A stretch of 64,000 nucleotides of DNA from Robiginitalea sp. GTDB taxonomy: Bacteria > Bacteroidota > Bacteroidia > Flavobacteriales > Flavobacteriaceae. Position numbers and translations under genes: made by a program. The DNA lies in the NCBI GenBank assembly GCA_024638915.1, contig JAHEJJ010000001.1, positions 124,001 to 188,000 of the forward strand, given 5' to 3'. This document shows positions 1 through 64,000 of the stretch, piece by piece. The notes under the pieces were generated by a model. It saw only the letters and a list, made by a program, of their open reading frames with translations. It had not been told where the DNA came from and did not search any database. The stretch's first letter is position 1; every line of letters begins with the position of its first letter.

Positions 1-33
1 TTTGAATTAGTTTAGTTTGGTTAGTTTGGAAGG

Positions 34-72
34 ATCCGCCATTGTTTCATGTTCTATGATGGCGGATTTTTT
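34..72 (+). terminator. Rho-independent terminator at left edge
   Basis: A perfect 9-bp inverted repeat (ATCCGCCAT at 34-42 and ATGGCGGAT at 59-67) is followed by a T run to 72, so it reads as an intrinsic terminator for rightward transcription entering from outside the window. The G/T-rich stretch at 12-30 (TTTGGTTAGTTTGG core) just before it resembles the 17-mer that precedes the terminators at 7916 and 41024. Confidence 0.75.
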
Positions 73-135
73 ATATTATCCTCTATAAAACTAAACCGCA
101 CTGATCACCCCAAAAAAGATCTCGATTAGCGAGTT

Positions 136-1689
136 CTAAAGATCAAATTTGATCCCCTGGGCCAACGGAAGATCTTCGGTATAATTTATGGTATTGGTTT
201 GCCTCCGCATATAGATCTTCCAGGCGTCAGAACCCGATTCTCTTCCGCCTCCGGTTTCTTTTTCACCACCGAAAGCACCTCCTATTTCAGCACCGGATGT
301 TCCGATATTGACATTCGCTATGCCACAGTCACTTCCCGATGCTGAAAGGAATTTTTCAGCTTCACGCAAATTGCTGGTCATAATAGCTGAGGAAAGTCCT
401 TGTACAACATCGTTTTGAATAGCGATAGCGTTGGTCACACCCCCTTTGTACTTTAAAAGGTATAAAACAGGCGCGAAGGTTTCGTGCTGAACAATTTCCA
501 TACTGTTCACCGCTTCAACTATCGCTGGTTTTACGTAACAACCACTTTCATAACCCTCTCCATGGAGTGTACCTCCTTCCACAAGTATAGTACCGCCCTG
601 TTCTACAACAGCATTGAGTGCCTTCTGGTAGTTGACCACGGCATCCTTGTCGATTAGTGGGCCAATATGATTGTTCTCATCGAGTGGATTTCCAATCCTC
701 AACTGTTGATAAGCATCCACAAGGGCTGCCTTTACCTGGTCGTATACAGACTCATGAATAATAAGCCTTCTGGTAGATGTACAACGCTGACCGGCAGTTC
801 CGACAGCACCGAAAACGGCGCCGATCACAGTCATTTTGATATCGGCTTCCGGGGTTACTATGATGGCATTATTCCCGCCTAATTCGAGAAGTGATTTTCC
901 CAAGCGGGCTGCCACAGCCTGTGCGACAATTTTACCCATTCTTATGGATCCTGTAGCTGAGATCAGTGGGATCCGCTTGTCGTGAGACATGAATTCACCT
1001 ACACGGTAATCGCCGTTGATAAGACATGATATTCCTTCAGGCATATTATTTGCCGCAAATACTTCGGCAGCTATATTCTGGCAGGCAATTCCGCATAAAG
1101 GTGTCTTTTCTGAAGGTTTCCAAACACAGACATCGCCACATACCCAAGCCAGTGCGGTATTCCACGCCCAAACAGCGACCGGAAAATTAAAGGCTGAAAT
1201 AATACCTACCACACCAAGAGGGTGGTACTGCTCATACATGCGGTGCCCGGGTCGCTCAGAGTGCATGGTAAGGCCATGCAACTGACGTGAAAGGCCAACA
1301 GCAAAATCACAGATATCTATCATTTCCTGAACTTCCCCTAGACCCTCCTGATAAGATTTTCCCATTTCATATGACACCAGCTTACCCAGAGGTTCTTTCA
1401 ATTCTCTCAGTTTTTCTCCGAATTGCCTCACTACTTCACCTCTTTGAGGTGCTGTAACGGCTCTCCAGACCTCAAAGGCCTCAGTCGCAGTGGCCATCAC
1501 TTTTTCATAATCATCCTGCGAACTGCTTTTCACCTTGGCGATTAAGGCGCCGTCTACGGGAGAATATGAACTGATAATTTCTCCTGAAGAGAAGAAATTT
1601 TTACCCGTCGAAGAACCTTCATTTATCTGCTGAATCCCTAATTTCTCAAGGGCCCTCTGAATACCAAAATCCAATGCAACTTCTGCCAT
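136..1689 (-). CDS. Aldehyde dehydrogenase, ALDH7 (antiquitin / piperideine-6-carboxylate dehydrogenase) type
   Basis: A 517-residue NAD(P)+-dependent aldehyde dehydrogenase, full length for the family. The FNFP motif (Asn168), the general base in LELGG (Glu269) and the catalytic Cys303 in GTAGQRCTS are all present. The GQRCTSTRR context and the long N-terminus match the ALDH7 group, which oxidises alpha-aminoadipate semialdehyde in lysine breakdown. The gene lies in the same direction as a 3-hydroxyanthranilate dioxygenase two genes upstream, so an alternative substrate such as 2-aminomuconate semialdehyde is conceivable, but the sequence looks more like ALDH7 than ALDH8. A TAACTTTG -7 element on the minus strand (1724-1731) suggests its own promoter. 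The enzyme class is certain and the substrate is inferred. Confidence 0.9.
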   Translation of the reverse strand: MAEVALDFGIQRALEKLGIQQINEGSSTGKNFFSSGEIISSYSPVDGALIAKVKSSSQDDYEKVMATATEAFEVWRAVTAPQRGEVVRQFGEKLRELKEPLGKLVSYEMGKSYQEGLGEVQEMIDICDFAVGLSRQLHGLTMHSERPGHRMYEQYHPLGVVGIISAFNFPVAVWAWNTALAWVCGDVCVWKPSEKTPLCGIACQNIAAEVFAANNMPEGISCLINGDYRVGEFMSHDKRIPLISATGSIRMGKIVAQAVAARLGKSLLELGGNNAIIVTPEADIKMTVIGAVFGAVGTAGQRCTSTRRLIIHESVYDQVKAALVDAYQQLRIGNPLDENNHIGPLIDKDAVVNYQKALNAVVEQGGTILVEGGTLHGEGYESGCYVKPAIVEAVNSMEIVQHETFAPVLYLLKYKGGVTNAIAIQNDVVQGLSSAIMTSNLREAEKFLSASGSDCGIANVNIGTSGAEIGGAFGGEKETGGGRESGSDAWKIYMRRQTNTINYTEDLPLAQGIKFDL

Positions 1690-1768
1690 TTTATTACTTT
1701 TTATTCCGATAGATTAGACGGCGCAAAGTTACGAATAATAGTCCGCTTAAGTCCAGCCGAATTACGCT

Positions 1769-2140
1769 TTATTGTAGATGTATAAGGAGCAAGAGCAAAA
1801 GCGCAAGAAGGGCAGGAAATCCCTGAACGAAGAATATCTTTATATGAGCCGTCAGGGCACCAAATACCCCGGCTATAAAAACGCAGCTGAGAAAGAAAAC
1901 CGAAACATATGTTTGCCATTCCGGATCACTAATAAAAAAACTCCAAATCAAGCCTGCTGCGAGAAAGCCATTATATAACCCCTGGTTGGCGGCTAATGTT
2001 TTGGTGGGTTCGAAGAGTTCGGCAGGGAATTGCCTAAAAATCTTTGGCCCCCTGCTGGTCCAGGCAAACATTTCGAACCAAAGGAAGTAAAGATGAAGCA
2101 GGGCTACCAGGCCGATAAGAATATTAATAACGATCTCCAT
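1769..2140 (-). CDS. DUF1304 family small membrane protein
   Basis: A 123-residue protein made almost entirely of four hydrophobic helices (roughly residues 3-21, 50-70, 75-95, 100-121). The N-terminal pattern LVALLHLYFLWFEMF followed by a Trp-rich basic turn (WTSRGPKIFRQFP) is the hallmark of DUF1304, an integral membrane family of unknown function. It starts 6 bp downstream of the 3-hydroxyanthranilate dioxygenase on the same strand, so the two are very probably co-transcribed. No catalytic residues can be assigned and no function is proposed. Confidence 0.8.
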   Translation of the reverse strand: MEIVINILIGLVALLHLYFLWFEMFAWTSRGPKIFRQFPAELFEPTKTLAANQGLYNGFLAAGLIWSFFISDPEWQTYVSVFFLSCVFIAGVFGALTAHIKIFFVQGFPALLALLLLLLIHLQ

Positions 2141-2146
2141 CTGTGA

Positions 2147-2686
2147 TTATTTTTCAGCGACGAAACGGTCATCGACCTCCATGATAGTACCACAATTCTG
2201 GCACGTTCTCAACTCTTCAGATTCATAAAAATATTCGAAGTGACTTAAGAAGTCTTTCTCGATATCGTGCAAAGTAAAGTAAGCCTCGTAAAGCTTATGG
2301 TTGCAGTTGTCGCAATACCAGATCAGCCCATCGTCTACCTTCATATCCTCTCTCTTCCGCTCGATAACCAGGCCGATAGAACCCTTATGCCGTACGGGGG
2401 AATGAGGTATTTTGGCAGGGTGCAGGTACATATCGCCGGGACCGAGTTTAAGTGTTTTCTTTTGGCCATCTTCCTGAACATGGATCTCGATTGTCCCCTC
2501 AAGTTGATAAAACAATTCTTCGGTTTCGTTATAGTGAAAATCTTTGCGAGCATTAGGTCCGGCTACGATCATGACTATATAGTCATCGGCTTCGCGATAA
2601 AGATTTTTGTTTCCAACAGGGGGCTTGAGCTGATCCCTGTTTTCGTCTATCCAGTTCTTGAGATTAAAGGGAGATCTAATCGACAT
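2147..2686 (-). CDS. nbaC: 3-hydroxyanthranilate 3,4-dioxygenase
   Basis: A cupin dioxygenase of 179 residues that opens the ring of 3-hydroxyanthranilate to aminocarboxymuconate semialdehyde in the kynurenine pathway (tryptophan breakdown or NAD synthesis via quinolinate). The iron ligands His51, Glu57 and His95 are visible, as are the substrate arginines Arg47 and Arg99. The C-terminal rubredoxin-like second metal site is intact (CDNC at 125-128 and CQNC at 162-165), as in the bacterial homodimeric form. It heads a probable operon with the DUF1304 gene 6 bp downstream. Tryptophan 2,3-dioxygenase of the same pathway is about 40 kb away in this window; kynureninase and the monooxygenase are not seen here. 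Confidence 0.95.
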   Translation of the reverse strand: MSIRSPFNLKNWIDENRDQLKPPVGNKNLYREADDYIVMIVAGPNARKDFHYNETEELFYQLEGTIEIHVQEDGQKKTLKLGPGDMYLHPAKIPHSPVRHKGSIGLVIERKREDMKVDDGLIWYCDNCNHKLYEAYFTLHDIEKDFLSHFEYFYESEELRTCQNCGTIMEVDDRFVAEK

Positions 2687-2808
2687 AAATTATTTTTTTG
2701 GTGTCCGGCAATACTAAGGGAAATCCGCATAGTCTTTTAATGGGAAACGATGAATTGTCAGGCCACGGCTTCCTTCAAAATTAAAAAAAGAAATCGTTTA
2801 ATTGGAAA

Positions 2809-3285
2809 TTAGCGATAGAAGAGTTGTGTGTAGTAAATTGTCCCCTCACCATCTTTTTTAACGCTAACCGCAGTATGGGTAAAGTTCGCCTCCATGGTCT
2901 TCCGGTGATCAGGGCTTTGCAGCCAACCCTGAAATGCTTCTGCCGCATTCACATAATCCTTTGCAATATTCTCGGCCACCAGCTCAGCATTTGTTACCGA
3001 TGAAATATCAGAGGCGCGCGCATTGAAATTGTCGTGGCTTAAGCTCCCTCGGGCGATCATATAGTCGTTATGCGTACTCGCATACTGGTAGGCAACAGCG
3101 CTGTACTGGAGTGGTGCATACCCCAATGACTCCCTGTGCGTATTCACAATACCCAGGAGCTCATCTTCTATAGCTTTTATATTGACGGCCGAGTTAATCT
3201 CTGGCGCAACAACATCATCGTTGTTACTGCAGGCCACAAACAATAGAAGAAACACTCCTCTTACCAGAAGTGACTTCATTTTCAT
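2809..3285 (-). CDS. CAP-domain (SCP/PR-1-like) lipoprotein
   Basis: A 158-residue secreted protein. The N-terminus is a lipoprotein signal ending in LFVACS, which places Cys19 at the lipidation site. The rest is one CAP domain of the bacterial YkwD type: the helix VNTHRESLGYAPL, the LSHDNF segment, the AENIA motif, and a C-terminal strand ending in YYTQLFYR. The conserved His and Glu residues of the CAP cavity appear present. The molecular role of bacterial CAP proteins is mostly unknown. A second in-frame ATG two codons downstream is an equally possible start. Confidence 0.85.
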   Translation of the reverse strand: MKMKSLLVRGVFLLLFVACSNNDDVVAPEINSAVNIKAIEDELLGIVNTHRESLGYAPLQYSAVAYQYASTHNDYMIARGSLSHDNFNARASDISSVTNAELVAENIAKDYVNAAEAFQGWLQSPDHRKTMEANFTHTAVSVKKDGEGTIYYTQLFYR

Positions 3286-3482
3286 ATAGCGTTCTCTTTA
3301 CATGCAGGAGGGGAAGAATGGGGCGTCTTCAATACGGCTGCAGGTAGTGGGAAGTAATGTATGTATTCTCGATCAATTCTTCCCAGAAAAAATATGAAAG
3401 GACAATTTTATCGATGAAGTGCACTCTACCAACGGTATATTTATATCGTCGAAAGGATTTTGGGATAAAAATATTAAGTAGA

Positions 3483-3986
3483 TTATTCCTCAGAATCAAA
3501 GCCTCGACGATTCAAAACCTTGCCAAAAACAAAACCACCGATGTCCTTGAGCGGAGTATACAGAACAGAAGATCCGATTGTTTCGGGTTTAACGATATTG
3601 GCAGAGCTGTTCATCTTATCGAAATATATGAGTAGGGCACCTACGATTACCGCTGTTTTCAAAGCGCCAAAAACACCCCCGGCGATCTTGTTAAGAATTC
3701 CGAGCAGGGTGAAATCGGTGACTTTCGACAGGAACCTCCCGATAAAATGAATAAGGATCACTATGATGACAAAGGTGGCGATAAAAGCGATCAAAGCGAT
3801 GTATTGTTCTTCCCAGTCCAGATATTGAGATAAGTATTCCCCAGTGATATACGAGAAATGTATAGCACCAAATAGGCCTGCGATAAGGGCTACCAAAGAA
3901 GCAATCTCAACAAAGAAACCATTTTTCAAACCCTTGAAGAGGCCGTATGCGAGTAACATTGCGAGAATGATATCCAGGAATCCCAT
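3483..3986 (-). CDS. CvpA family membrane protein
   Basis: A 167-residue integral membrane protein with four predicted transmembrane helices (about residues 3-22, 27-50, 62-84, 103-122). The opening MGFLDIILAMLLAYGLFKGLKNGFF and the GRFLSK..DFTLLGILNKIAGGVFGALK block are typical of CvpA, named for colicin V production, whose general role relates to envelope homeostasis. Divergent from the gene at 4080, with a minus-strand TATCTTTG element at 4004-4011. The C-terminal 20 residues are soluble and poorly conserved. Confidence 0.85.
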   Translation of the reverse strand: MGFLDIILAMLLAYGLFKGLKNGFFVEIASLVALIAGLFGAIHFSYITGEYLSQYLDWEEQYIALIAFIATFVIIVILIHFIGRFLSKVTDFTLLGILNKIAGGVFGALKTAVIVGALLIYFDKMNSSANIVKPETIGSSVLYTPLKDIGGFVFGKVLNRRGFDSEE

Positions 3987-4079
3987 TGATGGCGTGTTCT
4001 ATACAAAGATAGAATTTTGATTTGTACCTTTGAATTCAACTTCCGGAATTACGGAAAGTCTTCTAATTTTAAGTGTGAA

Positions 4080-4436
4080 TTGGCAAGGGACGAATTGTTA
4101 AAGGAATATTGGAAAGAGTTGGTAGAGCGGCTATCTGAGCTCTTTGCCGACGGTGATCGGTTGGAGCTCGACGCTATTATCTACCTGGTGGGCGTTCAGG
4201 AATTGGGGCAATATCACAGGAGCTTTAAGAAAGATGAAAAACTGAACCTAATGCATATTGCCATCTGCCGATTGTTGGAACCGTACGGATATTATCGCTT
4301 TGAGTACTATGACGAAGACGGCTGGCCGCACTATGAGGTGGAAGAAGAATTGCCGCCACTAAAGGCGGGTGAACAGACGGTTCTGATGAAAGAGGCCATC
4401 GTAAATTATTTTAAGGAGAAAAAATACTTTGATTAA
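4080..4436 (+). CDS. Conserved hypothetical acidic protein (start uncertain)
   Basis: I do not recognise this family. The reading frame is open from 4017, but it contains no ATG near its beginning, and a TACCTTTG -7 element at 4025-4032 would start the mRNA at about 4039, after the first TTG. The next candidates are TTG at 4080 (118 aa) and TTG at 4095. The protein is rich in acidic and aromatic residues, with the segment LDAIIYLVGVQELGQY in the middle, and looks soluble. Its stop overlaps the start of the monooxygenase-like gene by 8 bp, so the two are probably translationally coupled. The frame is convincingly coding; the function is unknown. Confidence 0.6.
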   Translation: MARDELLKEYWKELVERLSELFADGDRLELDAIIYLVGVQELGQYHRSFKKDEKLNLMHIAICRLLEPYGYYRFEYYDEDGWPHYEVEEELPPLKAGEQTVLMKEAIVNYFKEKKYFD

Positions 4437-4749
4437 AGTGGCTATAAAACCACCCTACTACGCTGTTATTTTCACCAATACAAGAACCGATAAGGACCTG
4501 GGATATGCTGCCATGGCTCATGAAATGGAAGTGCTGGCCAAAACTCAACCAGGATATCTGGGCTTTGAAAGCGCACGAGACGAGCTTGGTATCTCTATCA
4601 GTTACTGGGAAAGTCTGGAAGACATCGCAGACTGGAAATCCCAGGCCGATCATCTAGCGGCTCAGAAACGAGGTATCACAGACTGGTATAAATGGTATAA
4701 AGTACGTATCTGCAGGGTAGAACGCGAATATGAATTCTTTAAAAAGTAG
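4429..4749 (+). CDS. Antibiotic biosynthesis monooxygenase (ABM) domain protein
   Basis: A 106-residue protein with the dimeric ferredoxin-like ABM fold: YAVIFTNTR strand, MAHEMEVLAKTQPGYLGFES helix and strand, then ISYWESLEDIADWKSQADH. Members include quinol monooxygenases, heme-degrading enzymes and many proteins without a known substrate, so no reaction can be named. The start is a TTG inside the end of the upstream gene (8-bp overlap), and the next in-frame ATG would remove the first strand. It is most likely the second gene of a two-gene operon. Confidence 0.8.
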   Translation: MIKVAIKPPYYAVIFTNTRTDKDLGYAAMAHEMEVLAKTQPGYLGFESARDELGISISYWESLEDIADWKSQADHLAAQKRGITDWYKWYKVRICRVEREYEFFKK

Positions 4750-4842
4750 GAGGGCGAACTTTGTTTAAGCCTGTTCCTTTATTCTCCGATTTTCGATGAA
4801 ATTAATGTCTATTATTCTATCGATTGCTTTTGATCTGGCGCT

Positions 4843-4872
4843 TTGTATTCGGTATGCGAACTACTATCTTTG
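4843..4872 (+). promoter_or_regulatory. glpD promoter (Bacteroidetes type)
   Basis: TTG at 4843-4845, a 19-nt spacer and TATCTTTG at 4865-4872 fit the Bacteroidetes TTG / TAnnTTTG consensus exactly. Transcription would begin near 4879, giving a leader of about 40 nt before the glpD ATG. Confidence 0.7.
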
Positions 4873-4920
4873 AATACTTTGTTTCCTAAAAGTTTTTAGG
4901 GTATAACGACCTGAGAACAA

Positions 4921-6600
4921 ATGAAAACCGTTATGAAAAAGAATATTAAGTTCTCCTGTCTCGATCGGGATCAACAAATAATGGATCTGACTAAAGCGAC
5001 TTTCGATCTGGTGGTCATTGGCGGCGGTATTACAGGTGCAGGAATAGCCTTAGACGCTGCTTCGAGAGGGCTGAAAGTCGCTCTGTTGGAAAAGGGCGAT
5101 TTTGCGTCGGGAACGAGCAGCAAATCGACCAAGTTGATCCATGGTGGTTTAAGGTATCTTAAACAGTTCGATTTCTGGCTGGTAAAAGAAGTAGGATCGG
5201 AACGCGCTATAGTGCATCAACTTGCTCCGCATCTCGTATTGCCAGAGAAAATGTTATTACCCTTGATCGAAGGTGGATCTTATGGAAAATGGCTCACCTC
5301 TATAGGTCTTAAGGTCTATGATATTCTCGCCCAGGTTGACGGCGGCGACAAGCGTCAGATGCTGGAAAAGAAAGAAGCACTGGCCCTGGAACCCTTGCTT
5401 CCCAAAAAGATACTGAAGGGGGCGGGATTTTATGCCGAATATCGCACAGACGATGCCCGACTTACAATAGAGAACATAAAGACCAGTCTTTTATACGGGG
5501 CGGTGGCCCTCAATTATGCTGAGGTTACGGATTTTCTATATGAGGATGAGCGCGTGGCCGGGGTCTGTGTAAAGGATAGTCTGGCCGGAAAAGAGTTTGA
5601 GGTACGTTCCAAATACGTGATCAGTGCTGCAGGACCCTGGGTGGACGATTTGAGATCGGTCAATAATTCGAAGAATGGCAAAAGGTTACACCTCACCAAA
5701 GGGGTCCACCTTGTTTTCCCGCATGAAAAACTACCGGTTAAACAATCGGTTTATTTTGACGTCCCCGACGGGCGGATGATCTTTGCCATTCCGAGAGGTA
5801 AGATCACCTATGTGGGCACTACAGACACAAATTATTACAACGACAAAGACAGGGTTACCACAGATATCGCCGATGCAATCTACCTCATTGCGGCGGTCAA
5901 TAATATGTTTCCGTCTATCGAATTGGAACTGGAGGATATCGAGTCGTCCTGGGCAGGGCTCAGACCTCTGATTCACGAGGAAGGTAAATCGGCTTCCGAA
6001 CTGTCACGAAAGGACGAGATCTTTACTTCCGATTCCGGATTGATCAGTATGGCAGGAGGAAAGCTAACGGGATATCGTAAAATGGCTGAGCGCGTGGTGA
6101 ACCGTGTAGGGCAAATGATAAAAGAAGATGAGGAAAGGGAGATCGGGGAATCCAAGACGGCAAAGATTCCACTTTGTGGCAGTAATTTTAAGAAATTCAA
6201 AGATGTCAGGAAGTATATTGAGGAAATTCGGGAACGGATTAAAAAAGATGGCCTGGGCGCATATGAAGCGTGGTTTCTGGTGACCACATATGGTATTCAG
6301 ACCGAGACAATTCTTGAAAAATTTAACGTCATTAAGGATGATGATCCGCATCTTCGCCTGGCGAAAGCAGAATTGCATTTTGGAATTGAATTTGAAATGG
6401 TAACCAGTCCGATGGATTTCTTCATCCGCAGAACAGGAAGACTCTATTTCGACATCAACAGTATCAGACTTTTGATGGATCCGATATTGAATGAATTTGA
6501 GCAGATATTTAATCCCGGCAAAAACAAGATGGATACCTGGCGTGAAGAACTTCTGAGGAAACTTGAGGAACATTCAAACTTCTCGGTGGAAAGGATTTAA
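4921..6600 (+). CDS. glpD: FAD-dependent glycerol-3-phosphate dehydrogenase
   Basis: A 559-residue respiratory enzyme that oxidises sn-glycerol-3-phosphate to dihydroxyacetone phosphate and passes electrons to quinone at the inner membrane face. The FAD-binding GGGITGAG motif lies at residues 34-41. It is followed by the family signature with SGTSSKSTKLIHGGLRYL, the substrate domain, and the C-terminal helical DAO_C domain. The length is normal. No glycerol kinase or facilitator is adjacent. It converges on gpsA, which catalyses the reverse conversion with NAD(P)H, with only 13 nt between the stops. An ATG four codons downstream is an alternative start. Confidence 0.95.
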   Translation: MKTVMKKNIKFSCLDRDQQIMDLTKATFDLVVIGGGITGAGIALDAASRGLKVALLEKGDFASGTSSKSTKLIHGGLRYLKQFDFWLVKEVGSERAIVHQLAPHLVLPEKMLLPLIEGGSYGKWLTSIGLKVYDILAQVDGGDKRQMLEKKEALALEPLLPKKILKGAGFYAEYRTDDARLTIENIKTSLLYGAVALNYAEVTDFLYEDERVAGVCVKDSLAGKEFEVRSKYVISAAGPWVDDLRSVNNSKNGKRLHLTKGVHLVFPHEKLPVKQSVYFDVPDGRMIFAIPRGKITYVGTTDTNYYNDKDRVTTDIADAIYLIAAVNNMFPSIELELEDIESSWAGLRPLIHEEGKSASELSRKDEIFTSDSGLISMAGGKLTGYRKMAERVVNRVGQMIKEDEEREIGESKTAKIPLCGSNFKKFKDVRKYIEEIRERIKKDGLGAYEAWFLVTTYGIQTETILEKFNVIKDDDPHLRLAKAELHFGIEFEMVTSPMDFFIRRTGRLYFDINSIRLLMDPILNEFEQIFNPGKNKMDTWREELLRKLEEHSNFSVERI

Positions 6601-6613
6601 ATGCCATTGATCC

Positions 6614-7612
6614 TTAATCCATTTTTTCCGAAAGCTCTTTGAAGGCCATTCTGGCATTTCGGTTCTTATAGAGAATTTCGAAAACCGTATCGATAATCGG
6701 GGTTTTTACTTCTTTGGTAAAGGTTGTCTTGAGTTCATATGCGCTCTTCGCGGCGTAGTACCCCTCCGCTACCATGTTCATCTCCATCATGGCGCTTTTA
6801 ACACGATATCCTTTTCCGATCATATTTCCAAACATCCTGTTTCTGCTAAAAGTGGAATATCCTGTAACCAGGAGGTCTCCCAAATAGGCAGAATTGTTGA
6901 TATTGCGCTTCATCTTGTGCACTCTGGTTATATATCGCTTCATTTCCCGGATGGCATTGCTCATCAGGACACTTTGAAAATTATCCCCGTAACCTAAGCC
7001 GTGCGCTATGCCTGCGGCAAGTGCATAGATGTTTTTCAGCATGGCGGCATATTCTGTACCGATAATATCATCCGATATCTTTGCTTTTACATAATCGCTT
7101 TGCAGTGCCGCAGCCACAAATGAGGCTTTAGACTGATCTCTGCTGGCGATGGTGAGATATGAGAGTCGTTCAAGGGCGATCTCCTCCGCATGGCACGGGC
7201 CGGTAATAACACCTATATTCTCGAAAGAGACCTGGTATTTTTCATGGAAATGCTCCCCTACGATAAGTCCTGTTTCTGGCACAATTCCTTTAATAGCCGA
7301 AAAAATGATCTTATCGTCTAATTTAATTTCCAGTTTCTGAAGTTCGCTTTCCAGAAAAGCTGACGGGATAGCAAACACCAGTATTTCAGCGTTGCTAACG
7401 GCTTTATTTATGTCATCGGTTAACAAGAGCTTTTCAACATCGAACTCTACTGAGGAAATATAGTTTGGGTTATGGGCATATGCCTTGATATGTGCAATAG
7501 CCTCAGCGTTGCGCATGTACCAAATGATCTTTTTCTGGCTTTCGCTCAGAATTTTTACAAGTGCGGTGGCCCAACTGCCACCACCCATTACCGCAAATGT
7601 TGTTTTTTCCAA
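6614..7612 (-). CDS. gpsA: NAD(P)H-dependent glycerol-3-phosphate dehydrogenase
   Basis: A 332-residue soluble enzyme that reduces DHAP to sn-glycerol-3-phosphate for phospholipid synthesis. The N-terminal Rossmann motif is GGGSWATAL (residues 10-18). Lys108 in SAIKG, the TGPCHAEE signature (138-143) and catalytic Lys193 in MLKNIYALAAG are in place. The start codon is TTG; no ATG lies upstream in frame before the glycine-rich loop. The TACATTTA sequence about 30 nt upstream on this strand is a near match to the -7 element. It faces glpD tail to tail. Confidence 0.95.
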   Translation of the reverse strand: MEKTTFAVMGGGSWATALVKILSESQKKIIWYMRNAEAIAHIKAYAHNPNYISSVEFDVEKLLLTDDINKAVSNAEILVFAIPSAFLESELQKLEIKLDDKIIFSAIKGIVPETGLIVGEHFHEKYQVSFENIGVITGPCHAEEIALERLSYLTIASRDQSKASFVAAALQSDYVKAKISDDIIGTEYAAMLKNIYALAAGIAHGLGYGDNFQSVLMSNAIREMKRYITRVHKMKRNINNSAYLGDLLVTGYSTFSRNRMFGNMIGKGYRVKSAMMEMNMVAEGYYAAKSAYELKTTFTKEVKTPIIDTVFEILYKNRNARMAFKELSEKMD

Positions 7613-7827
7613 AAGATGGATTTTATGGACTAAATGTAATTAATTTTCAACTTCTGGTATGAAAACGGTCGTCAACGATCCCATAGATCATCGAATGAAT
7701 TTTGGTTCGATGCTCCAGATCGAACGGCAATCAACTTAAAAAACGATGAAATACCATAAATTTTAACACACCTTATGATTATCCAGACAATCTCTGGCGA
7801 ATTATCGACGTTATCATAGCGGGTTGA

Positions 7828-7948
7828 GATAGTCCAAACAACAGTTCTTCAAAGCATAGAAAAAGAACGGACTGACTGAGAGGACTATTGATATTTTGGT
7901 TGGTTATTTAGTTAGAAAAACCCTGGTGATGAACACTGGGGTTTTTTT
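7828..7948 (+). ncRNA. Candidate structured small RNA ending in 17-mer plus terminator
   Basis: The 334 bases between the gpsA start and the transporter stop hold no gene but clear RNA-like structure on the plus strand, antiparallel to both neighbours. An outer stem GATAGTCC (7828-7835) with GGACTATT (7882-7889) encloses GTTCTT (7844-7849) with AAGAAC (7863-7868). Then come the 17-mer TTTGGTTGGTTATTTAG (7895-7911) and an intrinsic terminator. Further upstream lie hairpins at 7705-7725 (GTTCGAT/ATCGAAC) and 7783-7797 (CCAGA/TCTGG), so the 5' end may be earlier. I found no consensus promoter. The same 17-mer and terminator arrangement recurs at 41006. The family is not identified. Confidence 0.4.
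7916..7948 (+). terminator. Intrinsic terminator overlapping the transporter stop codon
   Basis: A 13-bp stem (AAAAACCCTGGTG at 7916-7928, CACTGGGGTTTTT at 7934-7946, two G-U wobbles) has a 5-nt loop and a T run to 7948. It is nearly symmetric, so it could also end the leftward transporter transcript, whose stop codon overlaps the T run. Confidence 0.8.
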
Positions 7949-10190
7949 ATACCAGCGCACTTTCTACACTGGAGTCTCTCGTAAACAAGCAAGCAGTTCT
8001 CAGCTTCTTAGGTATCTCCTGAAGGCGCAGCAAATCCAGACCTTGCACATTGGGAAGTTCAAGTATATTCAAATCTGCCACCGGTGCTTTGTTCCACATT
8101 TCAGGTGTCCTGCGCACTACGCTAATCTGAGTATCCTTAGGCATACGTGTCAGAGCTTTGATGCTTTTTAATTCGCGCAGGGTATCAGCTTCAGACCAGC
8201 TGCTCTCTGCACGCAGTGTCTTGATAATATTCAGACGTGCTTTCCAGTTTTTTTGAATGATCAGGGCAGTAAGGAGTGCCAGGTCGTTGTTACCCAGGTT
8301 CAATACCGTTTCCCAGTTTTCAGGAATGACATCGAGCCAGACATTGATGGTTTTTTCGATTCCGAATCCCACACTTTCATAGGGCGCCAGTAAAAGCAGT
8401 CCCCAGTTACGCTTTCTCGTTGCATTGATAATGGGCATGTATTTATCCTGCAAACCATGCTTGTTTTCATCAAGTTTAAGGAAAATGGTATTGGGTTTGA
8501 AGAAGGCCGTTTCCAGGGCCTGCATACTGATGCTGACCGTTTTGCCGAAATCGTCCCCATCGACGAAGGTATAAGATGAGGAGATCTTTGCCTTTTTAAA
8601 AGACAGCATAAGTTCGGGGAGATATTGCCTGAGTCTCTGTTCTTCACCACCCAGCAGCATACCGATCACTTTTACAGATCCTTTGGGAAAGGTCAGGGCA
8701 TAGATAAGCCGGTAAGCACCTTTGATTTCCTTTGGTGATTCGATCGGAACCAATAGTTCAGGCTGCCAGGCCCTGGCTTCCTTGGTAGGAGAAAGTTCAT
8801 TCGAGATTTTAGTGGCCCAGTCGGCAATAGCGGTAAACATCCCACTGCGAACGTCGCCCTTGGTCTTTATCAAAACCCTGTTGAGAAGCATGGCGTAAAA
8901 TCCCACAACAATACCCAGGGCAACCAGGGAGATCGTAGGGTTGATAATGAACATGACCAACAGGCATCCCGCAGTTCCGATCAGGGGCACGAGGATGGGA
9001 ATTTTCAGCATCGGTCTGTAACTCGGTAAGCCGAGGCTTTGCTCGATAAGCACCACTACATTGATCATGGCATAGGTGATCAGAAAGAACATGGTTATAA
9101 GCGGTGCTATGGCATTAAGATTGCGGAACATCAGCGAGATTATGACCACCACTATCGAGAAATAAATGGAATTCCTGGGCTGTCCGTTCCGACCCATCTT
9201 GGCAAAAAACTTGCTTTTAGGGAGAATGTTTTTTTGCCCCAAAGCCAGCAGTATGCGAGGTGCACCCACCATAGAACTAAGGGCAGATGAAAAGGTGGCA
9301 CCCAGTAAGCCAGCCACGACTATGGGTTTCCAAAGGGAGCGGTTAATAAAAATATAGTAATCACTTACCAGTTCTTCCGGTGTGGCAATAAGCGATGCGA
9401 CAAGGATCAATCCCATGTAAATTAAGCCGGTCAACAATACGGCAGAAAGCGTACCGCCTGGGATGCTTTTACGTGGATTGGAGAGTTCGCCAGACATATT
9501 CACACCCGCCATGATTCCTGTAACCGCAGGGAAAAATACAGCAAAGACGATCCAGAAACTTGCCGGTTTAAAACCAAGCAGCGCACCGGATGCGCTATTG
9601 AACAAGGGTTCGCCTGGATAATTGCCAAACCAGTGCATTTGCTCCCAGGCTATAGGGTTTTGGAAGACTCCACCCACTATAGATACCAGAGATCCGACTA
9701 TAATGGCCATAATTACATACTGGATCTTGAAGGCGATATCTGCACTCAGCCCCCCGATTACGGCGACCAACGTAAAGATAACCGCATCGATGAGCAAAGG
9801 ATCGTGCTCAGGGTAGATCCAAAGCCAGCCTTCACGGAAACCGAAGATGTACATGGCAACCACACATGCCTGAGCAAGATACAGCGGTATCCCAATACTA
9901 CCTCCTATTTCAAGACCAAGGGATTGTGATATTATGGAAAAAGCACCACCAGATTCTATACGGATATTTGTCGTCATGGAAGCCATAGACAAGCTTGTGC
10001 ACAGCGTAATGCCAATGGATATGGCCACAATGATAAGCGCCCCTACGATCCCCGCGTTACCTACAACCCAGGGATGACGGATGTACATGATAACCCCGAG
10101 TATGGTAAGGACCGTTGGGGTAAATACACCCTGGAAGGTACCGAAGTATTTAATCCCGTTCTTGCCTTTGTATCTTTTAAATAGAGGCAT
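7947..10190 (-). CDS. SLC12-like cation-chloride cotransporter / APC-superfamily permease
   Basis: A 747-residue inner membrane transporter. Residues 1-450 carry about 12 transmembrane helices of the APC fold, opening with KYFGTFQGVFTPTVLTILGV and VIMYIRHPWVVGNAG, which closely resemble the first helices of the Na-K-Cl / K-Cl cotransporter family. The remaining ~290 residues are cytosolic and resemble the SLC12 C-terminal domain in position. The transported ions are inferred from the family (chloride with Na+ and/or K+), and an amino acid substrate cannot be excluded. The ATG at 10190 is preferred to the adjacent upstream TTG. The gene stands alone, with its 3' end inside a bidirectional terminator. 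Confidence 0.8.
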   Translation of the reverse strand: MPLFKRYKGKNGIKYFGTFQGVFTPTVLTILGVIMYIRHPWVVGNAGIVGALIIVAISIGITLCTSLSMASMTTNIRIESGGAFSIISQSLGLEIGGSIGIPLYLAQACVVAMYIFGFREGWLWIYPEHDPLLIDAVIFTLVAVIGGLSADIAFKIQYVIMAIIVGSLVSIVGGVFQNPIAWEQMHWFGNYPGEPLFNSASGALLGFKPASFWIVFAVFFPAVTGIMAGVNMSGELSNPRKSIPGGTLSAVLLTGLIYMGLILVASLIATPEELVSDYYIFINRSLWKPIVVAGLLGATFSSALSSMVGAPRILLALGQKNILPKSKFFAKMGRNGQPRNSIYFSIVVVIISLMFRNLNAIAPLITMFFLITYAMINVVVLIEQSLGLPSYRPMLKIPILVPLIGTAGCLLVMFIINPTISLVALGIVVGFYAMLLNRVLIKTKGDVRSGMFTAIADWATKISNELSPTKEARAWQPELLVPIESPKEIKGAYRLIYALTFPKGSVKVIGMLLGGEEQRLRQYLPELMLSFKKAKISSSYTFVDGDDFGKTVSISMQALETAFFKPNTIFLKLDENKHGLQDKYMPIINATRKRNWGLLLLAPYESVGFGIEKTINVWLDVIPENWETVLNLGNNDLALLTALIIQKNWKARLNIIKTLRAESSWSEADTLRELKSIKALTRMPKDTQISVVRRTPEMWNKAPVADLNILELPNVQGLDLLRLQEIPKKLRTACLFTRDSSVESALV

Positions 10191-10264
10191 CAAATTATTT
10201 TTAGAAAAAGGTATATCAAAAAAGTGAAATTACCATACGCAAAACGGCAAATTGTCTTTGTCTT

Positions 10265-11137
10265 TTATACCAGAATTCCCATGGTGGAGGTGGAAGAGAA
10301 AAGGCGTTTCTTAAATTGTGAAGGGTTTTCGCCCGTTACCTTTTTAAATGTTCGGTTAAAATAAGAAAGGCTTTCAAATCCGCATGCATAACACGCCTCA
10401 CTGATATTCATGCCCGATAGCAGCAGTCGCTTTGCCTGACTGATCCGGTATTGATTCAGGAAGGCGATAAAAGTATTCCCTGTGGCTTTTTTAAAATATC
10501 TGCAGAAGGCCGACTTATCCATGTTGCATAACGCAGCCACTTCGGCCACCCCGATTTTATTCCCGTAATTCTTGTCTACATACGAATAGACCCTTCTCAG
10601 CCGTTGTTGTTGCTTTTCGTTATACCTGTTGACATAGGCTTCATCGTGCAATAATTCGAACTCCTGACTGCCGGCCAAAATCTGAAAAATATGCAGGACC
10701 TCAAGAAATTGCGGAAAAGGATCTAAGAGATGGAGTTGTTTCAACCGTTCTCCTACTTCTCTTTTGGTATTGCCGGTGAATGCAATGCCCTGTTGTGATC
10801 TGCTGAAAAGTCTCTGGATCTGCTGTAATTCGGGTATATTATGTACCACCGCTGTTTTGAAATTCGGACTTAAATGCAACACCTCCTTATTATAATCAGA
10901 TTTGATGCCATAATCGAAATTCAGATGGGGAATATTAGCCCCGATCAGTACTAAATCGCTTTCCCGGTAAACAGAAATATGATCGCCCACATGACGCGTA
11001 CCATCGGCTCCTTCGATATAGACCAACTCGTATTCCGGATGAAAATGCCAGTAGAACAGATCGTTCAGTCTGGGATTGTGCAATATCCTAAAAGAACTTT
11101 CTGCATCAGGAGCGATATGTTCTAACTGAATTCTCAC
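10265..11137 (-). CDS. AraC-family transcriptional regulator with cupin sensor
   Basis: A 290-residue regulator. The N-terminal half is a cupin-like ligand domain (FYWHFHPEYELVYIEGADGTR with its metal/ligand-type histidines). Residues ~185-285 contain two helix-turn-helix motifs of the AraC type, ending in ACGFESLSYFNRTFKKVTG followed by PSQFKK. The start codon is GTG. It is transcribed away from the PhyH-type dioxygenase across a 143-bp AT-rich gap with repeated TRTCAA sequences, so the dioxygenase is its most likely target. The inducer is not evident from the sequence. Confidence 0.9.
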   Translation of the reverse strand: MRIQLEHIAPDAESSFRILHNPRLNDLFYWHFHPEYELVYIEGADGTRHVGDHISVYRESDLVLIGANIPHLNFDYGIKSDYNKEVLHLSPNFKTAVVHNIPELQQIQRLFSRSQQGIAFTGNTKREVGERLKQLHLLDPFPQFLEVLHIFQILAGSQEFELLHDEAYVNRYNEKQQQRLRRVYSYVDKNYGNKIGVAEVAALCNMDKSAFCRYFKKATGNTFIAFLNQYRISQAKRLLLSGMNISEACYACGFESLSYFNRTFKKVTGENPSQFKKRLFSSTSTMGILV

Positions 11138-11155
11138 TTAAAAATTTAACTAAAT

Positions 11156-11213
11156 TGTCAAATAAAGATATCAATTATATAAAAAATGTCAATATAGTAT
11201 AAATAATTATCAA
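11156..11213. promoter_or_regulatory. Four TRTCAA direct repeats (candidate AraC operator)
   Basis: TGTCAA at 11156, TATCAA at 11169, TGTCAA at 11187 and TATCAA at 11208 are all in the same orientation between the divergent AraC and PhyH genes. Spacings are 13, 18 and 21 bp. AraC-type proteins usually bind direct repeats, so these are plausible operator half-sites. The background is very AT-rich, which weakens the case. Confidence 0.35.
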
Positions 11214-11244
11214 TATGAAGGTGGTGGTTGGCAATGAATCCTTA

Positions 11245-11252
11245 TAGATTTG
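11245..11252 (+). promoter_or_regulatory. -7 element upstream of PhyH gene
   Basis: TAGATTTG matches TAnnTTTG. The nearest upstream TTG (11228-11230) gives a 14-nt spacer, shorter than usual, which would fit a promoter that needs its activator. Transcription would start near 11259, about 20 nt before the ATG. Confidence 0.5.
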
Positions 11253-11280
11253 AACTATAAGATTGATAATTCTTGCAGTT

Positions 11281-12255
11281 ATGAAAAAATTAAGCACAAA
11301 ATTAGAAATGGCCAATAAGGCTCATGAGGAAATACCAGGGAATCCTTCCACCGCAACAAGCAGTAAGATAAGCCTTAGAGAAAAAGCTGAGGCTTCAAGC
11401 TTAAGAGTATTGAGTGAAGAGGACTGGAAGTTCTGGAAGCACAATGGCTATATCGTCATAAAGAATGCCATTCCAAAAGAACAGGCCAGAGCAACGGCGA
11501 ATTTCCTTTGGGAGTTCGATGAAAAAGACCCAAATAACCAGGATACCTGGTATATGCCCCCCCGTGCTGAAATGGAAATGAAAGAATTGATCGGGACCGG
11601 TATGGTAGAAGTGTACAATAACCAGCATCTCTGGAATAACCGGCAGTGGCCAAGAGTTTATGACGCTTTCGTTGATATCTGGGGAACCGAAAAATTATGG
11701 GTCACTATAGACCGCGCAAACCTAAATTTTCCTCAGCGCCCTGGTCATGAGAAGAAGGGATTTGTCCATTGGGATTACGATCCGGAAACAAAACCTCAGA
11801 ATGTGCAAGGGGTATTAGCCCTGGCCGATCAGACCGATGAGAATATGGGAGGCTTCCAATGTATACCATGGCTTTATAGAAATTATGATAAATGGAAATT
11901 GAGCCAACCTGAAGATCGCGATCATTTTCAACCTGATATCAGCGGGCTGGAGGATAAAATTGTAAAGGTGAAAATGGAAGCAGGAGACCTACTGATCTTT
12001 AACAGCACGCAACCCCATGGGATTCGACCAAATCGCTCCGGTGATAAGGTGAGGATTGCACAGTATATATCTATGATGCCAGCGGAAGAAGATAATGAGG
12101 CTATGAGAAACTGGAGAATTCAATCATGGAAAGACCGGATTGCTCCTGAGGGTTATGCCTTTCCCGGAGATCCCCGCAAATGGGAGCAAACCAGATACGA
12201 TCGTGCAGAACTTTCTGAACTGGGTAAAAAACTACTGGGACTCCAAAGCTGGTAA
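11281..12255 (+). CDS. Phytanoyl-CoA dioxygenase (PhyH) family Fe(II)/2-oxoglutarate enzyme
   Basis: A 324-residue non-heme iron dioxygenase. The metal triad is visible as His163-x-Asp165 in FVHWDYDPE and His246 in TQPHGIRPN, with Arg252 or Arg258 placed to bind 2-oxoglutarate. The fold continues through GGFQCIPWLYR and GDLLIFNS. The ATG at 11281 was chosen because the upstream in-frame TTG falls next to the predicted transcription start. The first ~40 residues are low-complexity and may be dispensable. The substrate is unknown; PhyH relatives hydroxylate lipids, osmolytes, phosphonates and secondary metabolites. Divergent from, and probably controlled by, the AraC gene. Confidence 0.85.
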   Translation: MKKLSTKLEMANKAHEEIPGNPSTATSSKISLREKAEASSLRVLSEEDWKFWKHNGYIVIKNAIPKEQARATANFLWEFDEKDPNNQDTWYMPPRAEMEMKELIGTGMVEVYNNQHLWNNRQWPRVYDAFVDIWGTEKLWVTIDRANLNFPQRPGHEKKGFVHWDYDPETKPQNVQGVLALADQTDENMGGFQCIPWLYRNYDKWKLSQPEDRDHFQPDISGLEDKIVKVKMEAGDLLIFNSTQPHGIRPNRSGDKVRIAQYISMMPAEEDNEAMRNWRIQSWKDRIAPEGYAFPGDPRKWEQTRYDRAELSELGKKLLGLQSW

Positions 12256-12417
12256 GTTTGCATATTATCAGCCTGAAACACTCATCACAAGCGCTCTGTG
12301 CTCGAAAATCTCGTTTTGTGGGATGTAATTATCATCCTGTTATATTTTGTGCTAGTCCTTTGGATCGCCCGATAAGAATATTTCTAAATATTAAGCACTC
12401 GCTTTAACAATTAAATC

Positions 12418-12425
12418 TATTTTTG
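12418..12425 (+). promoter_or_regulatory. -7 element of the SulP gene
   Basis: TATTTTTG matches TAnnTTTG, with no clear TTG at -33. It would place the transcript start near 12432, which rules out the TTG at 12423 as the start codon and supports the TTG at 12447. Confidence 0.5.
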
Positions 12426-12446
12426 CGCCCTTGTAATTATAAGGGT

Positions 12447-13976
12447 TTGAAGAAGTATCTCAATCTATTCGATTTTTCCCAGGAAGTTAACTACAAGACC
12501 GAAATACTATCCGGACTGACAGTAGCGCTTGCCCTGGTACCTGAGGCCATAGCCTTTGCCTTAATTGCTGGCTTGTCTCCACTAACAGGACTATATGCAG
12601 CCTTCGTGATGGGGCTGGTAACCTCTATTTTAGGCGGGAGACCCGGAATGATCTCAGGGGCCACCGGTGCAGTAGCTGTCGTTATTGTTTCCCTGGCTGC
12701 AGATTATGGAGTGGAATATGTCTTTGCTGCTGTAGTTCTCGCGGGAATGATGCAAATGGCCGCTGGACTTTTACGACTGGGAAAACTGATGCGACTGGTA
12801 CCACACCCCGTCATTTTTGGTTTTGTCAATGGTTTAGCGATCATCATATTTTTGTCGCAGATAGATCAGTTTAAATCGGCAGACGGAATATGGCTTTCAG
12901 GGAGTTCTTTGTATATTTTTTCAAGCCTGGTTTTATTGACCATTTTAGTCATCTGGGGTTTGCCCAAAATCAATAAAGCCGTACCGGCCTCTTTAGTGGC
13001 TATTCTGGCGGTTTTTGGGTTAGTCCTTGCATTTGATATAGATACAAGGACTATTGGCGATATTGCTTCTATTCAAGGGACTTTCCCCCCTTTTCATATC
13101 CCCCAGGTCCCCTTTGAATGGGCAACTTTAGGAATAATCTTTCCTTACGCTGCTATTGTAGCAGGGGTAGGATTTATAGAAAGCTTATTAACATTGAATA
13201 TTATTGATGAGATCACAGAAACTCGCGGCAGGGGAAACAAAGAAGCGGTAGCACAAGGGACAGCCAATATTCTTTCGGGATTATTTTCAGGAATGGGGGG
13301 GTGCGCGATGATTGGACAAAGCCTGATTAATACTTCCAACGGTGCAAGGGCAAGGCTTTCGGGTATTGTTGCAGCACTGATGCTCCTGGCATTCATCATG
13401 TTTGGAGCGCCCTTAATCGAAAGAGTACCCATGGCTGCGCTAACCGGCCTTATGATCATGGTGGCACTCGGCACCTTCGAATGGGCAAGTTTACGCACCT
13501 TTAGGAGAATGCCTAAGTCTGATGTGCTGGTTATGTTGCTGGTGACCCTGGTGACTGTATTTCTGCATAATCTGGCCCTGGCAGTCCTCGTAGGAGTAAT
13601 TATCTCAGCCCTGGTTTTTGCCTGGGACAATGCTAGAAGAATTCGGGCCAGGAAATATATAGATGAAGACGGCATAAAACATTACGAGGTTTATGGGCCG
13701 TTATTCTTTGGTTCGGTGACCTTATTTAATGAAAAGTTTGATATCCTCAGCGATCCGGATGAAGTGATCATAGATTTTAAGGAGAGCCGTGTGGTAGATA
13801 TGTCGGCTATTGAGGCCCTGAACAGGATTACAAGCCGATATCATAAAGTGGGAAAAAAGGTGCATCTGAGACACCTTAGTGAGGATTGCAGAAAGTTACT
13901 GGCCGATGCCGATGCCATTATTGATGTAAACGTTCTGGAAGATCCTACCTATAAACTTGTGGTAGATAAGATTTAA
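12447..13976 (+). CDS. SulP family anion transporter (SLC26-like) with STAS domain
   Basis: A 509-residue permease with 10-14 membrane helices. It opens with the SulP signature region ILSGLTVALALVPEAIAFAL and a GGRPGMISGATGA loop, and ends with a STAS domain (about residues 405-505) containing the VVDMSAIEAL nucleotide-binding-type loop. Family members move sulfate, bicarbonate or other anions, and the substrate is not deducible here. No carbonic anhydrase or sulfate assimilation gene is next to it. The gene has no ATG start: TTG at 12447 is chosen from the promoter position and the start of homology (KKYLNLFDFSQEV). Confidence 0.85.
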   Translation: MKKYLNLFDFSQEVNYKTEILSGLTVALALVPEAIAFALIAGLSPLTGLYAAFVMGLVTSILGGRPGMISGATGAVAVVIVSLAADYGVEYVFAAVVLAGMMQMAAGLLRLGKLMRLVPHPVIFGFVNGLAIIIFLSQIDQFKSADGIWLSGSSLYIFSSLVLLTILVIWGLPKINKAVPASLVAILAVFGLVLAFDIDTRTIGDIASIQGTFPPFHIPQVPFEWATLGIIFPYAAIVAGVGFIESLLTLNIIDEITETRGRGNKEAVAQGTANILSGLFSGMGGCAMIGQSLINTSNGARARLSGIVAALMLLAFIMFGAPLIERVPMAALTGLMIMVALGTFEWASLRTFRRMPKSDVLVMLLVTLVTVFLHNLALAVLVGVIISALVFAWDNARRIRARKYIDEDGIKHYEVYGPLFFGSVTLFNEKFDILSDPDEVIIDFKESRVVDMSAIEALNRITSRYHKVGKKVHLRHLSEDCRKLLADADAIIDVNVLEDPTYKLVVDKI

Positions 13977-13977
13977 A

Positions 13978-15387
13978 CTACTTCAAGGGCAGCCCTTTTA
14001 ATTTTTTACTGATCAACGGGATCTCCAATCCGATGATAAATCGCCATCTTTCAAATCCTATTGCCGTTGTCACAGATAGGGGTTCATCTTCCATATCGGG
14101 GATATCCGGTGCTTTACTGATCTTGTTCGTCGATCGGGAATATGTAGCGCCAAGAGTAACATTTCCCCATTTAAAACTGAAGTCGGGCCCAAAGCCGTAG
14201 TGCCAGAAATCTCCAAAAAAGTTAATGTTTGAACTGCTCTGATTCACAACATCAAACAGATTCGGACTGTCAATGGCGGCGTAGTAATCTGAAGAAAAAC
14301 TGACTAGAAATCGTATGGAAGGGGAAACATAAATATCTGCCCCGGCACCGAAATTAAAGACATCACGATATTCCTCCTTAAAACTCTCCTGGCTTATCCC
14401 AAATTCTTCAGGAATATCTGGCAAACTAATCCGGATGTATTCAGGAACAGCGAAGCTATAGTCTGCGCTTATATGAAGTTTACTTTTGCCAATTGGCAAA
14501 CCCAATCCATAAGAGATGCTAGTGGCCGTTTTCCTCTGACTTTCCAGATCCTCCAGATCTATTACGCGGAAAAAATCATCGGGAGCGCCTTGTCCGCTAA
14601 AAAACTCTTCAGATTTAAGAGAAGCCCTTTTTTTGAAGATCAATACCGGCAAGGAAATGTTAACTCCCATCGAGATCTTGTCTATTTGCCAGGCAGCTCC
14701 TATTCTGGTATTAAGTCCATAGGTTTTTTGATCAAAACTATTTCGACTTAAGTAAGTTAATACATTCCCTGTTTCCTGTTCTGCACTTATGGCTATAACC
14801 CCCAGTCCATTTAATTCATAAATGCTTCCAAATAAAGAAACTCCGACGGAAAAATTTTCATTTAGTTTATGTGCCCAACTAAGTCCATACCACTCATCTC
14901 TAATTCTGTTTCTAAAAGAAACATCGGTAAAACTGCGGCTAACATCCTCCAAACCTCCAATGGGCAGATCCTCCCTTTCCCCTGAATTGTAATCCACGTT
15001 AATATCTGACCTGTAGCGGGAGATAAATGAATAGGCAAACTGATGATTGGGCAAGGATTTGATTTTAAACGTACCAGAAATAATACTCGGAATTCCATTG
15101 AAATTTGATTCCTTTAAGTCAACGTCTGATTGAAATAGATCTTCAAGATTGTAGTTGATGAGTTGGAAGGCTTTCCCTGCGATGACTATGGAGGGCTCTT
15201 CTATAAATACGAGACGGGCGGGGTTATAATAGGTGAGCCCCAGATCTTCGGCACTACCTGTAACATTACCATTGAGCAGTACCGATTGGTTCCCGTAACT
15301 CTCATATCTGTAATTACCCTCCTGAGCTGTAATGCTCATAGGGATTATTAATAAGAAAATTAGAAATCGATAGTAATCAGGCTTCAT
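13978..15387 (-). CDS. Outer membrane beta-barrel protein, OmpP1/FadL-like
   Basis: A 469-residue outer membrane protein. A signal peptide (residues 1-21, cleavage near SITAQ) is followed by alternating amphipathic beta strands throughout. The early segment GSAEDLGLTYYNPARLVFIE corresponds to the FadL N-terminal hatch, where the asparagine-proline-alanine (NPA) motif is conserved. The C-terminal strands (TLGATYSRSTNK, RWRFIIGLEIPL) close a barrel. FadL relatives take up hydrophobic compounds; a specific substrate cannot be assigned. It converges on the SulP gene with one base between the stops. Confidence 0.75.
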   Translation of the reverse strand: MKPDYYRFLIFLLIIPMSITAQEGNYRYESYGNQSVLLNGNVTGSAEDLGLTYYNPARLVFIEEPSIVIAGKAFQLINYNLEDLFQSDVDLKESNFNGIPSIISGTFKIKSLPNHQFAYSFISRYRSDINVDYNSGEREDLPIGGLEDVSRSFTDVSFRNRIRDEWYGLSWAHKLNENFSVGVSLFGSIYELNGLGVIAISAEQETGNVLTYLSRNSFDQKTYGLNTRIGAAWQIDKISMGVNISLPVLIFKKRASLKSEEFFSGQGAPDDFFRVIDLEDLESQRKTATSISYGLGLPIGKSKLHISADYSFAVPEYIRISLPDIPEEFGISQESFKEEYRDVFNFGAGADIYVSPSIRFLVSFSSDYYAAIDSPNLFDVVNQSSSNINFFGDFWHYGFGPDFSFKWGNVTLGATYSRSTNKISKAPDIPDMEDEPLSVTTAIGFERWRFIIGLEIPLISKKLKGLPLK

Positions 15388-15463
15388 ATTTGTTGGTTTG
15401 GCTGGAGAGAAATAATGAATCCGTTGAGGTCTTATGTTCCAATCATATTAGGTATTTATTATC

Positions 15464-16105
15464 TTAGGTTAGCAATTTGAATGCCTGTGTCCAGCGATTA
15501 TCCCTGAACCCAATAGTACAGTATAACATGCACAATCCTTCAATGCCCCGTGCAGATGTGGCAAGCCCAAAATCTTCAATATCCCAGCCAAACTTATTGA
15601 GGATGCCGCTAACTTCTTTTTTGGCCGCTTCATTATTCCCACAAATAAACATGGTGGGTCTGCTCTCGAAATCCGGGTTCACCATACGCAGGTAGCTCAC
15701 ACTATTAAAGGCTTTGACAAAATGGGCATCGGGGAAATTAGTTTGCAGGATCTCCATCAGCGATTCATTCTGCCGTGTAAAAAATCGAAGTACACCATCT
15801 TCAGGTGGCGTTTCTTCGATGGGATTGGTCGCATCGATTATTGTTTTACCAGCAAGTTGCCTTGCCCCTGCAAGATTCAGTACGGCCTCTGCGGCAGTTC
15901 CTTTGCAGGCCAGTACTACAATATCGGCGAATTCAGATGCTTCCTTAAAACTGCCGGTATGGGCTTGATCTCCCTCAGCGGTTGCCCATTCGATAAGTTT
16001 ACCTACGTCGCGTGTGCCTATCATTACCTGATAGCCGTGCTTAATAAAGCCGCTTCCCAGTGTTTGTCCTACAATACCTGATCCGAGTATTCCTATTTTT
16101 TTCAT
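15464..16105 (-). CDS. NADPH-dependent F420-reductase-like / NADP oxidoreductase
   Basis: A 213-residue Rossmann protein starting KKIGILGSGIVGQTLGSGF, with the dinucleotide motif GSGIVG at residues 8-13 and the GTRD segment typical of NADP binding. The rest (VVLACKGTAAEAVLN, KTIIDATNPIE, HFVKAFNSVSY) matches the F420-dependent NADP reductase-like family, often annotated as NAD(P)-binding oxidoreductase or predicted dinucleotide-binding enzyme. Flavobacteria are not known for F420, so the natural substrate is unclear. ATG at 16105 is preferred to a TTG two codons upstream. The heptamer repeat array begins about 50 bp upstream of its start. Confidence 0.8.
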   Translation of the reverse strand: MKKIGILGSGIVGQTLGSGFIKHGYQVMIGTRDVGKLIEWATAEGDQAHTGSFKEASEFADIVVLACKGTAAEAVLNLAGARQLAGKTIIDATNPIEETPPEDGVLRFFTRQNESLMEILQTNFPDAHFVKAFNSVSYLRMVNPDFESRPTMFICGNNEAAKKEVSGILNKFGWDIEDFGLATSARGIEGLCMLYCTIGFRDNRWTQAFKLLT

Positions 16106-16153
16106 GATCAATTGTTGATTATTAATTATGGCTTATCAGCTCTAACCTTCCAA

Positions 16154-16279
16154 CTCCAGACTCCAGACTCCAGACTTCCGTCTTCCGTCTTCCGTCTTCC
16201 GTCTTCCGACTTCCGACTTCCGACTTCCGTCTTCCGTCTTCCGTCTTCCGACTTCCGTCTTCCGACTTCCGACTTCCAC
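16154..16279. repeat. Heptamer tandem repeat array (CTCCAGA x3, CTTCCGW x14)
   Basis: Seventeen head-to-tail 7-bp units: three CTCCAGA (16154-16174), then fourteen CTTCCGT or CTTCCGA (16175-16272), and a degenerate CTTCCAC. The last base of the fourteen units reads T T T T A A A T T T A T A A, so the array is a mix of two alleles rather than one pure unit. The plus strand is strongly pyrimidine-rich. It lies between two leftward genes, upstream of the oxidoreductase. A 63-codon open frame across it is a by-product of the repeat. Confidence 0.95.
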
Positions 16280-16321
16280 CACCATCCAATTTACAAATCC
16301 TAAGTAAAACATCGGGTTAAA

Positions 16322-16888
16322 TTAGCCCCCAAATGGGAATTCATGGAAAATATCCCAATGAGCACCATTGTGTTTTAACAGGGACAAGCTTTTTACCTGA
16401 AAAGAAGCTTTAAAATTCCTTTTTTGAAATTCGGGCCAGGCACTTTCAAATGCGTCCTCTCTAAGATCACGGGTAGCGATGGTCATATGTGGATGTACTT
16501 TTGTTGTAAGTTCTTTGGGGGTTAAATCAAGATGTTTATCGAGTATATAACAGAGTTTTTTGTGCAATTCGAGGATGGATTGATGTTCACTTACTTTAAT
16601 AAAGATCACCCGGGGTGGAAAACAGTCAAACCCATCCAGGACCACTTCAAATTGATTGTAGTCTGCCGCCACCTTCTGAAGGGTTTCTATGATATTTGGC
16701 TCCTTTTCATGTTTTCGCCTAAATGGCATTTGCAGGGTAATATGCGCTGGCGATTTCAATGCATGAGAGGCCTTAAACCTATCGCTCATCTCTACTTTCA
16801 GCTTTTTTACCCGTGCTCTGAGTGCTTCATCTGGTACCAGGGCGATGAAATATAGCGTATGGTTTTGTTGATCTTTTGAAATAATAAT
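16322..16888 (-). CDS. 2'-5' RNA ligase / cyclic phosphodiesterase-like 2H protein (non-standard start)
   Basis: A 2H phosphoesterase with both signature motifs: HITL (in KSPAHITLQMPF) and HMTI (in HPHMTIATRD). The only ATG in frame (16789) would give 155 residues and lose the first strand and helix. The frame upstream of it encodes LYFIALVPDEALRARVKKLK, the classic family N-terminus, back to about 16855. No ATG, GTG or TTG occurs between that and the in-frame stop at 16895-16897; three consecutive ATT codons (16880-16888) are the best candidates. So either translation begins at ATT or there is a sequence change here. Members act on RNA 2'-5' or cyclic phosphate bonds; the substrate is unknown. 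Confidence 0.75.
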   Translation of the reverse strand: MIISKDQQNHTLYFIALVPDEALRARVKKLKVEMSDRFKASHALKSPAHITLQMPFRRKHEKEPNIIETLQKVAADYNQFEVVLDGFDCFPPRVIFIKVSEHQSILELHKKLCYILDKHLDLTPKELTTKVHPHMTIATRDLREDAFESAWPEFQKRNFKASFQVKSLSLLKHNGAHWDIFHEFPFGG

Positions 16889-16938
16889 TATGTCTTAGAG
16901 TAATAATATAGACAATTGATGCCGACTTCCATTATCCA

Positions 16939-17439
16939 TTATCCCAATCCCTTCTCTTTTAGCATCTTTATGACCAAGCCTATTTGCCCAAGATGATAGA
17001 TATCGTGCTGCAGAATGCCATTGATAGCAAATGAATAGGGGAAATCACCAGCGAACTCCGGATCGTGATAGTATTCCTGGAGAAAAGCATCATCTTTTTC
17101 TTTTAACAATTCTACCAATTCCGAAACACTTTGCTGGTACTGCGCAAAGATGGTTTTCCATCCATCCTTTTTTAATTTATTCAAATCCTGCCAATCGTTT
17201 ATGCTGGCTTCGGTCAATTCACCTTTGCCGGTTCGTATTTTGACAATTGAATCCCTCCGCCAGGCGGTGCTATGGGCTAAAAGCTCCGCAACGGCATGAA
17301 TATTGGTATAGGGACGTTCAAAGTAATGTTCTTCCGGCAGGTCTCCAAGTTTTACGAGATAACTCTGACCAAACCAATTATGGCCAAAGTGGATATTTCT
17401 AAATTGTGCAAGTAATTCCCTAAGATGAGAATTTTCCAT
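16939..17439 (-). CDS. DinB superfamily protein
   Basis: A 166-residue four-helix-bundle protein of the DinB/YfiT type. The three-histidine metal site is recognisable: His56 in AELLAHSTAW and the pair in LQHDIYHLGQIG near the C-terminus. Relatives include thiol transferases that use bacillithiol or mycothiol and many proteins of unknown function. A second DinB-type protein lies at 22300. The gene is the first of a leftward run. No operon partner is obvious. Confidence 0.85.
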   Translation of the reverse strand: MENSHLRELLAQFRNIHFGHNWFGQSYLVKLGDLPEEHYFERPYTNIHAVAELLAHSTAWRRDSIVKIRTGKGELTEASINDWQDLNKLKKDGWKTIFAQYQQSVSELVELLKEKDDAFLQEYYHDPEFAGDFPYSFAINGILQHDIYHLGQIGLVIKMLKEKGLG

Positions 17440-17696
17440 TGTATTCGGAGTCTAATACCTTAGGGGTATAGTCGATTGTTAACTGTGCACCAATATCACC
17501 TTTCACGTATCTTGATTTCTTTAATATTATCACGTCAATCGCGATCCCTTAAAAGTCTTCTGTATCATCATAGCGCGCAGCCTGGTTTTAAAAACAATAG
17601 CAGCGGTAAAAGATGGGCGGTTCGGATTATATTTTTAAAAACGCAACCTTTGAGCAACAAGAGTTATTGCTTGTAGATCTATTTGATGGTGCCGAT

Positions 17697-18179
17697 CTAC
17701 AACGTCCTCAAATATTCGGCAATCGCCCTGGCTTCCTGCTGTGACAGGTTCTGATTGAGCATAATAGCGTTGTTGTATTCTTTGAGGAGTGCCTTGGCGA
17801 TGGGATCTTCCTTGAGCATACCATCGGGATTGAGGATCATGTTCATCACCCATTCAGGACTTCGGCGTTCATAAACACCTTTCATAGCCGGACCGATCAT
17901 TCGCTGATCTGCCATATGACAGGCAACACAAATGACATTGAACTTAGCCTCCCCCTGTGAGGCCAGTTCCGCATCGATCTCATCCCCGAATTCAACAGAG
18001 GTAACGGGTCCGATACCTTTATTGCTGAGGTCAACAGGTACACCTTCGGAAACCTCTTTTGTAGCTGCTTCCTTTTTAGTGCGGTTGATCTCAAAACCGC
18101 CTTCTTTTTTTTCTTCTTTTTTCTCCCCACAACTAATAGTCAATAGGGCAAAACATAGGAGGGTGATCCAATTTTTCAT
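17697..18179 (-). CDS. Mono-heme cytochrome c lipoprotein
   Basis: A 160-residue periplasmic electron carrier anchored as a lipoprotein: the signal peptide ends LLTISC, so Cys17 is lipidated. A charged linker rich in Lys and Glu (residues 19-45) follows, then a class I cytochrome c domain with the heme motif CVACH at 84-88 and a probable axial Met140 in NNAIMLNQNLS. The domain ends with the usual AIAEYLRTL helix. No oxidase genes are adjacent. The preceding 257-bp gap on the right of the DinB gene shows no gene and only weak hairpins. Confidence 0.9.
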   Translation of the reverse strand: MKNWITLLCFALLTISCGEKKEEKKEGGFEINRTKKEAATKEVSEGVPVDLSNKGIGPVTSVEFGDEIDAELASQGEAKFNVICVACHMADQRMIGPAMKGVYERRSPEWVMNMILNPDGMLKEDPIAKALLKEYNNAIMLNQNLSQQEARAIAEYLRTL

Positions 18180-18222
18180 GCTTAAATATTTTCGAAATAC
18201 TAATATACTAATTCACATGTCT

Positions 18223-19185
18223 TTATTCATGTTCAGCGATAAATTTTCCCGCGATTCTTTCGGTATAACTAATATTCCCGCGTTCATTGAAACCTACATG
18301 ACCGCCATAAACAGGCATGTCGAGATATAGCGAGGGATTGTTTCGAGCTTCCTTAACAGGATAACAACTACTACCTAAAAAACTATCGTCTTTTGCATTC
18401 ACAAGAAGTGTGGGAATACCAATACCAGGCAGAAACTGTTTTGAGCTGCATTGAACATAATAGTCCATCGCATCCTTAAACCCGTGTGCTTTGCTGGTAT
18501 ATATATCATCGAAATCCTTGAGGGTTCTTATCGCCTTGATCTCTGTTACACTGATTTGTTTTGGAAATCTTTGATTTTTAAACCAGAGCTTGTTTACAAG
18601 ATGGTTTATAAATCGCCTCGAATAAAGTGCGTTTTGTGTCTTCTGCAGTTGAATGAGAGAATCGTGCAGATCACAAGGTACAGAGACCGCTACGACAGCC
18701 TTTAGCTGCTTGGGAATATTCCTCCCTTCCCCAAGGTATTTTAAGGTCATATTACCCCCCAGGCTAAAGCCTTTTATATAAATGGAGGTATAGGTGTCAA
18801 GACTTACAACATGCTCGATCACCGCCTCCAGATCTTCGGTAGCTCCACTGTGATATGAACGGAACAAAAGATTGGTCTCCCCGCTACAACCTCTGAAATT
18901 CACAGCGCAGGCATCAAAACCTAAAGTGTTGAACATTTTGGCGCTGCCGGTCATGTAAGGACGCTGGCCATGGCCTTCGAGTCCATGTAATAATACAACA
19001 AGCTTCCTGCTGGGGGTTTCAGCATAACTCCAGTCCAGATCAAGAAAATCCCCGTCGGGCAAAATAATACGTTTCCTTTTTTGTTCCAGTCCTTTTACCC
19101 GCCGGAATAGCCCTGCGTATATGGTGGACGTATGGCTGTTACGAAACCAAAACGGGGGACTATATTCTGATGGGACAATCGGCAT
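18223..19185 (-). CDS. Alpha/beta hydrolase, YheT/EMB8 family
   Basis: A 320-residue hydrolase. The N-terminus (PPFWFRNSHTSTIYAGLFRR) is characteristic of the YheT group. The oxyanion region LLHGLEGHG is at 66-73, the nucleophile Ser141 sits in KGFSLGGNM, the acid in NAKDDSFLG, and His in YGGHVGF. The natural substrate is unknown; relatives act as carboxylesterases. A 16-bp palindrome-like sequence (TCAACAG-GT-CTGTTGA, 19341-19356) lies about 155 bp upstream. Confidence 0.9.
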   Translation of the reverse strand: MPIVPSEYSPPFWFRNSHTSTIYAGLFRRVKGLEQKRKRIILPDGDFLDLDWSYAETPSRKLVVLLHGLEGHGQRPYMTGSAKMFNTLGFDACAVNFRGCSGETNLLFRSYHSGATEDLEAVIEHVVSLDTYTSIYIKGFSLGGNMTLKYLGEGRNIPKQLKAVVAVSVPCDLHDSLIQLQKTQNALYSRRFINHLVNKLWFKNQRFPKQISVTEIKAIRTLKDFDDIYTSKAHGFKDAMDYYVQCSSKQFLPGIGIPTLLVNAKDDSFLGSSCYPVKEARNNPSLYLDMPVYGGHVGFNERGNISYTERIAGKFIAEHE

Positions 19186-19402
19186 ATCGGTAAGTTAATA
19201 TGGAAAATCGAAAGATGGAATCGAGAAGAGGGGAGATGTGAAATGTAAGATGAAAAATAGTATATGCATCATTTTAAGGGTGGTCACACGATCGGTTGAG
19301 GGTATAAGTTCCGGAGTGTCAGAGCATTGTTTTGAATCTGTCAACAGGTCTGTTGAAGTTTTAAATTGAGTTTGTACTGTATTTAGACTTTAATTCATCA
19401 AA

Positions 19403-20377
19403 TTATTTAGGATAGCTTTTAAGCAATTCGGACTGTTGTTCCACCGCTTCTCTGAATTCACTGCTTAATTGTTTTACTAATTCGGTTATAGGAAGAACAT
19501 CATCGATAGTCGCTACTCCCTGACCGGCAGACCAAATTGTTTTCCAGGCCTTGGCCTCGGTATCTAACTCTGAGCCAAAATCGATCTTATGGTTCTTTTT
19601 CAGATCCTCTTCCACGATACCTGCCTGTTCTAAGCTTGCGGTTAAAAAATTAGCATGAACGCCTGAAATAGCAGCAGTATAGGTTATATCGCTGGCACCT
19701 GCCTCCATGATCATCTGCCGGTAAGCCTCAGGCGCATTGCTTTCCGAGGTATTGATGAAACGCGTACCCATATAGGCCAGATCAGCTCCCATTTGCATTG
19801 CAGAAGCAACATCCCGGCCTGTACTGATACAACCCGAAAGGATTATGGTTTTGGTAAAAAACTTTTTGATTTCCGCTACCAGTGTCATCGGGTTGATGGT
19901 TCCGGCGTGGCCTCCGGCACCGGCTGAAACAAGTATGAGTCCGTCAACACCTGCCGCTGCAGCTTTTTCTGCATGTCTTTTCTTAATCACATCGTGAAAC
20001 ACCAATCCGCTGTAACTGTGCACGGCATCGACCACCTGGGAAACAGCTCCCAAAGATGTAATTATAATGGGGACCTGATGTTTGATACAAAGCTTCAAAT
20101 CTGCCTCGAGTCTGGGATTGGTCGGATGAACGATTAGGTTCACCCCGAAGGGAGCCGGTTTCTTTCCACTGCTTTGTTGATAGTCTGAAAGCTCGGTCTT
20201 TATCTGAATCAACCATTCCTCAAATCCTTCACTCGTTCTCTGGTTGAGCGCTGGAAAGGTGCCAACGATTCCATTTTTGCATGCCTCGATCACCAGTTCA
20301 GGCCCTGATATAAGGAACATAGGTGCAGCAATTACCGGCAGGTTCAATTCTTTGATAAAGTCTGGTTTTTGGTCCAT
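19403..20377 (-). CDS. Nitronate monooxygenase-type flavoprotein
   Basis: A 324-residue FMN-dependent TIM-barrel enzyme of the 2-nitropropane dioxygenase family, which oxidises nitronates such as propionate-3-nitronate to detoxify them. The N-terminal PVIAAPMFLISGPELV, the glycine-rich SAGAGGHAG and the phosphate-binding LSGCISTGRDVASAMQMGAD with GTRF are visible. Length is normal. It is followed by a 217-bp gap on its downstream side without a gene. Confidence 0.9.
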   Translation of the reverse strand: MDQKPDFIKELNLPVIAAPMFLISGPELVIEACKNGIVGTFPALNQRTSEGFEEWLIQIKTELSDYQQSSGKKPAPFGVNLIVHPTNPRLEADLKLCIKHQVPIIITSLGAVSQVVDAVHSYSGLVFHDVIKKRHAEKAAAAGVDGLILVSAGAGGHAGTINPMTLVAEIKKFFTKTIILSGCISTGRDVASAMQMGADLAYMGTRFINTSESNAPEAYRQMIMEAGASDITYTAAISGVHANFLTASLEQAGIVEEDLKKNHKIDFGSELDTEAKAWKTIWSAGQGVATIDDVLPITELVKQLSSEFREAVEQQSELLKSYPK

Positions 20378-20449
20378 GAATAGAATTTTGCGATCTTAAA
20401 AATAGGGATAATATTTCAGCGGAATAACGCTCCTTTTATAAATAGATGC

Positions 20450-20457
20450 TATTTTTG
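20450..20457 (+). promoter_or_regulatory. -7 element of the thioesterase gene
   Basis: TATTTTTG matches TAnnTTTG; a clear TTG at -33 is missing. The predicted leader is about 35 nt. Confidence 0.45.
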
Positions 20458-20499
20458 AAATTCCTATGCATGCATAATAAAATTTAAGCTGTTAAGACT

Positions 20500-20988
20500 A
20501 TGTATTTAAAAGAGTTTCAGATCCGATGGAACGATCTGGATGCCAACAGGCATCTTGCTAATTCCGCCTATGTAAACTATATGAGTCATACAAGAATGTC
20601 TCGGCTGATCAGCCTTGGATTTGATCATCAATTGATGACTGATCATCAGATCGGGCCGGTTGTATTCTATGAGCACATCTATTATTTCAGGGAAGTTCTT
20701 CCCGGTCCTCCTATCCGTGTTTCGTTCGAAGTAAAAGGGTTGAGCGAGGATGGAATGTTTTTTGAATTTCAACATAATTTTTATGATCATATGGGCAGGA
20801 ATATCGCCCATTGCGAACTCATGGGAGGATGGATGGATCTGAGTACAAGAAAGCTTAGGGCTCTGGGCCCCGAATTGCTCAAAAAATTTGACGGGGCAGA
20901 AAAATCAGCGGATTTCAGAATTCTCACCAAGGAAGATACCCGTAAATTTGCCAGGAAACCTATTGATCTGGAATCCTCTGGCGACTAA
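20500..20988 (+). CDS. Acyl-CoA/acyl-ACP thioesterase family protein (hotdog fold)
   Basis: A 162-residue 4HBT-type hotdog protein. The first strand and motif RWNDLDANRHLANSAYVNY carry the catalytic aspartate and the conserved Asn/His positions of the YbgC/FAT-like thioesterases. The second strand IYYFREVLPGPPIRVSFEV is typical. It probably hydrolyses an acyl thioester in the cytoplasm, but chain-length preference is not deducible. The last 29 bp overlap the convergent EamA gene. Confidence 0.85.
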   Translation: MYLKEFQIRWNDLDANRHLANSAYVNYMSHTRMSRLISLGFDHQLMTDHQIGPVVFYEHIYYFREVLPGPPIRVSFEVKGLSEDGMFFEFQHNFYDHMGRNIAHCELMGGWMDLSTRKLRALGPELLKKFDGAEKSADFRILTKEDTRKFARKPIDLESSGD

Positions 20989-21853
20989 CCAGATATACCC
21001 CCAGAAGGACCAGAAAACCAGCCCCGATTTTCAGTACCGTCAGCTGGTCTTTGCCAGTGAGAACGGCAAATAGAATACCGATTACCGGTTGCAGGTAAAT
21101 GAAAGAACTAACGGTGCTGGCCTTTAATTGAGTGAGCGCAAATACGTTGAACAAGTAGGCGCAAAAAGTGGTTCCCACTACAACGAATGCCATGGTTAAA
21201 ACCGCTTCCAGAGGTAAATCCATCCATTGTACTTCAAGAAATTCTGGCAGCGCCACAGGAATGTTGATAATCACCCCAATAAGAAATAACCATTTCATCA
21301 AGGTGATGACATGATATTTGGCTACCAGTTTTTTTGCCAGGATAAGATAGAGTGCAAAGGACGTGGCATTGACCAGAAAAAGGGTATTCCCAAGCTTAAT
21401 GTCCGGTGCATCTGCTCTTACCTCATGTCCATACAACACCAGGATCATCGCGCCTATCAGACCCAATACTATACCGATAGCCCGGTGAAATCGAATTTTC
21501 TCCTGAATCAGGAAGATCGACAGTACCACTACGATGATCGGAGTTGTGGTCACCAATACAGCACTATTGATGGGAGTAGATAGTTGAAGACCTTTGAAGA
21601 ACGCGAGCATATTGATGACCATACCGAAAATGGCACAAAGTAGGAACCGACCCCAATCGGATCGTTCCACTTTTTCCTTCGGGCCTAAAAAGGAAATACC
21701 CCAGAAAAGGACGCAGGCCCCTATGACCCTTAGCATGATAAAACCAAAGGGTTTGATATAAACGGGCATTACTCCCTTGGCAATAGTATGGTTAAGACCA
21801 TATATGGTGGTCGCTCCGAGAGCCGATAATATGGCGAGGGTACGATTACTCAA
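20960..21853 (-). CDS. EamA/DMT family transporter
   Basis: A 297-residue inner membrane protein with ten predicted helices in two EamA repeats. The first ends around the LVLYGHEV segment, and the second contains FIYLQPVIGILFAVLTG, a typical repeat ending. Drug/metabolite transporters export amino acids, metabolites or drugs, and the substrate is unknown. The start is a TTG that overlaps the TGA of the arsenate-reductase-like gene by four bases (TTGA), so the two are translationally coupled. Confidence 0.85.
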   Translation of the reverse strand: MSNRTLAILSALGATTIYGLNHTIAKGVMPVYIKPFGFIMLRVIGACVLFWGISFLGPKEKVERSDWGRFLLCAIFGMVINMLAFFKGLQLSTPINSAVLVTTTPIIVVVLSIFLIQEKIRFHRAIGIVLGLIGAMILVLYGHEVRADAPDIKLGNTLFLVNATSFALYLILAKKLVAKYHVITLMKWLFLIGVIINIPVALPEFLEVQWMDLPLEAVLTMAFVVVGTTFCAYLFNVFALTQLKASTVSSFIYLQPVIGILFAVLTGKDQLTVLKIGAGFLVLLGVYLVSRQRIPDQ

Positions 21854-22203
21854 GCATGAAGTGTTTCTTTTGCCGCGGCAACTATTTTGGCACTATTCCC
21901 GATAAATATCTTCTCGCCGAAGATCATAACCGGCCGTTTTAAAAAGGTATAATGTTCCAGAATCAGGGCCTTAAAGTTTTCTTCAGAAAGATTTTGTTCA
22001 TTAAGCCCCCTTTCCCGGTAAAGCCTTGCTCGCCTGCTAAAAAGCGATTCATAACTTCCGGCCAGTTCTCTCATTTCATCCAGTTGGGAGGAGGACAGTG
22101 GATGGGTCTTAATATCGATGAGCATCGCATCTCCAACGGGTTCTAATTCTTTTAAAATCCGTCTACAACTGTCGCAGGTACTCAGATAGTATATCTTGTC
22201 CAT
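21850..22203 (-). CDS. ArsC/Spx family thioredoxin-fold protein
   Basis: A 117-residue protein starting MDKIYYLSTCDSCRRIL, with a CxxC at residues 10-13 where ArsC/Spx proteins carry their redox cysteine, and the conserved FLKRPVMI loop with cis-proline near the C-terminus. An open frame continues 53 codons upstream, but a minus-strand TACTTTTG element (22226-22233) and the family N-terminus support the ATG at 22203. It could be an arsenate reductase or a Spx/YffB-like regulator; no other arsenic genes are nearby. Coupled to the EamA gene downstream. Confidence 0.85.
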   Translation of the reverse strand: MDKIYYLSTCDSCRRILKELEPVGDAMLIDIKTHPLSSSQLDEMRELAGSYESLFSRRARLYRERGLNEQNLSEENFKALILEHYTFLKRPVMIFGEKIFIGNSAKIVAAAKETLHA

Positions 22204-22225
22204 AGGGCAATTGAATTTATCGGGC

Positions 22226-22264
22226 CAAAAGTAAGTCATTTTTAAGGGCAATGACTTATTTTTG
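22226..22264. promoter_or_regulatory. Divergent promoter pair (ArsC-like / DinB)
   Basis: A minus-strand TACTTTTG (22226-22233, with TTG 15 nt upstream at 22249-22251) points toward the ArsC gene. A plus-strand TATTTTTG (22257-22264) points toward the DinB gene. Both match TAnnTTTG and place short leaders on both transcripts. Confidence 0.5.
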
Positions 22265-22299
22265 AGAGCTAAAGTGGCAAATCCCAAACAGAGATCATT

Positions 22300-22770
22300 T
22301 TGAACAAGCAATTCGATATCATGAAGCAGAACAGGAAGCTCCTGCGTTCGTTTCTGAAACATATCCCTGAGGCACTTCTATTCGAAATTCCCCCGGGTTT
22401 CCGGAATTCGATCTGGTGGAATCTGGCGCACGTAATATCTATACAGCAAATCCTTATCTACCGGTTTAGCGGCCTGTCTGCTCGGATAGATGAAGATTGG
22501 ATCAATACTTATACGAAAGGCACGCTGCCATCGGGAATTCCTGAAAAGGAGGAGATAGATTTTTTACAGAATTGTCTAGTTGAATCTGCCTTATGGGCGG
22601 AGGAGGACTACGAAAAGGGTATTTTTAAGCTGTATGAAGAGTATACTACCAGCACTAAAGTTACGCTACGTTCGGTGGAGGACGCCATCAATTTTAACAA
22701 TTACCATGAGGGGTTGCATCTGGGTGTGATCCTCTCCCAGATAAAAGTATTGGGAATAAGACTTAGTTAG
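22300..22770 (+). CDS. DinB superfamily protein
   Basis: A 156-residue DinB_2-type four-helix bundle. The metal ligands are His in WNLAHVISIQQ and the pair in NNYHEGLHLGVI. The start is TTG at 22300, because FDIMKQNRKLL is the usual first helix and the next ATG would cut it. Its function is unknown; relatives may be metal-dependent thiol transferases. The 3' end overlaps the convergent DUF3298 lipoprotein by 8 bp. Confidence 0.8.
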   Translation: MNKQFDIMKQNRKLLRSFLKHIPEALLFEIPPGFRNSIWWNLAHVISIQQILIYRFSGLSARIDEDWINTYTKGTLPSGIPEKEEIDFLQNCLVESALWAEEDYEKGIFKLYEEYTTSTKVTLRSVEDAINFNNYHEGLHLGVILSQIKVLGIRLS

Positions 22771-23509
22771 ACTTTATCTTCACATCCATAAACTTTTTTA
22801 CGTCATTGTATGGGAGCAGTAGTTCAATAGTCCCGTCGGCATAAGAAGCGACTTCATACGGATTGTACAAGAGCTTTAGGCCGTTTTCGGTGAAACCGAT
22901 ATTTTCTGGAAGGTAAAACTCGTTTCGCTCAAACATAAAACCGGTACTGTTAATGGCCTGGTCTGGCGAGATATTTTGTTGGCTTCGAAATTGAATCTCG
23001 GCAAAATCTACAAATTTCTTATGATTTTTAAAGAGGTCGATAATGTCGAGTTCCTGCCCGGATTTTTTTTCGAAATTAAGGAAACGCGTGGCGCCATATC
23101 CATGTGCTCCGCCCGTGAAAATATAAGAAATAAGGCCAATGGATATCATATCCTTATTTTCAAAAGTTACGCTGGCCTCGATGCTTGCCTCCCAGGGGGC
23201 CGTTTCATCGGGGAACTCATCCTGTAGTTTTTCGAACCCTTGTCGGAACGAAGAAACCGCTTCCGGAATATTTTCTGGTTGCTTGTCTTCGGCATAAGTC
23301 AGCAGGCTGACGACCTCTTCCGTTAGAGCGCCATTAAGGGTCCGACTTATTTTTCTGTTGTCGAGTGCTACAGGGATACTAACCGATATTTCAGGGCATC
23401 CTAAGCAGTTTTCCCCTTGGAAAGTTTGTTGTTCGAATACCAGTTTTTCCTCCTTGCCACAACCGATAGAAAGAAGTGATAAAAGGACAAGAAAACGGAG
23501 ATTTTTCAT
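22763..23509 (-). CDS. DUF3298 / DUF4163 (RsiV/PdaC-like) lipoprotein
   Basis: A 248-residue surface or periplasmic lipoprotein. The signal ends LLSIGC (Cys17). An N-terminal DUF4163-like region is followed by DUF3298, recognised by YIFTGGAHGYGATRFLNFEKKSG and the later FTENGLKLLYNPYEVASYADG. In Firmicutes the same pair occurs in the anti-sigma factor RsiV and deacetylase PdaC, where it binds lysozyme or peptidoglycan, but no catalytic domain is attached here. The role in this organism is unknown. Confidence 0.85.
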   Translation of the reverse strand: MKNLRFLVLLSLLSIGCGKEEKLVFEQQTFQGENCLGCPEISVSIPVALDNRKISRTLNGALTEEVVSLLTYAEDKQPENIPEAVSSFRQGFEKLQDEFPDETAPWEASIEASVTFENKDMISIGLISYIFTGGAHGYGATRFLNFEKKSGQELDIIDLFKNHKKFVDFAEIQFRSQQNISPDQAINSTGFMFERNEFYLPENIGFTENGLKLLYNPYEVASYADGTIELLLPYNDVKKFMDVKIKSN

Positions 23510-23544
23510 GATCGAGTATTGGGTATTGCAAATCTATCAATTCG

Positions 23545-23575
23545 TTGCTTACTCCAAAAGTTAACAATACATTTG
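23545..23575 (+). promoter_or_regulatory. Promoter of the cystathionine enzyme gene
   Basis: TTG at 23545-23547, a 20-nt spacer and TACATTTG at 23568-23575 fit the Bacteroidetes consensus perfectly. Predicted leader is about 10 nt. Confidence 0.7.
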
Positions 23576-23591
23576 CGCAAAGAACAGTTCT

Positions 23592-24746
23592 ATGGGTAAA
23601 AAAGGTTTGGGATTTAATAGCAAAACTATTCACGGAGGCCAGGAACCAGACAAGGCCTACGGTGCCGTAATGCCTCCGATTTATCAGACGTCTACCTATG
23701 CACAGACGACTCCGGGTGGGCACAAAGGTTACGAGTATTCACGTAGCGGGAACCCCACACGTACGGCCCTGGAAAGATCGTTGGCAAGTATTGAAAACGG
23801 TAAGCATGGGCTTGCCTTTGCCAGTGGATTGGCGGCCATCGATGCTGTGATCAAATTACTCGAGCCAGGAGATGAGGTGGTTTCTACAAATGATCTTTAC
23901 GGTGGGAGTTATCGATTATTCAGGCAGGTCTTTGAAAAGTATGGCATCGGATTCCATTTTGTAGGGATGCAAAATTTGGAATCTATAGAATCCTTGATCA
24001 ATGAAAAGACCAAACTTCTCTGGGTGGAAACGCCAACCAACCCTATGATGAATGTAATCGATATCAGAGCCGCCGCAGACCTGGCCAAAAAACACGACCT
24101 TCTCTTGGCGGTCGACAATACCTTTGCTACGCCTTATCTTCAAAGGCCCTTAGACATGGGGGCTGACATCGTAATGCATTCGGCGACCAAATATCTTGGC
24201 GGACATAGCGATGTGGTGGTAGGGGCCCTGGTGGTAAACGATGACGAACTTGCGGAGAAACTTTATTTCCTCCAGAATGCCAGCGGGGGTGTATGTGGTC
24301 CGATGGATAGTTTTCTGGTACTGCGCGGTATCAAAACCCTCCATGTAAGGATGCAGCGCCATTGTGAAAACTGTAAGGCCATTGCTGAATTCCTACAAAG
24401 TCATCCCGGAATAGACAAGATCTATTGGCCTGGATTCCCAGCCCATCCTAATCACGATGTAGCCATCAGGCAGATGAGTGATTTCGGGGGGATGCTTTCT
24501 TTTATTCCAAAAGGCGGGAGTTTCGATGATGCTGTCAAGATCGTAGAACGATTACAGGTCTTTACCCTGGCCGAGTCTTTAGGTGGCGTTGAAAGTCTGG
24601 CAGGACATCCGGCCAGTATGACCCATGCCAGCATACCGAAAGAAGAACGTGAGAAGAGCGGTGTGGTCGATAGCCTGATTCGGCTGAGCGTGGGCATCGA
24701 AGATGTTAAAGACCTTATTGAGGATCTCGAACAGGCTCTTTTATAA
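23592..24746 (+). CDS. PLP-dependent cystathionine gamma-synthase / gamma-lyase
   Basis: A 384-residue Cys/Met metabolism enzyme. The PLP lysine is Lys200 in HSATKYLGGHSD. Tyr and Arg in YEYSRSGNPTR bind the cofactor phosphate, and SLGGVESLAGHPASMTH near the C-terminus is the family signature. It performs gamma-replacement (cystathionine synthesis) or gamma-elimination (cysteine formation), and sequence alone does not separate the two. It stands alone behind its own strong promoter. Confidence 0.9.
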   Translation: MGKKGLGFNSKTIHGGQEPDKAYGAVMPPIYQTSTYAQTTPGGHKGYEYSRSGNPTRTALERSLASIENGKHGLAFASGLAAIDAVIKLLEPGDEVVSTNDLYGGSYRLFRQVFEKYGIGFHFVGMQNLESIESLINEKTKLLWVETPTNPMMNVIDIRAAADLAKKHDLLLAVDNTFATPYLQRPLDMGADIVMHSATKYLGGHSDVVVGALVVNDDELAEKLYFLQNASGGVCGPMDSFLVLRGIKTLHVRMQRHCENCKAIAEFLQSHPGIDKIYWPGFPAHPNHDVAIRQMSDFGGMLSFIPKGGSFDDAVKIVERLQVFTLAESLGGVESLAGHPASMTHASIPKEEREKSGVVDSLIRLSVGIEDVKDLIEDLEQALL

Positions 24747-24844
24747 TCTATTTTAGACCTCGATTTTATGGTCCATCCAGCTTCCCTGTGAGGAATCTTT
24801 CTGGTGCTGAACCATTGGATTAGAAATAATTGTCAAATTTTTAA

Positions 24845-26272
<1,428 letters not shown>

Positions 26273-26291
26273 ACATATAGGTTTATCGTTT

Positions 26292-26347
26292 AAGGTTGCT
26301 GGTTCCAGGGTTTAGATGATTGATGCTAACTTTGTGGCAGCAACCTT
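26292..26347 (+). promoter_or_regulatory. recO -7 element inside a perfect 10-bp inverted repeat
   Basis: TAACTTTG at 26327-26334 matches TAnnTTTG, giving a start near 26341. AAGGTTGCTG (26292-26301) and CAGCAACCTT (26338-26347) are perfect reverse complements and bracket this element. They could be a split operator, or the hairpin of a gdhA terminator (the following sequence is GAATTTTTAA, a weak T run). Confidence 0.45.
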
Positions 26348-26365
26348 GAATTTTTAATCCTTCTG

Positions 26366-27085
26366 ATGCAGGTCACCACCAAAGCCATTGTCCTTTCTTC
26401 GATTAAATACGGGGATTCGAGCCTTATAATAAAGGCATATACCGAAATAGAAGGCCTTCAGTCCTATTTGCTCAAAGGGGTATTGAGTTCAAGAAAATCG
26501 AAAATCAAAGCGGCCTATTTTCAACCACTGACCCAGCTCGAGATCGTTGCAAGCCATCGAGGAAAAGGAAATCTGGAGCATATACGCGAAGTTCGGGTCA
26601 ATTATCATTATCAGAGTATTTATAACGATATGGCTAAAAATGCCATCGCCCTTTTCCTTGCCGAAATAGTGCTAAAAAGTATAGGGGAGGAGGAAGAGGA
26701 CCCCGGATTGTTCCAATTTTTCGAAGCCTCATTTCAATGGCTCGACACCCACGACCTTATCTCCAATTTCCACCTCTATTTCATGATACGACTCAGCAGG
26801 TTTTTAGGTTTTTTTCCAGACACATCATATTCGGATACCGAGTATTTTGATTTACAAGCGGGTCAGTTTGTGGATACACCCGGATTGAACCCATTATTGC
26901 AGGGGAGGATACTTTTTCATTTCAAGAAGTTTTTGGGCATAAATTTTGATGCAATTCATACAGTCAAAATGACTAAAAAAGAAAGGCAAGAGCTACTGCA
27001 GAACCTTGTTATGTATTTTGAATTACATTTACACGGATTTCAAAAACCCCGATCTCTTGCCGTACTGAATGAGGTATTCAACTGA
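26366..27085 (+). CDS. recO: DNA repair protein RecO
   Basis: A 239-residue recombination mediator that helps load RecA at gaps. The N-terminal OB fold starts TTKAIVLSSIKYGDSSLIIKAYTE, followed by LLKGVLSSRKSKIKAAYFQPLTQLE. The C-terminal helical domain lacks the zinc-finger cysteines found in some RecO proteins, as is usual in flavobacteria. The last 17 bp overlap the start of the TonB receptor gene, so the two share a transcript. Confidence 0.95.
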   Translation: MQVTTKAIVLSSIKYGDSSLIIKAYTEIEGLQSYLLKGVLSSRKSKIKAAYFQPLTQLEIVASHRGKGNLEHIREVRVNYHYQSIYNDMAKNAIALFLAEIVLKSIGEEEEDPGLFQFFEASFQWLDTHDLISNFHLYFMIRLSRFLGFFPDTSYSDTEYFDLQAGQFVDTPGLNPLLQGRILFHFKKFLGINFDAIHTVKMTKKERQELLQNLVMYFELHLHGFQKPRSLAVLNEVFN

Positions 27086-29498
27086 CATATTCGGACTGGC
27101 TCTGATCTGCTTCTTATTATCCATCGGCTCGATACGGGCTCAGGTAATCAGGGTGATGGATGTGGATTCGCGCGAGCCTATTGGGAATGTGGTGGCCTAC
27201 AACAGCAACCAGAGCAAAACCGTGCTCTCCGATATAGATGGGCGATGCGACCTCCGTATTTTTTCAAATAACGAAAAAATCACTTTTAGGCATATCAGCT
27301 ACGAGCCTTATAAGACTACTAAAGGACAGTTGCGCAAAAGTGGCTACAGGATCTATATGATCCTTAAACCGGAACAACTCGACGAGGTGGTAATGTCTAT
27401 TTCCAAATGGGAACAACAGAAGAAAGACATTCCGCAGAAGATCGTATCAATCAACTCCCGAAGCATTGCCTTTGGAACTCCGCAAACATCTGCAGATCTA
27501 CTGGCAAACAGCGGACAGGTTTTTGTTCAGAAAAGCCAGTTGGGGGGTGGAAGTCCTATGATCAGGGGGTTTTCTACCAATCGCGTACTCCTCTCCGTAG
27601 ATGGGGTGAGGATGAATAATGCCATTTTCAGAGGGGGGAATATTCAAAATGTAATCTCTCTCGACCCCTTCAACATCAAAAATTCAGAGGTCATTTTCGG
27701 ACCTGGTTCCGTAATCTATGGAAGCGACGCCATTGGAGGTGTGATGAATTTTATTACAAAATCGCCACAATATGCCGATCTTGATAGTTTAAATTTCACG
27801 GCCCATGCGAATTATCGTTTTGCATCTGCAAACACTGAGAGTACCGTTCATGCCGATTTTAATATTGGCAAACAGCGATGGGCCTTTCTCAGCAGTTTCA
27901 CTTATAATTCATTTGATGATTTAAAAATGGGTGCCAAAGGACCTGATTCCTACCTGCGCAACAATTTTGTAAAGAGAATAGACGGCACCGATGTATTGGT
28001 GGCCAATGATAATCCACAGCGACAAGTACCCACAGGATATAGCCAGATCAATATCATGCAGAAAGTCTCTCATAAATCCAAAAACCGTTGGAATTTTGAT
28101 CTGGGCCTTCATTATTCAGAGACCTCGGACTATCCCAGGTACGACCGTCTGATACGTCCCGACGAAAGCGAGGAGGGACTGCGCTCGGCCGAATGGTTCT
28201 ACGGACCTCAGAAATGGTTTCTGGGCAATGTACAACTCGAGCATCTCGGAAGGGGAAAATTTTACGATCGCTTAAGGATAACCACGGCTTATCAAAGGTT
28301 CGCAGAGAGTCGGAGCGATAGGAGTTTTCAGGACCCCGATCGGTTTACCTCAGAAGAGAACGTCGACGTCATCTCAGCCAACCTGGATTTTGAGAATAGA
28401 AAAATGGGAAATGTGAGGTTGTATTATGGTCTGGAATACATCTTTAATAAAGTAGGTTCCAACGGCTCACAACATAATATTGATACCGGTGCTCTGGCCG
28501 ATGCCCCTTCCCGATACCCCGATGGTTCTACCTGGCAGTCGGCCGCGGCTTATCTCAGTGCGGAATACAAGACCAAACCGAATTTCACTCTTCTTTCCGG
28601 GTTGAGATATAATCATATATGGCTCGCTGCAGATTTCGATACCAGCTTCTACCCCTTCCCTTTTACCAGTACTAAAAGCAATAATGGTGCACTTACCGGA
28701 AGTTTTGGTTTTAGCTGGTTTCCAAAGGCCAGTTTGCAAGTCACCGTGAATGGATCGAGCGGTTTCAGATCACCAAACATCGACGACATTGGCAAGGTCT
28801 TCGATTCAGAGCCAGGATCCGTGGTGGTGCCCAACCCCAATCTGAAGCCCGAATATGCCTACAATGCAGAGGTAGGGGTCCGTAAAAATTTTAAGGATAA
28901 ACTGGTTCTTAAAGCAGCGGCCTATTATACTTATTTAGATAATGCGCTGGTGCGAAGAGATTTTACTATTAACGGACAGAGTCAGATCATTTACAATGGC
29001 GAACTCTCCGACGTACAGGCGATACAGAATGCCGCCAGGGCTTATGTTTATGGTATTGAATTAGGATTCGAAGCTTTCGTGACCGAGAATTGGTCTTTAC
29101 GGGCCAATTATACCCTTGCCGATGGTAAAGAAGAGGACGATTCTGGAGTGGATCTACCGGTGAGGCACGTAGCACCTTCTTTTGGGGATCTTCATATCCT
29201 TTGGAAAAATCAAAGGATCCAGGCCGATGTTTTTGTGAATTTCAACGGGGAGATTCCCTTTGAGGACCTTGCCCTGTCTGAGCGGAATAAACCTTTTCTA
29301 TATGATACTGATGCCAACGGAAACCCTTTTTCACCCTCCTGGTATACGTTGAATTTTCGCTCCCAATATCAGATCAGCAAAAACCTTAAGGCCAATTTCA
29401 ATATTGAAAACATTACAGATCAGCGATATCGGGCCTATTCCTCTGGTATTGCAGGACCTGGAATCAACTTCATATTAGGTCTCGGAATCAGCTTGTGA
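27069..29498 (+). CDS. TonB-dependent outer membrane receptor
   Basis: An 809-residue receptor. Signal peptide to about residue 24 (SIRAQ), a carboxypeptidase-regulatory-like strand domain (25-105), a plug domain with GGGSPMIRGFSTNRVLLSVDG and GPGSVIYGSDAIGGVMNF (about 115-235), and a C-terminal barrel ending in a TonB-type closing strand. The plug resembles hemin/hemoglobin/transferrin-type receptors, but the cargo is not certain. It overlaps recO by 17 bp, an arrangement I recall as common in flavobacteria. Confidence 0.9.
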   Translation: MRYSTDIFGLALICFLLSIGSIRAQVIRVMDVDSREPIGNVVAYNSNQSKTVLSDIDGRCDLRIFSNNEKITFRHISYEPYKTTKGQLRKSGYRIYMILKPEQLDEVVMSISKWEQQKKDIPQKIVSINSRSIAFGTPQTSADLLANSGQVFVQKSQLGGGSPMIRGFSTNRVLLSVDGVRMNNAIFRGGNIQNVISLDPFNIKNSEVIFGPGSVIYGSDAIGGVMNFITKSPQYADLDSLNFTAHANYRFASANTESTVHADFNIGKQRWAFLSSFTYNSFDDLKMGAKGPDSYLRNNFVKRIDGTDVLVANDNPQRQVPTGYSQINIMQKVSHKSKNRWNFDLGLHYSETSDYPRYDRLIRPDESEEGLRSAEWFYGPQKWFLGNVQLEHLGRGKFYDRLRITTAYQRFAESRSDRSFQDPDRFTSEENVDVISANLDFENRKMGNVRLYYGLEYIFNKVGSNGSQHNIDTGALADAPSRYPDGSTWQSAAAYLSAEYKTKPNFTLLSGLRYNHIWLAADFDTSFYPFPFTSTKSNNGALTGSFGFSWFPKASLQVTVNGSSGFRSPNIDDIGKVFDSEPGSVVVPNPNLKPEYAYNAEVGVRKNFKDKLVLKAAAYYTYLDNALVRRDFTINGQSQIIYNGELSDVQAIQNAARAYVYGIELGFEAFVTENWSLRANYTLADGKEEDDSGVDLPVRHVAPSFGDLHILWKNQRIQADVFVNFNGEIPFEDLALSERNKPFLYDTDANGNPFSPSWYTLNFRSQYQISKNLKANFNIENITDQRYRAYSSGIAGPGINFILGLGISL

Positions 29499-29595
29499 TT
29501 GATCCAGATCGGCGATGGCCCTGTGTTGTAACAGACCATCTTACTAAACGACCATACCTGCTACAGAAAACCACCGTGTATTCAACAGAAATCAT

Positions 29596-29603
29596 TAATT
29601 TTG
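29596..29603 (+). promoter_or_regulatory. -7 element of ileS
   Basis: TAATTTTG matches TAnnTTTG and would start transcription near 29610. This supports the ATG at 29635 as the ileS start rather than the in-frame TTG at 29614. Confidence 0.5.
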
Positions 29604-29634
29604 CAGCCTTTAATTGTCCCAGCCATTGGTTGAT

Positions 29635-32600
29635 ATGAAGTTTAAAGAATACAAAAGCCTGGATCTGCCGGGAATAGCCGATGAGATCCTTAAATTCTGG
29701 AACGAGGCAAGTATCTTCGAAAAAAGTGTAACCTCCAGAGAAGGAAGAGATTCTTATGTCTTTTATGAAGGCCCTCCCTCGGCCAACGGAGCTCCGGGCA
29801 TTCACCATGTGATGTCCCGTACCATTAAGGATATTTTTCCCCGCTATAAAACTATGAAAGGCTTTCAGGTAAAACGAAAGGCCGGGTGGGATACTCATGG
29901 CTTGCCCGTTGAGCTGGGTGTGGAGAAAGAACTGGGCATCACCAAAGAAGATATCGGGACAAAGATCAGCATAGAAGAGTACAATGAGGCCTGTAAGAAG
30001 GCGGTCATGCGCTATACCGATGCCTGGAACACGATGACTGAGAAGATGGGTTATTGGGTAGATATGGACGATCCCTACATTACCTATAAGCCCAAGTATA
30101 TGGAAACCGTTTGGTGGCTTCTCAAGCAGATCTATGATAAAGGCCTGCTTTACAAGGGCTATACGATACAGCCCTATTCTCCCAAGGCGGGCACAGGTTT
30201 GAGCTCACATGAGCTAAATATGCCGGGAACGTACCAGGATATAACAGATACCACGGTAACGGCCCAATTTAAGGTTGTTGGGGAAAGTATACCTAAAAAA
30301 TTATCTTTATATCAGGGGCCACTTTTTTTTCTGGCATGGACCACCACCCCCTGGACCTTGCCTTCGAATACCGCATTGACCGTTGGTCTGAAGATCGATT
30401 ATGCCATTGTAAGGACATATAATCAGTATACCTATCAACCCATTTCGGTCATCCTGGCCAAAAGCCTGATCAAGAGTCAGTTTATCGGGCGCTTCCAGCA
30501 AGTAGACCAGGAAGAAGATCTGCTAAATTATAAAGAAGGCGACAAAAAGATACCATACCTCATTCTCGATACCATCAAGGGTTCTGAATTAGTGGGGATC
30601 AGGTATGAACAATTGCTCGACTACGCACTTCCCTTTCAGAATGCGGAAAATGCCTTCAGGGTGATTTCGGGTGATTTTGTGACCACCGAAGACGGTACAG
30701 GAATTGTGCATACGGCACCTACCTTTGGGGCAGACGATATGCAGGTGGCACAGAAGGCTAAGCCTCAGGTGCCTCCTATGCTGGTCATGGACGAAGATGA
30801 TAATCCTGTTCCACTGGTAGATCTGCAAGGAAAATTCAGGCCTGAAATGGGCCCGCTGGCAGGGAAGTATGTGAAGAATGAATATTATGAAGAAGGGATG
30901 GCCCCAGAGCGTTCTGTCGATGTAGAGATCGCTATAAAACTAAAAGAGGAGAATAAAGCTTTCAAAGTAGAAAAATATCAGCACAGCTATCCCAATTGCT
31001 GGCGTACCGATAAACCTATTCTTTATTATCCCCTGGATTCCTGGTTTATCAAGGTGACGGAAAAACGGGACAGGATGTATGAGCTGAACCAAACGATCAA
31101 CTGGAAACCAAAGGCAACAGGTGAAGGGCGGTTTGGCAACTGGCTGGCCAATGCCAACGACTGGAATCTGTCCCGATCGCGCTTTTGGGGTATTCCATTG
31201 CCGATCTGGAGAACGGCCGATGGAAAGGAAGCCAGGATCATAGGCTCGGTAGAAGAATTAAAAACCGAAATGACCAAATCGGTAGCTGCAGGCCTAATGG
31301 AAGAGAATATTTACCAGGATTTCGTAATTGGCGACATGAGCGAGGAGAATTACGAAAAGATCGACCTTCATAAGAACGTTGTCGATAAGATCATACTGGT
31401 TTCCAGCACAGGTGAGCCGATGCAAAGAGAGAGTGATCTGATAGACGTATGGTTCGATAGTGGTGCGATGCCCTATGCCCAGTGGCACTATCCTTTTGAA
31501 AATGCCGAATATATCGATAATAATCTAACCTTTCCGGCCGACTTTATTGCGGAAGGGGTAGACCAGACCCGTGGATGGTTCTATACCTTGCATGCCATTG
31601 CTACCATGGTCTTCGATTCGGTAGCTTACCGCAATGTAGTTTCAAACGGGCTCGTCCTCGACAAGGAAGGGAAAAAGATGTCTAAAAGACTGGGTAACGC
31701 GGCCAATCCGCTGGAGACTGTCTCCGAGCACGGCCCCGACGCCACCCGATGGTATCTTATATCCAATGCAAATCCCTGGGATAATCTCAAATTCGATATC
31801 GATGGTATCGTCGAGGTAAAACGAAAATTCTTCGGCACCTTTTACAATACCTATAACTTCTTCGCCCTTTATGCAAATATCGATAGGTTCGCCTATTCGG
31901 AAGAGGAGATTCCGCTTCGCGAAAGGCCGGAAATAGATCAATGGATACTTTCTGAACTGCATACGCTTATCGGGGTGGTCGACCAGGCATATGAGGAATA
32001 TGAACCCACCCGGGCTACCAGAGCAATTGCATACTTCGTCCAGGAAAATCTTAGCAACTGGTATGTACGCCTGAGCAGAAGACGTTTTTGGAAAGGCAGC
32101 TACGAACACGATAAAATTTCTGCTTATCAGACACTCTATTCGTGCCTGGAAATCGTGGCCAAACTATCTGCACCGGTGGCTCCATTTTTTATGGAAATGC
32201 TGTATAGAAATCTTTCACAAACCACCAAAAAAGATGCTTTTGAAAGCGTGCACCTCGCAGAATTTCCGATTGCCGATACCTCACTTCTCAACAAAGAGTT
32301 GGAGCACAAGATGCAGAAAGCACAATCGATCTCATCCCTTGTCCTTTCCATTCGCCAAAAGGAAAAAATCAAAGTAAGACAACCTCTGCAGAAGATCATG
32401 ATCCCGGTGTTGAGTGCCGCGGATAAAAAAGAAATCCGGGCCGTTGAGGACCTGATCAAATCCGAGGTAAATGTTAAGGAGATTGAGTTGCTAGATGATG
32501 CGTCTGGAATCCTCGTCAAACGCATAAAACCAAATTTTAAGGTCCTGGGACCAAGATTTGGAAAGGAAATGAAGCAAATTGCCCGGGCCATTGGTGAATT

Positions 32601-33036
32601 GGACCAGGAGCACATTCAAAAAATTGAGCAGGAAGGGAAAATATCACTTGAGATAGAAAATAAAAGTATTATATTACAGTTAGAGGATGTAGAGATCAGC
32701 TCTCAGGATATCGAGGGTTGGTTGGTGGCCAGTTCGGGCTCCCTTACCGTTGCATTGGATGTTACAATTGATGAAGATCTGAGACAGGAAGGAATAGCCA
32801 GGGAGTTGGTGAACCGGATACAGAATCTAAGGAAAGAATCAGGTCTTGATGTCACTGATAAAATCGACATCAAGATCTTAAAAGACGGTTTAATCGAAAA
32901 AGCGGTTGAGCGGAATAAGAGTTATATCATGAATGAGACCCTTACCGCAGAATTGCATTTTGAAGAAAAAATGGACAAAGGCACAGCTGTAATATTCGAT
33001 GAGGTAAACACTAAATTATTCATTCAAAAACACTAA
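29635..33036 (+). CDS. ileS: Isoleucyl-tRNA synthetase
   Basis: A 1133-residue class I synthetase that charges tRNA-Ile. The HIGH-like motif appears as GIHH in SANGAPGIHHVMSR, and KMSKR is in GKKMSKRLGNAANP. The CP1 editing domain lies between (roughly residues 190-400). The C-terminal anticodon-binding and extension domains are present, giving the longer archaeal/eukaryal-like form common in Bacteroidetes rather than the ~930-residue E. coli form. The DksA-like gene follows after 4 bp. Confidence 0.95.
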   Translation: MKFKEYKSLDLPGIADEILKFWNEASIFEKSVTSREGRDSYVFYEGPPSANGAPGIHHVMSRTIKDIFPRYKTMKGFQVKRKAGWDTHGLPVELGVEKELGITKEDIGTKISIEEYNEACKKAVMRYTDAWNTMTEKMGYWVDMDDPYITYKPKYMETVWWLLKQIYDKGLLYKGYTIQPYSPKAGTGLSSHELNMPGTYQDITDTTVTAQFKVVGESIPKKLSLYQGPLFFLAWTTTPWTLPSNTALTVGLKIDYAIVRTYNQYTYQPISVILAKSLIKSQFIGRFQQVDQEEDLLNYKEGDKKIPYLILDTIKGSELVGIRYEQLLDYALPFQNAENAFRVISGDFVTTEDGTGIVHTAPTFGADDMQVAQKAKPQVPPMLVMDEDDNPVPLVDLQGKFRPEMGPLAGKYVKNEYYEEGMAPERSVDVEIAIKLKEENKAFKVEKYQHSYPNCWRTDKPILYYPLDSWFIKVTEKRDRMYELNQTINWKPKATGEGRFGNWLANANDWNLSRSRFWGIPLPIWRTADGKEARIIGSVEELKTEMTKSVAAGLMEENIYQDFVIGDMSEENYEKIDLHKNVVDKIILVSSTGEPMQRESDLIDVWFDSGAMPYAQWHYPFENAEYIDNNLTFPADFIAEGVDQTRGWFYTLHAIATMVFDSVAYRNVVSNGLVLDKEGKKMSKRLGNAANPLETVSEHGPDATRWYLISNANPWDNLKFDIDGIVEVKRKFFGTFYNTYNFFALYANIDRFAYSEEEIPLRERPEIDQWILSELHTLIGVVDQAYEEYEPTRATRAIAYFVQENLSNWYVRLSRRRFWKGSYEHDKISAYQTLYSCLEIVAKLSAPVAPFFMEMLYRNLSQTTKKDAFESVHLAEFPIADTSLLNKELEHKMQKAQSISSLVLSIRQKEKIKVRQPLQKIMIPVLSAADKKEIRAVEDLIKSEVNVKEIELLDDASGILVKRIKPNFKVLGPRFGKEMKQIARAIGELDQEHIQKIEQEGKISLEIENKSIILQLEDVEISSQDIEGWLVASSGSLTVALDVTIDEDLRQEGIARELVNRIQNLRKESGLDVTDKIDIKILKDGLIEKAVERNKSYIMNETLTAELHFEEKMDKGTAVIFDEVNTKLFIQKH

Positions 33037-33040
33037 AGTC

Positions 33041-33424
33041 ATGGCAAAAGATTTGAAAGTGCGCTATTCTGATAAAGAACTCGTGGAATTTAGAGAGCTT
33101 ATTGAGGAAAAAATAGAAAAAGCGCAAAGCCATTTGGATCTATTAAGAAGTTCCTACATGAACGACGGGAATAATGGAACTGACGATACAGCTCCTACAT
33201 TTAAGGCCTTTGAAGAAGGTTCTGAAACTATGAGTAAGGAGGCTAATACCCAGTTGGCCATACGCCAGGAAAAGTTTATAAGAGACCTAAAGAACGCTCT
33301 GCTGCGTATTGAAAATAAGACCTATGGGATTTGCAGGGTCACGGGAAAACTGATCAATAAAGACCGTTTAAAACTGGTACCCCACGCTACCTTGAGCATC
33401 GAGGCGAAGAATATGCAAAAATAA
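33041..33424 (+). CDS. TraR/DksA-family protein with degenerate zinc finger
   Basis: A 127-residue coiled-coil protein. The first ~90 residues form the hairpin coiled coil of DksA-type RNA polymerase secondary-channel proteins. The C-terminal segment YGICRVTGKLINKDRLKLVP aligns with the C4 zinc finger, but only Cys98 of the four cysteines remains. So zinc binding is unlikely, although the fold around it seems kept. It may modulate RNA polymerase with or without ppGpp. Four bp after ileS and 325 bp before lspA. Confidence 0.85.
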   Translation: MAKDLKVRYSDKELVEFRELIEEKIEKAQSHLDLLRSSYMNDGNNGTDDTAPTFKAFEEGSETMSKEANTQLAIRQEKFIRDLKNALLRIENKTYGICRVTGKLINKDRLKLVPHATLSIEAKNMQK

Positions 33425-33520
33425 GCCCTGGATAATAGGGGTAATCATGCAAATTCGTGGCTTGCCATGTCCTAACCAATCTTGTCCTAATCTTTAATAG
33501 AAGACGACAGAAAGCATACC

Positions 33521-33554
33521 AAAAATCGCTCATGAATAATCATGTGCGATTTTT
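33521..33554. terminator. Bidirectional intrinsic terminator after ileS/DksA-like
   Basis: AAAAATCGC (33521-33529) pairs with GCGATTTTT (33546-33554), with an inner CATGA/TCATG helix and an ATAA loop. The A and T tracts make it work in both directions. It ends the recO-ileS region transcripts. The rest of the gap (33425-33520 and 33555-33749) shows no gene and no convincing promoter for lspA. Confidence 0.85.
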
Positions 33555-33749
33555 CTACGCCACCATGGAAGGGGAATTCCATTTAAAACCGGGATAAGCT
33601 CTTGATGTGAATATTCATTTTTTCCACTTCAGGAATATTCAATTTCTACGCATTTTCGCGATAATTTCAAACTGAATTGAGCCCCTTGTTTTCTTTATCA
33701 GAGCTTCAATAATTATGCCTATTTTAGCCCCAATGTTTAGCGAGATCTC

Positions 33750-34379
33750 ATGAACATCAAAAAGTCCCTTTTCTTAGTTTTAATCGTTTTGCTGATCGAT
33801 CAGATCAGTAAAATATATATAAAGACTCATTTTCAATTAGGAGAGGCCGTAGAAGTATTCTCTTGGTTTAAAATTCTTTTTATCGAAAATGAAGGTGCCG
33901 CCTGGGGAACTAAATTAAGTGATATACTCCCGATTTCAGACTCTTTGGGAAAACTGATTCTCACCGTTTTTAGATTGTTTGCCATTGGGGGCATCGGATA
34001 CTGGCTGTTCGACATTATCAGAAAGAAAAGCACACTTACCCTGACCATCGCAGTTTCCCTGATCTTTGCAGGAGCCCTGGGCAATATTATAGATTCTGTT
34101 TTATACGGAATTCTCTTCGATGACAGCTATAATCAGGTAGCCAGCTTTATGGCGGAAGACAACTATGGCAGCCTTTTTTATGGCAAGGTGGTAGACATGT
34201 TATATTTCCCCATAATCGATGCTACATGGCCCGAATGGCTGCCTTTTGTGGGAGGGGATAATTTTAGATTTTTTGAACCGGTTTTTAATATAGCCGATAC
34301 GGCGATCAGTACCGGGGTTGGTATCCTCGTCTTTTTTAACAAGAAAGCCTTCGGGCAGAAGACCGATCAGAATTCATAA
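33750..34379 (+). CDS. lspA: Lipoprotein signal peptidase (signal peptidase II)
   Basis: A 209-residue inner membrane aspartyl protease that cleaves prolipoproteins before the lipidated Cys. The catalytic pair is Asp149 in KVVDMLYFP and Asp183 in FNIADTAIS, with Asp17 in LLIDQISK and the FIENEGAAWG loop. It is about 45 residues longer than the E. coli enzyme; the extra residues sit around 120-145 and 155-172, in the periplasmic part near the active site. The 3' end overlaps the convergent cyclo-ligase gene by 13 bp. Confidence 0.95.
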   Translation: MNIKKSLFLVLIVLLIDQISKIYIKTHFQLGEAVEVFSWFKILFIENEGAAWGTKLSDILPISDSLGKLILTVFRLFAIGGIGYWLFDIIRKKSTLTLTIAVSLIFAGALGNIIDSVLYGILFDDSYNQVASFMAEDNYGSLFYGKVVDMLYFPIIDATWPEWLPFVGGDNFRFFEPVFNIADTAISTGVGILVFFNKKAFGQKTDQNS

Positions 34380-34927
34380 ACCTTATCAGGAGTAAGGCAA
34401 TAGTCCATGGAGATGTCTGTCGGTCCAATATCGCTGATCTCCCCTATGGCATCAAAAAAGCATAACCCAACTTTAATAACATCAGCCCGGCAGTTGTCGA
34501 GGAAATGATCGTAAAAACCCTTCCCATAACCTACACGATGTCCTTTTTTATCAAAGGCCAACATGGGGACGAAGACCAGATCGATTTTCTTAACAGGGAC
34601 TTGACGCCCTGACTCGGGCTCAGGTATACCCCAATGATTTTTTTTGAGTGCTGTATCTACTTCGAGAAGATAGTGTTCTAACAAGCGGTCGGTCTTTACC
34701 TTCGGAACTACAATTTTCTTCTGAAGGTGCCTTAGCTGATCGATAATAAGGTGTGTATCCACTTCATTTTTTTCAATGATGGGCAGGAAAATATGATAGT
34801 ATTCGAAATCCCATATCGGGAGCTTGCGAAGAAATTCACTGATTGACCAACTGAAAGAATTGACTTCTTCCAAAGAAAGTCGTTTGCGTAATTGTAGATG
34901 GTTTAATCGAACCTCTTTCTTAAGCAT
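34367..34927 (-). CDS. 5-formyltetrahydrofolate cyclo-ligase
   Basis: A 186-residue enzyme that converts 5-formyl-THF to 5,10-methenyl-THF using ATP. The basic N-terminus RLNHLQLRKRLS, the IVVPKVKT segment and the C-terminal signature VPMLAFDKKGHRVGYGKGFYD are clear. Length is normal. On the same strand a possible 28-codon reading frame ends 44 bp upstream. Confidence 0.9.
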   Translation of the reverse strand: MLKKEVRLNHLQLRKRLSLEEVNSFSWSISEFLRKLPIWDFEYYHIFLPIIEKNEVDTHLIIDQLRHLQKKIVVPKVKTDRLLEHYLLEVDTALKKNHWGIPEPESGRQVPVKKIDLVFVPMLAFDKKGHRVGYGKGFYDHFLDNCRADVIKVGLCFFDAIGEISDIGPTDISMDYCLTPDKVYEF

Positions 34928-34971
34928 GGTGATCGATTAAACAGTTTCGTGGGGGAACTATTTAATTAAAA

Positions 34972-35058
34972 TTAATCCTTTGCGGCAACCGCAAAGTAAA
35001 TTTTAAAAAATAGCATTAAAAGTAGGTACATCCCAATAGTAATAAGATAGTTGTCCAT
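34972..35058 (-). CDS. Possible 28-residue single-span membrane peptide
   Basis: A short frame starting MDNYLITIGMYLLL and ending IYFAVAAKD has one hydrophobic span with charged ends. Upstream on this strand, TTG and TAAATTTA about 15 nt apart resemble a promoter. A perfect 8-bp hairpin with a triloop (CTTTGCGG/CCGCAAAG, 34978-34996) covers its 3' end and could instead be a regulatory or terminating structure. AT-rich DNA often gives hydrophobic short frames by chance, so this is tentative. Confidence 0.3.
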   Translation of the reverse strand: MDNYLITIGMYLLLMLFFKIYFAVAAKD

Positions 35059-35410
35059 GTAATGCTAAGCTTTAGTTGCCTAAATTTAAATAAAAGTTTA
35101 GCACAATTCCTATCAAGTGCATCTTTTTATCGATGAAATACACAAAATTTACCAGATTTTTAACAAAAGAGTTATTATATCGCATTATTGTAATATAATT
35201 CTTACTAAGCAGAGTGAAGTTGAAATAATCGAATTCTGATGATGCCAGCTTTACAATTTATCGATCTGAGATTTCGATCAGGACTATCCTGATGGCCTCG
35301 ACGTTAATCATAATTTAACGACGCATCGGCCTTAAAACCAAAATTACCTTTTACCTTTATATCTGTATAGTCGTATTGCTAGGAACACGACCTATGCATT
35401 CTTGATATTC
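35059..35410. other. 352-bp AT-rich intergenic region upstream of uvrC
   Basis: No gene, tRNA or strong hairpin is visible. It is AT-rich on the left. Near uvrC, a TACCTTTA (about 50 nt before the start) is a one-mismatch -7 candidate. Nothing else stands out. Confidence 0.5.
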
Positions 35411-37201
35411 ATGCAGGAATTACCCATAGAAATACAATTGAGTACATTGCCGAATGAACCTGGGGTTTATCAGTTCTATGACAAATCGGGCCAGATCCTC
35501 TATGTGGGTAAGGCAAAAAACTTAAAAAAAAGAGTTGCTTCTTATTTTACAAAGAATCATGATAGCGGGAAGACCAGATTGTTGGTCAGGAAGATCTCAT
35601 CTGTTAAACATATTATTGTCCGGACAGAATCCGATGCGTTGTTGCTCGAGAACAATCTGATCAAAAAATATAAACCCCGCTACAATGTATTGTTGAGGGA
35701 CGATAAGTCTTATCCATGGATATGCATTAAAAATGAAAGGTTCCCCAGGGTTTTTGCCACCAGAAAGCTCATCAGGGACGGTTCAGAATACTTTGGCCCC
35801 TACACCCGGATGAAAACAGTTAAAACGTTGCTCGATCTCATACGGGATGTGTATCCGCTTCGCACCTGCAATTATGATCTTTCTGCAGAGAAGATCGAAG
35901 CCGGCAAGTACAAACGCTGTCTTGAGTATCATCTGGGAAATTGCCTTGGTCCTTGTGAAGATTTGCAAAGTGCAGAAGAATACCATAAACAGATCGATGA
36001 TATCCGCCAGATTATCAGGGGAAATTTTAAATCTTCTATTCATTATTTTAAGAAGCAGATGAAGATCCTGGCATCTCAAATGCGTTTTGAGGAGGCACAG
36101 CAAATCAAGGAAAAGATAGAGGTGCTGGAGATGTACCAGGCAAAATCGACCGTAGTGAACCCCAAAATCAACAATGTTGATGTATTTACCATCGTATCAG
36201 ATGCAGGCTTTGCCTATGTCAACTTTATGCAACTCTCGCATGGTGCCATCGTAAGGGCGCACACCATAGAGATCAAAAAGAAACTCGATGAAAACAACAG
36301 AGACCTGCTGCAATTGGCCATCGTGGAATTACGCCAGCGCTTTAACTCTGAATCCAGAATAGTTTATCTTCCTTTCCCGCTAAGCTTGCCGGATAATTTA
36401 AAGGTTGTTCTTCCCAAACTTGGTGATAAGAAAAAGCTGCTCGATCTCTCGGAACGCAATGCTAAATTTTTCAGACAGGAGCGTTTTAAGCAGGTCAAAA
36501 TTGCCGACCCCGATCGGCATACAAACCGACTGATGGCTCAGATGAAACGCGATCTTCGACTCAACGCCGAACCCAGGCATATTGAATGTTTCGATAATTC
36601 GAATATGCAGGGAACAAACCCTGTGGCGGCATGCGTGGTATTTAAGAACGGCAAGCCCGTAAAAAAAGAATACCGGCTTTTTAATATTAAAACGGTAACC
36701 GGTCCGGATGATTATGCGTCTATGGAAGAGGTGGTTTTCAGACGTTATAAACGGCTGTTAAATGAGGGGGAAGCCCTACCACAGCTCATCGTGATAGATG
36801 GAGGTAAAGGACAACTGTCTTCGGCCCTGAAAAGTCTCGATATATTGGGCTTAAGGGGGAAGATCGCAATTATAGGGATCGCTAAAAGGTTGGAAGAAAT
36901 CTATTTCCCGGACGATCCCATACCCTTGTACCTCGATAAAAAATCCGAATCGTTAAAAATCATACAGCAATTGAGAAATGAAGCCCATCGGTTCGGGATC
37001 AACTTTCACAGGAACAAAAGAAGCAAGGCAGCGATAAATACAGAATTGGAAATGATCGAGGGTATTGGAGAAAAGACCGCAAGGGATCTACTGAGACATT
37101 TCAAATCTGTGAAGCGTGTTAAAGAAGCCTCGTTGGAAGATCTTTCCGAAAAAGTGGGCATGGCCCGGGCACGTAAGATCTTCGAAAACTTCAATGGATG
37201 A
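35411..37201 (+). CDS. uvrC: Excinuclease ABC subunit C
   Basis: A 596-residue nucleotide excision repair nuclease that makes the 3' and 5' incisions with UvrB. The GIY-YIG domain lies at residues 17-95 (GVYQFYDKSGQILYVGKAKN), the UVR helix pair near 205-240, the RNase H-like nuclease from CFDNSNMQGTNPVAA onward, and the helix-hairpin-helix EGIGEKTARDLLRHF at the end. ATG at 35411 is preferred to the TTG three codons upstream. It overlaps the patatin gene by four bases (ATGA). Confidence 0.95.
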   Translation: MQELPIEIQLSTLPNEPGVYQFYDKSGQILYVGKAKNLKKRVASYFTKNHDSGKTRLLVRKISSVKHIIVRTESDALLLENNLIKKYKPRYNVLLRDDKSYPWICIKNERFPRVFATRKLIRDGSEYFGPYTRMKTVKTLLDLIRDVYPLRTCNYDLSAEKIEAGKYKRCLEYHLGNCLGPCEDLQSAEEYHKQIDDIRQIIRGNFKSSIHYFKKQMKILASQMRFEEAQQIKEKIEVLEMYQAKSTVVNPKINNVDVFTIVSDAGFAYVNFMQLSHGAIVRAHTIEIKKKLDENNRDLLQLAIVELRQRFNSESRIVYLPFPLSLPDNLKVVLPKLGDKKKLLDLSERNAKFFRQERFKQVKIADPDRHTNRLMAQMKRDLRLNAEPRHIECFDNSNMQGTNPVAACVVFKNGKPVKKEYRLFNIKTVTGPDDYASMEEVVFRRYKRLLNEGEALPQLIVIDGGKGQLSSALKSLDILGLRGKIAIIGIAKRLEEIYFPDDPIPLYLDKKSESLKIIQQLRNEAHRFGINFHRNKRSKAAINTELEMIEGIGEKTARDLLRHFKSVKRVKEASLEDLSEKVGMARARKIFENFNG

Positions 37202-39471
37202 GATGGGGACGGAATACATATCGTTTTTTACTGCTCCTTCTTGGTTCAGTGGGTTGCTTTTCGGTAGGTGCGCAAGATGAAGGAACAGACCCTAAGCCAA
37301 AAATCGGACTTGTCCTCAGTGGTGGTGGTGCAAAGGGGATGGCGCATATCGGAGCTTTAAAGGTTATCGAAGAAGCGGGGGTAAAGATCGACTTCATTGG
37401 AGGTACCAGTATGGGCGCCATTGTCGGGGGACTATATGCCTCTGGATATTCAGCTGCTGAACTGGATTCGATCCTGCGTTCCACAGATTTCAATCAGATC
37501 ATCCAGGATAATTTCCCGAGGGGGAACAAGACGTTTTATGACAAGGAAGATGCTGAACGTTATGCGCTAAGCCTGCCCTTCGATAATTTTAAGATCACTT
37601 TTCCAAAAGGGATATCCAGCGGTCAGAACATATACAATGAATTGGTGAAATTGATGTACCACGTAAGAGACCTGGAAGATTTTAATCGGTTGCCGATTCC
37701 ATTCTTTTGTATGGCCACGGATGTTGTTAACGGATCCGAGGTATTGATAAATAAGGGATACCTGCCCGAGGCAGTACTGGCAAGCGGTGCCTTTCCTTCG
37801 CTTTTTGAGCCTGCCGAACTCGATGGCAGGACCTTGATAGATGGCGGTGTGCTGAATAATTACCCGGTGGAAGAGATCCGGGCTATGGGGGCAGAAATTG
37901 TCATTGGAGTAGATGTGCAACATAGTCTGAGGGATAAGGAAGCGCTGAAATCTGCCTCTGATATTCTCTTGCAGATCAATAATTACAGGACAGTAAGCGC
38001 TATGGTGGAGAAAGCAGCGCTTACCGACATCTATATCAAACCCGACATGCAGGACTACTCTGTTATTGATTTCAACCAGATCGATACTATACTCAGCCTG
38101 GGCGAGAATGCCGCCAGAGGAAAATGGGAGGAGTTACTTGCTATTTCTGGTAAAGAATATATTGCGGATCGGCCCAAAGTGAAAGTAAAGGATTCTGTTC
38201 ACATCAGCCGTTTGGAAGTGGAGGGCAACCAAAATTATACGAGAGGATATGTTAAGGGGAAACTGCGATTTGACCCCGATGAGATAATCAGTTTCGACAA
38301 ATTAAATCAGGGGGTTAACAATTTGGCGGCAACTGGAAATTTCATCAGTGTACGTTATGAGCTGACCAGCGAAGGCAAAGGAGACAAACTAAGAGTGATC
38401 CTTAGGGAAAATCCCAATAAGACATTGTTAAGATTAGGGGTTCATTACGACGATCTTTATAAAACCGCTGCGCTTATCAATGTGACCAGAAAGAATCTGT
38501 TGCTGAAAGATGATGTCGCCTCTTTCGACTTTATGCTGGGCGATAATATCCGTTATAATTTTCAGTATTATGTCGATAAGGGTTCCTATTGGAGTTATGG
38601 GATTAGTTCACGACTAGACGAATTTAAACAGGAGATCAATGTTGAGGATTTCAGATCAAATTTGAATATTCAATCAGGCCCTGCAGTCAACGAGATAAAT
38701 CTGGACGTTGCTGATGTAACCAACCAGATCTATATTCAAACTGCATTGCGCGAAGAATTTGCCTTACGGCTGGGGCTTGAACACAAATTCATTTCCTACA
38801 GTACAAGGACCCTAAGCGAGATAACCGATCCTCCTGTGCTACCGGGATCTTCTTCAGAAGTACGAACTTTTTTCGAAAAAAGCCATTATTTCAGCACCTT
38901 TGGAGGCCTGGTACTCGACACCTACAACGATCGTTACTTTCCCACTAAAGGATTGTACTTCAACGGAGATTTCCACCTATATCTTCTTTCCTCCGATTTT
39001 AGCGACAATTTTAGCGAATTCTCGGTAGCTAAGGCCAGGATGGGAGCCGCTTTTCAGCTGCTCGAAAACTTGTCGTTCAATCTGGAGACCGAAGGAGGAT
39101 TTAAACTGGGACAATCCGGGGTTACCACATTCGATTTTGTTCTTGGAGGTTTCGGGAATGACTTTATCAACAATTTTATATCCTTCCAGGGTTACGATTT
39201 CCTCAGTCTTCCGGGGAACAGTTATGTAAAGGCCTATGGCCGTTTTGACCTGGAATTCGTCCCAAAGAATCACTTTACTTTTTCGGCAAACATCGCCAAT
39301 GTAGAAGACGATCTCTTCAGGACGGGAGAATGGTTTACGGCCCCTGATTTTACAGGCTATGCCATTGGCTACGGCTGGGAATCATTTATTGGCCCCGTTC
39401 AGGTAGTTTACTCATGGACTCCGGAACTTAAGGACGGAAATTTCTATTTCAGTATCGGATATTGGTTCTGA
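37198..39471 (+). CDS. Patatin-like phospholipase fused to POTRA/BamA-like barrel (PlpD-type)
   Basis: A 757-residue protein. Signal peptide (to about residue 25, SVGAQ), patatin domain (35-330), one POTRA-like domain (about 335-410) and a C-terminal 16-strand outer membrane barrel (420-757). The serine-aspartate dyad is intact: GGGAKG at 42-47, Ser71 in GTSMG, and Asp215 in DGGVLNNYP. This is the architecture of type Vd autotransporters such as PlpD, whose patatin domain acts as a phospholipase A1. Whether the lipase is released or kept facing inside or outside is not known from sequence. Four-base overlap with uvrC. Confidence 0.9.
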   Translation: MRWGRNTYRFLLLLLGSVGCFSVGAQDEGTDPKPKIGLVLSGGGAKGMAHIGALKVIEEAGVKIDFIGGTSMGAIVGGLYASGYSAAELDSILRSTDFNQIIQDNFPRGNKTFYDKEDAERYALSLPFDNFKITFPKGISSGQNIYNELVKLMYHVRDLEDFNRLPIPFFCMATDVVNGSEVLINKGYLPEAVLASGAFPSLFEPAELDGRTLIDGGVLNNYPVEEIRAMGAEIVIGVDVQHSLRDKEALKSASDILLQINNYRTVSAMVEKAALTDIYIKPDMQDYSVIDFNQIDTILSLGENAARGKWEELLAISGKEYIADRPKVKVKDSVHISRLEVEGNQNYTRGYVKGKLRFDPDEIISFDKLNQGVNNLAATGNFISVRYELTSEGKGDKLRVILRENPNKTLLRLGVHYDDLYKTAALINVTRKNLLLKDDVASFDFMLGDNIRYNFQYYVDKGSYWSYGISSRLDEFKQEINVEDFRSNLNIQSGPAVNEINLDVADVTNQIYIQTALREEFALRLGLEHKFISYSTRTLSEITDPPVLPGSSSEVRTFFEKSHYFSTFGGLVLDTYNDRYFPTKGLYFNGDFHLYLLSSDFSDNFSEFSVAKARMGAAFQLLENLSFNLETEGGFKLGQSGVTTFDFVLGGFGNDFINNFISFQGYDFLSLPGNSYVKAYGRFDLEFVPKNHFTFSANIANVEDDLFRTGEWFTAPDFTGYAIGYGWESFIGPVQVVYSWTPELKDGNFYFSIGYWF

Positions 39472-39509
39472 AAAGCAGCCTTGCCCAGAATCCTTAGAAC
39501 TCCCTTTAT

Positions 39510-39535
39510 TGGCGTAGAAAATCTCGCCATTTTTT
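39510..39535 (+). terminator. Weak intrinsic terminator after the patatin gene
   Basis: TGGCG (39510-39514) pairs with CGCCA (39525-39529) around a 10-nt loop and is followed by six T. The stem is short. Confidence 0.35.
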
Positions 39536-39637
39536 CCGATATTTGCTTAAATATGTGCTAAGGATGTTGAAGCTGCGTAACGATATTTCAGCCCACCTCA
39601 GGGCGATGTGGTAACACATTAAATTCTCCTGAATCGA

Positions 39638-39665
39638 TTGCAGAGTTTAATACAAATTACATTTA
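39638..39665 (+). promoter_or_regulatory. hppD promoter
   Basis: TTG (39638-39640), 17-nt spacer and TACATTTA (39658-39665), one mismatch from TAnnTTTG, lie about 25 nt before the ATG. Confidence 0.5.
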
Positions 39666-39690
39666 GTCCATTTATTGAAATAAAACAATC

Positions 39691-40833
39691 ATGTCCACAG
39701 TAGATAATACATCGTTAAAATTAACCAAGGAAAATGAACAGGCAGCCGATTTTTTGCCTCTTCTGGGAACAGATCACGTAGAACTATACGTAGGTAATGC
39801 CAAGCAAGCTGCTTACTATTATATGGCCGCATGGGGATTTCAACCCCTGGCCTATGCAGGTTTAGAAACCGGGCTCAAAGACAAGGTATCTTACGTCTTA
39901 CAGCAGGATAAGATAAGACTGGTGCTGACCTCACCTCTTAAACCGGGAGGCGAGATCAACCGCCATGTCAATTCACATGGTGATGGCGTAAAGGCTATCG
40001 CGCTATGGGTGGATAACGCGTCAAAAAGTTATGAGGAAACCACAAAAAGGGGGGCCGAAAGTTATCTGAAACCTACAACAGTTAAGGACGAGCACGGAGA
40101 AGTTGTGCTTTCGGGTATTCATACCTATGGAGAAACGGTCCATATTTTTGTGGAGCGAAGCAAATATTCCGGACCCTTTATGCCCGGATACATAAAGTGG
40201 GACCCCTATTACAGGGCGGAGCCTGTGGGCCTTAAATACATAGATCATATGGTGGGCAATGTGGGGTGGAATGAAATGAACAAATGGTGTGACTTCTATG
40301 CCCGTGTCATGGGATTTGCCCAGTTGATCTCCTTCGACGATAAAGATATCTCTACAGAGTATACCGCCCTTATGAGTAAGGTGATGAGCAATGGGAATGG
40401 ACGGATCAAGTTTCCTATCAATGAACCAGCCGAAGGGCGCAAGAAATCGCAGATAGAGGAGTATATTGAATTCTACAACGGTGCTGGGGTTCAACATATC
40501 GCAGTGGCTACAGACAATATTATAGAAACGGTAACCTCTCTCAAAAAGCGTGGGGTAGAATTCCTCACCGTACCGGCCATATACTATGAAGATGTCCTGG
40601 ACAGAGTAGGAGAGATAGATGAAGACCTTGCTCCTTTAAAAGAACTGGGAATACTTATAGATCGCGACGATGAGGGATATCTGCTTCAGATCTTCACCAA
40701 ACCTATCCTCGACAGGCCTACGATGTTTATCGAAATCATTCAGCGTAAAGGTGCCAAATCTTTTGGCAAAGGAAATTTTAAAGCGCTTTTCGAATCGATC
40801 GAAAGAGAGCAGGCGTCCAGAGGTACTTTGTAG
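39691..40833 (+). CDS. hppD: 4-hydroxyphenylpyruvate dioxygenase
   Basis: A 380-residue non-heme iron enzyme that turns 4-hydroxyphenylpyruvate into homogentisate in tyrosine and phenylalanine breakdown. It has two vicinal-oxygen-chelate domains. The iron ligands His186 (YIDHMVGN), His269 (VQHIAVATDN) and Glu348 (FIEIIQRKG) are in the C-terminal one, and the closing helix FGKGNFKALFESIE is intact. Homogentisate dioxygenase, often next to it, is not in this window. A GCCTTTA/TAAAGGC hairpin follows the stop at once. Confidence 0.95.
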   Translation: MSTVDNTSLKLTKENEQAADFLPLLGTDHVELYVGNAKQAAYYYMAAWGFQPLAYAGLETGLKDKVSYVLQQDKIRLVLTSPLKPGGEINRHVNSHGDGVKAIALWVDNASKSYEETTKRGAESYLKPTTVKDEHGEVVLSGIHTYGETVHIFVERSKYSGPFMPGYIKWDPYYRAEPVGLKYIDHMVGNVGWNEMNKWCDFYARVMGFAQLISFDDKDISTEYTALMSKVMSNGNGRIKFPINEPAEGRKKSQIEEYIEFYNGAGVQHIAVATDNIIETVTSLKKRGVEFLTVPAIYYEDVLDRVGEIDEDLAPLKELGILIDRDDEGYLLQIFTKPILDRPTMFIEIIQRKGAKSFGKGNFKALFESIEREQASRGTL

Positions 40834-40948
40834 GCCTTTATTCTTAAGGATTTGTAAATTTTTAAAGGCTTGGTATAAAGTATTGTTAATTGTGTAGTTA
40901 AAGAACGTTAAAAGCTGTTAGCCCCAGTGGCCCTTGTATTACTTTTAC

Positions 40949-41056
40949 ACCACGTAAGGGGTGGTTCCCTTATTACTTTAAGTATTGGTTTTTCATAATT
41001 TAAAGTTTGGTTGGTTATTTAGGAAAAGCTCTGACGTTCAAGTCGGGGCTTTTTTT
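40949..41056 (+). ncRNA. Candidate structured small RNA, second copy of 17-mer plus terminator
   Basis: The 333 bases between hppD and the DUF3108 gene contain no gene. On the plus strand lie ACCAC/GTGGT (40949-40953, 40961-40965), a competing AAGGG/CCCTT pair, and ACTTTAA (40975-40981) with TTAAAGT (41000-41006). The latter stem ends where the 17-mer TTTGGTTGGTTATTTAG (41006-41022) begins, and a terminator follows after one base. The layout mirrors that at 7828-7948. It may be a separate small RNA or a processed 3' end of the hppD mRNA; no perfect promoter was found. Confidence 0.35.
41024..41056 (+). terminator. Intrinsic terminator downstream of hppD
   Basis: AAAAGCTCTGAC (41024-41035) pairs with GTCGGGGCTTTT (41042-41053) with two G-U wobbles and a 6-nt loop, then a T run to 41056. 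Same design as the terminator at 7916. Confidence 0.8.
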
Positions 41057-41145
41057 ATACAATACTTTGGAACAAAATTTGTTTAAGGTTATGGTAATCA
41101 TCCATTAAGTAATGGTTATGAAGTCTTTAGAAGCTGAATAATTGA

Positions 41146-41153
41146 TACTTTTG
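41146..41153 (+). promoter_or_regulatory. -7 element of the DUF3108-kynA-M23-pgi operon
   Basis: TACTTTTG matches TAnnTTTG and lies 13 nt before the DUF3108 start codon. No clear TTG at -33. Confidence 0.45.
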
Positions 41154-41166
41154 AATATAATTCGAT

Positions 41167-42018
41167 ATGAAAAGAGGACTTATCATTCTTCTGATGCTTT
41201 TCGGTGTTCTGCTGAATGCCCAGGATACTTCTGATTTTGTCTACACTGATTCATCGCATGTGGAGAAGGATTCGGGCAATCACGAAAAGAAAAAGAACAT
41301 CCCTATGGCTTTTAAACCGGGGGAGTGGTTAAAATTCCGAATACACTATGGCATCCTTAATGCCAGTTATGCCACCCTTCACCTTACCAGGGACAATATC
41401 GATCAAAAACCTGTTTACCATGTAGTCGGACGGGGAAAAACAACAGGCTTTGCCAGTATTTTTTTCAAAGTTGATGACCGGTACGAAAGTTATTTTGATG
41501 TGCAGGACGGAAAACCCTACCGATTTATTCGCAAGATTGATGAAGGTGGTTATACCAGAGATACCGAGATCAATTTTGATCATAATCGTGATATCGCCGT
41601 CTTAGATGACAAGAAAACTAATAAAAAGTTTAAATTTACCGTTGAAGACAGCATTCAGGACCTTATTTCCGCTTTCTACTATCTGCGAAATAATTTTGAG
41701 GCAAAAGATCTGGTACAAGATGAGGACATTGAATTGGAGATGTTATTCGACGATGATGGCATTTTTAAGTTCAAACTTAGATACCTGGGTAAAGAGGTGC
41801 TAAAAACCAAATTCGGCAAAGTTGAATGCCTTAAGTTCAGACCTTTTGTGCAATCTGGAAGGATATTCAAAGAACAGGAAAGCCTCACACTTTGGGTGTC
41901 GAACGACCTCAACAAAATTCCGATCAGGATTAAGGCTGATCTGGTAATAGGCGCCATCAAAGCAGATCTGGACGGATATAACGGTCTTAAGAATCAGTTC
42001 AAGATTATAATGGACTAA
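41167..42018 (+). CDS. DUF3108 domain exported protein
   Basis: A 283-residue secreted protein. A signal peptide (about residues 1-19, VLLNAQ) and a Lys/Glu/Ser-rich linker precede one DUF3108 domain: FKPGEWLKFRIHYGILNASYATL at its start, VFFKVDDRYESYFD-like strands, and LTLWVSNDLNKIPIRIKADLVIG at the end. The family consists of periplasmic beta-rich proteins without a known function. It is the first gene of a tight operon, with kynA starting 7 bp after its stop. Confidence 0.85.
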   Translation: MKRGLIILLMLFGVLLNAQDTSDFVYTDSSHVEKDSGNHEKKKNIPMAFKPGEWLKFRIHYGILNASYATLHLTRDNIDQKPVYHVVGRGKTTGFASIFFKVDDRYESYFDVQDGKPYRFIRKIDEGGYTRDTEINFDHNRDIAVLDDKKTNKKFKFTVEDSIQDLISAFYYLRNNFEAKDLVQDEDIELEMLFDDDGIFKFKLRYLGKEVLKTKFGKVECLKFRPFVQSGRIFKEQESLTLWVSNDLNKIPIRIKADLVIGAIKADLDGYNGLKNQFKIIMD

Positions 42019-42025
42019 GACCATA

Positions 42026-42997
42026 ATGAAAGAAAAGGAGCGCATTGAATCCCAAATCGATAAATTAAAAGAGAAGTACAAGGATTCAGGACAGGATATC
42101 AGCTCTTACCTCGACGGATTACTCTACCAGCGCTATCTTACTTATTGGGACTACATTCACCTCGACACTCTGCTGAGCTTACAGGTTCCACGAACGTACT
42201 ACCCTGATGAAGAGATATTTATCATGTATCATCAGATCACGGAACTCTACTTCAAACTTATTCTTCATGAGCAAAAACAAGTGGTTGACGACAAGTCGCA
42301 GAACGTAGGCTTTATCCAGGAAAAAGTAGAACGGATCAATAATTATTACAAAGCCTTGATCTCCTCCTTTAGTATTATGGTACGGGGCATGGAGCCAGAG
42401 CAATTCCTTAAGTACAGAATGGCCCTGTTGCCCTCCAGCGGCTTTCAATCTGCACAGTATAGGATGATCGAAATTTACGCTACACCCCTGGAGAATTTGG
42501 TGGATCCTCAAGTACGATCGGATTACTCGGACCATGACACCATCGAGACACTTTATGAGCAGATATATTGGAAGCGCGGAGTTTTGGACAAAAAGACCCG
42601 CGAAAAAACGCTGACCCTAAAACAATTTGAATATCGATACACCCCAAGATTCATCCGGATCGCAAAAGCGATAAAGGGAAAGACCATGTTCCATAAATAC
42701 GAGGAATTGGTGGAGCAGAATAAACATACTAAAGCCCTTACCGATGCGTTTAAAACAATGGATATCAATGCAAACGTAAATTGGCCACTGGTTCACCTGG
42801 GGTCTGCATACCGATATCTGGACAGGGGAAATGACACAATAGAAGCTACAGGAGGCACCAATTGGAAGGAATATCTGCCGCCAAGTTTCCAGAAAATTGC
42901 GTTTTTTCCAAGTCTATATACAAAACAAGAGTTAAATAATTGGGGAAAACAATGGGTTGACCATATCTTTAATCCCAAGAAAAGCCAAGTAGAGTAA
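42026..42997 (+). CDS. kynA: Tryptophan 2,3-dioxygenase
   Basis: A 323-residue heme enzyme that opens the indole ring of L-tryptophan to N-formylkynurenine, the first step of the kynurenine pathway. Substrate-side His69 in FIMYHQITELYFKL, Arg131 in KYRMALLPSSGFQSAQYR, and the proximal heme ligand His257 in PLVHLGSAYRY are visible. It is somewhat longer than the Xanthomonas enzyme. It sits inside an operon with a peptidase and pgi; its stop codon shares one base with the next start (TAATG). Confidence 0.95.
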   Translation: MKEKERIESQIDKLKEKYKDSGQDISSYLDGLLYQRYLTYWDYIHLDTLLSLQVPRTYYPDEEIFIMYHQITELYFKLILHEQKQVVDDKSQNVGFIQEKVERINNYYKALISSFSIMVRGMEPEQFLKYRMALLPSSGFQSAQYRMIEIYATPLENLVDPQVRSDYSDHDTIETLYEQIYWKRGVLDKKTREKTLTLKQFEYRYTPRFIRIAKAIKGKTMFHKYEELVEQNKHTKALTDAFKTMDINANVNWPLVHLGSAYRYLDRGNDTIEATGGTNWKEYLPPSFQKIAFFPSLYTKQELNNWGKQWVDHIFNPKKSQVE

Positions 42998-44268
42998 TGC
43001 AAAAAATCTGGGGCACAATTTTTGCAGTTTTCCTTTTAGGTGCTTGCGCCGAAAAAAAAGAGAAAACAGCCGACAAACCAGCCATAGCCGAAATCTCCAA
43101 ACCCAAAATTGAAATCCGTGAGTACGGCTTTAAAATCAGCGACTTTAATGTCATCAAAGACACCGTGCAATATGGCGATAGCTTTGGTGAGATCATGCAG
43201 GACAATGCTGTAGACTACAATAAGGTACTGAAAATCATTAACGATTATAAAGAAGTCTTTGATGTCCGTAGGATACAGGTGGGAAAACCTTACCTCTTGC
43301 TGAAATCAAAAGACAGTCTTAGCGACGTTGAGGTCTTTGTTTATCAGAATGACCTGATCAATTATACCGTGGTTGATTTTCGCGATTCCGTTACGGCCTA
43401 TAAGGCCAGAAAGGAGATCAAGTATGTGCAGAGGCAGGCATCAGGCATTATAGAGACATCCCTTTCCGAAGCTATACTAGACCAGGGTATCGATTATAAT
43501 ATCACCAATAACCTCAGTGAGATATATGCCTGGACCATAGACTTCTTCAGGCTCCAGAAAGGCGATAGGTTTAAGGTCATCTATAAGGAACGTTATATAA
43601 ATGATACGGTATATGCCGGGGCAGAGCCCATCGAAGCAGCTTACTTCGAACATAGTGGCACCCCGCTCTATGCCTTTGCTTACGAATCGGATTCACTCAA
43701 GAATATCGTCGATTATTACGACGACCAGGCTAATAACCTGAGAAGGACGTTTCTAAGAGCGCCGGTTAAATTCAGCAGGATTTCATCGCGCTATAACCTT
43801 AAAAGAAGGATCCGTTACTATGGATACAAGGTTAGACCTCACCGCGGCACAGATTACGCTGCCCCGCTGGGAACTCCGATCATGGCCACCGCCGATGGAT
43901 TGGTCACTGAATCTACGCGTCGCGGAGGGAACGGCAAGTATGTCAAGATCCGGCATAATGCTACCTATAGCACACAGTACCTGCATATGAAAAAGCAGAA
44001 GGTTAAACGAGGGGAATATGTAAAACAGGGCGATGTGATCGGATGGATCGGGATGACAGGAAATACCGGAGGGCCACATGTTTGCTATCGGTTTTGGAGA
44101 AACGGCAGACAGGTAGATCCACTAAGAGAAAAATTGCCGGCGGCCGACCCCTTACCTGAGCCGCTAAGGCCGGATTATTATTCCTATATCGGACCGATCA
44201 AAGATCAACTGGATTGTATTGAATTCAAACCTGTTATAAAAGAAGACCTGATAACATTTAACCCTTAG
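42997..44268 (+). CDS. M23 family metallopeptidase lipoprotein
   Basis: A 423-residue envelope protein. The lipoprotein signal ends LLGACA (Cys17). The middle carries OapA/LysM-like and SH3-like strand regions seen in the DipM/MepM group. The C-terminal LytM domain (about 275-400) holds [15 protein letters not shown] and GPHVCYRFW. The first His and Asp and the HxH-equivalent positions are present, although the final motif reads HVCYR rather than HLHYE-like. It probably cuts peptidoglycan cross-links or regulates a hydrolase. Between kynA and pgi in one operon. Confidence 0.85.
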
Positions 44269-44269
44269 C

Positions 44270-45907
44270 ATGCCCTTAGAGAACACTAATCCAACACTTG
44301 CCGAGGCATGGAAAAAACTCGAGCAGCATTACGAACATACCCGGAATCTGCATCTGAAAGATCTCTTTGCACAAAACCCAGACCGGGCTGAAGAACTCAG
44401 TCTGGGCTGGAAAGATTTTCTGGTCGATTATTCCAAGAACAGAATTACCTCAGAGGCCATCTCGCTGCTTGTTGATCTTGCTAAAGAAGTCGGCCTGGAA
44501 GACGGGATCAAAAAGTATTTTGGGGGAGACCTCATCAATCAGACTGAAGGACGGGCAGTACTTCATACGGCTTTGAGGGCAGCAGAATCCGAAGATATTA
44601 GGGTAGATGGCGAAAACGTTGTCCCGGAGGTATACCAGGTAAAGAAACAGATCGAAGAATTTTCACGGAAGGTGATTTCCGGGGATAAAAAAGGATATAC
44701 CGGCAAGGCATTTACCGATGTTGTGAATATCGGGATTGGGGGTTCGGACCTGGGCCCGGCCATGGTCACCGAAGCGCTGGCCTATTATGGGAACCATCTG
44801 AAAATGCATTTCGTCAGCAATGTAGATGGAGACCACGTTCATGAGATACTCGGACGACTTAATCATGAAACCACCTTATTTATTGTTGTATCCAAAACAT
44901 TTACTACCCAGGAAACGCTGAGTAATGCATTGACCATTAAAAAATGGTTCCTCGAATCGGCTTCTGAAAAAGATATCGCAGCCCACTTTGCCGCTGTGTC
45001 TACCAATCTTGAGAAAATCGATGAGTTTGGGATCTCCCGAGATAATATCTTCCCCATGTGGGATTGGGTTGGTGGCCGTTTTTCGCTTTGGAGTGCAGTA
45101 GGATTATCGATCGCCCTGGCAACAGGTTATGACAATTTCGAAGCACTGCTCAAAGGGGCCCGCTCTATGGACCTGCATTTTAAAAACACAGCATTTGAAG
45201 AAAATATTCCGGTGATCCTGGCCATGCTCAGCATCTGGTACAACAACTTTTATGGTGCCGAGACCGAAGCGATTATTCCCTATGCCCAGTACCTGAGCCG
45301 TTTTTCTGCTTATCTGCAACAGGGCATTATGGAAAGCAATGGCAAGAGTGTTGACCGCAATGGTCAGCGCGTGGGCTATGAAACAGGGACCATCATCTGG
45401 GGTGAGCCCGGGACGAATTCGCAGCATGCCTTTTTTCAACTTATTCATCAGGGGACCAAGATGATCCCGGCCGATTTTATAGGCTTTAAAAATTCGTTGC
45501 ATGGCGATCTGGACCATCACCAAAAGCTGATGGCCAATTTCTTCGCTCAGACAGAAGCATTGATGAATGGTAAAACCTCTGAAGAGGTAGAAGCAGAACT
45601 CATGGTAAAAGGCATGAATACCGATGCCATCCGCAAGCTGAAAGCCTTTAAAATTTTCGAGGGGAATAAACCTACCAACACCATCCTTATCGACCGATTA
45701 TCACCCGAATCGCTCGGGGCATTGATCGCGATGTACGAGCATAAGATCTTCGTTCAGGGACTGGTCTGGAATATCTTTAGTTTCGATCAGTGGGGTGTTG
45801 AACTTGGAAAACAATTGGCAACAGATGTGCTGCGCGATATTACAGGAGATCAGATCGGAGATCACGACGCTTCTACTACCCGTCTTATCAGGCATTTTAA
45901 GAGCTAA
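44270..45907 (+). CDS. pgi: Glucose-6-phosphate isomerase
   Basis: A 545-residue glycolytic enzyme that interconverts glucose-6-phosphate and fructose-6-phosphate. Signatures include [39 protein letters not shown] and the [18 protein letters not shown] motif. Normal length for the bacterial/eukaryotic type. Last gene of the operon, one base after the peptidase stop. Confidence 0.95.
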
Positions 45908-45948
45908 TACTGCTCATTTTCAAGTCTTTATAAGTTTATAACTTTCCC

Positions 45949-45979
45949 TTGGGATAACTGCTCACTTTTGCTAAATTTG
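45949..45979 (+). promoter_or_regulatory. Promoter of Oar-like receptor gene
   Basis: TTG (45949-45951), 20-nt spacer and TAAATTTG (45972-45979) fit the Bacteroidetes consensus. It implies an unusually long leader of about 95 nt before the ATG at 46083. Confidence 0.65.
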
Positions 45980-46082
45980 TGTTAAATTATGAGTTTTAAT
46001 TTAACGATGCCTTAATGCATTTAGGCGGAAAAAAAGGCTCATTTGCAAGGGATATTAGAATAACTAAACAACACTTTGAACT

Positions 46083-49000
46083 ATGAGAAAATTATGCCTG
46101 GCCATCGTTGCCCTGCTATCGGTAACTATGGCATTTTCACAGGGGGTTACCACAGCCTCGATTGGAGGTAAGGTCATCGACAGCAATGGGGAACCACTCA
46201 TTGGCGCAACAGTTTTAGCAGTGCACGTACCATCGAATACCACCTATGGTGCCGCTGCCGATTTCGATGGATTTTACCGGATCTCGGGTATGAGGACCGG
46301 AGGCCCATACAAGATTACTTTTTCGTATACAGGCTTTGCCGAAGATGTCCGGGAAGGGGTATATCTCAGCCTCGGACAGAATACCCGGCTGAGTTCCACA
46401 CTTTCTGAGTCTGTAACCGCCTTGGATGAGGTGGTCATCTCTGCCCAGGGTACCGGTGTATTCGGGTCAAATAAGACAGGGGCCAATACAAATGTTTCCA
46501 AAAGAGATATCGAAACACTGCCCGCTGCTTCGAGATCGATTGCCGACTTTGTCAGGATCACCCCTCAGGCTCAGCTGACTGAAGGGAACGATGGATTTTC
46601 CATTTCCCTGGGGGGTCAGAATAACCGATACAACGCCATCTATATCGATGGGGCGGTAAATAACGACGTATTCGGACTCGCCGGTTCAGGAACCAACGGA
46701 GGACAGACCGGGGTAAACCCTTTCTCGGTAGATGCCATTGAAACGTTTCAGGTGAACCTGGCACCTTTCGATGTAAGACAGTCTGGTTTTTCAGGTGGTT
46801 CTATTAATGCGGTCACCCGTTCCGGGTCGAACCGCTTTGATGGCTCCGCATACTATTTTGTGAGGAATCAGAGCCTGGTCGGGAAGACGCCACCAGACCT
46901 GGTGGGACCCACAGAAGATCGCGAAAAGCTCGATGATTTTACGGCCAAGACCTATGGTTTCCGTCTGGGGGGACCTATCGTAAAGGATAAAGTTTTCTTC
47001 TTTGTCAATTACGAAAGGCAAAATGATGAGATCCCTCAACCTTTTAATTTTTCCAATTATGCCGGAAGATCTTCCGAGGCAGACCTCAGCACCCTTACCT
47101 CCTTTCTTCAAAGCACCTATGGGTACGATCCGGGCTCCTATGACCAAAGCGTAAGAACGCTTGAAAGCGATAAGATCACCGCTAAGATCGACTGGAATAT
47201 CAACGAAGACCACAAACTCTCCTTCAGGCATGGTTATGTTAAAGCGGAAAACCTTGAGGCCAGAGCCTCTGGCAATACATTCATAGGCTTTATAAACGGA
47301 TCTGAGTTTTTTGAATCGACCACCAATTCCTCGGCCCTTGAATTGAACTCGCGTTTTGGCAATAAATATTCCAACAACTTTATTATGACCTATACCAGCG
47401 TGCGGGACGACAGGGATCCCTCAGGAATACCCTTTCCCACCGTTGGGATTCAGGATGGTTCGGGCCAGTTTGAATTCGGTTCTGAACCTTTTTCTACGGC
47501 CAACCTGCTGAACCAGGATATTTTTGTGATCACCAATAATTTTGAGATCTATTCCGGGCAACATGCCATCACGGTAGGGACGAACCTCGAGTGGTCTTCC
47601 ACCAAAAACCTGTTCTTTGCCTTTAATTATGGCGACTATACTTTCGAAGACCAATTTGATGGTGCCGGAGCTCTGACTTCTACCGGTCTCAACCAGTTCC
47701 TGACCCAGCAGGATGCAGATGTTTATCAACACGGCTATTCACTGGTAGGAAGTACCGCTGTAGGAGATGAATCTGATGGTGCCGCTGAATTCGGCTTGTT
47801 CCAGGCTGGCTTATATGTGCAGGACGAATGGCAGATCACCGACAATTTCAAAGGCACCTTTGGACTAAGGATCGATGTGCCCTTCTGGGAAGACGGAGCT
47901 GTAAATGATGACTTTAATACAAGGACCGTTCCGCTGCTGGAAGCAGAAGGCAAGAACCTGCAAGCGGCCCGTGTTGGCCAGGGCATTGATGCACAGATCC
48001 ATTGGGCGCCCAGGGTAGGCTTTAACTGGGATGTTGACGGTAAAGGAGAGACCCAGGTACGAGGGGGTGTAGGGATATTTACTTCAAGGGTACCATTGGT
48101 ATGGCCAGGGGCTACCTACAACAACAATGGGGTCACAGGTGGTTTTATGTTCGAGTTCGGACAGCCCTTTGAGCCCGATGTGAACAACCAATTCAAGGAT
48201 CCACTACCCGGAACCGGTGGTGTTGGAGGAAACATAGACATCTTTGCCAAGGACTTTAAACTGCCTCAGGTGACAAAATTCAACATTGGGGTAGATCAGA
48301 GATTGCCATGGTGGGATCTGATCGCTACAGTAGATTTCCTCTATACAGATGTTATTCAGGATGTATATTACGAAAACCTGAACCTCAGAGGGCCAGTAGG
48401 TACGCTCAACGGGACGGATAACAGACCTTATTATGATCGTAGGGATGAGATCGACGATACCTATGGACGGATCATTCTTGGGTCGAATACAAAAGAGGGA
48501 GATGCGACCAACCTTACCTTGTCCCTGAAGAAACCCTTTGAAAATGGCTTTTCAGGCCAGGTAGCCTATACCTATGGAAAATCAAACAAGATCTTCGATG
48601 GTACTTCTTCCCAGAACAGCTCGCAATGGAGGAACCAGGAAACGGTAAACGGTAAGAACTCTAACCTGCCGGTTACTGAATCGGACTTCTCATTAGGAAA
48701 CAGGATCATCGGAAACGTGTCTTACGCTATTGAATATGGCGGAGAATTTGGAGGCAGAACCACCATCGGCTTATTCTACGAAGCGCTGGAAGGCCAGCCC
48801 TATAGTTTTATCTATCAGGAGGGAAGAGACCTCTTAAATGATGATTCCAGAGACAACGCCCTGATCTATGTGCCGAGGAATGCAGGTGAGATCAATTTGG
48901 TAGACTTTACCGACAGCGATGGTAATGTCCTCGCCACTCCTGCACAGCAGTGGGCCGCACTCGATGCTTTTATCAACAGCAGCGACTATCTTAAGGACAG

Positions 49001-49346
49001 AAGGGGACAATATGCTGAAAGAAACGGGGCCAGGGCCCCCTGGAGCAGTATCCTGGATCTAAAATTGCTTCAGGATATCTTTTTCCAAAGCGGTGACAGC
49101 CGGCATACACTTCAGCTATCCCTCGATATTTTCAACCTATCCAATTTGTTGAATAAGGACTGGGGTAAAAGATACTTTGTTGCAAATGGTGCAGCCTCTC
49201 CGATTACCACGGTGGCCGATGCGCCAGACCCTGCATTTACTTTCGATCCTACGCTCACATTGGAGGATTTCGAACAGATCAACGACCGGGGATTCCAATC
49301 CTCAAGATGGCAGATCCAATTCGGTGTACGCTATATCTTTAACTAG
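46083..49346 (+). CDS. Oar-like TonB-dependent outer membrane protein
   Basis: A 1087-residue outer membrane protein. Signal peptide (1-20, MAFSQ), carboxypeptidase-regulatory-like domain (about 25-105: SIGGKVIDSNGEPLIGATV), plug (120-240, with SLGGQNNRYNAIYIDGAVNND and GGSINAVTRSGSN), then a long barrel. The plug text matches the Oar family, originally described in Myxococcus and widespread in Bacteroidetes; the cargo is unknown. The long barrel is typical. A strong terminator follows. Confidence 0.9.
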   Translation: MRKLCLAIVALLSVTMAFSQGVTTASIGGKVIDSNGEPLIGATVLAVHVPSNTTYGAAADFDGFYRISGMRTGGPYKITFSYTGFAEDVREGVYLSLGQNTRLSSTLSESVTALDEVVISAQGTGVFGSNKTGANTNVSKRDIETLPAASRSIADFVRITPQAQLTEGNDGFSISLGGQNNRYNAIYIDGAVNNDVFGLAGSGTNGGQTGVNPFSVDAIETFQVNLAPFDVRQSGFSGGSINAVTRSGSNRFDGSAYYFVRNQSLVGKTPPDLVGPTEDREKLDDFTAKTYGFRLGGPIVKDKVFFFVNYERQNDEIPQPFNFSNYAGRSSEADLSTLTSFLQSTYGYDPGSYDQSVRTLESDKITAKIDWNINEDHKLSFRHGYVKAENLEARASGNTFIGFINGSEFFESTTNSSALELNSRFGNKYSNNFIMTYTSVRDDRDPSGIPFPTVGIQDGSGQFEFGSEPFSTANLLNQDIFVITNNFEIYSGQHAITVGTNLEWSSTKNLFFAFNYGDYTFEDQFDGAGALTSTGLNQFLTQQDADVYQHGYSLVGSTAVGDESDGAAEFGLFQAGLYVQDEWQITDNFKGTFGLRIDVPFWEDGAVNDDFNTRTVPLLEAEGKNLQAARVGQGIDAQIHWAPRVGFNWDVDGKGETQVRGGVGIFTSRVPLVWPGATYNNNGVTGGFMFEFGQPFEPDVNNQFKDPLPGTGGVGGNIDIFAKDFKLPQVTKFNIGVDQRLPWWDLIATVDFLYTDVIQDVYYENLNLRGPVGTLNGTDNRPYYDRRDEIDDTYGRIILGSNTKEGDATNLTLSLKKPFENGFSGQVAYTYGKSNKIFDGTSSQNSSQWRNQETVNGKNSNLPVTESDFSLGNRIIGNVSYAIEYGGEFGGRTTIGLFYEALEGQPYSFIYQEGRDLLNDDSRDNALIYVPRNAGEINLVDFTDSDGNVLATPAQQWAALDAFINSSDYLKDRRGQYAERNGARAPWSSILDLKLLQDIFFQSGDSRHTLQLSLDIFNLSNLLNKDWGKRYFVANGAASPITTVADAPDPAFTFDPTLTLEDFEQINDRGFQSSRWQIQFGVRYIFN

Positions 49347-49369
49347 GGCAAATCTTGGCTTTTATGTAG

Positions 49370-49396
49370 AAACCCCGGCCGGAGCGCCGGGGTTTT
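49370..49396 (+). terminator. Intrinsic terminator after Oar-like gene
   Basis: A perfect GC-rich 10-bp stem (AAACCCCGGC at 49370-49379, GCCGGGGTTT at 49386-49395) with a 6-nt loop, ending in TTTT. Confidence 0.85.
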
Positions 49397-49438
49397 CATT
49401 TTAAAAATCCTTACATTTAGCAGCACAAACTCTATAGC

Positions 49439-49876
49439 ATGGAAATTCTGCAATCCGTCCATTCGTATCTGGCCTATATCGTATTGGCCGTACTTTTTCT
49501 GGCTGTCGCCAACGCCTTAAGGGGCCTTGCCGTCAACAAGATATTCGATCTTCATAAAGACCTTAGGATAAGCCTGTTTGCGCTGATCCTGTCTCATATC
49601 CAGCTTCTTTTGGGGCTGCTCCTTTTCTTTGTGTCGGCCAACGGACTTAAGGCGATCCAGGCGCTCGGGATGGGCGGGCTTAATGCAGAAGCTCGCTTGC
49701 TGGCCCTGGAACACCCGGCCATCAATATCGTAGCGATCATCCTGATCACCATCGGCTGGTCCCGACATAAAAAGCAGGGCGAGGACCGAAAGAAATTCAG
49801 GGCCATCGCGCTTTTCTACGGACTGGGGCTTATCTTTATCCTTAGTCGTATCCCCTGGGGGCAGTGGTTTGGTTGA
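49439..49876 (+). CDS. Small four-helix membrane protein (cytochrome b-like)
   Basis: A 145-residue protein with four predicted transmembrane helices (about 9-30, 43-65, 88-108, 121-140). Histidines lie near membrane boundaries at positions compatible with heme ligands (in QSVHSYL, LSHIQLL, LEHPAIN). Similar flavobacterial proteins are often called cytochrome B, but heme binding is not proven by sequence. It stands alone after the terminator of the Oar-like gene. Confidence 0.7.
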   Translation: MEILQSVHSYLAYIVLAVLFLAVANALRGLAVNKIFDLHKDLRISLFALILSHIQLLLGLLLFFVSANGLKAIQALGMGGLNAEARLLALEHPAINIVAIILITIGWSRHKKQGEDRKKFRAIALFYGLGLIFILSRIPWGQWFG

Positions 49877-49891
49877 TAATTACTGTTTTGG

Positions 49892-50935
49892 TTAGTATAG
49901 TTTTTTGATTAGCCATATGAATACAGGGAAATGGTCGCTATATCCTCCTTTATATTGGCCGCCGGCATAAGTCCGAAATGGATAGCCCTTATATCTGCCT
50001 CTTGCATCGATGAGAAATTCGGGTTTGTATACTCCGGCTTTCCAGAAGTAGTATCTCCCTTTGGTATTAATCATTAAATTTCTTGATATCAGGATCTGGT
50101 CGAACAAACTCCACCTATCACGGTAGGCCAGTGATCCAATCCCTTTTTTAAAGAGTTTTTCCATCGGATTAAAAAGCTTCGCAGGAGCCATGGAATCTCT
50201 ATTACCAGAGGCTTTTAATACGTTATATATGCTGTTGTCGATCGGATTGTCGTTAAAATCGCCCATCACGATAATTCTGGGATCTTCTGACCGTTTTTGA
50301 ATAGAATCTATAATTTTATGTGTGAGCCTGGCAGCCGCTAACCGGAACGGTTTTGATCTGGCTTCCCCACCTCGTCTGGATGGCCAGTGATTGATTATCA
50401 TATGATATTCTTCTCCGTCCAACAAGCCGGTAACGACTAGTTGATTTCGGGTATATTCAACTTCTTGTTGTTCGTTATATAACCATAAGCGGTGTTGTTG
50501 AAATGAAATTGGAATAAATGCAGACGGTTTATACAAAAGGGCCACATCCATCCCCCTTTCATCGGGCGAATCACCATGAATAATCCTGTATTGAAAATCC
50601 AGGAGTTCTGGATGATGGATCAAGTCATCGAGAACATTGTGATTCTCAACTTCACAGAGCCCTAACAGGTCTGGCCCTTTAAATGCACTATTTGGCCCAA
50701 AACTTTTGATGACCCTGGCAAGGCGGTCTAGTTTTAAGTTATAGCGTTTAGCATGCCATTTATCCTTCCCATGAGGTGTCCTGGAGTCATCGAAGGTCTT
50801 TGGGTCATCGATAGTGTCAAAGAGGTTCTCAACATTATAAAAGACAATCGATCGAACCGTATATTTCAGGTCCTGGGCCGAGAGACTGGTCGATCCAAAA
50901 AATAAAATGATCAGAATAGTTCGGTAATTTTTCAA
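49892..50935 (-). CDS. Secreted endonuclease/exonuclease/phosphatase family protein
   Basis: A 347-residue exported phosphodiesterase-type protein. Signal peptide KNYRTILIILFFGSTSLSAQ follows a TTG start at 50935; an ATG 13 codons upstream would place charged residues before it. The EEP fold is complete: FYNVENLFDT, LCEVEN (metal Glu), INHWPSRRGG, GDFNDNP and the catalytic YSDHFPVF. It likely cleaves nucleic acids or phosphodiesters outside the inner membrane. Divergent from a TonB receptor/DUF5689-LTD pair, which suggests joint use of extracellular nucleic acids. Confidence 0.85.
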   Translation of the reverse strand: MKNYRTILIILFFGSTSLSAQDLKYTVRSIVFYNVENLFDTIDDPKTFDDSRTPHGKDKWHAKRYNLKLDRLARVIKSFGPNSAFKGPDLLGLCEVENHNVLDDLIHHPELLDFQYRIIHGDSPDERGMDVALLYKPSAFIPISFQQHRLWLYNEQQEVEYTRNQLVVTGLLDGEEYHMIINHWPSRRGGEARSKPFRLAAARLTHKIIDSIQKRSEDPRIIVMGDFNDNPIDNSIYNVLKASGNRDSMAPAKLFNPMEKLFKKGIGSLAYRDRWSLFDQILISRNLMINTKGRYYFWKAGVYKPEFLIDARGRYKGYPFRTYAGGQYKGGYSDHFPVFIWLIKKLY

Positions 50936-51101
50936 GATACATTTTACCGTCAAATGTACATTCCCAGCCCGCAAGGAATCTGCAGCCCCTAGGACTATTT
51001 TACCCTAAAACTTCTAACCAAGGATAGAAGGTTGAAGAATACCATACTGGTCTGAACAAGGCATTTTCATAGCCTTATGTGAGATATGAGTTTTGGAATG
51101 A

Positions 51102-53870
51102 ATGATAATAGTTATGGAATATTCCTGGTTACCAATGTTGAAACTTATCGGTTTAACTGTGGGGATCTGTTTTTCCGGACTAGCACAAACAACTTTGATC
51201 AGGGGAGAAATCTTCGATAGAATTAGCCAAAAACCCTTAAAAGGGGTGAGACTATCATTTGAAGAGAGTGATTTTATCACCCATACCGATGATAATGGAC
51301 AGTTTTCTGTCGAATACTCAGGTCGTTCTTCAGACCTATTGGTCGTGAAACATTCACCGTATACCACCCAGAGGATACCTCTGGGATTTGGTGAATTGAT
51401 ATTGGATTTAGGGAAAATCTTTTTGGAGCTCGACCGTGAAACGATTGTGAACAACAGTCAATTGATAATGGCTGAAGAGACGCTGATCAGCCTATCGGAC
51501 AATGATGTGAATCTGGGTGCTTTGGGTGCGAATAGAGATCTCTTGATCAAAAGGGCAGCTTTTGATTTTAGTCAGGTTTTTTTTAGAATACGGGGATACG
51601 ATTCCCGAAATGGATTGGTCCTTCTCAATGGTATTCCCATGAATCGGATGCTAAGAGGCAGGCCTCAATGGAGTGACTGGGGCGGACTCAATGATGTTAC
51701 ACGAAACCAACAGCATCTTCCGGGCCTTCAGGCCAATCCATGGCATTTTGGCGATGTTTTGGGGGTTCTCAATATAGATACCCGCCCTGGAAGCTTACGT
51801 CCGGGCTTACGCTTTTCGAGTTCTTTATCCAACCGTACGTATTTGGGAAGGATTATGACTACCTATACCAGCACAGGTCCTGAAGACAAGGGCTTGTGTT
51901 TTTCAGTCTCCGCATCGCATCGCTGGGCTGAAAGCGCTTATTTTGATGGTACAGGCTACAAGTCCTTTGCCCTGTTTGGTTCCTTGGAATATCAATTCAA
52001 TGCTGAAAATGGCATTTATTTTACAGGCATATTTAGTTCTAATACCAGGGGTGCAAAAGCGGCGATCACACAGGAACTGATCGATCTTGGTGGACGCAGG
52101 TACAATCCATATTGGGGTTTCCAGAATGCTCATATTCGTAATTCCAGAATAAAACAGAAAAGTGAACCTATCTGTATGATGAATTATTACCACAGGAGTC
52201 CCAAATTCGATTTAGAGGCAGGAATCTCTTATCAATGGGGTGTTCAGGCCAACAGTAGACTTGGCTACTACAATGCGCCTAACCCCAATCCGGATTATTA
52301 CCGCAACTTACCCAGTTATTATATCAACAGTCCTATTGGTGCTGATTTCCTGGGTGCCAGATTTACTTCTGAGAGTTTTAGAGCTGATCCACAATTAAAT
52401 TGGGCACAACTCTACGGGGTAAATCGGTCATCCAGCGCCGAAGGAAAGGCATCTTATCTATTATACGAAGATACTTCAGAAGGGGAATGTTGGCGCGGTC
52501 ATTTTCAGTTGAACTGGAAATTAGGGGTCTCTTCCTTCCTCGATCTTAGTTTTAATATTGCGGATTTCAAAAGAGCTTACTATGCCAGGATAAAAGATCT
52601 TTTGGGAGCGGATTATCATGAGGATGTAGATGCATTTTCAAATACATTGAACCAAATGGGCAACAATCCAATAAGGTCTGAAGGAGAATTATTCGGATAC
52701 CATTACAAAATAAACTCACGGCATATGGATGCATTTGCCCAGTGGCGATTTGGATTTGCTAAATGGAATGGTTTTATCTCTGGAAAATATTACATAACAT
52801 CCTATGGCAGGGAGGGGTTGTTTAGAAATGGCAGATATCCTGAAGATTCATTCGGATCGAGTAAACCCGTTGAATTCCAAAGCTACGGGTTTAAAAGTGG
52901 AATCTCTTATGAGTTGACTAAGCGTCATCGTATCGAAGGTAATGCATACTATTCTTTCAGGCCGCAGGTACTGGCTAATGTATTTATCAATCCCAGGGAA
53001 AACAACAAAATTGTCGATAAAATCTCAGATGAACTTGTTTATGGTACGGATCTCACTTATCGTTTTGATCTACCTGGACTATCAGGAAGGATAACAGGTT
53101 ATTATACCCGGTTCAGGCAGACAACGGACATCAATTTTTTCTTTGTGGATTCAGGGGTTGGGTCTGATTTTGTACAGCAAGTGCTTTCTGGTGTGGATAA
53201 ATTACACACTGGGATCGAATGCGGTCTTTCTTTTATGCCCACATCCTCAATTGCATTAACTGCTGCTGTCTCTGTCTCCAAATATGTTTATGCAAACAAC
53301 CCTGCTCTTAGTATTAATTTTGATACAGCCGGCCCCGAAGAAGAACTCATTAATGTGGATGGGGAAGAGGATCTTGGTATTGCCGATATCAAAAATCTGA
53401 ACCTGGCCCGGGGACCAGCGCAGGCAATTTCTCTCGGCGTGGATTACAGAGATCCTAAGTTCTGGTGGATTGGGATTACGTTGAACAGACTCGCAGAAAA
53501 CTATATTGGTTTATCTCCAATAACCAGAACCGCGAGTTTTAGATTAGATCCGGAGTCTGGCGTTTCATTTCCAAATGCTACGGAGGAGAATATTAAAAAT
53601 ATGCTCCATCAAAAACCACTTCCGGAAGTCTACCTTTTAAATATGACCTGTGGTAAATCCTGGATATGGGGTAAAAAGTACGTGTCACTTTTTTTGAGCA
53701 TCTCAAATTTACTGGATTCCGAATTTAAATCTGGCGGATTTGAACAAAGCCGAAACGGGAATTTCGGACAAATCTATAGGGATCGGCTTGGTGGCCACCC
53801 TTCCTTTGGACCGAAATACTGGCTGGGGTATGGCAGGACCTATTTTTTAAACTTTTCTGTGAACTTTTAA
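51102..53870 (+). CDS. TonB-dependent receptor linked to nuclease and DUF5689 gene
   Basis: A 922-residue outer membrane receptor. The start may be ATG 51102, 51114 or 51135; the last gives the cleanest signal peptide (LKLIGLTVGICFSGLAQ). A carboxypeptidase-regulatory-like domain (RGEIFDRISQKPLKGVRLSF) is followed by a plug with FRIRGYDSRNGLVLLNGIPM, then a barrel. The plug variant differs from SusC and siderophore types. No SusD homologue is present; instead the next gene, 16 bp downstream, is a DUF5689-LTD lipoprotein. Cargo inferred, not shown, to be nucleic acid derived. Confidence 0.85.
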   Translation: MIIVMEYSWLPMLKLIGLTVGICFSGLAQTTLIRGEIFDRISQKPLKGVRLSFEESDFITHTDDNGQFSVEYSGRSSDLLVVKHSPYTTQRIPLGFGELILDLGKIFLELDRETIVNNSQLIMAEETLISLSDNDVNLGALGANRDLLIKRAAFDFSQVFFRIRGYDSRNGLVLLNGIPMNRMLRGRPQWSDWGGLNDVTRNQQHLPGLQANPWHFGDVLGVLNIDTRPGSLRPGLRFSSSLSNRTYLGRIMTTYTSTGPEDKGLCFSVSASHRWAESAYFDGTGYKSFALFGSLEYQFNAENGIYFTGIFSSNTRGAKAAITQELIDLGGRRYNPYWGFQNAHIRNSRIKQKSEPICMMNYYHRSPKFDLEAGISYQWGVQANSRLGYYNAPNPNPDYYRNLPSYYINSPIGADFLGARFTSESFRADPQLNWAQLYGVNRSSSAEGKASYLLYEDTSEGECWRGHFQLNWKLGVSSFLDLSFNIADFKRAYYARIKDLLGADYHEDVDAFSNTLNQMGNNPIRSEGELFGYHYKINSRHMDAFAQWRFGFAKWNGFISGKYYITSYGREGLFRNGRYPEDSFGSSKPVEFQSYGFKSGISYELTKRHRIEGNAYYSFRPQVLANVFINPRENNKIVDKISDELVYGTDLTYRFDLPGLSGRITGYYTRFRQTTDINFFFVDSGVGSDFVQQVLSGVDKLHTGIECGLSFMPTSSIALTAAVSVSKYVYANNPALSINFDTAGPEEELINVDGEEDLGIADIKNLNLARGPAQAISLGVDYRDPKFWWIGITLNRLAENYIGLSPITRTASFRLDPESGVSFPNATEENIKNMLHQKPLPEVYLLNMTCGKSWIWGKKYVSLFLSISNLLDSEFKSGGFEQSRNGNFGQIYRDRLGGHPSFGPKYWLGYGRTYFLNFSVNF

Positions 53871-53886
53871 TTGGTATTGGAGGATT

Positions 53887-55245
53887 ATGCGTTTTAAGGC
53901 CATACTATACCCGATGTTTTGCTTGATCATTCATTCCTGTAGTTTGCAAACCGATTTTCCAGTACCAGCCCGACTATGCAATGACAGCCTTGTTGCCAAC
54001 ATTGGATTTGAAGATTTAAAAAAACTTCTGGGAGATGAGCGAGTTGTCGAAATAAACAAAGATCTCAGAATAGAAGGTTTTGTGATCTCTTCTGACAAGG
54101 CAGGGAATTTTTTTCGTTCACTTCATCTACAGGAAAAGAGTTCAGATCGAACAATAGGCCTGCAACTCGAGATTGATCTTACCGAGTTGCATTTGCTTTT
54201 TCCATTAGGAAGCAAAGTATTGGTGAATCTTGAGGGGTTATTTTTGGGCGTGAGTAACGGGGTTTACAAAATAGGCAGTGCCATCAATAATTTTGGAGCA
54301 CTGGGAATCAGCAGGTTACCCGGCCTGGCTGTTCAGGATCATTTATACTTACTGTGTGATGATAATCAGGAGGTTAAACCAATCAAGATAACGCTCGATT
54401 CCTTAAATGAAACACTGACCAACACCCTGGTGGAAGTAGAAAACCTCGAATTTGCATCAGAGGAATTAGGTGAGCCGTTTGCTATGCTCAAAGAAGAAAC
54501 ACTTCGTACGCTTCAGGATTGCGCTAACCGAAACATAGCGCTGAAGAATAGCGGTTATTCTGATTTCCAGTCCGATTTGTTACCAGAGGGAAATGGCACG
54601 ATCAAGGGGCTTTTGCACCGAGATGGGAAAGACTTTGTGCTAATGATCCGATACACAACGGATTTAGAATTTATTGAAGAAAGGTGTCGGGACTCAGAAG
54701 CGCTTATTTCATCAGCTGAAGTGTTCATCTCTGAAATAGCCGATCCGGAAAACGAAGTGGATGCCAGATTTGTGGAATTATACAATAGCAGCCCGGAAGA
54801 TATTCCATTGAACGGTTGGGAGTTGCGTCGCTATACCAATGACAATATTGAGATCGGTTCCAGTATTCAATTGTCTGGACGGGTAATCAAATCAAATAAA
54901 ACCTTGGTCATAGCCGCTGATTTATCTGGTTTTGAATTGATTTATGGATTTGAGCCCGATCTGGTGGCTGGTTCTAACTCCGCTGCGAATTCCAACGGGG
55001 ATGATAACCTCGAATTGGTAGATCCGTTTAACGAGGTCATTGATAGATTTGGTGTACCCGGAGAAGATGGGACGGGTACAAATCATGAATTTGAAGATGG
55101 AGGTGCTTTTCGGCGTCAGGATATTATGACGGGCCGCCCGGAGTACCTATTTGAAGAATGGATTATTTTTAATGATTCCGGTGATTCCGGCACGATCAGA
55201 CAGACTTTAATTGCCCCGGAGGATTTTACTCCTGGCCGTCGTTAG
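53887..55245 (+). CDS. DUF5689 + lamin-tail-domain (LTD) lipoprotein
   Basis: A 452-residue surface lipoprotein candidate. The signal ends LIIHSCS (Cys18). DUF5689 occupies about residues 35-265 (DLRIEGFVISSDKAGNFFRSL, PLGSKVLVNLEGLFLG). It contains an OB-fold-like region, and OB folds often bind nucleic acids. An LTD follows (about 275-400: VFISEIADP, RFVELYNSS, PLNGWELRRYTN). LTDs occur in secreted bacterial nucleases. No catalytic site is visible, so this looks like a binding partner of the upstream receptor. Confidence 0.8.
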   Translation: MRFKAILYPMFCLIIHSCSLQTDFPVPARLCNDSLVANIGFEDLKKLLGDERVVEINKDLRIEGFVISSDKAGNFFRSLHLQEKSSDRTIGLQLEIDLTELHLLFPLGSKVLVNLEGLFLGVSNGVYKIGSAINNFGALGISRLPGLAVQDHLYLLCDDNQEVKPIKITLDSLNETLTNTLVEVENLEFASEELGEPFAMLKEETLRTLQDCANRNIALKNSGYSDFQSDLLPEGNGTIKGLLHRDGKDFVLMIRYTTDLEFIEERCRDSEALISSAEVFISEIADPENEVDARFVELYNSSPEDIPLNGWELRRYTNDNIEIGSSIQLSGRVIKSNKTLVIAADLSGFELIYGFEPDLVAGSNSAANSNGDDNLELVDPFNEVIDRFGVPGEDGTGTNHEFEDGGAFRRQDIMTGRPEYLFEEWIIFNDSGDSGTIRQTLIAPEDFTPGRR

Positions 55246-55252
55246 TAGAATT

Positions 55253-55654
55253 TCAGCTGTGTTCCGCAATAATCTTTTCCAGATCATCTACCCGTACCGG
55301 TTTTAGGATATAGTTGCGGATTACCTTATACTCTTTGATCTTTAACAGGTCTTTCGGATCGACCGATGAACTGACGATATATACCCGGGTCTGGGAAATG
55401 TTTTGTGCCTCGATCTGAAGGTATTCATCCAGGAATTCCCATCCTGTCATCATGGGCATGTTGAGGTCGAGGAAGATAATGCCGGGGAGATCCAGGTTAT
55501 TTTTTGGGCGCTCTTTCAGTTCGTTGAGGGCGTCTGGCCCGTTCCGGTATACCGTTAACTCATCGCAGAATGAGGTTTCCTCAATCAGTCTTTTTACCCC
55601 ATAAATAAAGATATGGTCATCGTCTATTATACAAACACTGCTGTACGGCTTCAT
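55253..55654 (-). CDS. Stand-alone response regulator receiver (CheY-like)
   Basis: A 133-residue receiver domain without output domain. The acidic triad DDD at 11-13, phospho-acceptor Asp63 in FLDLNMPMMTGW and Lys118 in YILKPV are present. The start ATG lies 2 bp after the stop of the histidine kinase; a longer open frame exists upstream but would overlap the kinase. It most likely takes phosphate from that kinase and passes it on or acts by protein interaction. Confidence 0.9.
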   Translation of the reverse strand: MKPYSSVCIIDDDHIFIYGVKRLIEETSFCDELTVYRNGPDALNELKERPKNNLDLPGIIFLDLNMPMMTGWEFLDEYLQIEAQNISQTRVYIVSSSVDPKDLLKIKEYKVIRNYILKPVRVDDLEKIIAEHS

Positions 55655-55656
55655 AA

Positions 55657-57486
55657 TTAATCGGTATTTGATTCTGACAATTCTAAACAAAGATGAAATG
55701 TAGTGCCCTTGCCTACTTCGCTTTCCACCTCAATAGTACCGTTCATGGCCTCGATCTGGTTTTTGGTGATAAACAGCCCGATTCCCCTGGCGTCTTTATG
55801 CCGGTGAAATGTTTTGTACATCCCAAAGATCTTGTCGCCATAGCGCTCTAAGTCGATTCCCAAGCCATTGTCGGTAAAACTCAACCGAAGGTGGTCGCCA
55901 TTTATACGGTAACGGATGTCTATTTGCAGATCGCTGTCAGGCTGACTATATTTTATGCTGTTCGTGAATAAGTTCAGCAGAATACTGTCAAAGTAAGCCG
56001 GTATGGCATTAACCATAAGGTCTGAGGGGATATCGATTGAGCATTGTGTATTTTTTTCCTGAAGCAACAACAGAAGGTTATTCTGAACCGTTTTTAACGC
56101 TTTTAATAGCTTTACCGGCCTTATCTTCTCCGTGGCGCCGGTTTTTACCTGTACCACATCGTTCAGGTGCCTGACTGTTTCGTTAAGACTTTCCGAGGCT
56201 TCATCGAGCATTTCCACCAATTTCATTCTCTCCTCCTCCTGTTTTTCCTTGCAGAGAAAAGCTGTAAGCATCGACAAATTACTGGCGTGAGACCTCAGAT
56301 TGTGTGAGACAATATGGGCAAAATTCATCAGGCTTTTGTTTTGTTCACTGGTGATATCCAACAGATTTTTGAGCTTATCTTCGGCCTGCCGGATCTCGGT
56401 GATATCCCAATTGGTACCTATCATACGAAGGGCTTCCCTAGATTCAGTCCGTTGCGTAATGGCAAAGGCCCTTATAAAACGGATCTCACCATTGGGCCAG
56501 ATCACCCTGAACTCGGTATCGAACTCCGCTTCCCCTGCTATGGCCCGCTGGATGCTTTTTTTCCCCTCTTCCTGGTCATCAGGATGCACTGCGGTTTCCC
56601 AGGCTTCATAGACACCGGAAAAGTCTTCGCGACGGATACCATAGAGCCGGTACATATTGTCGTCCCATACCAGGGTATTGTCTACAACATTATAATCCCA
56701 AACCCCAACATTGGCCGCTGTGGTGGCCAATGAAAGCCTTTCTGAAATTTCTTGGATATTTAGTTCCGCCTTTTTTTTCTCATCGATATCCTGAAATATC
56801 CCGTACAGCCGAATGCATTTCCCAGCTGCAAATTCTGCTTCCCCTTTGGCCCGTACCCAGAGTTCTCTGCCTTTGGCGGTGATAATCCTCAATTCGGTAT
56901 CCCAGGGCTTTCCTTCACGGATCCCATCGCTGACAAGGGCTGTGATCTTTTCACGATCGGCCCCTGGTTTATAGAAATTGATGCCTTCTTCAAGGCAGGG
57001 GGTGTAATCTGCTCCCACCTCGTGTATCTCCCGGGTAACGTCGGTCCAAAAAACAATGTTGTTGATCAAGTCAACTTCCCATCCACCAACACGTGCAACA
57101 TTCATAGACTTTTCTAACAACTCTTCATTACGCTTTAAGTCACTTATATCTTCACGTATGATAGTGAAGCCCAAGTGGTCACCATTATTATCTGCCAGCG
57201 AATAAACTTTCCATTTATACCATTTTACCCCTTGCTCGGGGCTGGAAATCCTTACCATTTTTATGTTGAGCTGCTGGTCGACAAAAAGGTCTGAGCCACT
57301 ATGCCTGAGTTCTTCAGGAAATTCTGAAAAGACATCGTAAAAATATTTTCCATGGATATCTTTATCCTGTATCATAGATTCTTTCAGGAATGTTCTTGAA
57401 CAATCAACTATTCGCATATCCTGGTCAAGTATCGCCATGCATGCAGGAGAATTCTTTATATCATGATTAATTTCTATTGTTTTCAA
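55657..57486 (-). CDS. Cytosolic triple-PAS histidine kinase
   Basis: A 609-residue sensor kinase without transmembrane segments. Three PAS/PAC modules (about 10-115, 125-240, 250-365) precede a histidine box with His395 in HIVSHNLRSHASNL, and a HATPase domain with NLFTNSIKYS, TDNGLGID and GIGLFITKNQIEAMNG. The SHNLRSH box is the one common in Bacteroidetes multi-PAS kinases. The start codon is TTG. It is followed after 2 bp by its receiver partner. The signal sensed is unknown; no heme or flavin ligand is evident. Confidence 0.9.
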   Translation of the reverse strand: MKTIEINHDIKNSPACMAILDQDMRIVDCSRTFLKESMIQDKDIHGKYFYDVFSEFPEELRHSGSDLFVDQQLNIKMVRISSPEQGVKWYKWKVYSLADNNGDHLGFTIIREDISDLKRNEELLEKSMNVARVGGWEVDLINNIVFWTDVTREIHEVGADYTPCLEEGINFYKPGADREKITALVSDGIREGKPWDTELRIITAKGRELWVRAKGEAEFAAGKCIRLYGIFQDIDEKKKAELNIQEISERLSLATTAANVGVWDYNVVDNTLVWDDNMYRLYGIRREDFSGVYEAWETAVHPDDQEEGKKSIQRAIAGEAEFDTEFRVIWPNGEIRFIRAFAITQRTESREALRMIGTNWDITEIRQAEDKLKNLLDITSEQNKSLMNFAHIVSHNLRSHASNLSMLTAFLCKEKQEEERMKLVEMLDEASESLNETVRHLNDVVQVKTGATEKIRPVKLLKALKTVQNNLLLLLQEKNTQCSIDIPSDLMVNAIPAYFDSILLNLFTNSIKYSQPDSDLQIDIRYRINGDHLRLSFTDNGLGIDLERYGDKIFGMYKTFHRHKDARGIGLFITKNQIEAMNGTIEVESEVGKGTTFHLCLELSESNTD

Positions 57487-57691
57487 TACAAAGGATATTT
57501 TAGGCCTTTATTAAAAATTATTATACTAACGTAAGAAAATACATAAAAAGTATACGGAAATAAGCTATCACCTCATATCTCAAGGAGCTACCGAAAATTT
57601 TTTGTATCGACGAGGAATATTTACATTGCTTTTTATAAGCTCTTAAGATGAGCGGCAGATGTTCTTTGGGATTTTAATACATTTAGTGTCT

Positions 57692-58465
57692 ATGGAAGAT
57701 CGTTTGAAAATCGCCTTGGTACAGACCTCTCTGGTTTGGGAAGATCCTGAGACAAACCTCCACCGGTTAGAACAATTCATACAAAATGTACAGGATACAG
57801 ATCTTATCGTATTACCAGAAATGTTTACCACCGGTTTTACGATGCAACCCAGCCATATCAATTCATCGGATTTGTCCAAAACCCTGTCCTGGATGGATAA
57901 AATGGCGCAAAGGCACCACTGTGCTATAACCGGAAGTTTGGTCGCCTTCGAAGATGGTCGTTATTATAATCGATTATATTTTGTGGATCAGCAAGGGAAT
58001 CGCTGGATCTATGACAAGCGGCATACTTTTACCCTTGCCGGTGAGGATAAGGTGTATTCAAAAGGACGAAGCAGGACCATAATCCCTTTCAAGGGTTTCA
58101 GGCTATGTCCTATGATCTGCTATGACCTTCGCTTTCCGGTCTGGTCGCGCAATACCGAGGATTTTGATGTGTTGCTTTATGTGGCGAATTGGCCATCTGC
58201 CAGAGTGATGGCATGGGATACCCTTTTAAAGGCCAGGGCCATTGAAAATATGGTGTACTGTGTTGGGGTGAATCGGATCGGAACAGATAAAAACGGTTTA
58301 AGCTATCCGGGTCATTCTGCTGTCTACGACAGCCTGGGCAGTTGCCTTGTTTTTTCCGAAAAGGAAGAGATAATATACACAGAGTTGCTTAAAGAACATC
58401 TCAAGGCTACACGACAGGAGTTGAAATTTTTACAGGATAGGGATTCCTTCAGCCTCCGATCCTAA
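57692..58465 (+). CDS. Nitrilase superfamily omega-amidase (YafV/Nit2-like)
   Basis: A 257-residue carbon-nitrogen hydrolase. The catalytic triad is Glu43 (LPEMFTTGF), Lys109 (YDKRHTFTLAGE) and Cys143 (PMICYDLRFPVWSR). The FTTGF and CYDLRFP contexts match omega-amidases that hydrolyse 2-oxoglutaramate or 2-oxosuccinamate. The ATG at 57692 gives the normal N-terminus; an upstream in-frame ATG lies in the likely promoter region. Its 3' end overlaps the convergent Ig-like lipoprotein gene by 17 bp. Confidence 0.85.
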   Translation: MEDRLKIALVQTSLVWEDPETNLHRLEQFIQNVQDTDLIVLPEMFTTGFTMQPSHINSSDLSKTLSWMDKMAQRHHCAITGSLVAFEDGRYYNRLYFVDQQGNRWIYDKRHTFTLAGEDKVYSKGRSRTIIPFKGFRLCPMICYDLRFPVWSRNTEDFDVLLYVANWPSARVMAWDTLLKARAIENMVYCVGVNRIGTDKNGLSYPGHSAVYDSLGSCLVFSEKEEIIYTELLKEHLKATRQELKFLQDRDSFSLRS

Positions 58466-60068
58466 AGGTCTGTTCCAGTTCCCAATTAGCCCTGACCTCT
58501 ATGGTTTGTGGATAGTAAATAACCTTTTCGGGCTGTTTTTTCTCCAGATAGCTTCCGGTATCCCAAACCTTGTTGGCGTTGCTGTCTAGTATCAGCCGAA
58601 GTAAATAAATACCAGGTTCAATATTATTAAATTCGAATAGCCGAGGGCCATCTGCAATTATCTCTCTTTTGGCTTCGCCTTTTTCGTCGGTCAGTTGGAG
58701 AATGACCGGATAATCTACCTCACCTGTCACATTAAGCCTTAAATTACCATAATCGGCATAGCTTTGTGTAGATAAGCGGTATAGTATGGTATCGTTGGTC
58801 TGCTCGAAAAAGTCGGTTATAAATCCTGGAAGTACAGACATGAAATAGGTCGAATTGGGCTCCTTTTCAAAATCGATATTCACCTTATTTTCCACTGATT
58901 CTAATTCGGCATCAAATCCTACCACGACCGAATCCTGATTAAGAATTGATATCGCATTTGTATCTATAGCTGTAATCGGGATATTGGAACGAAGATGAAA
59001 TTGATCTTCAAAATTGATCTTACTTCTATGACTGCTGCTGATGACCAGCGAATCGGCATCTAATTTCCTGGTTTTGACGGTAAATGTGTCGATTTTTCCA
59101 AAGGCATTATTTCTAACCTCAAACACCAGCGAATCAAACTCATATGGGGTAAACCAGTAGTTCAGTGTATCCTTATCATATTGTCTGGAGATCATGGTTT
59201 TGATCGTATCCGGTATCTGAGAGAGTGGTGATATCTGCATGGAGTCTGGTAATCCTGTATAACCGAAGATGATCTTATTGGCGGCAGCATAGGAAGGATT
59301 GGCAGCATTGTAGTTGGGGACCTCCTGGAAGAGCGTTAAAATATAAGTGGAATCTGTAGGGATATCGACGGGTTCTTCCAAAAATGCGATCTTATCGGTG
59401 TCCTGATCAAAAAGGTTGTTTTTGTTCTTATCTTTAATAGCAACGAGGGCATAACGCCCCTCTTTTAAATTCTGTAATTCATATACGGTAGTGCTGTCGA
59501 GTGTATTGGTGATATAATTGGGCAGTTTTTTGAATACGGTGGAGTCTGTATAAGCGGTGTCTACATCATAGAGCATGACACTGATAAACTCGTCCGCATC
59601 TTTATTGAAAGCATCGAGGACAACGCCGCTGAGGACCAGGGAATCGATATAATCACCTGTGGAGAAGACATAGGTTAAAAACGGACTGGGATTCCCCTCA
59701 TTGTTATCCACAATACTCTCTCCAAAATTAAGCGTATAGGTGGTACTGTCGAGGAGGGTATCTTTTAAGACGACCTCCACGTACTTCCGGGCACCTCCCT
59801 GTGGACTCACTTCTGGTTGATACTTTAACGGAGGGGAAACGATCAGTTGATTTTGTATGTCGTTCAACTTTATTAATTCATCAAAATATAATCGGATCTT
59901 CTCTGCCTTAAAATTCGTAGTCATGCTATCGGGTTCCGCTTTTATCAGAACTGGCGGGATCTCATCCTTTGGCCCTCCGGAGGGCGTACCTCTCCTGGCG
60001 CATTGAACAAAGGCCACGAGTAGCAAAACAAAAAAGCATAACGCAAATATTCGTGATAGCAAGGCCAT
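58449..60068 (-). CDS. Large Ig-like (Big_5) lipoprotein
   Basis: A 539-residue lipoprotein: signal ending VAFVQC (Cys23), then the short RRGTPSGGPKDEIPPV stretch that marks this Bacteroidetes family. A Big_5-type Ig-like domain (about 38-130: DELIKLNDIQNQLIVSPPL, YTLNFGESIVDNNEGN) follows, then strand-rich repeats including NLKEGRYALVAIKDKNKNNLFD and its C-terminal echo IEPGIYLLRLILDSNANKVWD. The two echoes resemble calcium-binding-like loops. Function unknown; probably an outer membrane anchored adhesion or wall-associated protein. Confidence 0.8.
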   Translation of the reverse strand: MALLSRIFALCFFVLLLVAFVQCARRGTPSGGPKDEIPPVLIKAEPDSMTTNFKAEKIRLYFDELIKLNDIQNQLIVSPPLKYQPEVSPQGGARKYVEVVLKDTLLDSTTYTLNFGESIVDNNEGNPSPFLTYVFSTGDYIDSLVLSGVVLDAFNKDADEFISVMLYDVDTAYTDSTVFKKLPNYITNTLDSTTVYELQNLKEGRYALVAIKDKNKNNLFDQDTDKIAFLEEPVDIPTDSTYILTLFQEVPNYNAANPSYAAANKIIFGYTGLPDSMQISPLSQIPDTIKTMISRQYDKDTLNYWFTPYEFDSLVFEVRNNAFGKIDTFTVKTRKLDADSLVISSSHRSKINFEDQFHLRSNIPITAIDTNAISILNQDSVVVGFDAELESVENKVNIDFEKEPNSTYFMSVLPGFITDFFEQTNDTILYRLSTQSYADYGNLRLNVTGEVDYPVILQLTDEKGEAKREIIADGPRLFEFNNIEPGIYLLRLILDSNANKVWDTGSYLEKKQPEKVIYYPQTIEVRANWELEQTFRIGG

Positions 60069-60117
60069 TACCCGTTAATATGAAGCAAATAAACAACTAA
60101 TTTAAGGAACCTTAAAA

Positions 60118-60822
60118 TTAAGGTACCACCGCCATAGTGGCGACGTAAACTTTTACATTCGGTGACTTATGTATTGCCTGGGCACATGCTTCTATGGTCG
60201 ATCCGGTAGTAATAACGTCATCGACCAGTAGTATTGACTTCCCGGAAATTAAAGAAGGATTGCTTATTATATATAATTCGGGTATTCGACGCCACCGCAA
60301 AATTCTGCTTTTTCGAGTTTGTGTTCTCGTGTTCGCCGTTTTCAGCAATAAATTCTCCTCTAAGCTTGCTCCCAGATGTTCTGCCAGCCTTTGGGCAAAA
60401 AGAGTTACCTGATTATAACCTCTTTTTTTCAGTTTTATGGGGTGCAGCGGAACCGGGATCACCATATCTATGGAGTCTGCAAATCCATTTTTAATCAGTA
60501 TTTGCCCGAACCAATCACCCAAAAACGAGCCTATTTGGGGCTGATTTCTGTATTTCAGTTGATGAATCAGGTTTTGAACGATACCATTTTCGGTATAAAA
60601 CAGCAAAGAAGAAGCCTTTTTAATGTCGGTTCGTCCATAAAATATACGATCAACTGCATTTTCTTCGTTAAGACTGTATTCGGTAAGTGGCAATTGGTCC
60701 CGACAAAAGGTACACAACATCTGCTCTCCTCGATATAATCGTACATTACATCCAAAACACAGTGTGGGAAACAGGATCGAGTTGAGGTCATTTACTATAT
60801 TTGATAATTTGGTATATAACAA
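60118..60822 (-). CDS. ComF family phosphoribosyltransferase-like protein
   Basis: A 234-residue protein. An N-terminal double-CxxC zinc motif (PTLCFGCNVRL, MLCTFCRD) is followed by a type I phosphoribosyltransferase domain with the PRPP loop ILLVDDVITTGSTIEACA near residue 190-210. ComF proteins take part in DNA uptake and recombination after transformation. TTG start at 60822. It is the first gene of the leftward pair with the Ig-like lipoprotein. Confidence 0.9.
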   Translation of the reverse strand: MLYTKLSNIVNDLNSILFPTLCFGCNVRLYRGEQMLCTFCRDQLPLTEYSLNEENAVDRIFYGRTDIKKASSLLFYTENGIVQNLIHQLKYRNQPQIGSFLGDWFGQILIKNGFADSIDMVIPVPLHPIKLKKRGYNQVTLFAQRLAEHLGASLEENLLLKTANTRTQTRKSRILRWRRIPELYIISNPSLISGKSILLVDDVITTGSTIEACAQAIHKSPNVKVYVATMAVVP

Positions 60823-60863
60823 AATCTTGACGATTAATCCTTATTATAACTTAGCCTCATTGC

Positions 60864-61760
60864 ATGGATAATCAAGATAATAAATTCAATTATAAAATCA
60901 TCCTGGCAGCGCTTGTAGCGGTGATCATAGGCATTCTTATTGCCTTTTACTACAGCTATGCCCAATCCGAGGCTCAGATAAGCTATCTTGAGGAAGAAAA
61001 ATCGCTGCTTGTCAAGGATCTCACGCTGATGAAAACCGAGGTCGACAGACTTGCCGCTCTCAATGAAGTTAACGAGATCGAACTTCAGGATTCCAGATTC
61101 AGGATTCAGGAATTACTCGACTCGGTAGGACGTCTCAATTTCACGGTTACTAAACTTACCGAATACCGCAAAGAGCTCAGGGTAATGGAGGCTAGCTACG
61201 ATAGTCTTAAACTCAAAAACAATTTCCTGAAATACAACAATATGCTGCTCTCCGATAAATATGAGGAGACCAGGAAACAGATCGAGGAACTTAGGGGTAA
61301 AAGCAGCTCACTGGCCGAAATGGAAGCCGAATTAAGGCGAAAAAATCAGGAGCTCAACATGGAGCTTAACAGAAAGGATTACTTGCAACTTGAAAACGGA
61401 GAGGGAAATGGATTTCGCTTGCGCGGAGGAAGACCGATCAAAACCAATAAAGCTTCTACCATCGAGAAGTTGCGAGGTTGTGTAACGCTGCTTGGCGATA
61501 GCGACGTAAGCGCACGTGAAAAAGTACTTTATTTTCAGTTTCTCGGACCCAATATGGGAGTCATAGAAGACAACGCCAATACCATCTCGGTTAGTGGCAA
61601 CATCTATAGTAAAAGGGTAGAAATCATCTATGTAGGTGAAGAAGTAATAGTTTGCGATTTTATTACCGTGCCCGAGGGATCACTTGAACCCGGCACCTAT
61701 ACCCTTAATGTATTTGAAGACCAGCGGCTTCTTACTTCCGCAGAATTTCAGCTTAAATAA
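60864..61760 (+). CDS. Membrane-anchored coiled-coil protein
   Basis: A 298-residue protein. One transmembrane helix (about 11-31) is followed by a long coiled coil (35-170, rich in Glu, Leu, Lys heptads), a Gly/Arg-rich hinge (FRLRGGRPIKTNKAST) and a C-terminal beta-domain (200-298) ending GTYTLNVFEDQRLLTSAEFQLK. I do not recognise a named family; flavobacterial annotations sometimes call such proteins chromosome partitioning. It probably spans the periplasm, with the C-terminal domain as binding module. Unassigned function. Confidence 0.65.
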   Translation: MDNQDNKFNYKIILAALVAVIIGILIAFYYSYAQSEAQISYLEEEKSLLVKDLTLMKTEVDRLAALNEVNEIELQDSRFRIQELLDSVGRLNFTVTKLTEYRKELRVMEASYDSLKLKNNFLKYNNMLLSDKYEETRKQIEELRGKSSSLAEMEAELRRKNQELNMELNRKDYLQLENGEGNGFRLRGGRPIKTNKASTIEKLRGCVTLLGDSDVSAREKVLYFQFLGPNMGVIEDNANTISVSGNIYSKRVEIIYVGEEVIVCDFITVPEGSLEPGTYTLNVFEDQRLLTSAEFQLK

Positions 61761-61793
61761 TTGAGGCGCATTTGGCCTAATATTCTATTTTTG
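61761..61793 (+). promoter_or_regulatory. glyS promoter, start at or near the ATG
   Basis: TTG (61761-61763), 22-nt spacer, TATTTTTG (61786-61793). The ATG of glyS begins at 61798, so the predicted transcription start falls on or a few bases from the start codon (leaderless or nearly so). Confidence 0.5.
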
Positions 61794-61797
61794 CCGA

Positions 61798-63342
61798 ATG
61801 GCAAAGCAAGAAGAGGTATTTAAAAAGGTGATTTCACACGCCAAGGAATACGGCTATGTATTTCAGTCGAGTGAAATTTACGATGGCCTGAGTGCTGTGT
61901 ACGATTATGGCCAGAACGGTGCTGAATTAAAAAAGAACATCAGGGAGTATTGGTGGAATGCCATGGTGCATTTGAATGAGAATATCGTGGGTCTCGACTC
62001 CGCTATTTTTATGCATCCAACTACCTGGAAAGCCTCCGGGCACGTAGACGCCTTTAATGACCCACTGATAGACAATAAGGATTCCAAAAAGAGATATAGG
62101 GCCGATGTATTGGTAGAAGACCATGTTGCTAAGATCGAAGCCAAGATCGATAAAGAAGTCCAAAAGGCGGCCAAGAGATTTGGGGAATCTTTTGATAAGG
62201 AGCAATTCCTAACCACCAACGCACGGGTCCTGGGATATCGCGAGAAAGCAGATACGATCATCAAAAGGCTTACCAGATCTTTGGAGGATGAAAACCTTGC
62301 TGATGTCAGATCACTCATTGAAGAGCTCGAGATCGTTTGCCCGTTGTCAGGATCGAAAAACTGGACGGATGTCAAACAGTTCAACCTGATGTTCGGCACA
62401 CAATTAGGTGCTTCAGCCGAAAGTGCTATGGACCTTTATTTGAGGCCTGAAACAGCACAAGGCATATTTGTGAACTTCCTCAATGTGCAAAAGACAGGGC
62501 GTTTGAAAATCCCTTTTGGGATCGCTCAGGTGGGGAAGGCGTTTAGAAACGAGATTGTTGCCCGTCAGTTCATCTTTCGGATGAGGGAATTCGAGCAGAT
62601 GGAAATGCAATTCTTCATTAAACCTGGCAGTCAGAAGGAGTGGTATGAGTACTGGAAAGAAAAGAGGATGAAATGGCATTTGTCACTTGGCCTTGGCGAT
62701 GATAATTACCGATTCCACGATCATGATAAACTGGCTCATTATGCAGATGCGGCTGCGGACATCGAATTCAGATTTCCCTTTGGTTTTAAGGAATTAGAAG
62801 GCATACATTCGCGAACAGATTTTGATCTGGCGAATCACCAAAAATATTCCGGCAAGAAACTCCAGTATTTCGATACAGACCTGAATGAATCGTATGTGCC
62901 CTATGTGGTGGAAACCTCCATCGGTCTCGATAGAATGTTCCTGGCTGTATTTTCCAAATCGCTTGTGGAAGAGGAACTCGAAAACGGCAGCACCAGGACA
63001 CTTCTTAAGATTCCGGCAATTTTGGCCCCCACAAAAGCCGCCGTTTTGCCCTTGGTGAAAAAGGATGGGCTTCCGGAGATAGCACATCGTATTGTGGAAG
63101 ACCTGAAGTGGAATTATAATGTGATCTACGATGAAAAAGACGCCATCGGCCGCAGGTACAGGCGCCAGGATGCCGTGGGGACACCATTTTGTATTACGGT
63201 GGATCACCAAACCAAAGATGATCAAACCGTTACCCTGAGGTATCGTGATTCCATGGATCAGAAGAGGATCCCGTTAAGTGAGGTGAACCGAACCCTTACT
63301 TCTGAACTGGATATGCGTAAATGGCTTCAAAAGATCGGTTGA
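61798..63342 (+). CDS. glyS: Glycyl-tRNA synthetase (alpha2 type)
   Basis: A 514-residue class II synthetase of the single-chain dimeric type. The opening FKKVISHAKEYGYVFQSSEIYDGL is the family signature. Motif 2 appears as AFRNEIVARQFIFRMREFEQMEMQFF, and motif 3 as VVETSIGLDRMFLAVF. The anticodon-binding domain occupies the last ~100 residues. It converges on the TonB receptor with 2 bp between the stops. Confidence 0.95.
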   Translation: MAKQEEVFKKVISHAKEYGYVFQSSEIYDGLSAVYDYGQNGAELKKNIREYWWNAMVHLNENIVGLDSAIFMHPTTWKASGHVDAFNDPLIDNKDSKKRYRADVLVEDHVAKIEAKIDKEVQKAAKRFGESFDKEQFLTTNARVLGYREKADTIIKRLTRSLEDENLADVRSLIEELEIVCPLSGSKNWTDVKQFNLMFGTQLGASAESAMDLYLRPETAQGIFVNFLNVQKTGRLKIPFGIAQVGKAFRNEIVARQFIFRMREFEQMEMQFFIKPGSQKEWYEYWKEKRMKWHLSLGLGDDNYRFHDHDKLAHYADAAADIEFRFPFGFKELEGIHSRTDFDLANHQKYSGKKLQYFDTDLNESYVPYVVETSIGLDRMFLAVFSKSLVEEELENGSTRTLLKIPAILAPTKAAVLPLVKKDGLPEIAHRIVEDLKWNYNVIYDEKDAIGRRYRRQDAVGTPFCITVDHQTKDDQTVTLRYRDSMDQKRIPLSEVNRTLTSELDMRKWLQKIG

Positions 63343-63344
63343 AT

Positions 63345-64000
63345 TTAAAAGGTATATCTTAATCGCAGACCGCCATAATAATTTCGATCTGCTCCTGGAT
63401 AGAAATATCGCGGTTCAGAGCCTCCAAAACCTACCGCATTGATCAGTACAGATTGGGCATATACCTCGTTGAAAATATTGTTTATTCCCAGATCAATTCC
63501 TGCAGAAAAGCTTGAGGAAAACTGCCGTGTATAACCCATTCTTGTATTTAGAATCCCAAAAGCTTCGCTATAGAGACTATTGGCATCGGTAAGCGGTATT
63601 TCACCAACATACTGGTAAGTGGTATTCCAGTAGAACTGGCGACCTTTTTCGAGCCGCACACCCCCATTGATGCGGTGCTTCGGAACCCCGGTTAATTCGT
63701 TTCCGGAAAAGTCTTCATCCCCATCCATAAAATCGATAAAACTATGATCGCTAAGGGTATAGCTGATAAAAGGGGACAGTTTAAATTCGTTGCCCAGATA
63801 CCATGAATAGTTCATATCGAGCTCCAGTCCCTGATGTCTTGTTTCACCGGCATTACGCCCTATAAACTGATCTTCGCCTACCCTGTCGGCCACAAGCAGG
63901 TCATTTATATTCATGCGATAAAAGGCCAGATTAAACCATAGTCGGGCTTTTAACAGACTCCAGTTTACGCCAATCTCGTAATTAAATCCTTTTTCCTGTT
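63345..64000 (-). CDS. TonB-dependent receptor, C-terminal part (runs off window)
   Basis: The last ~217 codons of a receptor whose 5' part is outside the window; the frame is open to the window edge (QEKGFNYEIGVNW at the edge). Barrel strands such as GETRHQGLELDMNYSWYL and the closing GLRLRYTF, ending in the Phe typical of outer membrane proteins, are seen. The C-terminal LGINNIFNEVYAQS, YFYPGADRNYYGG stretch resembles FecA-like iron-complex receptors. The cargo cannot be fixed without the plug. Confidence 0.85.
   Translation of the reverse strand, partial: QEKGFNYEIGVNWSLLKARLWFNLAFYRMNINDLLVADRVGEDQFIGRNAGETRHQGLELDMNYSWYLGNEFKLSPFISYTLSDHSFIDFMDGDEDFSGNELTGVPKHRINGGVRLEKGRQFYWNTTYQYVGEIPLTDANSLYSEAFGILNTRMGYTRQFSSSFSAGIDLGINNIFNEVYAQSVLINAVGFGGSEPRYFYPGADRNYYGGLRLRYTF

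Follow-up and report, generated by a model that had tools for sequence, protein, structure and literature searches.

Why should one 17-nt sequence recur, letter for letter, at two distant places, each time directly ahead of an intrinsic terminator? The window, a stretch of 64,000 nt from contig JAHEJJ010000001.1 of Robiginitalea sp. (Flavobacteriaceae), contains TTTGGTTGGTTATTTAG exactly at 7895-7911 and 41006-41022, both on the plus strand. An earlier note had regarded this placement as too consistent for chance and had proposed the shared 3' end of a small RNA family, possibly a processing or binding tag. The two copies are as follows.

7895-7911, plus strand: 17-mer UUUGGUUGGUUAUUUAG, class A copy (window scan, comparison of relatives).
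41006-41022, plus strand: 17-mer UUUGGUUGGUUAUUUAG, class B copy (window scan, comparison of relatives).

The exact 17-mer is found nowhere else in the whole genome (3.04 Mb), and a scan of the window at ≤3 mismatches gave no third match (shuffles, mean of 0.29). Exact matches are present in 27 of 99 genomes (the source genome and relatives), and the reversed control has no match in any of them; several relatives carry two copies on the same strand, ∼30 to 57 kb apart. In the window, the terminator stem begins ∼0 to 4 nt past the 17-mer at both copies. A terminator was computed 0 to 10 nt 3' of the 17-mer in 34 of 35 distinct exact contexts versus 0 of 30 control-pattern loci; in the 35th context (L049), a long-looped terminator is visible by eye. 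Searching the genome and relatives bears out what the note saw in the window alone, a 17-mer placed just before a terminator. AT-rich intergenic gaps often contain T-rich stretches, which might repeat by chance, yet with exact conservation in 27 of 99 genomes and a reversed control that was never found, we practically discount this reading.

A shorter motif, TTTGGTTGGTTAWT, is found in 112 of 149 family genomes, compared with 57 for the reversed pattern (234 versus 86 matches, tables summed by hand over the same 149 genomes). Additional copies of the motif with a terminator were seen at other loci in two genomes (L316 and L317 in G041, L285 in G182); given these extra copies, the family may have more than two members in some genomes.

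The note had placed the copies in unrelated gaps. The copies are there, but each locus proved to be conserved and syntenic across genera in its own right, and only the 17-mer and the terminator are common to both. Judged by this comparison, the two copies mark two different putative RNAs, class A and class B. The remaining features of the class A locus (7780-7948) are listed here.

7780-7894, plus strand: probably the class A RNA in its 5' part, with conservation limited to the two genomes of the genus (G000 versus G001).
7912-7948, plus strand: class A intrinsic terminator (computed), AAAAACCCUGGUG-AUGAA-CACUGGGGUUUUUUU, where the convergent cation-chloride cotransporter gene also has its 3' end.

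The gene for this prokaryotic cation-chloride cotransporter (7947-10193, minus strand) converges on the class A terminator. In relatives, class A adjoins gpsA or, more often, lies a few to ∼100 nt past the stop codon of a lipoprotein gene (∼310 aa, no Pfam family); the locus in the source window lies beside gpsA, without the lipoprotein gene. The downstream gene is not constant and is often on the other strand. Across these loci, class A presents itself as a putative 3'-end element, often ending a lipoprotein gene, with the 17-mer ahead of its terminator.

The class B locus has more parts.

39691-40833, plus strand: hpd (4-hydroxyphenylpyruvate dioxygenase-like), the usual upstream neighbor of class B.
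40885-40912, plus strand: upstream element GTTAA-N7-GTTAAAG-N3-GTTAAA, a candidate activator site, conserved at class B loci.
40940-40947, plus strand: −7 promoter box TACTTTTA (TAnnTTTG in most relatives), recognized by conservation and the consensus in PMC9723704.
40954-40973, plus strand: 5' hairpin with compensatory stem changes and the loop GUGGU(U/G) (fold, covariation counts).
40975-41006, plus strand: second hairpin, whose 3' side, UUUUUCAUAAUUUAAAG, is conserved beyond the need for pairing and is complementary to AUGAAAA start regions.
41023-41056, plus strand: class B intrinsic terminator (computed).
41167-42018, plus strand: DUF3108 gene, the usual downstream neighbor of class B.

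From the promoter-like box, the order is 5' hairpin, hairpin 2, 17-mer, and terminator, with class B itself at ∼40952-41056 (∼105 nt); the spacing of the TAnnTTTG-type box would place the RNA start at the 5' hairpin. The GTTAA repeats, ∼40 to 70 nt 5' of the predicted start, look like a tandem response-regulator site; matches to GTTAAA repeats at other genes of the genome were not above the control. A conserved stretch 3' of the class B terminator, AATACTTTGGAACAAAATTTG (41057-41090 and equivalent places), may serve the DUF3108 gene as its promoter.

The predicted fold of class B (z = −4.8) comprises the 5' hairpin, hairpin 2, a 17-mer that is mostly open in the lowest-energy structure, and the terminator; by prediction, the 17-mer is not more accessible than its flanks (0.46 versus 0.44 unpaired). 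Hairpin 1 is formed by 129 of 134 distinct class B sequences, nearly all with the GUGGU loop. RNAalifold missed it on a mixed alignment (A3), in which stem lengths differ, and pairs were counted directly instead: among 58 distinct hairpins, chosen by their GUGGU loop, 54 to 58 retain each of the first six pairs, and the sixth is C-G, A-U, U-A, U-G, or G-U. In two genomes of one large genus (loci L406 and L415), the 5' hairpin keeps a stem without the GUGGU loop. The best-conserved run in forms B1 and B2 is UUUUCAUAAUUUAAAGUUU(U)GGUUGGUUA; form B3 has UUUAUAG instead of UUUAAAG and a longer U run. The run CTTTAAGTATTGGTTTTTCATAATTTAAAGTTTGGTTGGTTATTTAGGAAA does not vary among ten genomes, apart from a single-base gap close to the end of the run in one of them. 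Across forms with differing 5' arms, the 3' side of hairpin 2 is kept, and because the 5' arm changes more, we suggest that the 3' side has a function beyond the hairpin. With a conserved promoter, covarying structure, and an intrinsic terminator, class B displays, as far as sequence can tell, the anatomy of a complete independent sRNA gene of ∼105 nt.

A class B covariance model gave ∼21 strong matches among 149 sampled family genomes, plus clear divergent forms. Among the matches listed, carriers include Maribacter, Zobellia, Arenibacter, Allomuricauda, Robiginitalea, Cellulophaga, Kordia, Galbibacter, and Capnocytophaga. With a second model, class B was found in 57 of 61 genomes of one large Flavobacteriaceae genus, where hpd and DUF3108 flank nearly all of the 30 loci read. 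Across 247 genomes of the taxonomic class, class B was found only within the family, bar one weak and probably unrelated match. In Kordia and Cerina, class B is duplicated in tandem, and every copy has a promoter box and a terminator of its own; another genome (G024) has three copies, of which the one read lies upstream of a phosphate-permease-like gene.

The earlier note's proposal of a 3' end common to a small RNA family thus stood, on the position of the terminators, the covariation in class B, and the synteny of both loci across genera; its processing or binding tag fared less well. Such a tag could be a protein-binding site, but two well-known candidates to bind it, Hfq and RRM_1 proteins, were not found in this genome. 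We favor, at a probability of roughly 0.55, the reading that both RNAs are trans-acting sRNAs in which the 17-mer is a shared functional tail, or base-pairing seed. Both loci would be transcribed, with the seed common to both RNAs. In class B, the seed would be lengthened 5' by UUUUCAUAAUUUAAAGUUU and could then pair, in mRNAs that begin AUGAAAA, with the start codon and the lysine codons after it. Flavobacteriaceae make little use of Shine-Dalgarno sequences, and binding of class B would block ribosome entry on such Shine-Dalgarno-poor mRNAs, as with GibS and FopS in Bacteroides. The likely targets would be mRNAs for outer-membrane and secreted proteins, e.g., the TonB-dependent receptor at 46083.

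Several observations bear on this pairing. The complement of the conserved class B run reads like a start region (AACCAACCAAA...AUGAAAA). When the class B core was matched against 688 start regions, 111 reached −14 kcal/mol or better, compared with 56 ± 17 for dinucleotide-shuffled cores; coding windows showed no excess (56, shuffled 56). The best predicted target in the sampled genome is as follows.

46053-46095, plus strand: start region of a TonB-dependent receptor gene, duplex of −25.6 kcal/mol with class B (next best target, −20.6 kcal/mol).

Both same-genus orthologues of this receptor gene pair strongly with class B (−25.6 and −23.3), and the pairing is not kept beyond the genus. For the 17-mer alone, pairing at start regions was not in excess (5, compared with 4.0), and enrichment of its k-mers or of seed complements upstream of genes was weak and not significant. 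Part of the start-region signal of class B is generic complementarity to AUGAAAA. In the large genus, class B of two B3 members (L408 and L413) has UUUAAU in place of UUUCAU and so lacks CAU. Given these limits, direct pairing of class B with start codons is a reasoned inference. Antisense sites in start regions were not taken as proof of targeting: 6 of 30 reversed-pattern loci are also antisense at gene starts, and the reversed pattern is not an independent control for target sites, having the mirror-symmetric core TTGGTTGGTT in common with the motif. At seven loci in several genomes (L222, L224, L228, L237, L287, L308, and L319), AACCAACCAAA, the reverse complement of the motif, lies just 5' of likely 3' terminators of other genes; these could be sponge sites or chance occurrences.

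The 17-mer could instead be the docking site of an RNA-binding protein that stabilizes both RNAs, or is titrated by them, through repeated UGGUU motifs. UGGUU occurs in the loops of hairpin 1 (there as UGGU(U)) and hairpin 2 and twice in the 17-mer, an exact 17-mer is conserved in two otherwise differing RNAs, and seed complements are in no general excess at gene starts, all of which would suit a protein. However, no candidate protein of such specificity was found, and the hairpin 2 loop of form B2 lacks UGGUU. A search of the source genome (98% complete) for RRM_1 gave no match while control genomes, one Bacteroides among them, were positive; a search for Hfq (PF17209) likewise gave none, with five control genomes positive, so that the presence of Hfq expected for an Hfq-dependent sRNA was not observed in this genome. 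Protein docking is in our judgment possible but less likely than the favored reading; a base-pairing seed explains the tag at least as well.

It is improbable that class B acts in cis, as a leader or attenuator of the DUF3108 gene, and is no independent sRNA. That gene almost always follows on the same strand within ∼100 to 300 nt, but at class A loci, which carry the element too, the gene downstream is not constant and often has the opposite orientation, copies in G024 lie away from DUF3108, and the structures computed include no anti-terminator fold. An independent gene is also favored by the separate box and terminator of every tandem copy in Kordia and Cerina and by the three copies in G024. 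Its fixed place directly before terminators would also fit the 17-mer as a 3'-end processing or termination-enhancing signal with no role in trans; a general signal would be expected at many terminators, whereas this genome has only two exact copies, at two fixed loci, and the conservation of hairpins 1 and 2 would be left unexplained, making this reading more improbable still. A shared base-pairing seed remains our preferred explanation. Its most far-reaching form we regard as possible but doubtful: a family-wide regulon in which two unlinked RNAs use one 17-nt seed and class B, as an "anti-start-codon" sRNA, would read the AUGAAAA of exported-protein mRNAs without Hfq or RRM proteins, having arisen independently of FopS.

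Do known RNAs resemble this pair? The LhrC/RsaE-type multi-site sRNAs of Firmicutes also have short repeated motifs in loops and before the terminator and occur as paralogous copies; their seed, the anti-Shine-Dalgarno UCCC, and their phylum differ, and no homology is claimed. The earlier note had suggested a link to Flavo-1, which the searches did not support: within the window, no match attains the gathering score of any Rfam family, and Flavo-1 is absent from the weak matches, most of which are to AT-rich models of sRNAs or leaders that include terminators. GibS and the paralogous FopS family (Rfam RF04319) are Bacteroides sRNAs shown experimentally to repress at start regions (PMC7366714, PMC11697453). 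Like class B, they are Bacteroidota sRNAs with UUUUUCAU, an AU-rich spacer, GGUUA(A)U, and a terminator, in that order; FopS paralogues have a common seed, as is proposed for the class A and class B RNAs, and one FopS member is derived from a 3' UTR, like class A. FopS differs in having no hairpin ahead of the terminator in its model, in its 14 copies in B. thetaiotaomicron, and in being bound by the RRM protein RbpB, whereas RRM_1 was not found here. Class B scored 20.8 and 18.6 bits against RF04319 (gathering cutoff, 56), many unrelated families score as well as FopS, and the similarity of the seed region was not significant for three class B forms tested against dinucleotide shuffles (P = 0.42, 0.44, and 0.15). 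Homology to FopS is therefore not supported, striking as the model alignment looked; by analogy, class B may work like FopS.

Within the Flavobacteriaceae, the main text of PMC9723704 describes Rfp18 of Flavobacterium psychrophilum as an sRNA conserved across the genus and predicted to form a strong secondary structure with a third stem-loop, and reports that its deletion lowers two metalloprotease mRNAs. Rfp18 and the other Rfp sRNAs resemble class B in being genus-conserved Flavobacteriaceae sRNAs, a comparison by description, since that main text gives neither sequence nor locus. Should the class B RNA of Flavobacterium prove to be one of the Rfp RNAs, its transcript is already documented there.

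We conclude that the pair is, on comparative evidence, a real family-wide pair of predicted sRNAs, new to Rfam and of a known general kind; the two RNAs are probably gene regulators that stick to mRNAs, and their proposed mechanism is moderately supported. Flavobacteriaceae, a mainly marine and soil family, include major degraders of marine polysaccharides as well as fish pathogens, and to our knowledge, very few trans-acting sRNAs have been characterized in Bacteroidota outside Bacteroides. A structured sRNA that the family retains at a fixed locus and that Rfam lacks offers an immediate handle on posttranscriptional control in these bacteria, and the second RNA with an identical 17-mer makes the shared-seed hypothesis directly testable.
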